IMG/VR virus record: IMGVR_UViG_3300043427_003190
Span: 1-34,285 of that record
From: a virus
DNA length: 34,285 nucleotides
Direction: 5' to 3' (one strand)
A program made the position numbers and the translations under genes. Below, one piece after another: positions 1 through 34,285 of the stretch (its first letter is position 1; each line of letters starts with the position of its first letter). The notes under the pieces are model-generated. The model saw only the letters and a program-made list of their open reading frames with translations. It was not told where the DNA came from and did not search any database.

Positions 1-1157
1 TGCTGAACGAATTCCAAACCGAACTTGCCGTACTCAAGGGTCGTGTTGATGGTCTGGAGGGTCGTGTTGGAAACTTGGAAGCAACACAATTCTCTACCAC
101 AACTAAACTCAAGGGTGAGGTAAACTTTGTTCTTGGTGGCGTTCCCAGTCTTGAAACCAATGCTGGTGCTGATGTGGGTAATACCGCATTTAACTATGAT
201 GTTCGTCTGAACTTTGATACTTCGTTCACTGGTCAGGATTTACTCCGTACCCGTCTTCGTTCTTCTAACTTCAGCACCGATCCTTTTGCTTCTTCTTCTT
301 CCCTGTTCAAACTGGACAAGGCAGACAACACTACGACCAATAACAATGATACAGTCGTAATTGACCGTTTGTACTATCAGTTCCCTGTGAGTGATAGTGT
401 AACTCTGACTGCCGGTGCTCTGGTTCGTAACACTGAGATGGCATGGGTTCCTTCTGCTTATAAGTCGGAAATCCTTGACTTCTTTGCTGTTGCTGGTGCT
501 CCTGGTGTCTATAACAAGGCAACTGGTGCTGGTGTCGGTGCTCAGTATGTCGGTAAGAACGGTTTCGTTGCTGGTCTGAACTATGTTGCTCAGAACGGTG
601 ATGACACTTCAACTGGTGTATTTGACTCCGATGGTGCTCTGAACTTCCTTGCTCAGGTTGGTTATAAGGCATCTAACTGGGGTGTTGGTGTTGGTTATCG
701 TTACGGTTCTGAGGGCACTCGTCCTCGCACCTACAACGGTCTCCTGGGTGCCTCTGGTGCTCTTGTAGATGGTCAAGAGTCCAATGCCATTGCTCTTAAC
801 GCATACTGGCAACCTTCTGAATCTGGTTGGGTTCCCTCCATCAGTGCTGGTTACGGATATAACTTCGTGAATGGTGCTGTTGGTTCTACTGATGCAACCG
901 ATTCCGATTCCTGGTTCGTTGGTCTTCAGTGGGCAGATGCTTTTGTTGCTGGTAACACCGCTGGTGTTGCTGTTGGACAAGCACCTTCTGCTGAAACCGC
1001 TGGTGTATCTGATGCCACGATGCTTGAGTTCTTCTACAAGTTCCAAGTTACCGACAACATCAGCATCACTCCTGCTCTGTTCTACGTTGAAAACAATCAA
1101 CGTTATCAGGACAGCAGCAAGTGGGGTGGTGTAATCCAGACCAAGTTTACTTTCTGA
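1..1157 (+). CDS. Outer-membrane porin, cyanobacterial Som/iron-uptake type (5' end outside window)
   Basis: The reading frame is open from base 3 and ends with TGA at 1155-1157. The first visible residues form a short heptad-like stretch (LAVLKGRVDGLEGRVGNLEA), which in this family links an N-terminal SLH domain to the barrel; the SLH part and true start lie outside the window. From about codon 30 the protein is a Gly/Ala/aromatic-rich alternating beta pattern typical of a 16-18 strand porin, and it ends in KFTF, a C-terminal Phe as expected for BAM-dependent outer-membrane insertion. The family mediates diffusion of solutes, in some members inorganic iron, across the cyanobacterial outer membrane. 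Codon choice looks richer in G+C than the genes that follow, which suggests acquisition from a host. A terminator lies just downstream. Family call confident; substrate unknown. Confidence 0.85.
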   Translation, partial: LNEFQTELAVLKGRVDGLEGRVGNLEATQFSTTTKLKGEVNFVLGGVPSLETNAGADVGNTAFNYDVRLNFDTSFTGQDLLRTRLRSSNFSTDPFASSSSLFKLDKADNTTTNNNDTVVIDRLYYQFPVSDSVTLTAGALVRNTEMAWVPSAYKSEILDFFAVAGAPGVYNKATGAGVGAQYVGKNGFVAGLNYVAQNGDDTSTGVFDSDGALNFLAQVGYKASNWGVGVGYRYGSEGTRPRTYNGLLGASGALVDGQESNAIALNAYWQPSESGWVPSISAGYGYNFVNGAVGSTDATDSDSWFVGLQWADAFVAGNTAGVAVGQAPSAETAGVSDATMLEFFYKFQVTDNISITPALFYVENNQRYQDSSKWGGVIQTKFTF

Positions 1158-1182
1158 TAGGATACCTACATAAAGTAACTGA

Positions 1183-1206
1183 GGGGGTTGACACAACCCC
1201 CTTTTT
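1183..1206 (+). terminator. Intrinsic terminator after porin gene
   Basis: A perfect 8-bp stem, GGGGGTTG (1183-1190) paired with CAACCCCC (1194-1201), has a 3-nt ACA loop and is followed by five T. It lies 25 bases past the porin stop codon. The loop side also holds the -35 box of the next promoter. Confidence 0.92.
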
Positions 1207-1216
1207 AATGTATTAT
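1188..1216 (+). promoter_or_regulatory. Sigma70-type promoter nested in the porin terminator
   Basis: TTGACA (1188-1193) and TATTAT (1211-1216) are separated by 17 bp. The -35 box lies inside the terminator stem-loop and the T-tract lies in the spacer. Transcription would begin near 1223 and drive the small gene at 1238. TATAAAT overlaps the -10 region but lacks the final A of the phage late box. Confidence 0.7.
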
Positions 1217-1237
1217 AAATCATGAGTTAGGAGGATT

Positions 1238-1393
1238 ATGTCTCTTATTTCCCAACGTGATAGGCAATTGACCATTAAAGCATTGAGTTTTTATCTTGAT
1301 GAATTTGGACCGTTAATGAACCAGGAAGAATGGTTAGAAATTAATGCTCTTATAAATTGGATTAAACTAGAACATTCTAAAAATGAAAATTAA
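1238..1393 (+). CDS. Small hypothetical phage protein (51 aa)
   Basis: A 51-codon ORF starts with ATG six or seven bases after a near-perfect TAGGAGG ribosome-binding site (1228-1234). The product starts MSLISQRDRQ, is mostly helical with an amphipathic C-terminal half (LEINALINWIKLEHSK), and has no signal peptide or membrane segment. I do not recognise a domain. Its stop overlaps the start of the next gene by about 11 bases, so the two are likely translationally coupled. The promoter at 1188-1216 should transcribe it. Confidence 0.75.
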   Translation: MSLISQRDRQLTIKALSFYLDEFGPLMNQEEWLEINALINWIKLEHSKNEN

Positions 1394-1544
1394 TCTCTGG
1401 TATTGTGAGGGTATGAAGCAGTGGCGTTGGACTTTAATCGACGATCATCGTCCTATTGTTAAACAAGAGTCAGGTCAAAGAGAAAATCTTCGTGATGCCA
1501 TGAATGATATTGCCAATACTGTAGAGTATATACTACAATCGTAG
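1383..1544 (+). CDS. Small hypothetical phage protein (53 aa), Trp-rich
   Basis: ATG at 1383 lies within the end of the previous gene, and TAG at 1542 is only six bases before tRNA-Val. The protein starts MKINLWYCEGMKQWRWTLID and ends in an acidic helix. The WY...QWRWTLID stretch looks like a short beta-hairpin. I believe this type of small protein is common in cyanomyoviruses but know no function for it. Overlap with the 51-aa gene supports one small transcript running into the tRNA. Confidence 0.75.
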   Translation: MKINLWYCEGMKQWRWTLIDDHRPIVKQESGQRENLRDAMNDIANTVEYILQS

Positions 1545-1550
1545 TAAATC

Positions 1551-1622
1551 GGGCGATTAACTCAGTGGTAGAGTGCCTCCTTTACACGGAGATGGTCACT
1601 GGTTCAAATCCAGTATCGCCCA
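1551..1622 (+). tRNA. tRNA-Val (UAC)
   Basis: Acceptor arms GGGCGAT and ATCGCCC pair over 7 bp. The anticodon loop TTTACAC carries UAC at 1583-1585, and the T arm contains GGTTCAAATCC. CCA is not encoded. It is a single gene between small phage ORFs rather than part of a tRNA cluster. Confidence 0.95.
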
Positions 1623-1625
1623 TAT

Positions 1626-1633
1626 TATAAATA
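1626..1633 (+). promoter_or_regulatory. T4-type late promoter box
   Basis: An exact TATAAATA followed by CC lies 17 bases before the Dps-like start. By analogy with T4 late transcription (sigma gp55 with sliding clamp), RNA would begin about 6-7 bases downstream, leaving a leader of only about 10 bases with no Shine-Dalgarno. This would make the ferritin a late gene. Confidence 0.65.
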
Positions 1634-1650
1634 CCTAAAAAACTGGTATA

Positions 1651-2088
1651 ATGGAAAAGTTATTTAAAATTCTTTCTGATACTCAAGCAAGTCTTTTTGT
1701 TCTTTTCCAGAAGACCTGGGTATATCATTGGCATATTACTGGACCTGATTTCTATCAAGTTCATACTATGTTTGGTGAGCAATACACAGACTTATTTGAG
1801 GAAATTGACAGAATCTCTGAACATATTCGTTTCCTTGGAGCAAAACCGATTAGTTCACTTTCAAGAGTTGCTGAAGTATCAAGAGTGACTGAAGCAAAAA
1901 GTGGACTTTCTGAAATGGAAATGATTCAAGACCTTTTAGATGATCATAAAAAAGTTGTAGAAATGTTTTCTGAAGCAGCAGAAGTTGCAGAAGAATTAAA
2001 ATCAAGAGGAACTACAAATCTTCTTGATGACCTTAATGAAGCACACGGTAAGTTTATCTGGTTCTTAAGGTCATTTACTGAAAAATAA
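1651..2088 (+). CDS. Dps-like ferritin-superfamily protein
   Basis: The 145-aa protein matches the Dps fold. Trp23, His26 and His28 in WVYHWHITGP, His38, and Asp53/Glu57 in DRISEHIRFLG fall where the inter-subunit ferroxidase ligands (His, His, Asp, Glu) occur, followed by the typical LGAKP turn. Dps dodecamers oxidise Fe(II) with hydrogen peroxide, store iron and protect DNA. The length is near the lower end for the family and there is no basic N-terminal tail for DNA binding, so iron/peroxide detoxification is the more likely role. A late box lies just upstream. The pairing with a peroxiredoxin at 26.7 kb suggests oxidative-stress control during infection. Family call firm; DNA binding doubtful. 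Confidence 0.88.
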   Translation: MEKLFKILSDTQASLFVLFQKTWVYHWHITGPDFYQVHTMFGEQYTDLFEEIDRISEHIRFLGAKPISSLSRVAEVSRVTEAKSGLSEMEMIQDLLDDHKKVVEMFSEAAEVAEELKSRGTTNLLDDLNEAHGKFIWFLRSFTEK

Positions 2089-2106
2089 TTTATTGGATAA
2101 TGAAAA

Positions 2107-2364
2107 ATGGAAAACTTAAGAATAAGATGCCGCTCTTGTGGTAGAGAGTTGGAAGGGCATCCTAGTAAAACTGTAACATGTGGTTGCTCTAATATGGCAA
2201 CTATTCGTGGTGGAGTTATTTCAGCAGTTGACTTATCGCAAGTTGTTATGCTAAACTTTTATAATAATAAATCAAAAACTAATTTTCTTACTAATGAAGA
2301 CATTGCTTGGCAAGAAGCACGTCGTCAACGTAAAGTAAAACGTTTAGATTTTGAAGTCCGTTGA
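2107..2364 (+). CDS. Hypothetical phage protein with CxxC/CxC zinc-ribbon-like N terminus (85 aa)
   Basis: The N-terminal third reads RIRCRSCGRELEGHP then TVTCGCSN, giving Cys8, Cys11, Cys25 and Cys27, a spacing able to bind one zinc. The middle is a short beta region (GGVISAVDLSQVVMLN) and the C terminus is strongly basic (ARRQRKVKRLDFEVR). ATG 2107 is chosen because the upstream ATG at 2100 is in another frame. I recall similar small proteins in marine T4-like phages but know no function; a nucleic-acid or protein adaptor would fit the zinc ribbon plus basic tail. The gene ends 11 bases before tRNA-Ser. Confidence 0.8.
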   Translation: MENLRIRCRSCGRELEGHPSKTVTCGCSNMATIRGGVISAVDLSQVVMLNFYNNKSKTNFLTNEDIAWQEARRQRKVKRLDFEVR

Positions 2365-2375
2365 GGACTTTTATT

Positions 2376-2458
2376 GGAAAGAGTCCGGTTGGTCGAGGAC
2401 ACCGCCTTGAAAGCGGCTGGGGTTAACGCCCTCGCAGGTTCGATTCCTGTTCTTTCCG
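2376..2458 (+). tRNA. tRNA-Ser (UGA)
   Basis: Acceptor arms GGAAAGA and TCTTTCC pair over 7 bp. The anticodon loop CTTGAAA carries UGA at 2408-2410. A long variable arm (CTGGGGTTAACGCCCTC) marks a class II tRNA, and the T arm has GGTTCGATTCC. At 83 nt it is slightly short for tRNA-Ser. CCA is not encoded. Confidence 0.94.
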
Positions 2459-2517
2459 TTTAGAAATACAACAAATTTTTACATTTTCTTAAAGAGTTTT
2501 TTGAATTCAACACATAA

Positions 2518-2545
2518 TTGACAAGTTGAAATTACTCACTAATAT
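2518..2545 (+). promoter_or_regulatory. Probable early promoter
   Basis: TTGACA (2518-2523) and TAATAT (2540-2545) are 16 bp apart in the 113-base gap between tRNA-Ser and the next ORF. The palindrome TTGAATTCAA lies just upstream. Transcription would start about 20 bases before the ATG at 2572. No other structure is clear in this gap. Confidence 0.5.
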
Positions 2546-2571
2546 AACTAGTAGTATTCAACTTTAAGGCT

Positions 2572-2721
2572 ATGGATCAGCACACCTATGATAACTGGGT
2601 GAAGATCAAGGCAACTTTTGAAGCCTCTGGTAAAACAAATAACATGTTCTACAAAAGGGCATGTGAAATTGTCAGGACTAAAAAAGATCCTATGGCAAAG
2701 TTTTTTGGAGATGATAAGTGA
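2572..2721 (+). CDS. Small hypothetical phage protein (49 aa)
   Basis: A 49-codon ORF encodes a basic, helical, soluble protein (MDQHTYDNWVKIKATFEASG start, MAKFFGDDK end). It has the look of a small conserved cyanomyovirus protein that I have seen without function. Its TGA overlaps the ATG of the next gene (TGATG), so the two are probably translated together. No classical ribosome-binding site precedes the ATG; the upstream sequence is AACTTTAAGGCT, with a weak AAGG. Probable early promoter at 2518-2545. Confidence 0.75.
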   Translation: MDQHTYDNWVKIKATFEASGKTNNMFYKRACEIVRTKKDPMAKFFGDDK

Positions 2722-2924
2722 TGGAACCCTTTGATTATGAATATGTGAGTCGTTCAGAAGTTCAGGAGATGATTGATGCAGCAATACGACGACACAACCG
2801 TAATGCTTCTATCATTAGTATGTGCGTCGGTTGGGTGGTTCTTTCTTTATTTGCTGAGGGACTCCTCCGACTAGTGGGTGTTATTCCACCATTATTTCCA
2901 TGGATTAAAATCACTCTAAATTAA
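2721..2924 (+). CDS. Small single-pass membrane protein (67 aa)
   Basis: The start is set at ATG 2721, overlapping the previous stop; a GTG one codon earlier is less likely. The N-terminal half is charged and helical (SRSEVQEMIDAAIRRHNR). Residues of roughly 30-60 (SIISMCVGWVVLSLFAEGLL then VGVIPPLFPW) form one long or two short membrane segments. Function unknown. Membrane peptides of this size are frequent in early accessory regions of cyanophages, where they may alter the host membrane, but that is inference. Confidence 0.7.
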   Translation: MEPFDYEYVSRSEVQEMIDAAIRRHNRNASIISMCVGWVVLSLFAEGLLRLVGVIPPLFPWIKITLN

Positions 2925-2957
2925 TTTTTTTAAACTCCTTATATGAGGACGAGGACG

Positions 2958-3047
2958 ATGAATAAAACTATAATATCTTCAATTTTATTAATCTCTTCTA
3001 TCTCTTTGTTTGTTCAGTGGGGACTCACCCATGCATATCCAAAATAA
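2958..3047 (+). CDS. Very small membrane peptide (29 aa)
   Basis: ATG 2958 follows a purine-rich GAGGACGAGGACG that can serve as a ribosome-binding site. The product is 29 residues: a charged start (MNKTI), one hydrophobic stretch (ISSILLISSISLFVQWGL) and a short THAYPK tail. It resembles a signal peptide without a mature protein or a one-helix membrane peptide. Its last third overlaps the start of the next gene in another frame. It is too short for certainty. Confidence 0.45.
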   Translation: MNKTIISSILLISSISLFVQWGLTHAYPK

Positions 3048-3228
3048 ACAAAAATATAATTTTGCCCTATCATCATTTACTAGAATGTATGGGCACCAAA
3101 AAATTGATTGGTCAATCAAACAGTTTTGTTTAGAGTGGTCTAATTGGGGTGTATACGCCCCTTTAAGCGGTCTTACTGAAGTAGACCAATACTTTTATCA
3201 CGAATATAAAAACTGGAGGGGTAGATGA
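3031..3228 (+). CDS. Small hypothetical protein (65 aa), aromatic-rich
   Basis: The frame is open from a TTG at 3010, but ATG 3031 is preceded by GTGGGGA at a suitable distance and is the likelier start. The product (start MHIQNKQKYNFALSSFTRMY) is soluble and rich in Trp, Tyr and Phe (CLEWSNWGVYAPLSGL, then YFYHEYKNWRGR). No known domain recognised. It ends in an ATGA overlap with the next gene, arguing that both are real and cotranslated. Confidence 0.65.
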   Translation: MHIQNKQKYNFALSSFTRMYGHQKIDWSIKQFCLEWSNWGVYAPLSGLTEVDQYFYHEYKNWRGR

Positions 3229-3341
3229 TTTTTCATATTGTGGAATCTGTACTGGAGAATCAGGTTGGCATCTTTATTATCGGATTGCTCTTGACAGCAC
3301 CGGCAGCATTAGGTATAATGTATATACACCACAATAAATAA
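3225..3341 (+). CDS. Very small membrane protein (38 aa)
   Basis: ATG 3225 overlaps the previous TGA (ATGA). After an amphipathic start (MIFHIVESVLENQ), residues 14-33 (VGIFIIGLLLTAPAALGIMY) form one clear membrane helix, followed by IHHNK. The size resembles single-helix subunits of photosystems or cytochrome b6f, but I cannot align it with PetG, PetM, PsbM or PsbN, so no identity is claimed. The stop lies 8 bases before tRNA-Pro. Confidence 0.6.
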   Translation: MIFHIVESVLENQVGIFIIGLLLTAPAALGIMYIHHNK

Positions 3342-3349
3342 CGGTGTAA

Positions 3350-3423
3350 CGGAGTGTGGCGCAGTTTGGTAGCGCATCCGCTTTGGGAGCGGGCGGTCGT
3401 AGGTTCAAATCCTATCACTCCGA
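3350..3423 (+). tRNA. tRNA-Pro (UGG)
   Basis: Acceptor arms CGGAGTG and CACTCCG pair over 7 bp, with the C1 start typical of bacterial tRNA-Pro. The loop TTTGGGA carries UGG at 3384-3386, and the T arm has GGTTCAAATCC. CCA is not encoded. A 7-bp hairpin follows two bases later. Confidence 0.95.
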
Positions 3424-3425
3424 CT

Positions 3426-3445
3426 TGCCAGTTTCTTCACTGGCA
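3426..3445 (+). terminator. Hairpin directly after tRNA-Pro (weak terminator or processing signal)
   Basis: TGCCAGT (3426-3432) and ACTGGCA (3439-3445) pair perfectly around a TTCTTC loop. There is no T-tract, only CACACTTGACTT, so it may be a 3'-end processing or pausing element. The -35 box of the next promoter begins three bases after the stem. Confidence 0.5.
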
Positions 3446-3448
3446 CAC

Positions 3449-3477
3449 TTGACTTAAAACTCAAATCACACTATAAT
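3449..3477 (+). promoter_or_regulatory. Strong sigma70-type early promoter
   Basis: TTGACT (3449-3454) and a perfect TATAAT (3472-3477) are 17 bp apart. Transcription would start near 3484, leaving a leader of about 17 bases made of repeated ACAAA units and lacking a Shine-Dalgarno. It drives the genes from 3501. Confidence 0.8.
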
Positions 3478-3500
3478 AACAAGGCAAACAAAACAAAACA

Positions 3501-3713
3501 ATGTCTCTGATCACAAAATTCAAGAAAGATGTTAGCACTCTTCGTTGTGCTGCTAATGGTGATTTCTACCTTGATGTAAAGAATCCGAAACTTTATAAAA
3601 AGGTTCGCCGTTTCTATGAAGGATATGGAGTTGTATTTTCGGGTGATCCTTTAGATGACTATGAGATTCTGATGGAATACGTTGCTGCTGATCTTGAGGC
3701 AGTTGAAGTATGA
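3501..3713 (+). CDS. Conserved-type small phage protein (70 aa)
   Basis: The product starts MSLITKFKKDVSTLRCAANG and has alternating short strands and a helix (KLYKKVRRFYEGYGVVF), ending in an acidic tail (YEILMEYVAADLEAVEV). It is soluble and without recognised motifs. It is the first gene after the promoter at 3449-3477 and overlaps the next gene by ATGA. I recall similar early proteins in T4-like cyanophages, function unknown. The unstructured ACAAAACAAAACA leader, with no ribosome-binding site, is notable. Confidence 0.8.
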   Translation: MSLITKFKKDVSTLRCAANGDFYLDVKNPKLYKKVRRFYEGYGVVFSGDPLDDYEILMEYVAADLEAVEV

Positions 3714-3958
3714 CAAAAGTTCTTCTAGAACGCCAGGACTATCGCTTTATTGAAGCAGGTATTCTTGAAATAAATGGTAAACCTGATTATCGTTTGCAAA
3801 AGAAAAATGAATATACTAAACGATGGAATGACATCTATCTTTTTGATAATGGAATGCAATGTTCTCTAGCAATGGAAGACATTGAATATGCTAAATGGTT
3901 AGATCCGGATACAGTCCCTTGTTATATTAAGGATGATGAAGACACGGATGGTCTATAA
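3710..3958 (+). CDS. Hypothetical phage protein (82 aa)
   Basis: ATG 3710 overlaps the preceding stop. The protein (start MTKVLLERQDYRFIEAGILE) looks like a small beta-rich domain (GKPDYRLQKKNEYTKRWNDI, then LFDNGMQCSLAMEDIEYAKW) with an acidic tail (YIKDDEDTDGL). No membrane segment and no known catalytic motif. Cotranscribed with the 70-aa gene from the promoter at 3449-3477. Function unknown. Confidence 0.78.
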   Translation: MTKVLLERQDYRFIEAGILEINGKPDYRLQKKNEYTKRWNDIYLFDNGMQCSLAMEDIEYAKWLDPDTVPCYIKDDEDTDGL

Positions 3959-3984
3959 CAGTACTGGTCGGGAGCAAACCCCTT

Positions 3985-4218
3985 ATGTCAAAGTCTGATT
4001 TATTCAGATACATTGGTAACATTCTTCTCTTATCGGGATATTTTTTCTTGCTTTGGGGAGATTTGAAAATCGGTCTATTTGTTAAATGCATAGGAAATGT
4101 TTTTGTAATTCCCTTTGCTATTAAATATAAGTTTTGGGATATACTTGTTATATGTGGATTTTATGCTGCAATAGAAATTCCTAAACTTATTCAACTTTTC
4201 CTAGTTTCTCAAAACTAG
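3985..4218 (+). CDS. Small membrane protein with about three helices (77 aa)
   Basis: Hydrophobic stretches lie at roughly residues 8-24 (RYIGNILLLSGYFFLLWG), 28-46 (KIGLFVKCIGNVFVIPFAIK) and 50-74 (WDILVICGFYAAIEIPKLIQ), separated by short charged turns, so it is probably an inner-membrane or thylakoid protein. A CGGGAG about 12 bases upstream of the ATG is a weak ribosome-binding site. I recall similar proteins in cyanomyoviruses without function. The last codons form the first of the tandem hairpins described at 4201-4346. Confidence 0.75.
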   Translation: MSKSDLFRYIGNILLLSGYFFLLWGDLKIGLFVKCIGNVFVIPFAIKYKFWDILVICGFYAAIEIPKLIQLFLVSQN

Positions 4219-4346
4219 GTGGTGGAGTCAGTATGACCCCCTTGGGTTTCCAATTTTTCCTTCAAAGAATTGGTGGTGCGGATGGAGGTTACTCCCGCCT
4301 GGTTTCCAATTTCCAGTCAAAGAATTGGTGGCGAGCCTGAGTTACA
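4201..4346 (+). repeat. Tandem hairpin repeats, about 55-bp period, noncoding
   Basis: Stem-loops CTAGTTT/AAACTAG (4201-4218), CCAATT/AATTGG (4250-4273) and CCAATT/AATTGG (4305-4328) occur in series. The last two share GGTTTCCAATTT and TCAAAGAATTGGTGG at a 55-bp offset. Each is followed by GGTGG and a second small hairpin (GTCA-TGAC at 4227-4237; GCGG..GGAG with CTCC-CCGC at 4278-4298; a degenerate one near 4333-4350). No start codon with a ribosome-binding site and no long frame fit the stretch, which ends in the terminator at 4349. It may be a structured leader/trailer RNA or a degenerate repeat; function unknown. Confidence 0.6.
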
Positions 4347-4348
4347 TG

Positions 4349-4377
4349 AGATGGGTTGCATAAACCCATCTTTTTTT
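4349..4377 (+). terminator. Intrinsic terminator before the glycan cluster
   Basis: AGATGGGTT (4349-4357) pairs with AACCCATCT (4363-4371) around GCATA, followed by a run of T to 4377. It closes the 3.5-4.2 kb transcript. The stem-loop also carries the -35 box of the promoter for the glycan cluster. Confidence 0.9.
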
Positions 4378-4384
4378 GTATAAT
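4356..4384 (+). promoter_or_regulatory. Promoter of the glycan cluster, nested in terminator
   Basis: TTGCAT (4356-4361) and TATAAT (4379-4384) are 17 bp apart. Transcription would begin near 4391, about 13 bases before the ATG at 4404. It is the only clear promoter I see for the following 21 kb of tightly packed genes. Confidence 0.7.
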
Positions 4385-4403
4385 AAAGAAAAGTATTTTT
4401 AAT

Positions 4404-4901
4404 ATGAAAATAGGTTTTAATTGTAGTTGCTTCGATCTTTTTCATGCTGGGCATGTCACAATGCTTAAAATGGAGAGGGAGATGTGCGACTATTTAAAGG
4501 TAGCACTCCAGGTTGATCCAACAGTTGATAGGCCTAGTTTAAAAAATAAACCAGTGCAATCAATCTATGAAAGATATGTTCAAGTACAATCGTGCAAGTA
4601 TGTTGATGAGATTCTTGTCTATGACACTGAAGCAGATCTTCTTAATTTAATTAAGACTCAAACTTTTCATATCAGATTTTTGAGTGAAGAATATAAGGAT
4701 ATTGATTTTACAGGAAAACAATATTGTATGGACAATGATATTGAAATTCATTATCATTTAAGGAGACATCAGTATTCTACTACTGAACTTAGAAACAGAG
4801 TTTATGAACTTGAAAAAGCAAAAAGAGAAGAAAACAATATTAAAGATATTAAACAATATTCTCCTGAACTTTTAGAAAAATATTCGCTGAAGCAAAATTA
4901 A
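4404..4901 (+). CDS. Cytidylyltransferase-like protein (TagD/RfaE nucleotidyltransferase fold)
   Basis: An in-frame TTG lies inside the terminator, but ATG 4404 yields the family N terminus MKIGFNCSCFDLFHAGHV, with the HxGH nucleotide-binding signature (His14-Ala-Gly-His17). Near the C terminus YSTTELRNRV stands where the family's ISTT(E/D) motif binds nucleotide. These enzymes join CTP or ATP to small alcohol phosphates such as glycerol-3-phosphate, or activate heptose-1-phosphate. The 165-aa length is somewhat longer than TagD (about 130), the extra being a charged C-terminal helix. As first gene of the cluster it may make a CDP-polyol or similar donor. Substrate not predictable from sequence. 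Confidence 0.82.
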   Translation: MKIGFNCSCFDLFHAGHVTMLKMEREMCDYLKVALQVDPTVDRPSLKNKPVQSIYERYVQVQSCKYVDEILVYDTEADLLNLIKTQTFHIRFLSEEYKDIDFTGKQYCMDNDIEIHYHLRRHQYSTTELRNRVYELEKAKREENNIKDIKQYSPELLEKYSLKQN

Positions 4902-4903
4902 TC

Positions 4904-5827
4904 ATGACTATTTTAGTTACAGGTGGTGCAGGATTTATCGGAAGTAATTTTCTTCACCATTTAATTACTTGCACAGATGAAGAAATAGTCTGTGTTGACA
5001 AATTAACCTATGCAGCAGATTGGCATAATATTCCTGATGATGTAAAATTTTACACTACAGATATTCTAGAAGAGCATAATTGTGAATTTATTTTTAAAAA
5101 GTATAAACCTTCTGTAGTTTTTCATTTTGCTGCAGAGAGTCACGTTGATAATTCTATTAAAGATTGTAAGGAGTTTATTCACACTAATATTTTAGGAACA
5201 GTTAATCTTTTAAATTTGTCCTTAAAATATGAAGTTAAAAAATTCATACACATTTCAACCGATGAGGTATATGGTTCTATTGAAGATGGATACTTTACGG
5301 AGAATTCAAACTATGCTCCACGCAATCCATATTCCGCATCAAAGGCAGCATCCGATCATTTTGTGATGGCCTATCATAATACCTATGGACTTCCGGTAGT
5401 AATTACAAATTGCTCCAATAATTATGGTCCAAGGCAATATGCTGAAAAGATGATTCCTAAGATTATTACTAATTTAGTACAAGGTAAAAAAGTTCCTATC
5501 TATGGAGATGGTAAGCAAGTTAGGGATTGGTTATATGTACAGGACCATTGTGAAGCACTAATTGAAATTTGGTTTAAAGGAAGAGTCGGTCAAAAATATA
5601 ATATTGGTGGGGAATGTGAGATTCGTAATATTGATTTGGTTCGTATGATTCTTGATCGTATGAATATGCAGGAAAATATGATAGAATATGTTGAAGATAG
5701 GCCTGGGCATGACCGCCGCTATTCTACCGATATTGCTAAAATTAGGCATGAATTAAAATGGTCTCCTAGATTTGATATAGATACAGGACTAGATAAAACT
5801 ATTGCTTGGTACGCTGAACATTTATGA
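4904..5827 (+). CDS. rfbB: NDP-sugar 4,6-dehydratase, RmlB/RfbB-like
   Basis: A short-chain dehydrogenase of the extended class. TGGAGFIGS (residues 6-14) binds NAD. STDEVYG (118-124) supplies the Thr-Asp-Glu of 4,6-dehydratases, and Y143-SAS-K147 is the catalytic pair. HFAAESHVDNSI, NNYGPRQ and RDWLYVQDHCEA are RmlB-family signatures. The 307-aa length is slightly short (RmlB about 340-360). The reaction converts NDP-glucose to NDP-4-keto-6-deoxyglucose, the branch point for rhamnose and many deoxysugars. No rmlA, rmlC or rmlD is in the window, so the product may feed the RfbH-like dehydrase at 23522 or host enzymes. The base could be dTDP or CDP; dTDP is the default inference. Confidence 0.88.
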   Translation: MTILVTGGAGFIGSNFLHHLITCTDEEIVCVDKLTYAADWHNIPDDVKFYTTDILEEHNCEFIFKKYKPSVVFHFAAESHVDNSIKDCKEFIHTNILGTVNLLNLSLKYEVKKFIHISTDEVYGSIEDGYFTENSNYAPRNPYSASKAASDHFVMAYHNTYGLPVVITNCSNNYGPRQYAEKMIPKIITNLVQGKKVPIYGDGKQVRDWLYVQDHCEALIEIWFKGRVGQKYNIGGECEIRNIDLVRMILDRMNMQENMIEYVEDRPGHDRRYSTDIAKIRHELKWSPRFDIDTGLDKTIAWYAEHL

Positions 5828-6777
5828 TTACTATTGATTATTTGCCACACGCCAGACCAATTGAGTATTGGCGTCTGACATCTCATTTTCTGAACAAAAT
5901 CAAACCAGAAAATAAAAAGAAAATCAAGATTAATATTCTTGCCACAAACGATGAACCATGGTTGGATTATCTTGATCCGGATATCGCATCTCAGGTCATT
6001 ATTTTTCCTTATAATGGAAATTATCTTGCTAAGGCAAAATTAGCAAGTAAAGATGAAAATCCTTATTCTGTCAAACTTGATGAAGATTGTTTTATGAACA
6101 ATCATGTTTGGGATTATATGATTGAGAATATTAATATCCTTGACGATCCTGATACTCTTCTTTTGTCTCCTTTGGTCTCTACTAATATCCCTCTTGTGGA
6201 TGAGTTTATTGAGGCATATGTTGAGGATATTGAAGTTAAAGAGAAATTGCATTCTCTCTTTAAGAATAGGTATATGCCCAATAATCTTTGGGGAGTTGAT
6301 TACACTTCATTGAATCAACACACCGTTGATGCTAAAGAGTGGAATCCTGAAGAATATTATAAAGGTGTTGCTAATATTAATCACTACTATCGTGGAATTC
6401 ATCCAGTTCGTATTTCTGTTGAGGCACAACTTCTTTTGAGTGATTATGTGCTTAACACTATGGATAAGTTTTTATCCGAACAAAAATATTCCCTAAAACA
6501 ATTTAATCGTCCTTATTTTACGAATAATATTTTTGCTTTTAAAACAGAAGATTGGCGTAAAATTTTAGAACTTCCTAATGATGGATTTGATGAAGTTCCT
6601 TTGAGTGAATATAAAAACGCTCATAATAAAAAGTGTTATTACATTGATAATGGATTTTGTGTTCATCCAATGTATAATACTGTATTTGGATTTAATCCCG
6701 AATTTAGTATTGGTATGGATAACGGACTCCAAAAAGAGATTGAAATTGTTAATCAATTTATTCAAAAAATTCTATGA
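5824..6777 (+). CDS. Putative glycosyltransferase, GT-A-like (317 aa)
   Basis: Starts with an ATGA overlap. No standard family is obvious, but residues 70-85 ([20 protein letters not shown]) contain an acidic KLDEDC motif after a beta strand, positioned like the metal/nucleotide-binding DxD of GT-A enzymes, and the surrounding pattern ([11 protein letters not shown]... YLAKAKLA) resembles the nucleotide half of that fold. The C-terminal half ([20 protein letters not shown], then [20 protein letters not shown]) would hold the acceptor site. No signal peptide or membrane segment. The gene sits between two nucleotide-sugar genes, consistent with transferase. Assignment rests on motif and context. 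Confidence 0.6.
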
Positions 6778-7775
6778 AAAGAGCACTAATTACTGGTATT
6801 ACTGGGCAAGACGGATCTTATCTTGCAGAACTTCTACTTGAGAAGGGATATGAGGTACATGGTATCATTCGTCGTTCTTCTCAAATTAATACTCAAAGAA
6901 TTGACCATTTATATCAAAATATTAAATTACATTACGGAGACTTAACAGATTCTACTAATATAGTCAGAGTTATTCAAAAAGTTCAACCTGATGAAATTTA
7001 CAACCTTGGTGCTCAGAGTCATGTTAAAGTATCCTTTGAGATGCCTGAATATACTGCTGATGTCGATGGTGTGGGAACTCTTCGTGTTCTTGAGGCGGTG
7101 CGTCTCTTGGGTATGGAGAATCGTGTCCGCATCTACCAAGCTTCTACAAGCGAACTTTATGGTCTTGTTCAAGAAACTCCTCAGAGTGAAACTACTCCTT
7201 TTTATCCCCGCTCTCCTTATGGTGTAGCAAAGATTTATGGATATTGGATTACAAAGAACTATCGTGAGGCATATGGAATGTATGCTTGCACAGGTATTCT
7301 TTTTAATCATGAATCTCCTCGCCGTGGTGAAACTTTTGTTACTAGAAAAATTGTTCGGGGACTTGCAAATATTTCTACCGGTTTTCAGGATGTTCTTGAA
7401 CTTGGAAACTTAAATGCAAAACGTGACTGGGGACACGCTAAGGATTTTGTAGAAGCAATGTGGTTAATGCTTCAACAGGATACTCCTGAAGATTATGTGA
7501 TTGCTACTGGAAAGCAATATTCTGTACGTGATTTTGTAGAAGAAGCGGCACCATATTTTGGTATGAATATTGTATGGAAGGGTGAAGGTATTTCTGAAAG
7601 AGGTGTTGATAAATTCACTGGTAAAACCATTGTAAAAGTTAACGCTAAATATTTTCGACCTGCTGAAGTGGAAACTTTATTAGGTGATGCCTCTAAGGCA
7701 AAGGAAAAATTGGGATGGGAACCCAAAACTTCTTTTAAACAATTAGTTGAGGATATGTGTATCAATGGACAGTAA
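6774..7775 (+). CDS. gmd: GDP-mannose 4,6-dehydratase
   Basis: The protein begins [20 protein letters not shown] with the Gly8-x-x-Gly11-x-x-Gly14 NADP motif and the family's [15 protein letters not shown] loop that binds the partner cofactor in oligomers. STSELYG (residues 124-130) and Y149-GVA-K153 give the Thr/Ser-Glu-Tyr-Lys catalytic set. [17 protein letters not shown] is also diagnostic. It converts GDP-D-mannose to GDP-4-keto-6-deoxymannose, the first committed step to GDP-L-fucose. At 333 aa it is slightly shorter than bacterial Gmd (about 345-375). ATGA-coupled upstream; its last 11 bases overlap fcl, as in many fucose operons. Confidence 0.96.
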
Positions 7776-8721
7776 TTCTAGAGTATTAGTTGCCGGTGCC
7801 AATGGAATGGTTGGATCGGCAATCGTTAGAAATCTTGAAAGTAAAGGATTTACTAACATCATTAAAGGAACTCGTGATGATGTAGATTTCACAGATCAAG
7901 ATGAAACTGAACGGTATTTCTGTTCAGAAGAACCTGAGTATGTGTTTATTGCTGCCGCTAAGGTTGGTGGCATTATGGCAAACAATACATATAAGGCAGA
8001 TTTTCTGACTGAGAATCTTCAAATTCAAACTAATCTGATTCAGCAGTCTTACAACTTTGGTGTTAAGAAACTTCTGTTTCTCGGTTCTTCTTGCATCTAT
8101 CCTAAGTTTGCAACTCAACCAATTACCGAAGACCAGTTAATGACTGGTGCTCTGGAACCAACAAATGATGCTTATGCAATTGCTAAGATTGCTGGTATCA
8201 TGATGTGTCAGGCATATCGGCAACAGCATGGTTTCAATGCCATCTCATTGATGCCTACGAATCTTTATGGTCCTAATGATAACTTTGATTTGGAATCGTC
8301 GCATGTTCTCCCTGCAATGATTCGTAAGTTTCATGATGCTGCTCAAGCAGGGTATGTAATTGATTATGGTGGTCCTTGGTATGGTCCAACAGTGCAACTC
8401 TGGGGTGATGGATCTGCTATGCGGGAGTTCCTTCACGTTGATGACCTTGCGGAAGCATGTTATGTTTGTATGGAGAAGTACGATGAATCTGAACATATCA
8501 ATGTCGGAACAGGTGAAGATGTAACAATCAAACAACTTGCAGAAACAATTGCGGGAGTTGTTGAATATCCTGGTGAAATTGAATGGGATACCTCCAAACC
8601 TAATGGAACTCCAAGAAAAGTTCTGAATGTAGATAAGATCAAGGCACTTGGGTGGGAACCTAAAATTGGTCTTCGTGAAGGTATTGCAAGCACATATGAG
8701 TGGTATAAAGAAAATGTCTGA
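7765..8721 (+). CDS. fcl: GDP-L-fucose synthase (epimerase/reductase)
   Basis: ATG 7765, overlapping gmd, gives [20 protein letters not shown] with the NADP-binding Gly11-x-x-Gly14-x-x-Gly17; an upstream ATG at 7747 has no support. [20 protein letters not shown] (Ser108-Ser109-Cys110, Cys110 being an epimerisation acid/base in the family) and Y137-AIA-K141 match Fcl/WcaG. It epimerises C3 and C5 of GDP-4-keto-6-deoxymannose and reduces C4 to give GDP-L-fucose. Length 318 is normal. With gmd it makes the phage independent of host enzymes for this donor from GDP-mannose on, and it supplies the four candidate fucosyltransferases downstream. Confidence 0.96.
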
Positions 8722-9058
8722 AGAAGTATTAAAACCATGGGGTTCTTATACGAATCTAATGGATGAGGAATATACCAAAGTTAAAAAAATAGTCATTAAA
8801 TCTGGAGAGTCTCCAAGTTATCAGTATCATTTTAAAAGAAGTGAAATTTGGGTATTAGTTAAGGGCACCGGTAAAGTCAAGGTAGATGATGAAGTTCATT
8901 ATTACAGACAAGGTGATGTCATTTTTATTCCGAAAGAAGCGAAGCATCAAATAACAAATACCGGAGAAGATGATTTGGTATTTGTTGAAGTTCAACTTGG
9001 TGAATATTTTGGCGAAGACGATATTGTAAGATTGGAAGATAAGTATGGCAGAGTATAA
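8714..9058 (+). CDS. Stand-alone cupin of mannose-6-phosphate isomerase type II (ManC C-terminal-like)
   Basis: The first ATG in a good context is 8714, overlapping fcl by 8 bases. The product opens [13 protein letters not shown], the usual entry of type II PMI cupins (RPWG.y), followed by SPSYQYHFKRSEIWVLVKGT (His residue and Glu of metal motif 1), QGDVIFIPKEAKHQITN (motif 2) and GEYFGEDDIVRLEDKYGR, the family C terminus. In ManC this domain interconverts fructose-6-phosphate and mannose-6-phosphate; here it is a separate 114-aa protein. That would raise the mannose phosphate pool ahead of gmd/fcl. The mannose-1-phosphate guanylyltransferase half is not in the window. Confidence 0.85.
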   Translation: MSEEVLKPWGSYTNLMDEEYTKVKKIVIKSGESPSYQYHFKRSEIWVLVKGTGKVKVDDEVHYYRQGDVIFIPKEAKHQITNTGEDDLVFVEVQLGEYFGEDDIVRLEDKYGRV

Positions 9059-10595
9059 AGTTTTACTTACAACTAGTGGATTAGGTTCTAGACTTGGCAA
9101 TTTAACAAAATTTACAAATAAGAGTTTGGTTAGAGTCGGAGATAAACCGGTTATATCTCATATTATTGAGACATATCCTGATGATGTTGAATTTGTTGTC
9201 ACGTTAGGTCATTATGGATCTCATGTAAAACAGTACCTGACTCTTGCACATCCAGAAAGACAAATTGAATTTGTTGAAGTTGATAATTATATGGGAGAGG
9301 GTAGTAGTTTACTCTATTCCATTTCTTTGTGTGAAGATTATTTGCAGTGTCCATTTATATTTCATGCCTGTGATACAATTCTTCCAAAGAATTATATTCA
9401 TTCAGTAGATTTTTCAACAAATTGGTCTATTGGTGGTAGTGGGGATAACAGTCAATCATATAGAACTATTAATTGTGTTAATGGAAAAATTGCATCAATC
9501 AATGAAAAGGGCGAACAAAATTTTGATTTTGTTTATGTGGGTGTTTCTGGTATTCAACAGTATGCAGTATTTTGGGATATTTGTAAAACTATTATCACAA
9601 CTTTAAATACTAGTGACTTAAGTGATTGTCATGTTATTCGTAAAATGAATGATTTTTCTATAGTTCATCTTGATGAATGGTATGATATTGGAAATGTTGA
9701 TTCACTAAAAAGAACTCGTTCTAAAATTAAAGGGACAATTCATGTTCTTGATAAGGAGGATGAAAATATTTTTGTATTCTCTGATTTTGTTATTAAGTTT
9801 TTTTATAATAAAAAAATATGCTCTGATAGAGTTTTGAGAAGTAAAAGTTTAGAAGGTCTTATTCCTAAACTTTTGGAAAGCACTGAAAATTTTTATAAGT
9901 ATTCTTATGTTACTGGGGACCTTCTATCTAATGCTATTAATTTAAATAAATTTTCAAATCTATTAAATTGGGCTTCTGAAAAATTATGGATTACTAAAGA
10001 AGACAAAGATTATGAAAAAAATTGTTTATCTTTTTATAAAGAAAAAACTATTTTAAGAGCAAATAAATTTTTAGAAAAATATCATCTTGAAGATGGAACT
10101 GATATAATTAATGGATATTCCATACCATCTATTGAGAAACTTCTTGATAATATTGACTTTGCTTCTTTATTTGGAAAAAATCCAACAGGATTTCATGGTG
10201 ATTTTATATTAGATAATATTTTAATTACTGATAATGAATTTACATTAATTGATTGGAGGCAAGATTTCAATGGAAGTTTAGATGCTGGTGATATGAATTA
10301 TGACCTAGCTAAACTTAATCACAATTTAATAATGAATCATGAAATACTTGCTAAAAATTTATATTCTATAAATTTTACAAATGGAATAAATTGTGATATT
10401 CTTATTAAAAAATCATTATTTGATTGTAGATTAATTTTAGAAGAATATTGTGCTAAGAATACTATTGATTATAAGCAAATAGAAATTCTTACATCACTAA
10501 TATGGATTAATATGTCCCCATTGCATGAGCATCCATTAGATATGTTTTTATATTATTTTGGTAAGTATAATTTATTTTGTAAACTTTTTAAATGA
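9045..10595 (+). CDS. Fusion: sugar-phosphate nucleotidyltransferase plus APH/choline-kinase-like phosphotransferase
   Basis: Residues 1 to about 225 form an NTP-transferase domain: VLLTTSGLGSRLGNLTKFTN is a variant of the GxGTRL-x-PK signature, VGDKPVISHIIE follows, and FHACDTILP carries the metal Asp. Residues about 240-516 are a protein-kinase-like phosphotransferase: FHGDFILDNI (His384, Gly385, Asp386, Asn391) is the Brenner motif and LIDWRQ (Asp403) the metal Asp. One protein could phosphorylate a small substrate and then activate it with a nucleotide, as the separate LicA/LicC enzymes do for choline. Substrate unknown. Cotranslated with the cupin (14-base overlap) and the GatZ-like gene (ATGA). 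The Gly-rich loop of the first domain lacks the usual TR pair order, so activity should not be assumed. Confidence 0.78.
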   Translation: MAEYKVLLTTSGLGSRLGNLTKFTNKSLVRVGDKPVISHIIETYPDDVEFVVTLGHYGSHVKQYLTLAHPERQIEFVEVDNYMGEGSSLLYSISLCEDYLQCPFIFHACDTILPKNYIHSVDFSTNWSIGGSGDNSQSYRTINCVNGKIASINEKGEQNFDFVYVGVSGIQQYAVFWDICKTIITTLNTSDLSDCHVIRKMNDFSIVHLDEWYDIGNVDSLKRTRSKIKGTIHVLDKEDENIFVFSDFVIKFFYNKKICSDRVLRSKSLEGLIPKLLESTENFYKYSYVTGDLLSNAINLNKFSNLLNWASEKLWITKEDKDYEKNCLSFYKEKTILRANKFLEKYHLEDGTDIINGYSIPSIEKLLDNIDFASLFGKNPTGFHGDFILDNILITDNEFTLIDWRQDFNGSLDAGDMNYDLAKLNHNLIMNHEILAKNLYSINFTNGINCDILIKKSLFDCRLILEEYCAKNTIDYKQIEILTSLIWINMSPLHEHPLDMFLYYFGKYNLFCKLFK

Positions 10596-11590
10596 ATTTT
10601 CCCAAATATTACATAGGTCCAATGAGTAAGAATGTTGTTGATTGTGTAATTAAACATGGTCAAAAACATTCTATTGGACTAATTCCTTCCAGACGACAGG
10701 TTGACTTTTCTGGCGGATATGTTAATAAATGGGACACTCAAAAATTTTCTGAATATGTTAAATCAAAAAATTCTTCAATCTTAATTTGTAGAGATCACGG
10801 GGGGCAATATCAAGGTCAAGTAGAAGATGATGGTGCTCAATCTTTTGAAGAAGATACAAAATATTTTGATTTAATTCATATTGACCCTTTTAGAAGTTGT
10901 CAAACAATCTATCAGGCAGCGGAAAAAACTGGAAATATTATTGAAAGATTATTTGAGATTAATCCTGACATTACATATGAAGTTGGGACTGAGCAGGCAA
11001 TTTTTAAATATGAACCAGAGCACCTTAATTGGTTCTTAGGATACTTAAAAATTAGATTGAGAGTTGAGCAATTTAACCAAATTAAATATGCAGTTGTTCA
11101 GTCTGGAACTGGACTAGATTTGGCAACCAGAACAAATACTGGTAATTTTAATAGTAACCGATTGATAAAATTTGTTGAAATTGTAAAGAATTATGGATTG
11201 ATGAGTAAAGAGCATAATGGAGACTATCTAACAGATTCTTTTGATGTTGAGATGAGATTTGAATCTGGACTTGATGCCATTAACATTGCACCAGAGTATG
11301 GTCAGATAGAATCAGAATTTTATTTGGATTCCTGTAAAGATAATCCAGAATTGTTTGAAGAGTTGTATCAAATATGTTATAATTCTGGTAAGTGGAAAAA
11401 GTGGATTCCTGATATTACAAGAATTTCAAAGGAGCAATTAATTATTACTTGTTGCCATTACATTTTATCTCAAGATAATTTTATTGAAAAAATAAAAAAT
11501 CATTTTCCTGATGCAGATAAAAAAATTCAAAAAAGAATTAGTTCACAATTAAAATTACTCAATGAACAAACTAAAAACTATTGCATTTGA
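10592..11590 (+). CDS. GatZ/KbaZ-like TIM-barrel protein (tagatose-bisphosphate aldolase family relative)
   Basis: Several blocks line up in order with GatZ/KbaZ as I remember it: SRRQVDFSGGYVN (family NQVNQFGGYTG), ILICRDHGGQYQG (ILGGDHLGPN), LIHIDPFRSC (KIHLDASMSC), TYEVGTEQA (YVIGTEVP), AVVQSGTGLD (VVQPGVEFD) and AINIAPEYGQIES (LKVGPALTFAL). That is the order of barrel strands and metal-loop histidine/acidic residues. GatZ stabilises class II tagatose-bisphosphate aldolase; stand-alone relatives in capsule clusters may be ketose-phosphate aldolases. No GatY partner is present. With the adjoining kinase-nucleotidyltransferase and HAD genes it could build an unusual polyol or ketose. Fold call fairly confident, reaction not. 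Confidence 0.68.
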   Translation: MNFPKYYIGPMSKNVVDCVIKHGQKHSIGLIPSRRQVDFSGGYVNKWDTQKFSEYVKSKNSSILICRDHGGQYQGQVEDDGAQSFEEDTKYFDLIHIDPFRSCQTIYQAAEKTGNIIERLFEINPDITYEVGTEQAIFKYEPEHLNWFLGYLKIRLRVEQFNQIKYAVVQSGTGLDLATRTNTGNFNSNRLIKFVEIVKNYGLMSKEHNGDYLTDSFDVEMRFESGLDAINIAPEYGQIESEFYLDSCKDNPELFEELYQICYNSGKWKKWIPDITRISKEQLIITCCHYILSQDNFIEKIKNHFPDADKKIQKRISSQLKLLNEQTKNYCI

Positions 11591-11939
11591 TCTTGATGAT
11601 GTAATTTGCCATCGCCTGTCTGGGTATGAGCATCTTGGTCCAAATAAGTATGATTATTGCTATCCAAACGAAGAAATTATTGAAATAGTAAATAGTCTCT
11701 ACATGGATGGTAATACAATAGTAATATACACTGCTAGGGGGATGTCACAATATAGTGCTAATGTATCTGATGTATATGCAAATCTCTATGAAAAAACTAT
11801 TAATCAATTAAATTCTTGGGGATTGAAATATGATTCTTTAGTTATGGGTAAAATTCATTATGATATTTTAATTGATGATAAAGCTGTAAATTCTGTTGGA
11901 ATCGATAAAAAGAAAATTTTAGATTTTTTGAGTAATTGA
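11562..11939 (+). CDS. Small HAD-family phosphatase, capsule-cluster type
   Basis: At 125 aa it has the minimal HAD core with no cap: FDLDDVIC (nucleophile Asp10, acid/base Asp12) at the N terminus, VIYTARGM (motif II Thr) near residue 57, and KIHYDILIDDKAV (Lys plus IDDK motif IV) near the C terminus. The DDVICH...YTARG...IDDKA set is typical of small HADs in polysaccharide loci, which dephosphorylate sugar or polyol phosphates or phosphorylated intermediates. It overlaps the GatZ-like gene by 29 bases, the longest overlap in the cluster, so the two are likely made together and may act in one pathway. Confidence 0.82.
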   Translation: MNKLKTIAFDLDDVICHRLSGYEHLGPNKYDYCYPNEEIIEIVNSLYMDGNTIVIYTARGMSQYSANVSDVYANLYEKTINQLNSWGLKYDSLVMGKIHYDILIDDKAVNSVGIDKKKILDFLSN

Positions 11940-11943
11940 AATT

Positions 11944-12672
11944 ATGAAAATAGCTTTATGTTTATCCGGACAACCTAGATATTTGGACGAAGGTTATGAG
12001 CAAATAAATCGTAACTTATTATCTAAGTATGACATTGATTGTTTTGTTCATACTTGGTGGGATGATTCAATGAAAAATGAATCAATGGTTTTAAGTCCAA
12101 ATTTAAATTATGGTAGAAAGTATATATGGAAAGAAAATACTTTAGAGACTATAGTAAAGTATTACTCTCCTAAAATTTTTATGCATCAAAAACAAATTGA
12201 GTTTGATACTTTTGACTATATTGACTATGGACCTTGCTTTCCTCAATATGTGCATAGTATGTTTTACTCTATTATGATGTGTAATAATTTAAAAAAAATT
12301 TATGAAAAAGAAAATAACTTTATCTATGATGTTGTAATTAAATCTAGATTTGATGCCAAGTTTAATAGATTTAATATTGATTTAGAAAAATTGGATATGA
12401 ATTATCTTTATGCTCAACACTACAGAGAACATATAACAGACGACAAATTTATTATTTCTTCCTCAAAAAATATGGATGTTTATTCAAGTGCCTTTAAATT
12501 TTTTGAACAATATAGTAAAGATCCTAATTTTAATTACAGAGATTCTGCCGATGGTGGCTATAAAATGTGGGTAGGTGAAAATATTCTTTCTCATCATTTA
12601 TATGATAAAAACGTTAAAGTTTTTCATATGAATGAAAGTCAAATTCTTTCTAGCAATATTGGTAATACGTGA
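11944..12672 (+). CDS. Putative glycosyltransferase-like protein (SGQPR N terminus, 242 aa)
   Basis: The protein begins MKIALCLSGQPRYLDEGYEQ, then CFVHTWWDD, and further on YDVVIKSRFDAKF with an acidic pair after a strand. I associate the CLSGQPR...HTWW...KSRFD pattern with uncharacterised proteins of viral and bacterial surface-glycan loci that resemble GT-A transferases. No signal peptide or membrane helix. Length 242 is short for a two-domain enzyme. Four bases separate it from the HAD gene upstream, but 59 bases with a possible late box follow it, a rare break in this compact cluster. Function inferred from context. Confidence 0.55.
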   Translation: MKIALCLSGQPRYLDEGYEQINRNLLSKYDIDCFVHTWWDDSMKNESMVLSPNLNYGRKYIWKENTLETIVKYYSPKIFMHQKQIEFDTFDYIDYGPCFPQYVHSMFYSIMMCNNLKKIYEKENNFIYDVVIKSRFDAKFNRFNIDLEKLDMNYLYAQHYREHITDDKFIISSSKNMDVYSSAFKFFEQYSKDPNFNYRDSADGGYKMWVGENILSHHLYDKNVKVFHMNESQILSSNIGNT

Positions 12673-12676
12673 TAAA

Positions 12677-12683
12677 ATAAATA
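12677..12683 (+). promoter_or_regulatory. Possible late promoter box inside the glycan cluster
   Basis: ATAAATA occurs in the 59-base gap between the SGQPR gene and the HAD-NTase gene, about 49 bases before that ATG. AT-rich sequence makes chance occurrence likely; the longer than usual gap is the only support. Confidence 0.25.
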
Positions 12684-12731
12684 ATGATAATGAAAAAACT
12701 TCAGAATAAACTTGATTGATATTTTATAAGA

Positions 12732-14099
12732 ATGACTAAATTAGTAATTTTTGATTTAGATGGTGTTCTTATTGATAGTAAAGACTATCACTATGAAGCA
12801 TTAAATCAGGCACTTGGGGACAAGTATGCAATAAGTAGAGAAGAGCATGTAAGCATCTATGATGGTCTTCCTACTACAGCAAAACTAGAACTTCTCACGA
12901 GAAATAAATCTCTTCCTGTAGAGACGTATGAGAAAATTTGGAGAGACAAGCAAGAAGCAACTCTCAAAATCTTTAATGATTGTGTAGCAAAGGATTATGA
13001 GTTGATGGGATATTTCCAACAACTTGTAGATTCTGGATATAAAATTGCAGTTGCATCAAATTCTATTAGGAATACTGTTAAAATACTTTTATTAAGATTA
13101 GGAGTATTGGAGTTTGTGGACATGTACGTGTCCAATGAAGATGTAATCAGGAACAAACCATTTCCAGAAATGTATTGGAAGTGTATGACTGCTCTTGGTG
13201 CTCTTCCTACAGATACTGTGATTGTTGAAGATAGTCATATTGGTAGACAAGGTGCCTTAGATAGTAAAGCACATTTGGTAGCAGTTGAAAATAGAAAAGA
13301 TTTAAATCAAGAAAAAATTAATAAAATTAAAAAGATTCTGAACGGAACAAAACAAAAAGTTGCATGGGAGAGTAAGACTATGAATGTTTTAATTCCTATG
13401 GCTGGTGCTGGTAGTAGATTTGCCAGTCAGGGTTATACCTTCCCCAAACCTCTGATTGAAGTTAAGGGAAAACCCATGATTCAAGTGGTAGTTGAGAACC
13501 TGAACATCAAAGCAAATTACACTTTTATAGTTCAAAAAGAACACTATGAAAAGTATAACCTTAACTACCTTTTACCTTTAATTGCTCCCAACTGTAATAT
13601 TGTTCAGGTTGATGGTATTACTGAGGGTGCGGCATGTACCACACTGCTCGCTAAGGAATTTATTGACAATGATGAACCATTAGTAATGGCAAACTCTGAT
13701 CAGTTTGTTGTTTGGGATTCAAATGAAACTCTATATGCTTTTCAGAATGGAGATTGTGATGGTGGTATTCTGACATTTCCTGCAACACATCCAAAATGGT
13801 CTTATGCTAAGTTGGGTGAAGATGGGTATGTGAGTGAAGTTGCAGAGAAGAAACCAATCTCAGAACATGCAACAGTCGGAATTTATTACTGGAAAAAAGG
13901 TTCTGACTATGTAAAATATGCAGAACAAATGATTGAAAATAATATTCGGGTTAATAACGAATTTTATGTTTGTCCAGTATTCAATGAAGCAATTTCTGAT
14001 GGCAAAAAAATTAGAATTAAAGAAATTGAACATGATGGAATGTGGGGAATTGGAACCCCTGAAGATTTAAATTATTTCTTGGAGCATTATAAAGAATGA
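12732..14099 (+). CDS. Fusion: HAD hydrolase plus sugar nucleotidyltransferase (455 aa)
   Basis: Residues 1 to about 205 are a beta-phosphoglucomutase-type HAD: FDLDGVLIDS (Asp8, Asp10), AVASNSIRN (Ser109), NKPFPEMYW (Lys142) and VIVEDSHIG (Glu166-Asp167), with a helical cap between motifs I and II. From Met217 a second enzyme begins: NVLIPMAGAGSRFASQGYTF then PKPLIEVKGKPMI, with VMANSDQFV as metal-binding Asp region and GMWGIGTPEDL at the end, typical of NTP-transferases. The pair could convert a phosphorylated sugar (phosphatase or mutase step) and activate it. Met217 has a GGGAG about 9 bases upstream, so a separate nucleotidyltransferase might also be made. Confidence 0.88.
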   Translation: MTKLVIFDLDGVLIDSKDYHYEALNQALGDKYAISREEHVSIYDGLPTTAKLELLTRNKSLPVETYEKIWRDKQEATLKIFNDCVAKDYELMGYFQQLVDSGYKIAVASNSIRNTVKILLLRLGVLEFVDMYVSNEDVIRNKPFPEMYWKCMTALGALPTDTVIVEDSHIGRQGALDSKAHLVAVENRKDLNQEKINKIKKILNGTKQKVAWESKTMNVLIPMAGAGSRFASQGYTFPKPLIEVKGKPMIQVVVENLNIKANYTFIVQKEHYEKYNLNYLLPLIAPNCNIVQVDGITEGAACTTLLAKEFIDNDEPLVMANSDQFVVWDSNETLYAFQNGDCDGGILTFPATHPKWSYAKLGEDGYVSEVAEKKPISEHATVGIYYWKKGSDYVKYAEQMIENNIRVNNEFYVCPVFNEAISDGKKIRIKEIEHDGMWGIGTPEDLNYFLEHYKE

Positions 14100-14557
14100 A
14101 ACTAATTGCACATAGGGGAAATATTGATGGTTCCAATCCATTGAGAGAAAATTCTCCAGATTATATTGATGAAGCAATTGATGCTGGGTATGATGTTGAG
14201 GTTGATATCTATTATGATGTTTTTAAAAATGATTTTTATCTCGGACACGATGAACCACAATATGTGGTTACTCCATATTGGTTAGCTCAACGTATGGATA
14301 ACTTGTGGATACATTGTAAAAACATTGATTCTTTATATCATTTTGTCAATAATACCGGTGGATATAATTATTTTTGGCATCAAGAAGATGACTTTACTCT
14401 AACGAGCAAAGGTTACATATGGACTTATCCTGGGAAATCTTATACACCAAAATCTATTATTGTTATGCCTGAAATAAATCAGAAAAATAATCTTTCAGAT
14501 TTAAAGGTAACTAATTGTTTTGGTATTTGTAGTGATTATGTGGTAAAAATAAAATAA
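14096..14557 (+). CDS. GDPD-like (glycerophosphodiester phosphodiesterase) short protein
   Basis: The start KLIAHRGN gives the His6-Arg7 catalytic pair of GDPD enzymes. ENSPDYIDEAIDAGYDVEVD adds Glu35 and Asp37 for metal binding, and LGHDEPQY gives His51. These are the key residues in normal order and spacing. The length, 153 aa, is only about 60 per cent of a canonical GDPD barrel, so it is a reduced form or a capsule-locus variant that may trim a glycerophospho- or similar phosphodiester substituent. ATGA-coupled to the HAD-NTase fusion. With the cytidylyltransferase at 4404, a phosphodiester-linked decoration on the glycan is a reasonable guess. Confidence 0.72.
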   Translation: MKLIAHRGNIDGSNPLRENSPDYIDEAIDAGYDVEVDIYYDVFKNDFYLGHDEPQYVVTPYWLAQRMDNLWIHCKNIDSLYHFVNNTGGYNYFWHQEDDFTLTSKGYIWTYPGKSYTPKSIIVMPEINQKNNLSDLKVTNCFGICSDYVVKIK

Positions 14558-14583
14558 TACTATATACCTTGTAAAAAAATAAA

Positions 14584-15168
14584 ATGACTATTATTCTAAT
14601 GAACAAATATCCAGATGCTTTTAATCATGATACAATTCTCCAAAGTGAATATACAAAATTAGTTGAAAAGCACTCTCCAGATTTATTGATAGAAACTGGA
14701 ACTTATCAGGGGCATACAACAGAATTTTTTTGTAGCTTTGGAATACCTGTAATTACCACTGAATGGTATGAAGATAATTGTGCTGTATCCGCAGAAAGAC
14801 TTAAGAATGAAGACAATGTAACTATCTTTCAAGGAGACAGTGCAACTAGTTTGACTGAAAATTTTCATTTGTTGCAGGGTAAAAAAATAATTGCATTTTT
14901 AGATTCTCACGGACAAGATGATAAAGTTTGCGAAAGAGAATTAGAACTTCTATCAAAATTAGATGTCCCCCCAGTTATTTTAATCCACGATTTTAATGTT
15001 CCTGGTAAAAATTTCCAGGGTGGATATTATGATTATCATCCATATGACTATGATTATTTCAAACCATACTTTGATTTGATTTATAAGGAGGATGGATATA
15101 CTTATAGGTATAATGAACAATCTACTGGTCGCCCACAAGTTGGTGTTATAATTTTAGAACCAAAATAA
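14584..15168 (+). CDS. SAM-dependent methyltransferase-like protein (194 aa)
   Basis: LLIETGTYQGHTTEFF (from about residue 34) resembles the glycine-rich SAM-binding loop (motif I, E/DxGxxxG), TTEWYEDNC fits the acidic residue ending strand 2, TIFQGDSATSL fits the strand-3 Asp, and IAFLDSHGQ fits the strand-4 motif. The order and spacing match class I Rossmann methyltransferases found in O-antigen loci, where they O-methylate sugars. The last 60 residues are Tyr-rich (GGYYDYHPYDYDYFKPYFD). No leader peptide. A 26-base AT-rich gap precedes the ATG; an in-frame ATG five codons later is a possible alternative start. Confidence 0.7.
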   Translation: MTIILMNKYPDAFNHDTILQSEYTKLVEKHSPDLLIETGTYQGHTTEFFCSFGIPVITTEWYEDNCAVSAERLKNEDNVTIFQGDSATSLTENFHLLQGKKIIAFLDSHGQDDKVCERELELLSKLDVPPVILIHDFNVPGKNFQGGYYDYHPYDYDYFKPYFDLIYKEDGYTYRYNEQSTGRPQVGVIILEPK

Positions 15169-15170
15169 TT

Positions 15171-16052
15171 ATGAAGAAAATAAAATTATGGTTCACTGAT
15201 TTTTGGGGACTCTTCGATATTCAAAATAATCTTTTTACATATGCATTGTCACAAAGATATGACCTTGAAGTTACCCCTAATGATCCAGATATAGTGATAA
15301 CTGGTAATTTTGTAGAAAGATATCAAAATTCTAAAATGGTTTACTTTAGTGGAGAACCATTTTACAATATTGGAGTTAATGATTATGCTTTAACTTCTTT
15401 TTATATTAACGAACCAAATTACTATAGGCTCCCTTTATTTCTGTTATATGCATATGATTACTATAAGTATAAATTTACAGCATCATATGATGAAATTCTT
15501 TATAAAAAAATATACTTAGATTTATCTATTCTTGACTATAAGAAAAAATTTTGTTCGTATGTTGCTAGGGGATCTGGTCATCCCGAATGTATCAGAACTT
15601 CTTTTTTTAATGAATTGAATGAATATAAAAAAGTTGATGCCATGGGAGATCACTTAAATAATTCTCCTCGTATTCCCGGAGAATCTGGAACAATATTTGG
15701 TTCAATTAATAAGTGTAATTTTTTGAAACCCTATAAATTTTCTATGGCATTTGAAAACTCATCAAACTATAATGGTAAAATTGGTTATACTACGGAAAAA
15801 ATTTATGAACCAATGATGGCTTTTAGCATTCCAATTTATTGGGGTAATTCGGAAATTCATAAAGATTTTAATACCAATAGTTTTATCAACTGGCACGATT
15901 ATGGTAGTAATCAAAAAGTTATTGAAAGAATAATAGAAATAGATAATGATGATGATCTTTATATGGATTATATGAAAGAAAAATATTCTAACAATGATGA
16001 ACTTTTTAAAATAGATTATTTAATTAATATTTTTGAGGAGATTTTAAAGTGA
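15171..16052 (+). CDS. GT10-family glycosyltransferase, probable alpha-1,3/4-fucosyltransferase
   Basis: The C-terminal half carries the GT10 donor-binding block: FSMAFENSS (about 190-198), GYTTEKIYEPMMAFSIPIYW (205-224) and GNSEIHKDFN, parallel to FAMAFENS...GYxTEKI...PIYWG of bacterial FucTs. The N-terminal half (FTDFWGLFDIQNN, IVITG, MVYFSGEPF) fits the GT-B acceptor domain. These enzymes move L-fucose from GDP-fucose to GlcNAc, glucose or similar residues; gmd and fcl upstream make that donor. Length 293 is short compared with Helicobacter FucTs (about 330-480), and no C-terminal heptad repeats are present. Confidence 0.87.
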   Translation: MKKIKLWFTDFWGLFDIQNNLFTYALSQRYDLEVTPNDPDIVITGNFVERYQNSKMVYFSGEPFYNIGVNDYALTSFYINEPNYYRLPLFLLYAYDYYKYKFTASYDEILYKKIYLDLSILDYKKKFCSYVARGSGHPECIRTSFFNELNEYKKVDAMGDHLNNSPRIPGESGTIFGSINKCNFLKPYKFSMAFENSSNYNGKIGYTTEKIYEPMMAFSIPIYWGNSEIHKDFNTNSFINWHDYGSNQKVIERIIEIDNDDDLYMDYMKEKYSNNDELFKIDYLINIFEEILK

Positions 16053-16681
16053 AGATTTTAAACGAAATATTTGATAAGGTTATGGTCGTAACCACTCCCC
16101 ATTTTCAGCAGAGAATGAAAAATATGGAGGAGCGTTTAGATGGATGTGAATATGAATTTTTCTATGGTGCATATGGTGGAGACCTTGATGTACAAAAATA
16201 TAGAAACCTAGGATCTCGTCTTACTAGAGGGCAACTTGCATGTGCTTTGAGTCATTATCAGGTGTGTGAAAAAATTGTCAATGAAAATCTTGATAACGTT
16301 TTAATCCTTGAAGATGACTGTGCATTTTATCCAGCAGTTAATAATATAAAAGAATACTATTCTCAACTTCCAAGTGATTATGGAATTTTTTTCCTAGGAT
16401 ATGATTGCCCATCATCTAGTCAATACTCTAGTCTTTTGATGGAAGTTGGTAGTGGAAACGTTGGATATACTCATAGTATGAACATGAAAAGATCTTGTGC
16501 AGAGATGATTCTTGAAATCAATAAAGATTTGCTCTGGACTGCGGATGGGGTTTCTTCTCAGGTGTTAAATAGATATAACACTAAGTTTTACTTGGCAAAT
16601 CCAAAGATTACCTATCAAGATAATGATGGTACGACATCAACCTTGGTAGAAGTTGATATTAAGCATGGGATGGGTTTATGA
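16049..16681 (+). CDS. GT25-family glycosyltransferase (LgtB/LpsA-like)
   Basis: GTG 16049 is the start: GAGGAG lies 8 bases upstream and the codon overlaps the previous TGA. Residues 58-70 (LTRGQLACALSHY) and 84-91 (VLILEDDC) are the two diagnostic blocks of GT25, giving the acceptor/metal region and the EDD motif; YDCPSSSQYS and GYTHSMNMKRSCAEMI fit the later HAY-like block. Family members transfer galactose or similar sugars onto lipooligosaccharide or, in collagen-modifying relatives, onto hydroxylysine. At 210 aa it is near the short end of the family. Cytosolic, no membrane segment. Confidence 0.88.
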   Translation: MKILNEIFDKVMVVTTPHFQQRMKNMEERLDGCEYEFFYGAYGGDLDVQKYRNLGSRLTRGQLACALSHYQVCEKIVNENLDNVLILEDDCAFYPAVNNIKEYYSQLPSDYGIFFLGYDCPSSSQYSSLLMEVGSGNVGYTHSMNMKRSCAEMILEINKDLLWTADGVSSQVLNRYNTKFYLANPKITYQDNDGTTSTLVEVDIKHGMGL

Positions 16682-17367
16682 ATTTTACTTTTGGTATAGT
16701 AACTTCTGGTACGATGGACAATCGTGTCCATCTTGTTATTGATAGTATAGAGCAACTTAATATACCAGAATATGAAATTTTAATCATTGGCAATAGTTCA
16801 GTTTCTAGGAATAGGACAAAAATTATTCCATTTGATGAAACTCAAAGAAAAGCATGGATTACAAAGAAAAAGAATTTAATTACTGAAAATGCTAAGTATG
16901 AGAATATTGTCTATTCTCATGACTATCTTTATTATGACCCGGATTGGTATTCTGGATGGTTAAAGTATGGTGATGATTATAAGGTTTGTATGAATCGCTT
17001 AATTCAACCTGACGGAACAAGATATCGTGATTGGTGTATCTGGCCTCATAATAATAATTTTGTTGATGGTATTGTAACTCGTCAGAGAGGATGTTTACTT
17101 CCTTACGATATGACACATCTTTCTAAGTATCTTTATTTTTCTGGTGCTTACTGGGTTGGTAAAAAAGATGTAATGACTGAGTTTCCACTAAATGAAGATT
17201 TACTTTGGGGTCAAAGTGAAGATGTTGAGTGGTCTATGAGAATTCGTGAAAAATATAATTTTTCCATGAACAAATATTCCTCTGTTCATTTAATGATGCA
17301 AAAAGATAGAGCATTTGATGAACCAGATGAACTTGCTATTGAACAATTATTAATGATTAAGGAATAA
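16678..17367 (+). CDS. GT-A (GT2-like) glycosyltransferase (229 aa)
   Basis: ATGA-coupled to the GT25 gene. The start FTFGIVTSGTMDNRVHLVID with EILIIGNSSVSRNRTKIIPF is the usual strand-helix-strand of GT2 enzymes, YSHDYLYYDPDWY supplies an acidic site, and LYFSGAYWVGKKDVM with PLNEDLLWGQSEDVEWSMRI is the acceptor/ED motif seen in GT2-type and galactosyltransferase C-domains. I recall close relatives in marine cyanophage glycan clusters. Donor and acceptor cannot be told. Compact length, without membrane helices, points to soluble enzyme working on a soluble or membrane-surface acceptor. Confidence 0.75.
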   Translation: MNFTFGIVTSGTMDNRVHLVIDSIEQLNIPEYEILIIGNSSVSRNRTKIIPFDETQRKAWITKKKNLITENAKYENIVYSHDYLYYDPDWYSGWLKYGDDYKVCMNRLIQPDGTRYRDWCIWPHNNNFVDGIVTRQRGCLLPYDMTHLSKYLYFSGAYWVGKKDVMTEFPLNEDLLWGQSEDVEWSMRIREKYNFSMNKYSSVHLMMQKDRAFDEPDELAIEQLLMIKE

Positions 17368-17370
17368 ATT

Positions 17371-18159
17371 ATGAGTCGCTGTTGCTTTATTATATTCGCA
17401 CATTCTACAGTTCATGATGTAGATGACCTTGAGGACATGATTGAAAATATAGAATATTTTCATAATGATTGTGATTTTATTGCTAACCATCCAAATATAA
17501 TTCACCCAAAGGTAAGAGTTCATCATATTCCAGGTACTCTCAATCAATCTGATTTTATCTTTGGTGTATACGTTAAAATACTTAATGAATTATCTGTAGA
17601 AGAAATAAAATCATTCGATCACTTTTGTTTAGTATCCGCTAATCAATATTTTGTGAATCAAATTAAATTTGAAAAAGGTGTAAATTATGTTCAGTTTTAT
17701 AATACAGAAAACTGGGATGATCTTTATACTGGAAAAGACATGGATAAAACTATTATAGGTTTTCCTCTTGAACAACCTTATGGACGTTGGGATCCAAAAG
17801 ATTTATATAAAGTTTATGGGATTAAAACACCGATGCCATCTAATTGGGAGTGTTTAACTCTTACCACTGAAGCGATGCTTTTGGCAAAAGAGAATGTTGA
17901 CTTTTGCGTGGAGACATATTATAATCAAGATATGATTAGTATATTCCCTGGTTATATGGCTCTCATGTCCGGACAATCATGGGAATTTCCAGCTCATTTT
18001 GGAACTTATGACCCCTCTAATCGTTCCTTAAAAAATCAAATTACTTTTCCTGAACAAATAATTGAAAAAAGAAATGCTGGATATTTTAGCATTAAAAGAT
18101 TTAATTATAAAAAAAATTGTCCAGCAAAAGAGTTTGTCAGAAAAAATTATATGAGGTAG
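17371..18159 (+). CDS. Putative glycosyltransferase, possibly GT14-like (262 aa)
   Basis: The N terminus (RCCFIIFAHSTVHDVDDLED, then CDFIANHPN, VRVHHIPGTLNQSDFIFGVY) has the shape of a nucleotide-sugar transferase start: strand, helix with DD, strand with NHP, and a W/Y/F plus acid segment (HFCLVSANQYFVNQ). The I-branching GT14 family shows a similar FIIFAH...H...LVSAND plan, which is my basis for the suggestion. The C-terminal end is basic (SIKRFNYKKNCPAKEFVRKN). No canonical DxD is clear. Cluster position between GT genes supports transferase; confidence is moderate. Confidence 0.5.
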   Translation: MSRCCFIIFAHSTVHDVDDLEDMIENIEYFHNDCDFIANHPNIIHPKVRVHHIPGTLNQSDFIFGVYVKILNELSVEEIKSFDHFCLVSANQYFVNQIKFEKGVNYVQFYNTENWDDLYTGKDMDKTIIGFPLEQPYGRWDPKDLYKVYGIKTPMPSNWECLTLTTEAMLLAKENVDFCVETYYNQDMISIFPGYMALMSGQSWEFPAHFGTYDPSNRSLKNQITFPEQIIEKRNAGYFSIKRFNYKKNCPAKEFVRKNYMR

Positions 18160-18160
18160 T

Positions 18161-18487
18161 ATGAAAGAAAAACTAATTAGTTATTTTCAAAAATTTTCTA
18201 ATAAAGACATTGACGGATTATCTGAAATGTTTTCGGATGATATTAGACTTTCTGATTGGGAAATCATGGAGTTTGGTAAGAGTGATGTTTTAAAAGCAAA
18301 TCAGAAGATTTTTGATTCTGTTCAATCCATTACTGCAAAACCAGTTAACTTTTATTTCGACAATGAGGATACTTTTGCTGTTGAAATTTTGATTGTAATA
18401 AATCAAAATGAAATTTTAGAAGTGGTTGACATTATTTCTTTTAATGAAAATGGATTAATCAATTCTATTAAAGCATATAAAAAATGA
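18161..18487 (+). CDS. NTF2/SnoaL-like small protein (108 aa)
   Basis: The layout of a long N-terminal helix (MKEKLISYFQKFSNKDIDGL), the segment SEMFSDDIRLSDWEIMEFGK, a helix and then several long strands (VEILIVINQNEILEVVDIIS, then LINSIKAYK) is the cone-shaped NTF2-like fold. SnoaL-like members in biosynthetic clusters are isomerases, cyclases or binding modules, and the Asp/Trp near 'LSDWE' face the pocket. It may act on a keto-sugar intermediate, but there is no direct evidence. A GAGGTA sits just before the ATG, and its stop overlaps the next gene. Confidence 0.7.
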   Translation: MKEKLISYFQKFSNKDIDGLSEMFSDDIRLSDWEIMEFGKSDVLKANQKIFDSVQSITAKPVNFYFDNEDTFAVEILIVINQNEILEVVDIISFNENGLINSIKAYKK

Positions 18488-19392
18488 AAAAAGTTGCAGT
18501 TATACTTTTATGTGGACAAAAACTTGAAGAATTATTTTGGAAGTCCTATTTAAATTGCAAATCTGGATATCCTCATGATTTAATTTTTGTTCACAGAAAT
18601 TTCATGGGTGTTCCTAATAACATTGAAAATATTGATGGAAGTCTAATATTAGAAAATAAAATAATAAATGGAAATGATGTACCGCACTTAGCTTTTGGTG
18701 CGTACAGGCATTTCTTTTATAAGTATAGAGATGATTATGAATATTTTATTTTTATTTCAGATGATGTAGTTCTTAAAAGAGATAATTGGTTAAAGAGTAT
18801 TGTAGATGTTCTAAGTGTACATGAAAAAATTGGATTTGGTGCAAGTCAAATTCTTCATGGAAAGTATGGAAATAAAAAATATCCTCATCCTCCACATCTG
18901 AAAGCTCCATTCTGGTTTGCTAAAACAGAATGTTTAAATAAGATTGATTGGCAATTTCAAAATACTTGGGACGGTGAACTGAGTATAGCCGATCAATGTA
19001 CCGCAGTTAATTATGTTGGGGTTCAAGTTGGTAATAAAATAAATCTTGGATATGATTCTTGTGAAGCAAATATGGCTACAGAAATATCTACACATGTTAC
19101 TCAAATATTGGAGAAAACATATTATCCCCATCTTTGGCCATACGGTAAGCATGATATTGATAATCCCGATCTTTTCGTTGATTATTTGTATGATTTAGAA
19201 AGTGATGAAGTATCAAAGCAAATAATTAATGTCCCAGATCCATATATTGGATCTCAGAATGCAATTTTAGATACTGAACCTTTTCATGGATTAATTTATT
19301 ATCCTTCACTAGAAACTGCTAAAAAACATTCTTTGGTAACAGAATTTCCTCAAAATATTAATATCTTATCATCTGTTTTGAATAATGGATAA
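18484..19392 (+). CDS. GT-A-like glycosyltransferase (302 aa), possibly shortened by a stop codon
   Basis: VAVILLCGQKLEELFWKSYL opens a GT-A-type Rossmann half and YEYFIFISDDVVLKRDNWLK supplies the DD metal site; PFWFAKTECLNKI and a HDIDNPD segment fill the acceptor half. The family is unclear. The TAA at 19390-19392 is followed by 25 further sense codons in the same frame, ending at TGA 19465-19467, which overlaps the next ATG (ATGA) as elsewhere in the cluster. The tail begins NYFITSINFMNQ. A nonsense mutation or stop-codon read-through is possible, so a full-length form would be about 328 residues. Confidence 0.68.
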   Translation: MKKVAVILLCGQKLEELFWKSYLNCKSGYPHDLIFVHRNFMGVPNNIENIDGSLILENKIINGNDVPHLAFGAYRHFFYKYRDDYEYFIFISDDVVLKRDNWLKSIVDVLSVHEKIGFGASQILHGKYGNKKYPHPPHLKAPFWFAKTECLNKIDWQFQNTWDGELSIADQCTAVNYVGVQVGNKINLGYDSCEANMATEISTHVTQILEKTYYPHLWPYGKHDIDNPDLFVDYLYDLESDEVSKQIINVPDPYIGSQNAILDTEPFHGLIYYPSLETAKKHSLVTEFPQNINILSSVLNNG

Positions 19393-19463
19393 AATTATTT
19401 TATTACTTCTATTAATTTTATGAATCAACATTTTCATGACCTTTCTATTAAAGTATACGAGCA

Positions 19464-20276
19464 ATGAAGAAAAAGTTTAATCTAATGAGTGACACTTTCA
19501 CTCATTTAACTGGCGGAAACAAAGGGTATTCTGTTCACGGAAAGGAATCTAAGTATATTGAGTGGGTAAAGGACCCTTCTCTTGAAATTTCTTTTTACGT
19601 TGATGATACAATTCCAACAGCCTTCAATGATAATGTATCCGGTAAAAAATATGCTTGGCTATTAGAATCAAAGTATATTAAACCTGGAATTGTTAATGCA
19701 GTAAAAAGTAATTATAAATTGTATCTCGATACTTTTGATTCAATTTTTACTCATAATCAAGAACTTCTTGCACTTGATTCAAGATTTAAATGGTGTCCTG
19801 CCCAAGGATTTTGGATCAAAGAACCTAAAATTTATGAAAAGACAAAGATGATTTCAATGATATCATCTAATAAAACTATGACAGAAGGACAAAGGCAACG
19901 TCTTCAATGGGTTGAGATGATTGGAGAACAAGTTGATCTTTATGGTCGTGGATTTAACGAAATTAGTGATAAGGAAGAAGGTCTTTGTGACTATATGTTT
20001 TCTGTAGTAATTGAAAACGGATTTTATGAATCTTATTTCACTGAAAAGATTATGGACTGTTTTGCTACCGGGACTATTCCTGTTTATATGGGATCTCCTG
20101 ACATTGGTAAATACTTTAACAAGGATGGAATTATTGATTTAACCGAAGAGTTTGATGTCTCAGAAGAAATCTACAATAGTAAAATAGATGCTATTGTGGA
20201 TAATCTTGAACGTGTAAAACAATACGAAGTCCTTGAAGATTTTATTTACCTTAATTATTTTGGAGATGGGGAATGA
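19464..20276 (+). CDS. GT10-like glycosyltransferase, candidate fucosyltransferase (270 aa)
   Basis: MFSVVIENGFYESYFTEKI (about 178-196), then MDCFATGTIPVYMGSPDI, matches the GT10 donor block (F.vv.EN....Y.TEKi.d.f..G.iPvY.G). WCPAQGFWIKEPKIYEKTKM precedes it and MISSNKTMTEGQRQR resembles the start of the donor domain (SNK). The N-terminal part (WLLESKYIKPG, FDSIFTHNQELL) has the acceptor-domain look. It differs clearly from the other GT10 protein at 15171, so the two probably make different linkages. It may use GDP-fucose or another GDP-sugar. ATGA with the next gene. Confidence 0.75.
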   Translation: MKKKFNLMSDTFTHLTGGNKGYSVHGKESKYIEWVKDPSLEISFYVDDTIPTAFNDNVSGKKYAWLLESKYIKPGIVNAVKSNYKLYLDTFDSIFTHNQELLALDSRFKWCPAQGFWIKEPKIYEKTKMISMISSNKTMTEGQRQRLQWVEMIGEQVDLYGRGFNEISDKEEGLCDYMFSVVIENGFYESYFTEKIMDCFATGTIPVYMGSPDIGKYFNKDGIIDLTEEFDVSEEIYNSKIDAIVDNLERVKQYEVLEDFIYLNYFGDGE

Positions 20277-21121
20277 CAATTAGTTATAATCGACTAGGTT
20301 CAAATGGTCGTCTTGGAAATCAGATGTTTCAATACGCTGGTCTTCGGGGAATTGCAGAAAATCGTGGATTTAACTGGTTGATTCCAAAACCAGATAGTTA
20401 TGGTGATTCTAATTATGGTCTCTTTGATTGTTTTGAAATGTCTTCGGTAAAAGAAGATAATTTTGGACTCTTAGACGCACAGAGTATTGCTACAGGAAAG
20501 TTTCACTTTGATGAGGAGTTTTTTAACAACTGCCCAGATAATGTAAATCTTCATGACTATTTTACTACGGAAAAATATTTTTCAAATGTAAAAGATATTA
20601 TCAGGAAAGATTTTGTTTTTAAAACGGAAATTCTTGAATCTTGTAAAGAGATTGTTGATGAATTAGATAATCCTATTTTTATACATGTTCGGCGTGGTGA
20701 TTTTGCTGCCAATCAAAATGCTCATCCAATATGTCCGATTTCTTATTATGAAAAATCTTTAAAACACTTTGATCCAAGTTCTCCTGTTCTTGTTTTTTCT
20801 GATGACATTGAATGGTGTAAAGAGCAAGATTTGTTTAAAGATGATAGATTCATGATCTCGGAGTACAATGAAAAGTATCCTCAAACATCTGATACATTAT
20901 TTGGTAGACAACAAGCTTTAGTTCCTTATTATGATTTGTGTATGATGTCTTTGTGTGCTGGTGGTATCATTGCAAATAGTACAATGAGTTGGTGGGGTGC
21001 ATGGTTGATAGAAAATCCAACTCAACCAATTGTTTATCCAAATCCTTGGTTTGGTGAGCAATACAAAGACTACATTATGACTGATTTATTCCCATCATCT
21101 TGGATTGAGCAGGAGGTTTAA
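20273..21121 (+). CDS. GT11 alpha-1,2-fucosyltransferase
   Basis: GRLGNQMFQYAGLRGIAENR (residues 12-31) and FIHVRRGDFAANQ (His138, Arg140, Arg141, Asp143) are the two classic GT11 motifs, and NSTMSWWGAWL is the third; the Arg pair binds the phosphates of GDP-fucose. Such enzymes add L-fucose alpha-1,2 to galactose or similar, as in Helicobacter FutC and E. coli WbsJ/WbgL. Length 282 is normal for bacterial enzymes. It overlaps the previous gene by ATGA and is followed by a strong AGGAGG signal for the next. The GDP-fucose donor is made by gmd/fcl in the same transcript. Confidence 0.94.
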   Translation: MTISYNRLGSNGRLGNQMFQYAGLRGIAENRGFNWLIPKPDSYGDSNYGLFDCFEMSSVKEDNFGLLDAQSIATGKFHFDEEFFNNCPDNVNLHDYFTTEKYFSNVKDIIRKDFVFKTEILESCKEIVDELDNPIFIHVRRGDFAANQNAHPICPISYYEKSLKHFDPSSPVLVFSDDIEWCKEQDLFKDDRFMISEYNEKYPQTSDTLFGRQQALVPYYDLCMMSLCAGGIIANSTMSWWGAWLIENPTQPIVYPNPWFGEQYKDYIMTDLFPSSWIEQEV

Positions 21122-21122
21122 T

Positions 21123-21938
21123 ATGGAAGATATTACTTACATAATGCCAACTAGAATTGAAAGTGGTGATAGACTTAGGAATGTTGTTACTTCAGTTTCT
21201 TATATTTTAAAAAATATTCCTGATGCTAAAGTATTGGTAAAAGAAGTAGATAAGCAATCAGTATTCTCTGAACATGCTCTGCCATTAATTCAAAAGTATG
21301 CTCCTACAGATAATCTAAGACATATTTTTGAGGAAAATAGTGAAGATATTTTTCATAAAACTCGCTATTTGAATGACTTGATTATTGAAGCAGATACTGA
21401 AATTGTTGTTAGTCATGACGTTGATGTAATCTATCCATTACAAAGTCATAGCATGGCATACCAATTAATTAAAATGGATAGGTGTGATGTTGTTTATCCA
21501 TATGGATGTGGCGTTTACCAATATCAAGTTAATAATTATGAAACTCTTTTTCAGGAGTTTTTAGAAAAAGATTTTGATATTGATTTTATTATGCCTCAAT
21601 GTAGAACTGAAGCATCTACAATTGGTTGGACTCAGTTTTATAACCGTAAAAAAGTTATAGAAGGGTATATGTGGAATGAAGCATTCCTTTCTTGGGGTGC
21701 GGAAGATTGTGAATTTTATTTCAGATTCAATGCTTTAGGGTATAGAGTTGGTAGAATTGATGGACCAATTTGGCACTTTGAACACGGTAGAACACATAAC
21801 TCACACTATCATAATCCAAAGTTCCAACAAAATCATAATCTTTGGCAATGGATGAGAGAGCAAAAATCTGATATGATAAAAAGTTATTATGACAATCAAC
21901 CTTATGTAAAACGGAGAAAGACTGATGCTGGCATTTAA
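21123..21938 (+). CDS. Two-part glycosyltransferase, GT2/GT7-like (galactosyltransferase C-domain)
   Basis: AGGAGG at 21111-21116 sets ATG 21123 as the start. The N-terminal part (DITYIMPTRIESGDRLRNVV) is GT2-like, with SHDVDVIYP (Asp99, Asp101) as metal motif. FLSWGAEDCEFYFRFNALGY (189-206 region) followed by IWHFEHGR is the WGxEDxEf...GY motif of the GT7 C-terminal galactosyl/chondroitin-type domain. Such enzymes add hexoses or hexosamines. Cytosolic, 271 aa. It lies between two GT11 genes, so it may build the acceptor disaccharide that the fucosyltransferases cap. Confidence 0.83.
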   Translation: MEDITYIMPTRIESGDRLRNVVTSVSYILKNIPDAKVLVKEVDKQSVFSEHALPLIQKYAPTDNLRHIFEENSEDIFHKTRYLNDLIIEADTEIVVSHDVDVIYPLQSHSMAYQLIKMDRCDVVYPYGCGVYQYQVNNYETLFQEFLEKDFDIDFIMPQCRTEASTIGWTQFYNRKKVIEGYMWNEAFLSWGAEDCEFYFRFNALGYRVGRIDGPIWHFEHGRTHNSHYHNPKFQQNHNLWQWMREQKSDMIKSYYDNQPYVKRRKTDAGI

Positions 21939-22716
21939 TCATTTAGGAAAACTTGGAAGACTTGGAAATCAAATGTTTCAGTATGCCTCATTGAGAGGTA
22001 TTGCTGCAAATCGTGGATATGATTTTGGTGTTGCACCTTCTGCATTTAGTGATCTTTGGCAAGAACATCAGTTATTTGAAGTTTTTGAATTGCCGAATTT
22101 GCAGAGAAATAATATTAAATATCTTGATGGTGGATACGCACCTATAGCTAAAGAAAAGCATTTTGAATTTGATGAATTGCTTTTCATGCAATGTCCGAAT
22201 GATGTATCTTTATGGGGATTTTTTCAAAGTGAAAAATATTTCCAAAATATTGCTGATAGTATAAGAGAAGATTTTACTTTTAGATCTCATATTCTAGAAC
22301 CATGTCGTGACATGATGATGGGAGTTGGTGATGCAGTATCTCTACATGTTAGACGTACTGATTACACAACTGATCCAAATCATACTGCCTTGAGCATTAA
22401 GTATTATGAAAAGGCACTCAGTCATTTCCCAGAAGATGCCACTGTAATTATTTTTACTGATGACCAAGAGTGGTGTCAGCAGCAAGAACTTTTTGCTCCA
22501 GACAGATTTATGATTGCTGAGAAGAATCCTAATTCTGTTGATATGTGCCTTATGACTTTGTGTAAGGGTCATATTATCGCTAATAGTTCTTTCAGTTGGT
22601 GGGGTGCGTGGTTATCTCAATCTAATAAAGTAGTTGCACCTAATGTTTGGTTTGGTCCAAGTAATCAACATAAAACTACTAAAGATCTTTTGCCACCTAG
22701 GTGGACAGTTATATGA
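21925..22716 (+). CDS. Second GT11 fucosyltransferase
   Basis: GRLGNQMFQYASLRGIAANR (residues 11-30) and SLHVRRTDYTTDPN (His141, Arg143, Arg144, Asp146) carry the GT11 signatures; NSSFSWWGAWLSQSNK is the third block. It resembles the protein encoded at 20273 in motif and length (263 versus 282) but the middle differs much, so it is an old paralogue or separate acquisition rather than a recent duplication. ATG 21925 lies within the previous gene's end (14-base overlap). The HVRRTDY variant is common among cyanobacterial and phage GT11 enzymes. Confidence 0.94.
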   Translation: MLAFNHLGKLGRLGNQMFQYASLRGIAANRGYDFGVAPSAFSDLWQEHQLFEVFELPNLQRNNIKYLDGGYAPIAKEKHFEFDELLFMQCPNDVSLWGFFQSEKYFQNIADSIREDFTFRSHILEPCRDMMMGVGDAVSLHVRRTDYTTDPNHTALSIKYYEKALSHFPEDATVIIFTDDQEWCQQQELFAPDRFMIAEKNPNSVDMCLMTLCKGHIIANSSFSWWGAWLSQSNKVVAPNVWFGPSNQHKTTKDLLPPRWTVI

Positions 22717-23531
22717 GTTATTCCATTTATGGTGGAACAGGATTTGTCGGTGGAAATTTCTGCCGACTTTTTTCTAATGATGTAGTTCTGCAAGAACGTG
22801 ATGAGAGGAAACCAAATACTAATCAAATAATTTATTTTATTTCTACTGTAGACAACTACAACGTTCACAATAATATTACTCTAGATGTTGAAACCAATCT
22901 TAAAGTTCTCTGTGAAGTTTTGGATTTTTGTAGAGATTCTAATTTTATTTTCAATTTTATTAGTTCTTGGTTTGTTTACGGGGAAACTAAATTACCAGCA
23001 AAAGAAGAATACTACTGCAATCCCACAGGATTTTATTCAATCACAAAAAAGGCAGCAGAAGATCTTTTGATTTCTTTTTGTAAAACTTATGGGGTTAAGT
23101 ATAGAATACTTAGACTCTGTAATGTTATGGGTAATGGTGATGGTAAAGTCAGTGCCAAGAAGAATGCACTAAGTTATATGATAGACCTTCTTAAAAAGAA
23201 TGAGGATGTGTATCTCTATGATGATGGAACCCCGATAAGAGATATTATGCACGTTGATGATGTTTGTCGTGCCATTGATTTAGTCTGCAGAGAGGGTAAA
23301 TTTAATGAAATATATAATATCGGAAGTGGACAAGCAACACCAATCTCTGCTATAATAGAAACAGCAAAAGAGTATTTGGGATCTACCTCAAAAATCAAAA
23401 GCAAAGAAGCACCCGAGTTTCATAAAATTGTTCAGGCAAAAGACTTTTGGATGGACACTACTAAGTTGAATAGACTTGGATTTACTCGGAACATTAGCAA
23501 TGAACAAATTATTCAAGAACTATGTCAGTAG
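22713..23531 (+). CDS. NAD-dependent epimerase/dehydratase (SDR), nucleotide-sugar type
   Basis: ATG 22713 (ATGA overlap) gives MSYSIYGGTGFVGGNFCRLF, with the Gly7-x-x-Gly10-x-x-Gly13 cofactor loop; a GTG four codons earlier is unlikely. FISSWFVYGE (Ser84-Ser85) and FYSITKKAAE (Tyr108, Lys112) provide the catalytic residues; RDIMHVDDVCRAI and YNIGSGQATPIS fit the extended SDR C-terminal region. Length 272 is short. Being 10 bases overlapped with the RfbH-like gene, it could be the 4-keto reductase that completes a 3,6-dideoxyhexose (RfbJ/RfbS-like role). That role is inference from context. Confidence 0.82.
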   Translation: MSYSIYGGTGFVGGNFCRLFSNDVVLQERDERKPNTNQIIYFISTVDNYNVHNNITLDVETNLKVLCEVLDFCRDSNFIFNFISSWFVYGETKLPAKEEYYCNPTGFYSITKKAAEDLLISFCKTYGVKYRILRLCNVMGNGDGKVSAKKNALSYMIDLLKKNEDVYLYDDGTPIRDIMHVDDVCRAIDLVCREGKFNEIYNIGSGQATPISAIIETAKEYLGSTSKIKSKEAPEFHKIVQAKDFWMDTTKLNRLGFTRNISNEQIIQELCQ

Positions 23532-24841
23532 AACAAGAAGTTTCATCTTTGATTTCTAACCTTCAGGAGAAGGGTGAAAAACTTTTCCCATATATTTGTA
23601 ATAATAATTATGAAAAGGGTAAAAGTAATATCTATTACTCTGGACCTTATTGGGATGAGAGGGAAGTTACTGCAGCCATTACAACTTTATTGACTGGTAA
23701 GTGGTTGCCTGCTGGAGATGAAGTTAACAAGTTTGAGCGTCAGTTTTCAAAGAAGTTTGGATTTGAGCATTCGGTAATGGTGAACTCTGGTAGTTCCGCT
23801 AATCTTGTGATGATTGCCGCACTGAAAAAATATTTTGGTTGGCAAGATGGTGATGAAATTATTGTTTGTGTCTGTGGATTTCCTACAACAATTAATCCGA
23901 TTATTCAGAACAATCTAAAACCAGTATTTGTTGATATTAGTTATGATGATTTGAATTGGGATTTAGATCAAATTAAAGATAAGATTACCACAAGAACTCG
24001 TGCAGTATTTTCTTCGCCAGTTCTGGGCAATCCTTATGACTACGATGCAATGCTTGATATTTGTAATCGTTACAATATCAAACTGATTGCTGATAATTGC
24101 GATAGTCTGGGAAGCAAGTGGAAAGGTGAATATCTCACAAAAAATGCAGTTGCCGCTTCTTGCTCATTTTATCCTGCTCACCATATCTCCACGATTGAAG
24201 GAGGTATGGTATCTTCTAACATCAAAGAAATTGTAGACATTGCTCGCAGTTTCGCCTGGTGGGGGCGTGACTGTTATTGTGTTGGTGCTCAGAATCTTCT
24301 TGAGTGTGGTGTATGTGGAAAGCGATTTGATTATTGGTTAGAGGGATACAGTGAAATTGTAGACCACAAATATGTCTTTGGTAACATTGGATATAATCTT
24401 AAACCAGCAGACCTTCAAGGTGCAATTGGACAAGTTCAATTAACTAAAGTTGAAGAAGTTCATGAGAAGCGTCGTCATAATAAAGAAAGACTCCAATCTA
24501 TTTTTGAACGTCTTCCTTTCTGTCGTGTGATTGATGAAAGACCAGATGCAGAAACTAGTTGGTTTGGAGTTCCTATTGTATTTGAATATGATAAACCAGG
24601 TCTTGTTAAGTGGTTAGAATCTCATAAGATTCAGACACGTAATTATTTTGCCGGAAATATTCTTATGCATCCTGCATATAAGCATCTAGAATCTGCGAGT
24701 AATTATCCAAACGCCTGTAAGGTTCTTGACAATGTTTTCTTCGTTGGATGTTCTCCTGTAATTACCGATGAAATGATTGATTATATTGGGGAAGTCGTAG
24801 AAGAGTATCGCACAACTAAAATTCAATACCATCCTGTATAA
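23522..24841 (+). CDS. rfbH: RfbH-like CDP-4-keto-6-deoxyglucose 3-dehydrase (PMP- and [2Fe-2S]-dependent)
   Basis: A DegT/DnrJ/EryC1-fold protein in which the Schiff-base lysine is replaced: SFYPAHHISTIEGG places His220-His221 where aminotransferases have Lys. That His is the hallmark of the E1 enzyme. Cys193, Cys251, Cys253 and Cys262 (or Cys265), in IADNCDSLG and GRDCYCVGAQNLLECGVCGK, closely follow the E1 iron-sulfur motif, recalled as C-X57-C-X1-C-X7-C; here the last gap is X8. Length 439 equals E1 (about 437). It removes the C3 hydroxyl of a 4-keto-6-deoxy NDP-sugar toward 3,6-dideoxyhexoses. E1 needs a reductase (E3), and none is visible; the phage ferredoxin is a possible donor. Confidence 0.9.
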   Translation: MSVEQEVSSLISNLQEKGEKLFPYICNNNYEKGKSNIYYSGPYWDEREVTAAITTLLTGKWLPAGDEVNKFERQFSKKFGFEHSVMVNSGSSANLVMIAALKKYFGWQDGDEIIVCVCGFPTTINPIIQNNLKPVFVDISYDDLNWDLDQIKDKITTRTRAVFSSPVLGNPYDYDAMLDICNRYNIKLIADNCDSLGSKWKGEYLTKNAVAASCSFYPAHHISTIEGGMVSSNIKEIVDIARSFAWWGRDCYCVGAQNLLECGVCGKRFDYWLEGYSEIVDHKYVFGNIGYNLKPADLQGAIGQVQLTKVEEVHEKRRHNKERLQSIFERLPFCRVIDERPDAETSWFGVPIVFEYDKPGLVKWLESHKIQTRNYFAGNILMHPAYKHLESASNYPNACKVLDNVFFVGCSPVITDEMIDYIGEVVEEYRTTKIQYHPV

Positions 24842-24843
24842 TA

Positions 24844-25635
24844 ATGGACAAAAATAAAGCATCATATAAACTTAGAGGTCTTCCTCACATCTATTATCTT
24901 AATCTTGATGGGCAACCAGAAAGAAAGAAATATATGGAAGATCAATTTGCCTTTTGGGAAATTGAGAACTATACTCGCATCTCTGCTTATGATGGTAGGG
25001 AAGATGACTTGAGTGATATTATTAAGGGTAGATATCCAGATAATATGTCGTCTGGTGAAGTTGGGTGTGTCACATCTCATTTAAAAACACTGGAATATTT
25101 CTTGGAAAATTCTGATGCACCGTGTGCATTAATTATGGAAGATGATTGTGATCTGGAAGTAGTTAAACACTGGCCATTTAGTTGGAAAGATTTTTACTCT
25201 AAAATTCCATATGACTATGATGTAGTTCAGTTGGCAATTATTAATCCTGCTTCAGTACATGTACAATTACATCATCGTTTTGTAAATGATTTTTCCACAG
25301 CTTGTTATCTAATCACTCGCCATCACGCTCAAAAACTTGTTAATTTTCATTGTAGAGATGGTAAATATAAATTAGACCAAGGTGTTAAACCAAGAGCAGT
25401 TGCTGATGATTTAATTTATAATTCTGGAAATACTTTTTCTATACCACTATTTCTTTATAAGATCGAATTGGGATCATCAATTCATGACATTCATATTGAT
25501 GTATTTCATAGAAGTAGTCATGAAGGTCTTTGGAATTACTGGATAAATGAATCTAATAAGGTAGAAAATTTTACAAACTTGTTTGATTACAATCCATACC
25601 TGGGGAGATTGCCACCTGGATTTGAAGGTAAGTAG
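24844..25635 (+). CDS. GT25-family glycosyltransferase (263 aa)
   Basis: IYYLNLDGQPERKKYMEDQF is the GT25 opening block (i..iNL..r..R...m). SSGEVGCVTSHLKTL (69-83) and ALIMEDDCDLE (95-105) carry the acceptor/metal motifs. SDLI-type features later (VADDLIYNSGNTF; acidic D at the third GT25 motif) are also present. Last gene of the glycan cluster, two bases after rfbH, and followed by the terminator at 25671. It differs from the other GT25 gene at 16049 in length and sequence. Likely adds a hexose to the growing glycan; donor unknown. Confidence 0.9.
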   Translation: MDKNKASYKLRGLPHIYYLNLDGQPERKKYMEDQFAFWEIENYTRISAYDGREDDLSDIIKGRYPDNMSSGEVGCVTSHLKTLEYFLENSDAPCALIMEDDCDLEVVKHWPFSWKDFYSKIPYDYDVVQLAIINPASVHVQLHHRFVNDFSTACYLITRHHAQKLVNFHCRDGKYKLDQGVKPRAVADDLIYNSGNTFSIPLFLYKIELGSSIHDIHIDVFHRSSHEGLWNYWINESNKVENFTNLFDYNPYLGRLPPGFEGK

Positions 25636-25670
25636 TAGTAATTTATACTCATTGTGTTTTAAAATCATGA

Positions 25671-25698
25671 CAAAGGGGCTTGACGCCCCTTTGTTTTT
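25671..25698 (+). terminator. Intrinsic terminator of the glycan cluster
   Basis: A perfect 9-bp stem CAAAGGGGC (25671-25679) with GCCCCTTTG (25685-25693), loop TTGAC, is followed by TTTTT. It lies 35 bases after the last glycan gene. The loop is the -35 region of the next promoter. Confidence 0.95.
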
Positions 25699-25708
25699 GC
25701 TATATAAT
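25680..25708 (+). promoter_or_regulatory. Promoter nested in terminator, for the hli-petF-prx operon
   Basis: TTGACG (25680-25685; loop plus first stem base) and TATAAT (25703-25708) are 17 bp apart. Transcription would begin near 25715, leaving about 21 bases of leader without a Shine-Dalgarno before ATG 25736. Confidence 0.78.
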
Positions 25709-25735
25709 TCTGTAACAGTTCTTTACAAATCTATT

Positions 25736-25945
25736 ATGACTGTAACAACTAATGAACGTGGACAAATGAACATGTTCGCTAAAGAGCCTCAAATGTATGT
25801 GTCTCAAGCAGATGCTGAGCGTTATGCACTTGAAACACATGCAGAAAGAGCGGAGAAGGCAAATGGACGCTGGGCAATGGTCGGTTTTGTTGCTGGGATT
25901 ATTTCTTATACTTTCACTGGCAACTTCTTCTTCGGTGTCTTCTGA
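25736..25945 (+). CDS. hli: High-light-inducible protein (Hli/Scp)
   Basis: ATG 25736 gives a 69-aa protein; the upstream open frame runs through the terminator and is not coding. ERAEKANGRWAMVGFVAGII is the chlorophyll-binding helix of the Hli/CAB family (ExxNGRxAM) and SYTFTGNFFFGVF is the C-terminal tail. Hli proteins bind chlorophyll and carotenoid and protect photosystem II during assembly or light stress; phage copies are thought to keep host photosynthesis going during infection. First gene of a short operon; TGATG coupling with the next ORF. Confidence 0.95.
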   Translation: MTVTTNERGQMNMFAKEPQMYVSQADAERYALETHAERAEKANGRWAMVGFVAGIISYTFTGNFFFGVF

Positions 25946-26031
25946 TGACTGAAGTACTCTGGACTATCACCTCAGTTGCATTTTTTGTGCTTCTATGCTA
26001 TTCTGTAGAACAACTTGCTGAAACTTACTAA
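25945..26031 (+). CDS. Tiny membrane peptide between hli and petF (28 aa)
   Basis: ATG 25945 overlaps the hli stop (TGATG), and TAA ends five bases before petF. The 28-residue product has one membrane helix ([20 protein letters not shown]) between MTEV and an acidic end (AETY). Coupling on both sides and the recurrence I recall of such peptides beside hli and petF in cyanophages argue that it is translated. It may accompany Hli or a photosystem complex in the thylakoid. Function unknown. Confidence 0.65.
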
Positions 26032-26036
26032 AATTT

Positions 26037-26330
26037 ATGGCAACCTATCAAGTCACTCTTCAATCTCCTGACGGCACTGAAAATACTTTTGAGTGCCCTG
26101 ATGACCAATATATTCTTGAGGCAGCAGACGAGGCGGGAATTGACCTTCCTTATTCTTGTCGTGCTGGTGCTTGTTCTACGTGTGCTGGCAAACTTGTCAG
26201 TGGCACTGTGGACAATAGTGAACAGTCTTTCTTAGATGATGAGCAAATGGAAGAAGGATTTGTTCTTACTTGTGTTGCTTATCCTACTAGCGATTGTGTG
26301 ATTCTCACTCAACAGGAGGAAAACCTGTGA
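26037..26330 (+). CDS. petF: Plant-type [2Fe-2S] ferredoxin
   Basis: At 97 aa it has the complete cluster motif: Cys41, Cys46 and Cys49 in [12 protein letters not shown] and Cys79 in [12 protein letters not shown]. The fold signatures [15 protein letters not shown] and [14 protein letters not shown] match photosynthetic ferredoxins. It takes electrons from photosystem I and can serve FNR, bilin reductases (PebS/PcyA in phages), ribonucleotide reduction or, speculatively, the RfbH-like dehydrase upstream. Acidic, soluble. In the hli operon, its stop overlaps the GTG start of the next gene. Length and motif are normal. Confidence 0.96.
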
Positions 26331-26599
26331 GTGCTGGAATGCTTGGGCAATTTGCTATTGCTCTTGAAAAACTTGGATGGGATACTAGCGATGAACTCTC
26401 TGTAGAAATCGGTGGTGTAGCGGTAACAGGAACCGCAACTCATCCAGAGGCTAATGCAAAGTGGGCAAAACCATTTGGAACTGTAACTTATCAGAATGAT
26501 GCATTTATCGTCATCAAAAATAAAACCAGAAATCCCATGGTTTTTTCCCAACCAAATCCTGAACTTAAACAACATCACCTTTATCAAGGAGAAAACTAA
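26327..26599 (+). CDS. Hypothetical phage protein after petF (90 aa)
   Basis: GTG 26327 is chosen over the in-frame ATG 26339 because AGGAGG (26314-26319) lies 7 bases before GTG, inside the end of petF. The protein ([18 protein letters not shown] then [20 protein letters not shown]) has a helix followed by a beta sandwich-like part ([20 protein letters not shown]) and a His-containing tail ([14 protein letters not shown]). I do not recognise a family. Coupled between petF and the second hli, so it may take part in photosynthetic electron transport, but this is only context. Confidence 0.75.
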
Positions 26600-26718
26600 T
26601 GGATAAAATTTTTACTGAAACTGCAGAACGTTGGAATGGCAGACTTGCTATGCTTGGTTTTGTAATTGCTGTTGGTACTTATCTTACAACTGGTCAAGTG
26701 ATTCCTGGAGTATTCTGA
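26599..26718 (+). CDS. hli: Second, minimal high-light-inducible protein (39 aa)
   Basis: The 39 residues include FTETAERWNGRLAMLGFVIA, the ExxNGRxAMxGF chlorophyll-binding helix, then VGTYLTTGQVIPGVF with the typical tail. It lacks the 30-residue N-terminal extension of the first Hli and is close to the shortest known cyanophage Hli forms. ATG 26599 overlaps the preceding TAA, and a GGAGAAAAC serves as ribosome-binding site. Cotranscribed with petF and prx. It may dimerise with the first Hli to bind pigment, as cyanobacterial HliC/HliD pairs do; this pairing is inference. Confidence 0.92.
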   Translation: MDKIFTETAERWNGRLAMLGFVIAVGTYLTTGQVIPGVF

Positions 26719-27257
26719 TGGAGGGAACTATGCGTAGAGAAGGTTATCAAATTCCTCAAGTAGAATTTATTTTCCGTGAGGCAGGTGAATTCGTAACTCG
26801 CACCTCCACCGAACTCTTTAACAACAAGCGTGTAGTGATTTTCTCACTTCCTGGTGCGTTCACTCCTACATGTAGTGCATATCAACTTCCAGGATTTGAA
26901 GAGAAGTTTAATGAATTTAAAGCACTTGGGATTGATGAAATTTATTGCATCTCGGTTAATGATGGTTTTGTAATGAATGCCTGGGCACAAGACCAAAACA
27001 TTCAACACGTAAAACTTATTCCCGATGGCAACGCTTACTTCACTCGTTCTATGGGTCAACTCGTTGCCAAGACCAATCTTGGTTTTGGTGAGCGTTCTTG
27101 GCGATATGCTGCTGTGGTAGATAATGGAATTATTGAGAAACTTTTTGAGGAAGCAGGAAGGCAAGATAATGCTCCTGCCGATCCTTATGAGGCATCAACT
27201 CCAGAAGCAGTTCTTGAATATGTAAAATCAACTGTTAGGGAAACCACATCAGTTTGA
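26718..27257 (+). CDS. Peroxiredoxin, Prx5-like (179 aa)
   Basis: IFSLPGAFTPTCSAYQLPGF is the Prx5/AhpE-type active site, with peroxidatic Cys at about residue 52; HVKLIPDGNAYFTRSMGQ and SWRYAAVVDNGIIEKLFEEA follow as in plant PrxII enzymes. They reduce hydrogen peroxide and organic peroxides using glutaredoxin or thioredoxin. ATG 26718 is coupled to the hli stop (TGATG); ATG 26730, four codons later, has GGAGGG at a closer distance and is equally possible. With Dps at 1651 it suggests that the phage counters oxidative stress from host photosynthesis. Last gene before the terminator at 27278. Confidence 0.93.
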   Translation: MEGTMRREGYQIPQVEFIFREAGEFVTRTSTELFNNKRVVIFSLPGAFTPTCSAYQLPGFEEKFNEFKALGIDEIYCISVNDGFVMNAWAQDQNIQHVKLIPDGNAYFTRSMGQLVAKTNLGFGERSWRYAAVVDNGIIEKLFEEAGRQDNAPADPYEASTPEAVLEYVKSTVRETTSV

Positions 27258-27277
27258 TATAATAAACAATAATACTT

Positions 27278-27313
27278 AAACTCTGCTTCTAAATATGGAA
27301 GCAGAGTTTTTTT
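27278..27313 (+). terminator. Intrinsic terminator after peroxiredoxin
   Basis: CTCTGCTTC (27281-27289) pairs with GAAGCAGAG (27298-27306), extended by A-T pairs, around an 8-base loop and ends in seven T. Unlike the other three terminators its loop contains no -35 box. Confidence 0.93.
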
Positions 27314-27318
27314 ATTTT

Positions 27319-27480
27319 ATGCCAAGAGGGCAACTTACTAAAGATAAAATTAAAGTCGAAGTTCTCAAGATAAAGAAACAATTACATGATGAACCTATAA
27401 CTTGGACTTCTGATCCAAAAGCATTAGCAAATCAATATTTAAATAAAGTTCTAGACAAAATAGAAGAATTTGGAGTATAA
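27319..27480 (+). CDS. Conserved-type small phage protein (53 aa)
   Basis: An in-frame ATG at 27295 lies in the terminator loop and stem and is rejected; ATG 27319 gives MPRGQLTKDKIKVEVLKIKK, a basic helical protein ending NQYLNKVLDKIEEFGV. I recall this kind of small protein near the virion genes of T4-like cyanophages. It has no ribosome-binding site that I can see, only six bases after the T-tract. It ends two bases into a late promoter box. Possibly a small nucleic-acid or assembly protein; function unknown. Confidence 0.75.
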   Translation: MPRGQLTKDKIKVEVLKIKKQLHDEPITWTSDPKALANQYLNKVLDKIEEFGV

Positions 27481-27486
27481 TAAATA
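27480..27486 (+). promoter_or_regulatory. T4-type late promoter box before fibre gene
   Basis: ATAAATA in the context AATAAATACT, 26 bases before GTG 27513. The same ten-base context recurs before the collagen-like gene at 29169, supporting late control of both. Confidence 0.65.
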
Positions 27487-27512
27487 CTCTTATACAGTAA
27501 ATTGTTATAATA

Positions 27513-29135
27513 GTGGCACTTAAGAAACCCTCAGAAGTAATTAAAAATAATTTAGTGGAGGATTATAATCCTTTGTCAGCTTCTATTGGTCAAAAGTTGC
27601 AGGGAGAAAACACTGATGTATTCAGTTCTTTTACATCTTTTAAAAAGAATTTAGAAAAAATTGATGTTTTAACTGAAAGTATTGAAGAATTCCGTGATGA
27701 ACTAAGCGAGAAGGCATCGAAAAGCGATCTTGAAAATGGAATATTATCTCAGATACTTGTAATCGATGAAAATTTTACGCAGATTAAAAACCAATTAAAT
27801 GGTATTAATCGTCGTGACCTAAATGAATTTAAAAGAATAACTTCTGATATTAATGAAGTTGTTTCCAATCTCATTACCAATGATATACCCCAATATAAAA
27901 AAATCATAACTAATGTAGAAGTTAGTTTAACTGATAATTTTGAGAGACTTCAAGAAAACTTTTTAAACTTACAAGGTGCAGTTAACGAAATATCTCACGT
28001 TGAAGAAAATCTATTAGAAAATTTTGACAATCTTGAAAAAAAGTTTGAAAATTTTTCAGATGAAATTCATGGTACTATTGAATTAGTAAATGAAAATATT
28101 GAAGAAAAGAAAAAGGAATTAGAATATAAAATTTCTGATGTAAAATCTGATCTACTCATATCAGAAAAGCAATTCTATAAAAAGACTGAAGAAATTTCTT
28201 CTGAAATTGATGTTATCAAAAATGATATTGATTTAAATGAAGAACGTATTTATAGGGTCGATGAATATTTACAGCAACATCATTTAAGAGTTATTAATCT
28301 TCGGGAAGAAGTTTTATCTGAACTGAGAAAAATTCCTGTTGGAGATTTTGATAATAACATTCGTCAACTTGAAAAGAAAATTAATAGGATAGAAGAACTT
28401 TATTCTTCTATAAATCCTGATGAAGTAGTAAGTGGTGTTATTAAAGAAGGTCTAACAAGCATAGATCCAAATACTAAAAATTCAGACCCATTAACTCCTC
28501 TTGACCAGAGTTTTGTAACAAAGCAGGAATTAGAAAGTCATTACAGATTATTCTTAAACAGAATTCAGCAACAACTTTCTACAGTAGGTGGTGGTGGAGA
28601 AACTCAATTAAAATATCTTGATGACATTGTTGGTATCGCAACAAATGCTGCTGCCTATGATGGTAAGGTATTAAGTTATAATCATTCACTAAGAAAGTTT
28701 GAATTCATTACTGGAGGTGGAGGTGGTAATGCAGCGATTACCATTTCCGATACTCCACCACCAAATCCATCTGATGGTAACCTTTGGTATGATAGTACAA
28801 TCGGCAGAACCTTCATTTATTATAATGATGGAAATAGTTCTCAGTGGGTTGATGCATCACCATCAGGAGGAATTCCTCAGAATATAACTAATAGTTGGAT
28901 TCCTACTAGCGTGGGAATTCACACGTTGAGTAATGTTGGTATTGGAACCACAAATCCAGTTTCAAAACTTACTGTTCAGGGTACTGCATTAGTTACTGGT
29001 GTTTCTACTTTTAATTCAGATGTTAACGTTGGTATTAATACCAGCATCGGAGTTGTCTTAACATCTCCTAATGGAACGAAATTTAGATTGATTGTTGATA
29101 ATGGTGGATCATTATCAACAGTCATTGTTCCTTAA
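27513..29135 (+). CDS. Coiled-coil virion (fibre/whisker-type) structural protein (540 aa)
   Basis: GTG start (MALKKPSEVI) without a clear ribosome-binding site but placed after a late box. Residues of about 30-310 are rich in Glu/Lys with hydrophobic heptads (FKKNLEKIDVLTESIEEFRD, FDNLEKKFENFSDEIHG), a long coiled coil. Then FVTKQELESHYRLFLNRIQQ, a GGGGETQLKYLDDIVGIA hinge and a Gly-rich linker (FITGGGGGNA). The C-terminal third is beta-rich: PSDGNLWYDSTIGRTFIYY then NVGIGTTNPVSKLTVQGTA, the 'GIGTTNP..KL.V.G' signature seen in phage fibres and chaperone-tail proteins. Probably a trimeric tail or baseplate-attached fibre. No chaperone identified. Confidence 0.8.
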   Translation: MALKKPSEVIKNNLVEDYNPLSASIGQKLQGENTDVFSSFTSFKKNLEKIDVLTESIEEFRDELSEKASKSDLENGILSQILVIDENFTQIKNQLNGINRRDLNEFKRITSDINEVVSNLITNDIPQYKKIITNVEVSLTDNFERLQENFLNLQGAVNEISHVEENLLENFDNLEKKFENFSDEIHGTIELVNENIEEKKKELEYKISDVKSDLLISEKQFYKKTEEISSEIDVIKNDIDLNEERIYRVDEYLQQHHLRVINLREEVLSELRKIPVGDFDNNIRQLEKKINRIEELYSSINPDEVVSGVIKEGLTSIDPNTKNSDPLTPLDQSFVTKQELESHYRLFLNRIQQQLSTVGGGGETQLKYLDDIVGIATNAAAYDGKVLSYNHSLRKFEFITGGGGGNAAITISDTPPPNPSDGNLWYDSTIGRTFIYYNDGNSSQWVDASPSGGIPQNITNSWIPTSVGIHTLSNVGIGTTNPVSKLTVQGTALVTGVSTFNSDVNVGINTSIGVVLTSPNGTKFRLIVDNGGSLSTVIVP

Positions 29136-29140
29136 ATTCA

Positions 29141-29147
29141 ATAAATA
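29141..29147 (+). promoter_or_regulatory. T4-type late promoter box before collagen-like gene
   Basis: ATAAATA in AATAAATACT, 21 bases before ATG 29169; the ten-base context equals that at 27479-27488. RNA would start roughly 15 bases before the ATG. Confidence 0.68.
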
Positions 29148-29168
29148 CTTAGATAAGAACCCTGAAAA

Positions 29169-30452
29169 ATGGCAATAGATTTTCCTAGTTCACCATTTCC
29201 AAATCAAATCTTTACAACTCCGGAAAGTACTTACATTTGGAGTCAGGATAGGCAGCAATGGGTTGGATATGCTAATGGTGTTCAGGGACTTCAAGGACTT
29301 CAAGGTGTTCAGGGTCTTCAAGGTGTTCAGGGAAGAGATGGTCTTTTTGCTGGACAAGGTACTCAAGGAACACAAGGAACCCAAGGTACTCAAGGTCTTC
29401 AAGGTCTTCAGGGAACACAAGGACGCCAAGGTACCCAAGGTACTCAAGGGACACAAGGCACTCAGGGAACTCAAGGACAACAGGGAACACAAGGTACTCA
29501 AGGACAGCAGGGAACTCAAGGAACTCAAGGTACTCAAGGTACTCAGGGTCTTCAGGGTCTTCAAGGTGTTCAGGGATTAGATGGTCTTTTTGCGGGTCAG
29601 GGAACTCAAGGTACTCAAGGTACTCAAGGTCTTCAGGGTACTCAAGGTACTCAAGGTACTCAAGGACGCCAAGGTACTCAAGGTCAACAAGGTACTCAAG
29701 GTACTCAAGGTACTCAAGGTCTTCAGGGTACTCAAGGACGCCAAGGTTCACAGGGTGCTCAAGGTACGCAAGGAACTCAGGGTACTCAGGGTCTACAAGG
29801 AACTCAAGGACGCCAAGGTACTCAAGGACAACAGGGAACTCAGGGAACTCAAGGTACTCAAGGTCTCCAGGGACTTTCTAACCAAGGAACACAAGGAACT
29901 CAGGGTACTCAAGGTACGCAAGGAACTCAGGGTACTCAGGGTCTTCAAGGTGTTCAAGGATTGGATGGTCTTTTTGCTGGCCAAGGTACTCAAGGAACAC
30001 TGGGTACTCAAGGAACACAAGGAACACAGGGTACTCAAGGAACTATTGGTCTTCAGGGAATTCAAGGAATAATAGGTCCTACTGCATCAGTTCCAGACCA
30101 ATCTGTGATCTTAAATGATATATCAAATTCATTTAATGGAGTTACTACACAATTTACAATTACTTCTGGAAGCCCAGCAACCAACTTTATAAATAGTGAA
30201 ATAGATGGAGCAGCAAGGTTGCTTATCTCTGTTGGTGGTGTCGTCCAACAACCAGATCCAACACAAAGTGCTGGATTTTATATTACTGGAGGAACTGATA
30301 GGACAACAGACCCAATAAAAATTAACTTTGTAGAGGCACCAAGAGCAGGAATGGCATTTTTCGGAGTAGCAATAAAATCAACAAATTCTCCAAATGTAGC
30401 ATATGCTCCTGCAGGGGAACCAGTCACATATGCAATTGTATTCGGAGTGTAG
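29169..30452 (+). CDS. Collagen-like virion fibre protein (427 aa)
   Basis: The N-terminal domain (IDFPSSPFPNQIFTTPESTY then WSQDRQQWVGYANG) is a common phage-fibre start module. Residues 40 to about 305 are Gly-X-Y triplets, nearly all GTQ with some GLQ, GRQ, GQQ and GVQ. There are three breaks of the type (R/L)DGLFAGQ and one LSNQ. The C-terminal 120 residues (VPDQSVILNDISNSFNGVTT) form a beta-rich head with a Gly-Ala-Pro-rich end. The triplets should make a collagen-type trimer; Thr in the X position could carry O-glycans. Late box upstream. Reverse-strand open frames opposite the triplets are by-products of the repeat. Confidence 0.9.
   Translation: MAIDFPSSPFPNQIFTTPESTYIWSQDRQQWVGYANGVQGLQGLQGVQGLQGVQGRDGLFAGQGTQGTQGTQGTQGLQGLQGTQGRQGTQGTQGTQGTQGTQGQQGTQGTQGQQGTQGTQGTQGTQGLQGLQGVQGLDGLFAGQGTQGTQGTQGLQGTQGTQGTQGRQGTQGQQGTQGTQGTQGLQGTQGRQGSQGAQGTQGTQGTQGLQGTQGRQGTQGQQGTQGTQGTQGLQGLSNQGTQGTQGTQGTQGTQGTQGLQGVQGLDGLFAGQGTQGTLGTQGTQGTQGTQGTIGLQGIQGIIGPTASVPDQSVILNDISNSFNGVTTQFTITSGSPATNFINSEIDGAARLLISVGGVVQQPDPTQSAGFYITGGTDRTTDPIKINFVEAPRAGMAFFGVAIKSTNSPNVAYAPAGEPVTYAIVFGV
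29280..30084 (+). repeat. GGT-ACT-CAA codon repeat (collagen-like) in first fibre gene
   Basis: Nine-base units of GGTACTCAA type with synonymous variation (GGA, ACA, CAG). A 77-base stretch, 29703-29779, is identical to 33949-34025 in the second collagen-like gene, so recombination or gene conversion between the two is likely. Confidence 0.95.
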
Positions 30453-30458
30453 TTATCA

Positions 30459-33332
30459 ATGGCAAAAAGAAAGGAGGAACAATACGTTTTTGATGCCAGT
30501 GCTAGAACTGTAAAGATTCCTGGCCATATTGAACTTCATGATCTTCTTTTAATCAATAACGCAACCAGAGGAGTTGTAATTGCTAATCAATTTGAGGTTG
30601 GTAAAAAGTTTACAAAGAGTCATACTCACCCAGAGTTAGGTGAAGATCCAGATTTTCCATATTCTATTGATGGTGTTTGTACCTTTATTTTAGATTATGA
30701 TACAACATCGATGAGTGATGATGATGAATTATCTATTTACATTGATGATGAAAGACATGGATTAAAAGTTAGACCTTACGATTTTGGAACAGATGCAATT
30801 GAAAGAATAAGAGTTGCAAATCCTCAATCACTTATTGATGCTGACTTTGAATATGGTTTGCAGGATACTAAGTGGCAGGGTGTTGGTTTAAATCGGAATA
30901 TACCTTCATTCTTTGAACTTCCCAGTTTACCTTTAACAGTATCTAATATTGTATCTGATGGTGCCGCAGGATTCTCAAATATTACCGTTACAGTTTCTGC
31001 TGGTGAAGCGATATCAATTGACACTCCAGTTTCGGTTTTAGGAACATTGAATGAACTTGCGGAAGGCATCTTTCTCGTTACAACCTCAAATGGTAGTACA
31101 TCGTTTACTTACAAGGCAAAGGGATTTATCACAGCTGGGACAATATACACAACTAATGTTTCGATTAAGAAGGGTGGTATATTTGGATCAACTACTTTCA
31201 ACGTTGCCGGTGTTTCAACAGTTGCGGTTGGATCGACAACTTTTGTAACAGTAGATTTTACTGAGAATCATGGGCTTGTTCCTGGGTCTCCAATTGCAGT
31301 TTTGGACTCAACTCCAGGATTGCAAGTTCATGAAGGAAGTTTCTTTGTAAACAAAGTTCCCAGAGGAACTAGAATTGTTTTCGATGCTGGAGTAAATGTT
31401 GGTGGAATTAGCACAGGAAACCTTACAGTATATGGTAAAAATGATGCTAACTTTATTCACCGACCATTTGATGGTGGTGTAAGAATTAGTAATTTCTATC
31501 CCATTCATGGATTGGAAACAAAAAGGCAAACAAAAAGATATTTTAGATATCAATCTGGAAAAGGATTTTTCTATTCAACAGGAGCACTACTCGCACCTAA
31601 TTATGACATTGAATTACTTACTTATAGTAATCCGTATATTACAGTTACAACATCAGATGAGCATGGTCTCCAACCGGGTGCCACAGTTAGATTGACTGGT
31701 GTAGTGAGTGCTAATTATAATGGAACTTATGTTGTTGAAGAAATAGTTTCAAGTAAAGTTTTTAAAATTATTGCTTCCAGTGCTCCAACAGTTACACCGG
31801 CACTTTTAGGAGATACTGGAAGACTTGCTGTTACCAAATGGACTGGATGTGCAGTAAGAGCAGGAATGTTTGATGATTCAAATGGAATGTTTTGGGAATA
31901 TGATGGAAAAGATTTATATGTAGTAAGACGCTCTTCAACGCAGCAAATTTCTGGAACAGTTGAAGTAGAAAATGGAGTTCGCTCTGTTATTGGCACCAAT
32001 ACTTTATTCACTGATCAATTAGATGTCGGTGAAAAAATTCTTATCAGAGGACAAGTATATTTAATCACATCTATAGATAGTGATACTGCCCTCACTACTT
32101 CTCCAGAATATAGAGGAGTTGGTGCGGTTGGAGTTAAAATTTCAAAGATAATTGATACGAGAGTCCCACAAAGTAAGTTTAATTATGACAGAATAGATGG
32201 TTCTGGTCCATCAGGATATAGAATTGACCTTAATAAAATGCAAATGTATGCTTTGCAGTATTCTTGGTATGGTGCCGGTTTTATTGATTATATGATTCGT
32301 GGTCCTCTAGGAGAATTCATAACGGTCCATAGATTTGCAAATAATAATGTAAATACAGAAGCTTACATGAGGTCTGGAAATCTTCCAACAAGATATGAGG
32401 TTTCTAACTTTACTTCGATTGGTAGATTAGCACAACCAACTGGATTTACTACCACATCGCTTGTCTTAAATGATGTATCTCCATTCCCATATCCACCCAG
32501 TGGTAAGAAAAATTATGTTCTAGTTCATTCAACTAATGGTGGAGTTTCTTATGATGAAATTATGTCATACACTGGATTGACTACATCCACAAATACTTTA
32601 ACTGGAGTCACTACAACTTCAGACTACAATCTATTTCTTTCTGGACAAACAAGAAACTTTATTGGAGTATCGTCTTCACAAAATCATCCAACTGGGTCGA
32701 GTGTAATATTATTGAATACGACTTGCTCTCCATCTATTTCTCACTGGGGTGCAGCAGTTATTTTGGATGGAGAATTTAATGATGATACTGGATTCTTGTT
32801 CAGTTTGGCAAGATTTAACATTGTTATTCCGCAAAACACAACTAGAACAGTTTTACTTTTCCGTCCAGCACCATCAGTTTCTAATACAATTCCTGGTGCT
32901 TTAGGTGAAAGAGAAGTTATAAATCGTTCTCAAACTCAATTCAACTCTATAGCGGTCAATAACATTTCTGGTAGAAACGTAGAAATTGCCGGTATCTTAA
33001 ACCCAAGTAATTCTGTTGGAGGAACCGGATTCTGGCTCAATGCAAACAGAACGACAGTTGGTGTAACAACTGTTTTCCAACCATCATTTGCACAATATAA
33101 TACAACATTTACTGATATTCCAACTGATGGTGAAGTTTTATTCAGATTCCTATCGTTATCTGGAACAACAAACTTTGACCTAACAAAAATAAAAGAAGTT
33201 CAAAATTCTGTTATCGGTGGAGATAACACTTTTCCAGATGGTCCAGAAGTTTTAGCTCTGATTGTTGCAAACCAAAACAACCAGTCAGCAACACTTGACA
33301 TCTCTCTAAGGTGGACGGAGGCACAAGCATAA
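30459..33332 (+). CDS. Large virion structural protein (957 aa)
   Basis: ATG 30459 lies 6 bases after the collagen-like gene's stop. Residues 1-140 (VKIPGHIELHDLLLINNATR, THPELGEDPDFPY, TFILDYDTTSMSDDDELSIY) make a compact beta domain; the rest alternates short Thr/Ser/Gly-rich strands (VSVLGTLNELAEGIF, TVRLTGVVSANYNGTYVVEE, ITSIDSDTALTTSPEYRGVG), the style of phage baseplate wedge or tail-spike-like proteins. It ends in SLRWTEAQA. I recall large proteins of this start in T4-like cyanophages annotated as virion structural. Exact T4 counterpart unclear; no enzymatic motif seen. It lies between two collagen-like fibres, so may anchor them. Confidence 0.82.
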   Translation: MAKRKEEQYVFDASARTVKIPGHIELHDLLLINNATRGVVIANQFEVGKKFTKSHTHPELGEDPDFPYSIDGVCTFILDYDTTSMSDDDELSIYIDDERHGLKVRPYDFGTDAIERIRVANPQSLIDADFEYGLQDTKWQGVGLNRNIPSFFELPSLPLTVSNIVSDGAAGFSNITVTVSAGEAISIDTPVSVLGTLNELAEGIFLVTTSNGSTSFTYKAKGFITAGTIYTTNVSIKKGGIFGSTTFNVAGVSTVAVGSTTFVTVDFTENHGLVPGSPIAVLDSTPGLQVHEGSFFVNKVPRGTRIVFDAGVNVGGISTGNLTVYGKNDANFIHRPFDGGVRISNFYPIHGLETKRQTKRYFRYQSGKGFFYSTGALLAPNYDIELLTYSNPYITVTTSDEHGLQPGATVRLTGVVSANYNGTYVVEEIVSSKVFKIIASSAPTVTPALLGDTGRLAVTKWTGCAVRAGMFDDSNGMFWEYDGKDLYVVRRSSTQQISGTVEVENGVRSVIGTNTLFTDQLDVGEKILIRGQVYLITSIDSDTALTTSPEYRGVGAVGVKISKIIDTRVPQSKFNYDRIDGSGPSGYRIDLNKMQMYALQYSWYGAGFIDYMIRGPLGEFITVHRFANNNVNTEAYMRSGNLPTRYEVSNFTSIGRLAQPTGFTTTSLVLNDVSPFPYPPSGKKNYVLVHSTNGGVSYDEIMSYTGLTTSTNTLTGVTTTSDYNLFLSGQTRNFIGVSSSQNHPTGSSVILLNTTCSPSISHWGAAVILDGEFNDDTGFLFSLARFNIVIPQNTTRTVLLFRPAPSVSNTIPGALGEREVINRSQTQFNSIAVNNISGRNVEIAGILNPSNSVGGTGFWLNANRTTVGVTTVFQPSFAQYNTTFTDIPTDGEVLFRFLSLSGTTNFDLTKIKEVQNSVIGGDNTFPDGPEVLALIVANQNNQSATLDISLRWTEAQA

Positions 33333-33333
33333 A

Positions 33334-34285
33334 ATGGCAGAATTATCCAGAGTTCAAATTCTTAAAAACGCAGAAGTTATTGGAGTTGGATCTACCGGCG
33401 GAAAAATTAAACTTTATGATGGTAATGAAACCGGATATGTGGATATTAAATCTCCAAATACAGTTGGAACTGGATATACAATTACGCTTCCAACAAGTCT
33501 TGGAACTCCAGGAAAGGTACTGCAACTTGTAGATGACCAAGGAAATACTGACTGGCAAACATCAATCGCTGGAGTTGGTATTAATACAGTAGGTGGAGTT
33601 GTTGGCACTGGTGCAACTGTATTAGATTTTCGTGGAAGTGGAATTTCTACAGTAACTGTAAATTCTGGAATTGCTACTATTAACATTGAGGGTGGTGGAG
33701 TACAAGGTTCTTCAGGGACTCAAGGTTCTCAGGGGACTCAAGGTTCTCAGGGGACTCAAGGTACTCAAGGTCTAAGCAATCAAGGCACTCAAGGAACTCA
33801 AGGTCAACAAGGTACTCAAGGTACTCAAGGGCAACAAGGTACTCAAGGTACCCAAGGGCAACAAGGAACTCAAGGGACTCAAGGCACTCAAGGTCTTCAA
33901 GGAACACAAGGGCGCCAAGGTTCTCAGGGTGCTCAGGGCACTCAAGGCACTCAAGGTACTCAAGGTCTTCAGGGTACTCAAGGACGCCAAGGTTCACAGG
34001 GTGCTCAAGGTACGCAAGGAACTCAAGGTCTAAGTAATCAAGGAACTCAAGGAACTCAAGGTCTAAGTAATCAAGGAACTCAAGGAACACAGGGTGACCA
34101 AGGTGTTCAAGGTACTCAAGGTACTCAGGGTGACCAAGGTGTTCAAGGAACACAAGGAACTCAAGGTACCCAAGGGCAACAAGGAACTCAAGGGACTCAA
34201 GGCACTCAAGGTCTTCAAGGAACACAAGGGCGCCAAGGTTCTCAGGGTGCTCAGGGCACTCAAGGCACTCAAGGTACTCAAGGTC
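33334..34285 (+). CDS. Second collagen-like virion fibre protein (3' end outside window)
   Basis: ATG 33334 follows the previous stop directly, and the frame stays open to the window end (317 codons). The N-terminal 120 residues (MAELSRVQILKNAEVIGVGS, TGYTITLPTSLGTPGKVLQL, VDDQGNTDWQTS) form a beta-rich module like the 'YTLP..G..GQVL' module of phage fibres, followed by GVGINTVGGVVGTGATVLDF. From about residue 124 Gly-X-Y triplets begin (GSS, GTQ, GSQ, GQQ, GLQ, GDQ, GRQ, GAQ) with several LSNQ breaks. It is longer and more varied than the first collagen-like fibre and shares DNA with it. Confidence 0.9.
   Translation, partial: MAELSRVQILKNAEVIGVGSTGGKIKLYDGNETGYVDIKSPNTVGTGYTITLPTSLGTPGKVLQLVDDQGNTDWQTSIAGVGINTVGGVVGTGATVLDFRGSGISTVTVNSGIATINIEGGGVQGSSGTQGSQGTQGSQGTQGTQGLSNQGTQGTQGQQGTQGTQGQQGTQGTQGQQGTQGTQGTQGLQGTQGRQGSQGAQGTQGTQGTQGLQGTQGRQGSQGAQGTQGTQGLSNQGTQGTQGLSNQGTQGTQGDQGVQGTQGTQGDQGVQGTQGTQGTQGQQGTQGTQGTQGLQGTQGRQGSQGAQGTQGTQGTQG
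33841..33967 (+). repeat. 127-bp exact direct repeat in second collagen-like gene, copy 1
   Basis: Identical to 34159-34285 at an offset of 318 bases (106 codons, in frame). The second copy reaches the window edge, so the repeat may be longer. Such a repeat lets the fibre length change by recombination. Confidence 0.93.
34159..34285 (+). repeat. 127-bp exact direct repeat, copy 2 (reaches window end)
   Basis: Same sequence as 33841-33967, including the ACCCAAGGGC, GGGCGCCAAGG and GCACTCAAGGCACTC variants that mark the copy. The block between the copies holds two LSNQ breaks and two GDQ triplets. Confidence 0.93.

Follow-up and report, generated by a model that had tools for sequence, protein, structure and literature searches.

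Three short intergenic elements in a cyanophage genome raise the question of whether a transcription terminator and the next promoter can occupy the same DNA and be selected as one object. The window analyzed here is a whole virus record of 34,285 bases. It belongs to a T4-like cyanophage with phage structural and high-light-inducible (hli) genes, and the nearest annotated record is Synechococcus phage S-SRM01, a kyanovirus. Genome G+C is 34.5% and the intergenic gaps are short.

Anatomy and setting of the three modules

A sequence-only reading of this DNA had described three modules in which a terminator hairpin holds the -35 hexamer, the spacer contains the T-tract and a -10 box comes 17 bp later. 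All three were recovered with this layout (Table 1). Gene positions agree with its placing of module 1 after a porin gene, module 2 before a glycan cluster and module 3 after that cluster and before an hli gene. Module 2 stood as described, but a wcaG RNA directly upstream had been missed; the module 2 hairpin starts 5 bases past it. Folded alone, the hairpins of modules 1, 2 and 3 reached -16.4, -14.5 and -18.5 kcal/mol, with z-scores of -4.1, -5.2 and -5.4 and no shuffle equally good. Four intergenic plus-strand terminators were found by our own scan (at 1181, 4348, 25669 and 27278), and three of them are fused to a promoter; the terminator at 27278-27309 is not.

Table 1. Positions of the modules, neighboring features and related sites (window coordinates unless another record is named)
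Feature	Position	Strand	Details
OprB-type porin gene	3-1157		module 1 lies behind this gene
Module 1	1181..1216	+	hairpin 1181-1203; -35 TTGACA 1188-1193; T-tract 1202-1206; -10 TATTAT 1211-1216
51-aa gene, phrog_38106 (no function assigned)	1238..1393	+	candidate target of module 1 promoter; leader ~15 nt
Small conserved gene, phrog_2318 (no function assigned)	3985..4218	+	ends just 5' of wcaG
wcaG RNA (RF01761)	4242..4342	+	89.7 bits vs gathering score 42
Module 2	4348..4384	+	hairpin 4348-4372; -35-like TTGCAT 4356-4361; T-tract 4371-4377; -10 TATAAT 4379-4384
Cytidylyltransferase-like gene, PF01467 / phrog_7878	4404..4901	+	first gene of glycan cluster; candidate target of module 2 promoter; leader ~13 nt, without wcaG
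Module 3	25669..25708	+	hairpin 25669-25695; -35 TTGACG 25680-25685; T-tract 25694-25698; -10 TATAAT 25703-25708
High-light-inducible protein (hli) gene, phrog_178	25736..25945	+	candidate target of module 3 promoter; leader ~21 nt
Nested-hairpin site, S-SRM01	157817		record coordinate
Nested-hairpin site, S-B05	197356		record coordinate
Nested-hairpin site, S-CAM1	133024		record coordinate
Nested-hairpin site, S-H35	69647		record coordinate
Nested-hairpin site, MITS9220M01	120409		record coordinate

The promoter halves differ in quality. Compared with T4-type early promoters, module 1 fits (GTTGAC, TATTAT), module 3 reads CTTGAC with TATAAT, and module 2 is a partial match (GTTGCA, TATAAT). 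The module 2 hexamer agrees with TTGACA at only 3/6 positions and is weak by consensus, yet conserved; this promoter may therefore be weak or need a phage factor. The heptamer TATAAAT, used as a query for T4 late promoters (PMC3037559), occurs at 1214-1220 and overlaps the module 1 -10, so that module 1 could be a late promoter. Only the closest relatives share TATAAAT and most do not.

Pairwise identity among the three modules is 19-26/46 bases and their stems are unrelated, in line with the earlier description of a shared architecture and not a copied repeat. Hairpin-free promoters also occur in the window: tRNA-Pro at 3350-3424 is flanked by two strong ones, at 3291-3319 (TTGACA-17-TATAAT, 12/12) and 3449-3477 (TTGACT-17-TATAAT, 11/12). 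A weak third tRNA match lies at 2376-2458 (Rfam, 30.4 bits, without an ARAGORN call), and long collagen-like proteins with GTQGTQG repeats are encoded at 29169-30452 and 33334-34285, near tail-fibre genes.

Recurrence of the fused layout

The earlier reading would have been refuted by a co-occurrence no commoner than in shuffled sequence, and it proved commoner. A fixed-criteria scan of the window returned exactly three modules on the plus strand and none on the minus strand, whereas 200 dinucleotide-preserving shuffles gave a mean of 0.015 and a maximum of 1; since the scan criteria were set with the three modules known, the 0.015 figure is descriptive and other genomes count more. The comparison set comprised 15 cyanomyovirus genomes together with RB49, KVP40 and T4. 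Enrichment of a TTGACA-like box with a -10 at 17 bp behind terminators, which the sequence-only reading had proposed looking for in other cyanophages, was indeed found. Among 450 terminators of the 15 cyanophage genomes, -10-like boxes peaked 8-12 bases past the start of the T-run (78 matches vs roughly 20 per five positions). With the window added to these genomes, a TTGACA-like hexamer (5/6 or better) lay 17 bp before the post-terminator -10 in 24/177 cases, against 0-2 cases at each of the other spacings (10-16 and 18-25). TTGACA ranked first among its 180 letter permutations, the next being TTGCAA with 10 cases. The hexamer was inside the hairpin in 24/24 of the 17-bp cases, and when downstream segments were permuted among terminators, composites averaged 6.2 (maximum 15 in 200 permutations) against the observed 24. 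Starts of the -35 piled up 15-11 bases before the T-run, making the fused layout the main peak, whereas tandem layouts were scattered.

Hairpins lying in the spacer were rejected as a general explanation, being a separate and weaker class in cyanophages (30/903 promoters vs 9-17 in shuffles). Five cyanophage records share a conserved nested hairpin (GGAGGTAACTGGCACAATCCAGTTGACACCTCCC or similar) in which promoter and terminator are likewise fused (Table 1).

The layout was also compared between viral and cellular sequence, using a promoter pattern of TTGAC, four G/C, five T and TATAAT with variable short gaps. Among the matches listed, a hairpin surrounded the -35 at 54/104 viral sites, with 1.8 expected from shuffled upstream sequence, and at 10/119 sites in bacterial genomes, with 2.7 expected. 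A general cellular design was rejected: the promoter pattern is common in bacterial genomes and the hairpin rare among the matches listed. Several viral examples adjoin core T4-like genes (clamp loader, DNA polymerase, sliding clamp, Hsp20).

Individual sites are conserved to different degrees. The module 1 site carries the same module in S-SRM01 (at 186421) and was fused in 32/35 of the distinct promoter-bearing environmental loci listed; one group of loci, with a tRNA gene ending just upstream, has no such promoter. The module 3 (hli) site is the same in S-PM2, DSL-LC02, S-CAM1 and environmental phages. Fused modules also stand at 191540 in S-SRM01 and at 124309 in S-PM2. Across the 80 hli loci listed the promoter is nearly fixed and the hairpin takes several registers and diverse sequences or is missing; the terminator half thus appears dispensable here, as many relatives keep the promoter without it. 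A tree of the downstream hli genes requires at least 13 changes of the fused state, although this quick tree gives no direction of change and depends on the hairpin-score threshold.

Stems covaried at the two sites analyzed for pairing. The 43 gapless sequences compared at the wcaG site, the window among them, had 94.9% standard pairs, with 6/11 pairs changed on both sides, in 58 cells; the sequences compared here and at the module 1 and hli sites are related, so that these counts are descriptive and not of independent events. None of 500 shuffles was as good, and slid controls were 39-70% paired. Seven sequences in one register at the hli site were 100% paired, with double changes in 6/10 pairs. 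Promoter spacing stayed constant at both sites while the stems covaried. Short gaps of low G+C would favor ordinary terminators and promoters overlapping by chance, an explanation contradicted by the shuffles, permutations, spacing controls and covariation and left extremely improbable.

Sequence, geometry, enrichment, covariation and conserved placement point instead to modules that are very probably compact stop-and-restart punctuation between transcription units, selected as one object. From the comparisons we infer both termination and initiation in infected cells, and their timing. The incoming RNA polymerase would make the hairpin and its U's and end its RNA at the T-tract, only a few bases short of the -10, with predicted 3' ends at ~1207-1210, 4376-4379 and 25699-25702. 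DNA of the hairpin apex would double as the -35 of a host-type promoter (sigma-70/SigA, T4-early-like GTT[G/T]AC) with its -10 17 bp on. A fresh or the same polymerase would start a new RNA just downstream (predicted near 1223, 4391 and 25715), whose 13-21 nt leader would not carry the terminator. Selection would keep the pairing, T-tract and 17-bp geometry and leave the stem sequence free, and stems would therefore differ between and within genomes. Support for the stop-and-restart architecture of the earlier reading thus comes from enrichment at specific positions, from compensatory changes in the stems and from a placement conserved across many phages. Interference between the two halves, which it had also raised, is plausible on geometric grounds, the expected 3' end of the RNA lying right against the -10.

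The same proximity could favor a hand-off, in which the terminating polymerase does not leave the DNA at the T-tract but begins again from the promoter already in contact with it, so that transcription from upstream would feed the downstream gene. In vitro, the RNA polymerase of E. coli usually remains bound to DNA once intrinsic termination has occurred and is able to reinitiate at promoters close by (PMC6978380, PMC6978322), and the terminator-to-promoter distance in the modules is near zero. A stalled polymerase could equally block the promoter, however, and space saving accounts for the geometry without any coupling; we regard such a hand-off as unlikely.

The wcaG RNA ahead of module 2

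The wcaG motif has been classified as a cis-regulatory RNA and probable riboswitch (PMC2864571). A set of 67 distinct environmental loci listed was found by a 3'-end motif. The terminator lay 8-20 nt past the core in 61/67 of them and 56/67 were fused, the hexamer at 17 bp being mostly TTGCAT (31), TTTACA (10) or TTGACA (9). The -10 stood 8 bases past the T-run start in 50/56 of these fused loci. Because the 3'-end motif was derived from the window, the search was repeated with a motif from the wcaG core, and 37/65 of the new loci listed from that search alone were fused. Both sets pooled gave 103 distinct cores listed: 69 fused, 12 with a terminator only, 7 with a tRNA next and no terminator, and 15 other. 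Five of 12 reference wcaG cases, window included, were fused by our reading; the others precede tRNAs, hli or a gene directly. The fused module thus appears typical of glycan-island wcaG, and not universal.

If the module 2 terminator were the expression platform of a wcaG riboswitch, a ligand would set read-through into the glycan genes and the -10 would be secondary or unused. The probable riboswitch status of wcaG and the regular placing of the terminator past the core suit this arrangement. No antiterminator-like pairing of the terminator 5' arm with upstream RNA of the same locus was found, however (longest match, mean 4.57 vs 4.64 swapped). In the minimum-energy fold, wcaG and the module 2 terminator form together with no mutual exclusion. 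No sigma-70-like promoter was found in the 300 nt before the core motif, nor TATAAATA within 400 nt upstream of wcaG (52 loci in each case). The lack of excess complementarity, the coexisting helices and the missing upstream promoter argue against a simple terminator-switching riboswitch, leaving room for other control. The constant position of the -10 and the wcaG RNAs that precede tRNAs without a terminator also count against an expression platform, which we consider improbable. A stand-alone wcaG small RNA was likewise unsupported, with no promoter of its own found upstream in the 52 loci.

An RNA started at the fused module would lack wcaG. At module 2 the stopped RNA would end in the wcaG structure, and the new glycan mRNA would be free of it. 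A plausible rather than probable reading is that, in most cyanophage glycan islands, wcaG often forms the 3' end of the transcript arriving from upstream and does not serve as 5' leader to the next gene, and that its closing terminator shares DNA with the next promoter. wcaG would then influence termination or the stability of the RNA, or work as a released RNA; the geometry may hand over or block a terminating polymerase.

The gene neighborhood of this unit is varied. Among the environmental loci listed, wcaG plus module 2 was found with 13 downstream and 12 upstream gene families, and a family with a C-terminus matching the phrog_2318 gene lay upstream of wcaG in 27/55 loci listed. Further hairpin-like units with CCTGGTGGAGTCA or CCTGGTCGG on the 3' side occur upstream of wcaG in DSL-LC03, S-CREM1, S-CAM1, S-H35, DSL-LC02 and S-B05. 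In one locus (L847) the wcaG core runs straight into the interior of a cytidylyltransferase gene, as though through loss of the module (or misassembly). A limited literature search found no mention of a terminator and promoter between wcaG and the downstream gene, and the link of module 2 to wcaG is apparently new, at least to us.

The most interesting consequence is for the reading of this riboswitch candidate: if glycan mRNA starts past wcaG, ligand screens that assume a 5'-leader switch target the wrong transcript. More generally, comparison gives strong evidence that selection in T4-like phages acts on terminator and promoter together, as a single object, and the geometry is searchable and testable. 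The modules are also ready-made reporters of whether a terminating polymerase helps or hinders the promoter underneath.

Comparison with known systems

A composite promoter-terminator motif of T4-like phages, the promoter-early stem-loop (PeSL), has reportedly been described, in work attributed to Arbiol et al. 2010 and Comeau et al. 2014. The architecture noted by the sequence-only reading is real, but that reading had missed that this general kind is already described. Like PeSLs, the modules combine a stem-loop terminator and a sigma-70-type promoter in one small intergenic element (the module 2 -35 being weak by consensus) and are carried by a T4-like myovirus. Unlike PeSLs, they have no recurrent copies in the window similar enough to recombine, at 19-26/46 identical bases. 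As they would work like PeSLs and fail the copied-repeat feature, we file them as a PeSL variant, with PeSL understood partly through a citing paper (PMC4503421). KVP40, which we take to be a phage of the PeSL literature, shows the same -35-in-hairpin layout, but with an 18-bp spacer. Strong examples in RB49 have the hairpin wholly in the spacer and near-identical copies, whereas in the window the hairpin holds the -35, the spacer holds the T-tract and the stems are of unrelated sequence. Twelve RB49 sites have strongly similar promoters whose 17-bp spacer is taken up by a hairpin, and no T-tract separates that hairpin from the -10.

In the full sense of a PeSL, the modules would be recombination cassettes whose shared sequence lets neighboring gene blocks swap. 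PeSLs are cited as mediators of shuffling in T4-like phages by a 2015 paper on S-PM2, which finds them sparse in that phage and judges the mechanism unlikely there (PMC4503421). The varied families flanking the wcaG-module 2 unit fit such exchange, although varied downstream genes would also be expected of an element that regulates glycan operons. This unit alone is long enough for homologous recombination, and its place before 13 gene families shows a conserved junction, not proof of recombination. Little sequence is shared by modules 1 and 3 that could support it; with unrelated stems in place of copied repeats, the earlier suggestion that the modules helped insert cassettes is weak, and recombination cassettes are a doubtful explanation. 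The original observation is confirmed, and the stop-and-restart reading is well supported by comparison across phages.

The promoters resemble T4-type early promoters in part, module by module, in a GTT[T/G]AC-like -35 and a TATAAT-like -10. The T4 early -35 is GTTTAC, and RB49, RB43 and Aeh1 prefer G (PMC1524935); both TTGACA and TTTACA classes occur at the wcaG site. Unlike T4-type early promoters, the -35 here doubles as the terminator apex, and the commonest wcaG-site hexamer is TTGCAT. Module 2 follows a good-scoring member of the wcaG motif (RF01761), upstream of glycan genes as described (PMC2864571). Unlike wcaG as described, 69 of the 103 distinct environmental cores listed are separated from their supposed target gene by a terminator and a promoter-like sequence.
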